Under the pieces are notes generated by a model that worked only from the letters and a program-made list of their open reading frames with translations, did no database searches and was not told the DNA's origin. DNA of 7,329 nucleotides. Origin: Planctomycetota bacterium (lineage in GTDB: Bacteria; Planctomycetota; UBA1135; UBA2386). Location of the stretch: contig QJVU01000081.1 in the NCBI GenBank assembly GCA_003235605.1, positions 1 to 7,329 on the forward strand, read 5' to 3'. A program made the translations under genes and the position numbers. This document shows, piece by piece, positions 1 to 7,329 of this stretch; the stretch's first letter is position 1, and the number at the start of each line of letters is the position of its first letter.

Positions 1-16
1 GGCTCACCGGTAGGGA

Positions 17-68
17 CGCCCCCTGAGTTCGCCCCCTGAGTTCGTCCCCTGAGTTCGTCCCCTGAGTC
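17..68. repeat. 13-bp tandem repeat, about 4 copies
   Basis: The octamer CTGAGTTC, or its start CTGAG, recurs at 23, 36, 49 and 62, an exact 13-bp period. The full unit is roughly CTGAGTTCGTCCC; the first linker reads GCCCC rather than GTCCC, and the last copy has lost two T's (CTGAGTCG). The array ends 28 bp before the start codon of the first gene, so it lies in or near that gene's promoter or 5' leader. There are no spacers between units, so it is not a CRISPR array. It could be a slippage array, an iterated protein-binding site, or the remains of a REP-like element; the sequence does not decide. Confidence 0.85.
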
Positions 69-95
69 GTTACGTCCTGTATCATCGGGACCACG

Positions 96-1259
96 ATGAA
101 AACGCCGACGCTCGTCCTCGCGGTCGTGCTCGCTATTCCCTGCGAGACCCACGCGCAGCTGCAGTCGACCTCTCCCAAGGACTTCCTGAGCAAGGAAGGG
201 GAGGGGATTGCACAATGGTTTGGCGCCTACAGCAACGGCCGCATCATGATGTTCGATGGCGAGCACCGGAACAGCTCCTTCCAGATCAAGGAAGTGGCAT
301 TGCGCCTCGACTACACCCAACACTACGGCACCACCACTGCGGCTCGAAAGTGGACGAACGTGACCCTGGACGTCTCCCCGTGCGACTTGACGCAGCTGTC
401 CACCACGTTCAGCCAGAACCCGACCGCGACTCCCAACCGGGTGTTCGGGGCGGCGGTGTCCTGGCCGCTGGGCAGCGGCCTGCCGGCTACTTTTCCCGCC
501 CCATGGGGAGGAGCCACGGGCGCCCTCCGGTTTCCGTTCCAGAAACCGTGGTCCTACTCGGGGAAGGCAGACATCTGCCTCGACTTCGATTTCAACGGCG
601 GGACCATTTCCAACAGCGCGTGGAAGACCGAGGCTTTCACATACCAGCTGGACGGCTACGTGACCGGCACGAACTTCAGCCTTGGGACACCGTTCTCCTT
701 GGGAAACGGAGGCACCGGCTCGGGCCCCGGCTGCGCCGACAGCGGGCAGTCGAACATCCGCGGGTTCGTCGTCCCAATCCTGACGACGTTCGGCCCGACC
801 TACTTGATCGCGAGCAAGCGGAACATGCACGAGCTGCGGATCGAGGTGTACGGGACGGCACCGAGCCGCCCGGTCGTGAGCGCCGTGAGCCTCGGTGGGT
901 CCACGAGCGGAACGGTGTTTCCGGGGGTATCCTGCAACAACCTCTACATCGACCCGTCACAGCCGACGTTCTACGGCTTGCTGACCGCCGACAGCTCCGG
1001 CATCACGTTCCAGAGCTTTCCCCTGTATCCGTACACGCCGGCGGCCACCGGGGCCCGACTGTGGTTCCAGGCCGCGTGGAACGACTCCAACACCGGCCTC
1101 CTGAAGCTGAGCCGCGCGGCATGGAACTCCGTGCCGCGCCAGGGCAGGTCGTATGCGCGCAGCACGGTCCATCAGCCGGACCCGACGAAGAAGAAGCAGT
1201 CGGGCAACGGCCCCACCCAGGACCCCCTGTGGAACCCGATCCTGAGGTACGCACACTAG
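96..1259 (+). CDS. Predicted secreted beta-rich protein, paralog of the convergent neighbour
   Basis: The 387-residue protein is probably exported. It begins with a short Sec signal peptide (Lys2, hydrophobic residues 5-14) and a likely cleavage site after Thr-His-Ala20. The rest is rich in Gly, Thr, Ser and aromatic residues with alternating patterns typical of beta-sandwich folds, and I recognise no catalytic motif. Several motifs recur in the same order in the opposite-strand gene next door: KWTNVTLDVS (85-94) against SWTRVALNMS, FPF-x-x-P followed by a Tyr-rich stretch and Phe-x-Gly-Gly (about 146-170), CNNLYIDP (280-287) against CNNLHIQP, and a short related C-terminus. The two are therefore diverged paralogs. 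The C-terminal 40 residues are basic and Pro-rich (a KKK run). The ATG at 96 is chosen because it gives the signal peptide; only a weak purine-rich ribosome site (GGGACC) precedes it. Function unknown; secreted or surface structural protein is the best description. Confidence 0.85.
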   Translation: MKTPTLVLAVVLAIPCETHAQLQSTSPKDFLSKEGEGIAQWFGAYSNGRIMMFDGEHRNSSFQIKEVALRLDYTQHYGTTTAARKWTNVTLDVSPCDLTQLSTTFSQNPTATPNRVFGAAVSWPLGSGLPATFPAPWGGATGALRFPFQKPWSYSGKADICLDFDFNGGTISNSAWKTEAFTYQLDGYVTGTNFSLGTPFSLGNGGTGSGPGCADSGQSNIRGFVVPILTTFGPTYLIASKRNMHELRIEVYGTAPSRPVVSAVSLGGSTSGTVFPGVSCNNLYIDPSQPTFYGLLTADSSGITFQSFPLYPYTPAATGARLWFQAAWNDSNTGLLKLSRAAWNSVPRQGRSYARSTVHQPDPTKKKQSGNGPTQDPLWNPILRYAH

Positions 1260-1273
1260 ACCGCTCGTAGCCG

Positions 1274-2407
1274 CTACCGATATGCGAATGCCAGGAACGC
1301 CATCGTCCAGGGTGTGTTGAGCCGCGTGCCGGTGGTCGTGGCCGGGTTGTCCGACCAGATCAGGATCTTTGCCACCGGCGCGGGCGGCGCACCGGCCAGG
1401 CGCATGGTTCGGGCTCCTGTCAGGCTGAGACGCCCCTGGGCGTTCTCGAATGCGGCCTGCGCCCCCGCCGTGACTCCGAAGGAAGACGGCGCAGATCGGA
1501 ACCAGATGTCGGACGTTCTGTGGGAACCACCTGGATCGAAGGGTGGGCTCGGTTGGCTGCCGACTCCGAAGAAGAACACCATTGGCTGGATGTGCAGATT
1601 GTTGCACAGGGCGCCGATGTTCACCGGCCTCTGCAGTGGCAAGCCCCAGGCGTGGATCAGCGGCTTGCCGGCAACCGCGTTCCAGGTCTCGCCGATGGCA
1701 AGCGTCTTGCCGCGGTACGAGGGCGTCGCGTGATCCTGGTGGAAGTTGTTCCACGTCATCCGGACCGCCGCGTTCCCACACTGGCCGGTGGTGATGTTCG
1801 CGGCTTCGTCCGAGAACGACACGCCTGTCGCCGACGCGGCATCCAGGTAGTAGGGCAGCGAGCTGCGCCACGTACCCTGGTTCGCGAGTGAACCGCCTTG
1901 GAATACCCACTCCAGCAGCAGGTCGTTCTTGCCCCCGTAGGCAAACGGGCTGCGGAAGGGGAACGCGACTTCCGCGCCCCACTTCGGCTTCTGCGGTCGG
2001 CCCGTGACCGTGGGCCAGGTGACCTTGCCGTCGAACACCGAAACCGGGGTCGCCAGTCGGTTGCTCTGGAATGTCTCCAACATCTTCAGGGCATTGGCTG
2101 TCTCGCTCATGTTCAGCGCAACCCTCGTCCACGATCGACCCACACCCATCGTCGCGTCGTAGCTGCGATTGTCGAGACGACATCCGACGCCCAGCACACT
2201 CAACGGGTTGCCCTGACGGAGCCCGCCGTCGCCCTGTTGGAAACGCATCGTGGGCAATGCCCCGAGTTGCAGCGTGTAGAGTTCGCCGGGCCTCTCCAGG
2301 TACCCGGCGGGGCTGGTGTCGAACTGAACGGCCTGCGCTGGCGTGCGTGTCGCCGAAGTGGTTGCGATGGCAACCACTGCGAGGGTCCGCAAGAGCAATC
2401 CGCACAT
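1274..2407 (-). CDS. Predicted secreted beta-rich protein, second member of the paralog pair
   Basis: The 377-residue protein starts with a signal peptide (Arg7, then a hydrophobic Ala/Val/Thr stretch to about 19) and a good Ala-Gln-Ala26 cleavage site. The mature part shares ordered motifs with the convergent gene at 96-1259: SWTRVALNMS at 92-101, FPFRSP at 149-154 followed by an Asn-Asp-Leu and Phe-Gln-Gly-Gly segment, a Gly-Thr-Trp with Tyr-Tyr-Leu-Asp segment (178-190), CNNLHIQP (268-275), and an aromatic C-terminus ending FAYR. Identity between the two looks low away from these blocks, so the duplication is old, or the genes were acquired separately. The stop codon lies 14 bp from the neighbour's stop, with no clear terminator between; only a 4-bp stem (GTAG-CCG-CTAC, 1267-1277) is present. 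No enzymatic motif is visible. This family is familiar in style from planctomycete genomes, but I cannot name it. Confidence 0.87.
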   Translation of the reverse strand: MCGLLLRTLAVVAIATTSATRTPAQAVQFDTSPAGYLERPGELYTLQLGALPTMRFQQGDGGLRQGNPLSVLGVGCRLDNRSYDATMGVGRSWTRVALNMSETANALKMLETFQSNRLATPVSVFDGKVTWPTVTGRPQKPKWGAEVAFPFRSPFAYGGKNDLLLEWVFQGGSLANQGTWRSSLPYYLDAASATGVSFSDEAANITTGQCGNAAVRMTWNNFHQDHATPSYRGKTLAIGETWNAVAGKPLIHAWGLPLQRPVNIGALCNNLHIQPMVFFFGVGSQPSPPFDPGGSHRTSDIWFRSAPSSFGVTAGAQAAFENAQGRLSLTGARTMRLAGAPPAPVAKILIWSDNPATTTGTRLNTPWTMAFLAFAYR

Positions 2408-2660
2408 GCCGACACGCTACCCGGGCCGCGCGGGTGGAGCAAGCCGGGCCAGGATGCGGTTGGCAGGCCCAGCCCACGCCCACGGACCGGACGCGCTCTC
2501 CCGAGGTGCAGGGGCTCGGTTCGGCCGCTCGCGCATCTACTTCCATCAGGTGTTCGGGGCAGAGCACAGCGCAGACAGCGCCCCGGAGCGCTCATCTCGC
2601 TTTTTTCGAATTCGTCGGGAATCCGCGAACGCCCCGGATCTGCCCTCCGCTCTCCCCGGC
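2408..2660. promoter_or_regulatory. Divergent intergenic region between two secreted-protein genes
   Basis: These 253 bp separate two divergently transcribed genes with signal peptides and must hold both promoters. I see no convincing -35/-10 pair. Notable items are an imperfect palindrome, AGCGC-CCCGGA-GCGCT, at 2577-2592 and a T6 run at 2601-2606 that is too far from the palindrome for a canonical terminator. The reading frame of the downstream gene stays open through this region, but that protein would lack an N-terminal signal peptide, so I treat the region as non-coding. Confidence 0.45.
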
Positions 2661-4292
2661 ATGTCCGCAAGAAAGGCACCCCCGTTCTCCGTTTCACTCC
2701 TCATCTCCATGGCCCTCGCCCTCGCGCCGGCTGCCGTTGCCCAGTGCGCTGAACTCAACGGCTCTGGCGGCACCTTGCAGGACCAGTCGTTACCGAACGA
2801 GTACTGCTTCGGGTTCAAGGCAAAGTCCCGGATGACCGTCCATGGCTTCGAGCTTTTCACACAGAGCACGGATACGACACCTCGCCGGATGACCTGTGCG
2901 CTCTACCGTCAGGCGTCGGCGGCGCCCCCGACCCCGTCAACGACTCCCGCGGCTACGGGCACCATGCTTGTCGGGACCGAGCCGGGGTTCTACATGGTCG
3001 CCCTGGACACGCCGGTGACCGTTCAGGCGGAACAGTCGTTCTGGATCTCCCAGCACGACTCGTCCACGATCCGGGCGGCTGGCCTGACGAGCGGCACGGC
3101 CCCGGCCGTCCCCACCTTCTACCGCCGTCCCGCGGGCAGCGGTGGTTGGCTCACTTCAAGCCGGATCAAGTTCCCCTCGTGGCGGGTCCACTGCACGCCG
3201 ATCAGCCCGCCGTGCCTGCTCTACTACAAGTTCGACCGCGGCCTCGGCGACGTCGCCGTGAACTACGGTACGGAGACGGTCGCGAGCAAGATCATCCGTG
3301 GGTCGAAGGGTCCGCAGGATCCGTGGGTCTCGCCTGGCCAGTACGGCGGGGCAATGCTGCGCGGTGCCCGCGCCGACTCCGTGGACGAGTTCGCGGCGTG
3401 CGACACGGGGTTCAGAGCGGGGCTGCGTGGCGACCTCACCGTGCACTGGTGGATGAAGGAGAGGCACGCTCCGAGCTCCACGAACCCGGCCTACGTGTTC
3501 GACGGCATGAGTGGCTTCCGCTGCTTCTCGGGAGGTGCTACCGCGAAGGGGAATCTCCGGATCCGTGGGATCAACGGGAAGGACGAGATCCTCATGCCCT
3601 CTGTGGGCGAAAGCATCCAGGTGCGGGCCCGCGCCTTCTCTGGCGTCTGCGTGGGATGCGTCGTCCGAACGACTGCGGGGGTCACGCTGGCACAGTGGTA
3701 CGTCGACGGCACAGCCCACGGCAGCCCGATCGTGCTGTCGGCTCCGCCAGCCGTGCCGGCGGACACCAAGTCCTTGAAGATCGGTACAAGCGAGGTCCCC
3801 GGCCTGTCCTCCGTCTGGGACATCGACGAGTTCCGCCTCGCCGGCTACGCCGCGCCGGCTACCCTGATCCGGGAGTGGTGTAAGCGGCCGACCGCGGAGT
3901 TCGGCTCTTTCGGAACACAGTGCGGAATCCGCCTGGGGTCGACCGGGGGCGTGCCCTTCGTCGGCAACACCCGCTACGCCCACACGATCGAAGCCACGCC
4001 TGCCGTAAACACGAACTGCCTCTTCGTCGTCGGCATCTCCCGGAAGTCGACGGCCTTCGACATGGGGATCGCCTTCCCCGCGCTCGCGGGCTGCACCTGG
4101 TTCGCGCCGTTCGACCTGAGCCTCGTGATCGCAACTGGGCCCGACGGCGCGGCGACCATTCCCGGGGCCGTCCCTAAAAGCGCGACGATCGCCGGCTTGC
4201 AGGTCATCACGCAGGTGCTGGGCTTCCAAGGCGCGGGCAACGTCAAGCCCCTGCAATCGAACGCAGTGTCCCACGCGATCGAGATGCGTTGA
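2661..4292 (+). CDS. Secreted LamG-like (concanavalin A-like lectin/glucanase fold) protein
   Basis: With the start at 2661 the protein has 543 residues and a classic signal peptide: Arg4-Lys5, a hydrophobic core at 11-22, and cleavage after Ala-Val-Ala27. The frame is open further upstream, but that would bury the signal, so 2661 is preferred; Met17 is a less likely alternative. Three parts can be seen. Residues about 30-178 form a beta-rich domain starting with a Cys-containing, aromatic segment. Residues about 181-412 look LamG-like: LLYYKFDRG (186-194), DLTVHWWMK (258-266) and DIDEFRLAG (387-395) are the usual landmarks of a jelly-roll of this class. Residues 414-543 are a C-terminal module of a kind I associate with exported planctomycete proteins. 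LamG-like domains commonly bind sugars or act as passive structural modules; no catalytic residues can be assigned. No strong ribosome site precedes the start. The role is probably cell-surface or extracellular; ligand unknown. Confidence 0.85.
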   Translation: MSARKAPPFSVSLLISMALALAPAAVAQCAELNGSGGTLQDQSLPNEYCFGFKAKSRMTVHGFELFTQSTDTTPRRMTCALYRQASAAPPTPSTTPAATGTMLVGTEPGFYMVALDTPVTVQAEQSFWISQHDSSTIRAAGLTSGTAPAVPTFYRRPAGSGGWLTSSRIKFPSWRVHCTPISPPCLLYYKFDRGLGDVAVNYGTETVASKIIRGSKGPQDPWVSPGQYGGAMLRGARADSVDEFAACDTGFRAGLRGDLTVHWWMKERHAPSSTNPAYVFDGMSGFRCFSGGATAKGNLRIRGINGKDEILMPSVGESIQVRARAFSGVCVGCVVRTTAGVTLAQWYVDGTAHGSPIVLSAPPAVPADTKSLKIGTSEVPGLSSVWDIDEFRLAGYAAPATLIREWCKRPTAEFGSFGTQCGIRLGSTGGVPFVGNTRYAHTIEATPAVNTNCLFVVGISRKSTAFDMGIAFPALAGCTWFAPFDLSLVIATGPDGAATIPGAVPKSATIAGLQVITQVLGFQGAGNVKPLQSNAVSHAIEMR

Positions 4293-4293
4293 C

Positions 4294-4309
4294 CGGATCA
4301 TCCGATCCG
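4294..4309 (+). terminator. Perfect hairpin directly after the LamG-like gene stop
   Basis: CGGATC-ATCC-GATCCG forms a 6-bp perfect stem with a 4-nt loop, starting two bases after the TGA stop. No T-run follows, so it is not a canonical intrinsic terminator. Its place between two convergent genes suggests a role in ending or protecting the transcripts. It could also be a chance palindrome built on GGATC/GATCC. Confidence 0.35.
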
Positions 4310-4362
4310 CCCGGCGAGTTCCTTCGACGCCTGCACAGAGGCGACACCCGGACACGGCTCAG

Positions 4363-5073
4363 CTAGGAAGAACTCTCCGTGGCAGTGGTTTCTGACCTGC
4401 CTTGAAGGTCACCGAGCAGGTACCGCGCGACGACCTCCTGCACGGAATGGGACCTTGTCTTGTCCAAGATGTGCTGTACGTGGTTGCGCACCGTGGCGTG
4501 GCTCACGTGGCACCGGGCAGCGATGGTCGGCAGATCCTGGTCCTTGGCGAGGTTTTCGAGGATCTCACGCTCCCGAGGCGTGAGCTTGTGCCAGTCGCCC
4601 GAGCGAGCCTTCGTGCCCGAGGACCGAGAGGCGACCCGCCGGAGGTAGCCTTCCAGGTGGTGCTCCCGGTTGCTGTCGAGAGCGCAGTGAATCAGCCAGA
4701 CCCCGTCGCGGCCAGGCGCTCGAAGCGGAATCCACAACACCCGAACCCAGGTGGCACGCTCGTCGGAAGGTCGTACCCGTACTTGGATCGGCTGTAGCTC
4801 GCGCTCTTGACGGACATTGCACAACGCGAGGCAGCACTCTCCACAAAACGGCCGACCTGCTTCATCGACGCCTTGAACGACACCATAGCACCTGCTGCCG
4901 AGGCACTCGTGCGCCGGCCTGCCAAACAGGCGCGAGGCCTGCGCATTCATGTAGCAGATACGACGGTCAGGGTCGCTGATCCAAACCGGTGTGGCCAGCA
5001 CCCGGACCCATGCCGGTATCTCCGGCATGTCCGTCGTATCCGGGCGTTGGTCCGTGGTCTTGCGACCTACCAT
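4363..5073 (-). CDS. PAS domain, LuxR-type (GerE) HTH transcription regulator
   Basis: The 236-residue protein is a one-piece regulator. Residues about 22-135 form a PAS sensor domain: a TPVWISD start, then YMNAQASRLFGR (41-52), then a region matching the end of PAS domains. Residues 163-222 form a LuxR/GerE helix-turn-helix: LTPREREILENLA (164-176), IAARCHVSHATVRNHVQHIL (184-203, containing the recognition helix), then a closing helix. There is no receiver domain with a phosphorylated Asp, so the signal probably enters through PAS. The sensor has a cysteine cluster: C57, C62, C77, C80, C81 and C85, plus C40 and C130. That could bind a metal or iron-sulfur centre, or respond to redox state (inference). 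The gene is divergent from the Hsp20 gene, with a dyad in the shared spacer, which makes that gene and itself the likeliest targets. The ATG at 5071-5073 is preceded by GGGTGAG, a weak ribosome site. Confidence 0.92.
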   Translation of the reverse strand: MVGRKTTDQRPDTTDMPEIPAWVRVLATPVWISDPDRRICYMNAQASRLFGRPAHECLGSRCYGVVQGVDEAGRPFCGECCLALCNVRQERELQPIQVRVRPSDERATWVRVLWIPLRAPGRDGVWLIHCALDSNREHHLEGYLRRVASRSSGTKARSGDWHKLTPREREILENLAKDQDLPTIAARCHVSHATVRNHVQHILDKTRSHSVQEVVARYLLGDLQGRSETTATESSS

Positions 5074-5123
5074 GATGCATGCTCACCCGCCGGGACCTGG
5101 ACTTCGGCGCTTGAAGGCACCGC

Positions 5124-5129
5124 ATTCTA
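5124..5129 (-). promoter_or_regulatory. Possible -10 box for the PAS-LuxR regulator gene
   Basis: Read on the minus strand the hexamer is TAGAAT, five of six matches to the sigma-70 -10 consensus. It would give a leader of about 44 nt. No good -35 box stands 16-18 bp upstream; TTGAAC is present but only 11 bp away. This fits a promoter that needs an activator, or a chance match. Confidence 0.35.
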
Positions 5130-5173
5130 CACGACGTGCAGTTCAATCCGCCATGTGGCTTTGGCCGCATCGA

Positions 5174-5191
5174 ATGATGCACGAGCATCAT
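5174..5191. promoter_or_regulatory. Candidate operator: perfect dyad ATGATGC-N4-GCATCAT
   Basis: A 7-bp perfect inverted repeat with a 4-bp centre (ACGA) lies in the divergent spacer between a LuxR-type regulator and hsp20. The heptamer ATGATGC also occurs at 5072-5078, overlapping the regulator's start codon. LuxR-type proteins bind dyads of about this size as dimers. The centre, 5182.5, lies about 42.5 bp before the hsp20 start point predicted from the -10 box at 5213, the usual place for an activator that touches RNA polymerase. Binding by the neighbour regulator is inference from position and symmetry. Confidence 0.55.
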
Positions 5192-5218
5192 GGATAGGCT
5201 TCACCCCGGTACTAGAAT
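5191..5218 (+). promoter_or_regulatory. Predicted hsp20 promoter
   Basis: TGGATA (5191-5196, four of six matches to TTGACA), a 16-bp spacer and TAGAAT (5213-5218, five of six matches to TATAAT) form a plausible sigma-70 promoter. The start point would be near 5225. The -35 box abuts the dyad at 5174-5191, as expected for activator-assisted transcription. I did not see a heat-shock sigma-32 type promoter or a CIRCE element. Confidence 0.4.
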
Positions 5219-5268
5219 CGCGGTTGTTGCGGATCAGGCACTTGGTCGTCAGGAGCCTTCGGAGACAC

Positions 5269-5311
5269 GCGATCCCGCAAGGGAACGCACGCTCGACCCC
5301 CGGGGGCGTCG
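5269..5311 (+). other. Two hairpins in the long hsp20 leader
   Basis: If transcription starts near 5225 the leader is about 199 nt long. It contains GCG-A-TCCC-GCAA-GGGA-A-CGC (5269-5288), a stem with one A/A mismatch capped by a GNRA-type tetraloop, and then CGAC-CCC-CCGG-GGG-C-GTCG (5294-5311), a very stable GC stem with one bulge. Many small heat-shock genes carry thermosensing leaders, but neither hairpin covers the ribosome site GGAGG (5412-5416), and I found no matching fourU or ROSE pattern. The structures may act on stability, or may be incidental. Confidence 0.4.
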
Positions 5312-5423
5312 TGAGGTGTCCAAAGACGGGCTTTCCGCATCGACCGTTTCAGGCGCTAGGCCGCGGACACGCTGCAGCTCGAGCGCGACGCAGACCAGCC
5401 AGGATGTACACGGAGGTTAGCAC

Positions 5424-5942
5424 ATGCAAGACGTGACCCAAGCACTCAACGAGGTCAAGGACCTTTTCCACAAGGTCATGGGCCGCCCGGCTCCGGAGAT
5501 CGGACCATACGCCTACGCACCTTTCCCCCCTGGCGTTGATCCAATGGTACACACTTTTCAAGAGGTCGACTATCTGAAGCGGATCTCCGAGGGCTTGCTG
5601 TCGACTCCCCCCACGTGGCTTCCCCGGGCGGACTGCTTCGTAACGGAGGACGCTTTCGTCGTTCGGATGGAGGTGCCAGGTGTCGCCCGTGACGACCTCA
5701 AGGTGTTCTTCTCGATGGGCGAGTGCGTCGTCCGGGGCGAACGGAAGCAGTTCGAGGGTCCGCACGAAACCCGGCCGCTGGCCATCGAACGGCCGTGGGG
5801 CCCGTTCGAACGCCGCTTCGCGCTGCCGGCGGGGAGCCACCCTGAGCAGATCAGCGCACGCTACTCGGACGGCGTCCTCGAGCTGCACGTGAAGCTCGAC
5901 CAGGCTCGTGCGCGCAAGGAGATGAAGATCGATATCGGCTAG
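5424..5942 (+). CDS. Hsp20 / alpha-crystallin family small heat-shock protein
   Basis: The 172-residue protein is an ATP-independent holdase that keeps unfolding proteins soluble in the cytoplasm for later refolding. The alpha-crystallin domain covers about 66-160: LPRADCFVTEDAFVVRMEVPG at the start (Leu66-Gly86), a GERK segment near 95-98, a Phe-Glu-Arg-Arg-Phe strand near 128-132, and the family signature A-x-x-x-D-G-V-L at 145-152. The C-terminal tail ends Ile169-Asp-Ile171, the I-x-I motif that docks into neighbouring subunits in oligomers. The N-terminal arm of about 65 residues is longer than in many bacterial members and is rich in Pro and Tyr (about 28-41), which may set oligomer form or client choice. 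A strong GGAGG ribosome site lies 7 nt before the ATG. It heads a same-strand run of small genes and is divergent from a PAS-LuxR regulator, its likely controller. Confidence 0.95.
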   Translation: MQDVTQALNEVKDLFHKVMGRPAPEIGPYAYAPFPPGVDPMVHTFQEVDYLKRISEGLLSTPPTWLPRADCFVTEDAFVVRMEVPGVARDDLKVFFSMGECVVRGERKQFEGPHETRPLAIERPWGPFERRFALPAGSHPEQISARYSDGVLELHVKLDQARARKEMKIDIG

Positions 5943-6005
5943 CGGCGACCGGATGCAAGGTCACTGCGGACAAATGCCACCCGGCAACCAGGAGGAATCC
6001 ACAAC

Positions 6006-6260
6006 ATGATCAGCAAGTCAGCCGAAAAGACCCGGCCCCAAGAAGAACCCCGGCTCCGAGAGGCGCCAGGCTCACACCGCTCCCTGGAGGAGATGCAGAT
6101 CACCTTCCAGTGCCATACGCTGTGCCAGATACTGTGGCGCCATATTGCCGCCACTCGACCGTGGCTGTTGCAGATGCCACCGGTGCCACGCCCGCCCACG
6201 CAGCCGGCCGCTGGTTATGGCACGACGCCGTGGACCGGGCTGCGGCCCGGAGCCAGCTAG
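6006..6260 (+). CDS. Small orphan protein, 84 aa, Pro-rich tail
   Basis: I do not recognise this protein. It is supported as a gene by an excellent ribosome site, AGGAGG (5990-5995), 10 nt before the ATG, and by its place 63 bp after the Hsp20 stop on the same strand. The N-terminal third (1-33) is highly charged (Lys, Arg, Glu). Residues about 30-50 could form a helix carrying Cys36, Cys40 and Trp44. From Trp53 to the end it is rich in Pro, Gly and Trp. The piece RPWLLQMPPVP (51-61) resembles TPWLQRPIPF in the Trp-rich protein downstream, which may hint at a common partner. No signal peptide or membrane segment is seen. Co-transcription with hsp20 is likely; function unknown. Confidence 0.65.
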   Translation: MISKSAEKTRPQEEPRLREAPGSHRSLEEMQITFQCHTLCQILWRHIAATRPWLLQMPPVPRPPTQPAAGYGTTPWTGLRPGAS

Positions 6261-6434
6261 CGACTGACGCGACGGTGGTCTCGAGTGGCACAGGCCCGTC
6301 CGCCGTTGGCGTCCATCACTCTTCCCCGTGTTGAGTGTTCTTGTTCCGAGAGTCCCTGAGCTCGATTCACTCCGTGCCTCGGCCAGGAACCGAGGCAAGC
6401 AAACAAACTACTTCCAAGCCCTCAGGAGAAATCC
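6261..6434 (+). other. 174-bp spacer with hairpins, no gene seen
   Basis: Between the 84-aa gene and the Trp-rich gene I see no supported coding sequence. A weak 5-bp stem, CACTC (6317-6321) with GAGTG (6333-6337), is followed by TTCTTGTT and could be a leaky terminator for the upstream genes. The stronger hairpin at 6375-6397 is listed separately. No convincing promoter was found, so it stays open whether the Trp-rich gene is in the hsp20 transcript. Confidence 0.4.
6375..6397 (+). other. 8-bp perfect hairpin ahead of the Trp-rich gene
   Basis: TGCCTCGG (6375-6382), a 7-nt loop (CCAGGAA) and CCGAGGCA (6390-6397) make a perfect 8-bp inverted repeat. It ends 37 nt before the start codon. The sequence after it is A-rich (AGCAAACAAACTA) with no T-run, so it is not an intrinsic terminator on this strand. 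It could be an mRNA-stabilising leader stem, a processing site that separates this gene from hsp20 mRNA, or a DNA-binding site. Confidence 0.6.
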
Positions 6435-6881
6435 ATGTTGCTGAATGACCCCGTGCTGTACGGCGCAACGTTGCCCTACAGCGACATCCCGATCCCGTCA
6501 CATTGGGCCACGCCTTTCTCGAACCCGTGGCAACAGCCGAAGCAGTGGCAGGTGAGCCCGTGGCAGATGACCCCGTGGCAGAACTCATGGCAGATGACCC
6601 CCTGGCAGAACTCATGGCAGATGACCCCCTGGCAGATGAGCCAGTGGTCGGTGAACCCCTGGCAGGTGAACCCTTGGGCAACCACGTCGTGGCAGGACGT
6701 CAACAACTACCTGCCTCCGGACTTCGGCCTTTCGCCGTACCAGCAGTACCAGTCCTGGCAGCCGTTCCCGACGCTGCAGCACGTCCCTCCGATCACTCCT
6801 TGGCTGCAGCGGCCGATCCCCTTTGCGCAGCCCTACAACCTGAACAGGCCCTGCAACTGGCAGAGGCCACCCATCTTCTAG
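6435..6881 (+). CDS. Trp/Gln/Pro-rich repeat protein of unknown function
   Basis: This 148-residue protein fits no family I know. It has 16 Trp, 21 Gln and 27 Pro, no Glu and a single Lys. From Trp24 to Trp86 a Trp comes every 4, 5, 6 or 8 residues, settling to 5 and 4; the core is P-W-Q-M-T-P-W-Q-N-S, with the 9-residue unit WQMTPWQNS repeated at about 43-69. Acidic and basic residues are few (Asp5, 17, 88, 96; Lys36; Arg126, 138, 144). The N-terminal 22 residues and the C-terminal 60 are less repetitive but still rich in Pro, Tyr, Trp and Phe. There is no signal peptide and no membrane helix. A good ribosome site, AGGAG (6424-6428), stands 6 nt before the ATG. The composition suggests a disordered or extended chain with evenly spaced aromatic side chains, suited to self-assembly or to binding proline-rich or hydrophobic surfaces (inference). 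Its setting beside Hsp20 and a Clp-like ATPase suggests a proteostasis link. Confidence 0.85.
   Translation: MLLNDPVLYGATLPYSDIPIPSHWATPFSNPWQQPKQWQVSPWQMTPWQNSWQMTPWQNSWQMTPWQMSQWSVNPWQVNPWATTSWQDVNNYLPPDFGLSPYQQYQSWQPFPTLQHVPPITPWLQRPIPFAQPYNLNRPCNWQRPPIF
6561..6636 (+). repeat. 27-bp in-frame tandem repeat within the Trp-rich gene
   Basis: Units at 6561-6587 and 6588-6614 differ at one base (G/C at 6575 against 6602). A third partial unit from 6615 matches for 22 bases, to 6636, and then diverges. The unit is a multiple of three and encodes WQMTPWQNS. Near-identity at DNA level, including silent positions, points to recent duplication by slippage or unequal exchange rather than slow selection for the amino-acid pattern. 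Flanking, more diverged TGGCAG words suggest older rounds. Confidence 0.95.
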
Positions 6882-6975
6882 TTCACCGTTCCTGATTCAC
6901 CAGGCGTCAGGTGCGAGGCTCCATCACCGGGGCCGCCGCCCAGGTCAGCTTGGCCAGCCAGCTTGCCGGACCATT

Positions 6976-7008
6976 CCCTGAGCCGGGCTGACGAGCCCTG
7001 AGCCGGGC
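6976..7008. repeat. 13-bp direct repeat upstream of the AAA+ gene
   Basis: CCCTGAGCCGGGC occurs at 6976-6988 and 6996-7008, exactly 20 bp apart, about two helical turns. It lies in the 171-bp spacer before the AAA+ ATPase start. Two same-face copies could be an iterated binding site; a small duplication is equally possible. Nothing else is clear in this spacer (6882-7052) apart from a weak 5-bp stem (CCTGA 6891-6895, TCAGG 6907-6911) after the Trp-rich gene. Confidence 0.6.
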
Positions 7009-7052
7009 GGCGCGGAGAGGCAGCCTCGCGCCTCCGCCACCTGCGGGCAAAG

Positions 7053-7329
7053 ATGTTCTCGGACGCGATCAAGGCGACTCTCGAGAAGGAGGTCGTGGGC
7101 CAGACCCTGGCGGTCAACACCGTCGTGCGCGGGTTGACCCGCCTCGTGAGCGGTTTCACGCCGCGAGAGCACTCGATGAGCGCCCACATGTTCATCGGCC
7201 CCCCCAGCACCGGAAAGTCCCATCTGGTCCGGAGCTTGGCGCGGCTACTGCACGGCGACGAGCGACGCCTCGTCATCGTGGACTGTGGTCAGCTGCCGGG
7301 AACCGATCCGCAGCTGACCTTTGCCGCGC
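7053..7329 (+). CDS. Clp-like AAA+ ATPase, N-terminal part (cut by window end)
   Basis: Only 92 residues are present and the frame is open at the window edge. The start resembles the core of ClpA/ClpB second AAA+ modules (AAA_2): EKEVVGQTLAVNTVVRGLTR (11-30), then a hydrophobic strand, then a P-loop GPPSTGKS (49-56) with Lys55 and Ser56, then SLARLLHGDE and the strand LVIVDCGQL (73-81). Clp-type ATPases unfold or disaggregate proteins with energy from ATP. The AAA+ module starts at the N-terminus with no Clp N domain or first ring, so this may be a single-ring enzyme. ATG 7053 is chosen because an in-frame stop lies at 6999-7001 and no other ATG intervenes; only a weak purine stretch precedes it. 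Same-strand placement after Hsp20 fits a chaperone locus. Downstream domains cannot be judged; a helicase-loader or MoxR type is less likely. Confidence 0.82.
   Translation, partial: MFSDAIKATLEKEVVGQTLAVNTVVRGLTRLVSGFTPREHSMSAHMFIGPPSTGKSHLVRSLARLLHGDERRLVIVDCGQLPGTDPQLTFAA

Follow-up and report, generated by a model that had tools for sequence, protein, structure and literature searches.

An open reading frame (ORF3) in the window, the whole stretch of 7,329 nucleotides analysed here, encodes a protein of 148 residues with 16 Trp, 27 Pro, 21 Gln, a single Lys and no Glu, a composition that the earlier note had counted exactly. This raises the question of whether such a chain is a genuine, maintained protein and, if so, what it might do beside genes for a small heat shock protein and a Clp-type ATPase. 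ORF3 had been placed between these two genes; both neighbours are retained in relatives, but Hsp20 is not adjacent, as a further small gene, ORF2, intervenes. The locus is a four-gene cassette in the order Hsp20, ORF2, ORF3 and AAA+, the last gene being cut by the end of the window after 92 codons (Table 1).

Table 1. Cassette genes, sequence elements of ORF3 and adjacent regulators; positions refer to the window unless a locus is named.
Feature	Position	Strand	Evidence
Divergently oriented regulator with PAS and LuxR-type HTH domains	4363..5073	-	Pfam GerE 1.2e-11, PAS 2.4e-10
Hsp20 (gene 1), 172 aa	5424..5942	+	Pfam HSP20 1.1e-17 (residues 73-171)
ORF2 (gene 2), 84 aa	6006..6260	+	alignments A4 and A6, AlphaFold2
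ORF3 (gene 3), Trp/Gln/Pro-rich protein, predicted disordered, 148 aa	6435..6881	+	composition, homologue P0002, positional relatives, AlphaFold2
Motif DPVLYG at the start of ORF3 (residues 5-10)	6447..6464	+	alignment A5 and L119, by eye
Trp repeat array of ORF3, 15-bp and 27-bp units, WQMTPWQNS type	6546..6677	+	Tandem Repeats Finder
AAA+ (gene 4), first 92 codons, ClpB/ClpC-D2-like, Walker A GPPSTGKS	7053..7329	+	NCBIfam ClpB 4.8e-10
XRE-type regulator beside the cassette	L001 9412-9864, L002 9422-9868, L084 ~7651-8052, L088 ~404-781	-	

Several lines of evidence indicate that ORF3 is a real and kept protein, as had been proposed. Third-position GC reaches 0.886 in its frame, whereas the two remaining forward frames have 0.50 and 0.49, and synonymous codon use, scored against the neighbouring genes, is 0.30 versus -0.20 and -0.24, with one antisense frame scoring nearly the same as ORF3 (0.29). 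The predicted ribosome site is present, AGGAG standing directly 5' of the ATG, and inspection by eye found a GGAG-type site before ORF3 in eight of nine printed cassette copies, the copy at locus L002 having AAAGG. An overlapping forward-frame ORF at 6503-6895 was rejected on its GC pattern. Secretion was considered and set aside, inspection by eye having shown no signal sequence. AlphaFold2 modelling from a nine-row alignment gave a mean pLDDT of 52.3 and a pTM of 0.15, from which ORF3 is predicted to be intrinsically disordered, a reading weakened by the shallowness of that alignment.

The even spacing of tryptophan reported for the window protein holds. Successive Trp gaps across residues 24-86 are 8, 6, 5, 5, 4, 5, 4, 5, 5, 5, 5 and 5, followed by 22, 15 and 19, so that 10 of 15 gaps equal 4 or 5, a number that none of 100,000 residue shuffles attained. 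Within ORF3, Tandem Repeats Finder identified a 27-bp unit in 2.8 copies with 97% matches (6561-6636), and part of the Trp regularity is therefore attributable to recent DNA duplication.

When about 5.8 billion proteins were searched with ORF3, the only hit at E<=1 apart from itself was P0002 (164 aa), whose longest contig has 1030 bases. The two proteins align from end to end, with 74% of the aligned columns identical; P0002 is missing 23 columns within the Trp array and has an insertion of PFGQPFTQ type, 38 columns long, near its C-terminus. A further candidate, P0003, appeared at E 0.43 in a profile search with the window protein and P0002, matched only at PFGQPF and was treated as a chance hit. 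The window ORF3 matched nothing in Pfam, NCBIfam, PHROGs, PADLOC or PDB sequences, in line with the view that no described family resembles it; the eight further ORF3 proteins described below had no Pfam match, and P0002 had no precomputed one. Genome contigs searched with ORF3 alone yielded nothing, and its positional relatives were reached through the alignment of Hsp20. With P0002 and a same-position ORF3 in eight further cassette copies, the protein can no longer be called an orphan.

The Hsp20 alignment A2, built from 21 of the 152 proteins (the window protein among them) that match the window Hsp20 at E<=1e-10, was run on genome contigs and gave 74 loci. At two of these, L001 (record titled Acidobacteria) and L002 (record titled Planctomycetota), Hsp20 matched the window protein over residues 1-172 or 1-171 with an identity near 50%; the matches at other loci started at residue 5 or later, in most cases within the core domain, and had lower identity or a shorter stretch. 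At E<=1e-45, A2 was found in 3 of 297 genomes of the phylum of G001 and 1 of 294 of the phylum of G002, and in 5 of 41 genomes of the class of G121 and 2 of 154 of the class of G002, these sets overlapping. The Hsp20 of G121 is identical in sequence to P0109, whose source is Candidatus Polarisedimenticolaceae bacterium. Five genomes besides those of L001 and L002 showed the identical gene order, and one of them, G595, carries a second cassette on another contig (L119), where Hsp20 is cut by the contig end (Pfam HSP20 1.1e-14). The order Hsp20, ORF2, ORF3 and AAA+ is thus constant in the window and in eight copies from seven genomes, and the suggestion to check whether relatives keep the Hsp20 and AAA+ neighbours is answered in the affirmative for all eight. 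Intergenic gaps range from -4 to 174 bases, the window having the longest in all three places. The two cassettes of G595 (L119, 758-3166; L086, 2316-4712) differ greatly in ORF3, one protein having QQWNWQQPQ repeats and 24% Trp and the other (L119) PLQA repeats and 2.6% Trp.

The AAA+ gene follows the same distribution. With the AAA+ alignment A3, matches at E<=5.1e-114 in the class of G121 (41 genomes) were confined to the five genomes that had passed with Hsp20, as six copies, the next match being 2.7e-64; in the class of G002 (154 genomes), matches at E<=1.6e-145 were confined to the two that had passed with Hsp20, the next being 3.9e-63. The AAA+ cut-off was placed in this E-value gap after the gap had been seen. 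Among the scored candidates of the two classes, 7 of the 195 genomes pass for both Hsp20 and AAA+, and the other 188 pass for neither. At 1e-70, no AAA+ match emerged from eight genomes that have other Hsp20 relatives, in a search that had no positive control.

Among 559 flank ORFs of at least 90 codons at the nine loci (flanks of 0 to 10 kb), matches between loci were limited to an XRE locus bordering the cassette and to a single remote region that L001 and L002 have in common. The divergent PAS-LuxR gene of the window is a possible regulator of the cassette and is not kept at the other loci; a divergent XRE-type gene occupies that place at four loci, the L001 copy matching HTH_31 at 1e-14. 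Further upstream in the window, two genes at 96-1259 (+) and 1274-2407 (-) face each other 14 bases apart; by eye their products look secreted, 99 of 352 aligned columns are identical between them, and neither has a Pfam or NCBIfam match. The 96-1259 protein has matches at 1e-8 in 2 of 154 genomes of the class of G002 (G669, 34% identity; G706, 29%). A 13-bp tandem repeat, CGCCCCCTGAGTT, lies at 17-67 in 3.9 copies with 97% matches. A phage or plasmid origin of the cassette was considered and rejected, as the window ORF2 and five ORF3 proteins had no PHROG match and the window ORF3 had no phage match; a plasmid search with the L084 AAA+ at E 1e-60 likewise found no match. PADLOC assigned none of its anti-phage defence families to the window ORF3, ORF2 and Hsp20, the L001 AAA+ or the ORF3 of L086 and L087.

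Comparison of ten ORF3 members (the window, P0002 and the eight other cassette copies) shows which features belong to the family. The sequence DPx(L/M)Y(G/S) occurs within residues 3-15 in 8 of 10, as judged by eye; the L086 protein lacks this start and the L087 protein has only IPNFYG, so that the kinship of these two rests on position and composition. Repeats vary by lineage and include WQMTPWQNS, PFGQPFTQ, QREVPFTHPFFAQWQ, YFTPQIPQ, QQWNWQQPQ, TPWNGFNN, TPYMQGY and PLQA. Measured against eight of the nine neighbouring Hsp20 proteins (that of L119, being cut, was left out), all ten members are depleted in charged residues (DEKR, 1.0-10.1% versus 20.7-31.4%) and enriched in aromatics (10.5-25.2% versus 4.7-9.3%), with at least 18% aromatic residues in eight and lower values in L085 (13.2%) and L119 (10.5%, the PLQA repeat). 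Trp richness and even spacing, the two properties first noticed, did not extend to the family: Trp exceeds 7% in just 3 of 10 members, and aromatic residues are spaced more evenly than in shuffled sequences in just three (window, P0002, L087) and not in the other seven, for which reason even Trp spacing was dropped as the key trait. By a second measure, a count of close pairs lower than in shuffled sequences, four members fall below 0.05, L088 joining these three. The sticker-and-spacer idea of the earlier note survives in part, in that a disordered, low-charge, aromatic chain fits it.

ORF3 changes rapidly. In all five pairs compared over aligned codons, dN was lower than dS, although the alignments are loose and four of the pairs are weak evidence. 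For L002/L088, dN and dS were 0.31 and 0.74 in ORF3 and 0.31 and 0.71 in Hsp20, and in the other four pairs dN was higher in ORF3 than in Hsp20 (window/L088, 0.53 versus 0.49; window/L001, 0.65 versus 0.43; L001/L084, 0.65 versus 0.43; window/L002, 0.84 versus 0.41).

Hsp20 relatives in A2 share an N-terminal stretch around FPPGVDP; the window protein ends in IDI, and tripeptides like I/V-x-I/V, which we take to be a mark of Hsp20/alpha-crystallin proteins, were seen by eye in most A2 rows. Pfam also recognised the alpha-crystallin domain in L084, L086, L087 and L119, the other Hsp20 genes being identified by tblastn with the window protein. ORF2 matched nothing in Pfam, NCBIfam, PADLOC or PHROG. 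AlphaFold2 predicts for it a single helix at residues 23-50 that contains the stretch CHTLCQILWRHIA, with mean pLDDT of 90-95 over residues 31-50 and low-scoring tails, and the tail is Pro-rich. The window ORF2 aligns with seven others in each of A4 and A6 at 17-31% identity, and in these two overlapping alignments of eight, which together comprise the nine ORF2 proteins, the sequences come into register on a stretch like VHTLAQLIYRHLA, each alignment having no more than two invariant columns.

The fourth gene was described as encoding a Clp-like ATPase, which is right as to homology with the D2 domain of ClpB/ClpC; by its motifs, however, the protein appears degenerate and non-threading in all eight readable copies. 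These full copies are 337-356 aa long and consist of a single D2-like domain without N and D1 domains. The alignment A3 matches ClpC (4.7e-60) and ClpB (9.6e-58) chains in the PDB over the whole D2 domain, as well as chains of CLPB homologues, and both the P-loop and the D2-small domain were found. Comparators were the 53 best non-cassette A3 matches with loci returned (25 from the class of G121, 28 from that of G002). The GYVG/GYIG pore loop is present in none of the eight readable cassette proteins and the Walker B DE in none either, whereas all 53 comparators have both; the residues at the Walker B position in the eight copies are QR, QH, EY, HD, ER, EQ, EN and EH. Seven of the nine cassette proteins, the window copy among them, retain the Walker A Lys (GxxxxGK), as do 53 of 53 comparators; it is replaced by Arg in L002 and L088, the latter also having Ala after it, and from these replacements ATP binding by the two proteins seems doubtful. 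The Arg finger and the sensor-2 Arg have assigned roles in Hsp100-type AAA+ proteins. Both are kept in L001, L084, L085 and L086 (4 of 8) and in 53 of 53 comparators, and both are lost in L002, L087, L088 and L119 (4 of 8). This paired loss in four proteins and paired retention in the other four looks as if the ATPase site had decayed stepwise. In some copies (L001, L002, L084, L088), the A3 columns show a REVPV-like C-terminal tail, which could possibly serve as a docking peptide.

The window copy is cut before its pore loop and Walker B. Over the matched part it is 46-57% identical to the AAA+ proteins of seven relatives, and we infer that it is like the other cassette proteins. Mutant studies of related machines bear on what such a protein might do. 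Walker B Glu mutants of ClpG lose turnover in the affected domain and still form ATP-driven oligomers, and mutation of the pore-loop Tyr in its AAA2 domain abolishes disaggregation (PMC8024975, excerpts); in Skd3, Walker B and the pore loop are both needed for disaggregation (PMC7343390, excerpts). Because of these analogies, the cassette AAA+ proteins should oligomerize, ATP-bound in the majority of lineages, without threading substrate.

Taken together, these features lead us to favour, tentatively and short of confidence, a reading in which ORF3 is a self-associating disordered scaffold that is handled by its own Hsp20, an ORF2 adaptor and a non-threading AAA+ protein. ORF3 would be a cytoplasmic chain, intrinsically disordered and poor in charge, with abundant aromatics, Pro, Gln and Asn. 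It may self-associate by aromatic contacts, and the resulting condensate, gel or fibre-like body would probably be made under stress or dormancy. The dedicated Hsp20 would bind ORF3 and either keep the body reversible or load clients into it, and ORF2 might be a small adaptor whose helix docks on a partner while its Pro/Trp tail mingles with the ORF3 chain. The AAA+ protein would form a ring or cap, ATP-bound in most lineages, with inefficient ATP hydrolysis and no threading of substrate, and may thus act as a scaffold or nucleotide sensor, not as an unfoldase. Confidence in this scaffold reading is lowered by the loss of the Walker A Lys in two of nine AAA+ proteins. Put more generally and with somewhat greater reserve, the locus could represent a bacterial condensate or body system composed of a fast-evolving disordered scaffold, its own small Hsp, a helical adaptor and a non-threading, hydrolysis-poor descendant of Hsp100. 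In such a system, the ORF3 repeats would be rewritten by lineage (PWQ, PFGQ, YFTPQIP, NWQQPQ, TPWNGFNN, PLQA) with charge depletion maintained, and the very different scaffolds of the two G595 cassettes would suggest two coexisting body types.

An alternative that we consider unlikely is the bait chain already raised in the earlier note, in which ORF3 serves as a sacrificial aggregation seed that gathers misfolded proteins into small Hsp-rich deposits under stress, to be emptied later by housekeeping ClpB/Hsp70, the cassette AAA+ only recruiting. The low charge and aromatic content of ORF3 and its operon partnership with a small Hsp suit such a role, and for the sHsp20 of tLST islands a holding-chaperone function in cooperation with ClpK is described (PMC8407380, excerpts), but a bait chain alone leaves both ORF2 and the loss of the pore loop and Walker B from the AAA+ protein unexplained. 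Less probable again, ORF3 could be the building block of a defined body such as a fibre, sheet or shell, for which Hsp20, ORF2 and AAA+ would be assembly factors as in gas vesicle formation. The combination of one variable, structural-looking protein with dedicated chaperone-like genes is what this would predict, and GvpN, an AAA+ ATPase, is required for gas vesicle elongation; ATPase activity is, however, confirmed for a GvpN homologue (PMC11445434, excerpts), whereas the cassette protein lacks the catalytic residues. Moreover, no Gvp family was found by Pfam and NCBIfam among eight scanned proteins of the window, and the strong variation of ORF3 repeats between members is unexpected of a rigid lattice. 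It is very unlikely that ORF3 is a disordered regulator or client whose solubility is controlled by the cassette AAA+, as that of HAX1 is by single-ring Skd3/CLPB: a single D2-type domain beside a disordered partner and the A3 matches to CLPB-homologue chains recall that pair, and HAX1 turns insoluble on Skd3 loss, but Skd3 disaggregation depends on the Walker B and pore loop (PMC7343390, excerpts), the very elements that the cassette protein is without. That ORF3 is a spurious frame or a functionless low-complexity by-product is scarcely credible and already contradicted, since its low complexity, its single homologue at E<=1 besides itself and a codon use barely above that of one antisense frame are outweighed by GC3, the ribosome sites (GGAG-type in 8 of 9 copies), a fixed position in nine cassettes, the end-to-end homologue P0002 and dN below dS in 5 of 5 pairs.

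The Hsp20 and Clp parts of the cassette are relatives of known families; no description of such a cassette was found in the literature searched, which comprised open-access papers. Hsp20 and the ClpB/ClpC D2 domain are known, and ORF2 and ORF3 match nothing in the family libraries tried. If the favoured reading is true, the locus would offer a compact genetic model for the turnover of sticker chains, in which conserved composition and matching dedicated chaperones come together, and it would add a case of an Hsp100-type domain from which threading and hydrolysis have apparently been lost and which is kept within the cassette in records from two phyla. It also illustrates that an apparently orphan low-complexity protein can be placed via its neighbour genes.

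Among known systems, the ClpB/ClpC D2 domain resembles the cassette AAA+ in sequence over the whole domain, with its P-loop and D2-small domain, although the cassette protein has lost the pore loop and the Walker B DE and stands without N and D1. GvpN belongs to a different AAA+ type from this ClpB/ClpC-D2-like protein. Gas vesicle genes likewise cluster a structural protein with AAA+ and chaperone-like helpers (PMC11445434, excerpts), but neither a GvpA-type shell protein nor any Gvp family is present among the eight window proteins searched with Pfam and NCBIfam. The tLST sHsp20-ClpK pair resembles the cassette in encoding a small Hsp together with a Clp-type AAA+ protein (PMC8407380, excerpts), and ClpG is an active two-domain disaggregase whose AAA domains each have the Walker B Glu and the pore-loop Tyr (PMC8024975, excerpts), whereas the cassette AAA+ has one degenerate D2-like domain; the excerpted parts of these two papers mention no counterpart of ORF2 and ORF3. 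Skd3 (mitochondrial CLPB) with HAX1 also pairs a single ClpB-type AAA+ domain with a highly disordered partner, but Skd3 requires the Walker B Glu and the GYVG pore loop (PMC7343390, excerpts), both missing from the cassette protein. Skd3 also carries ankyrin repeats, whereas the cassette AAA+, being 337-356 aa long, is without any long additional N-terminal domain. Finally, prion-like and other sticker-and-spacer domains share with ORF3 their disorder, few charges and aromatics set among polar Q/N/P spacers, from which ORF3 differs in being a short, whole bacterial protein encoded in a chaperone cassette, with even spacing in only 3 of 10 members.
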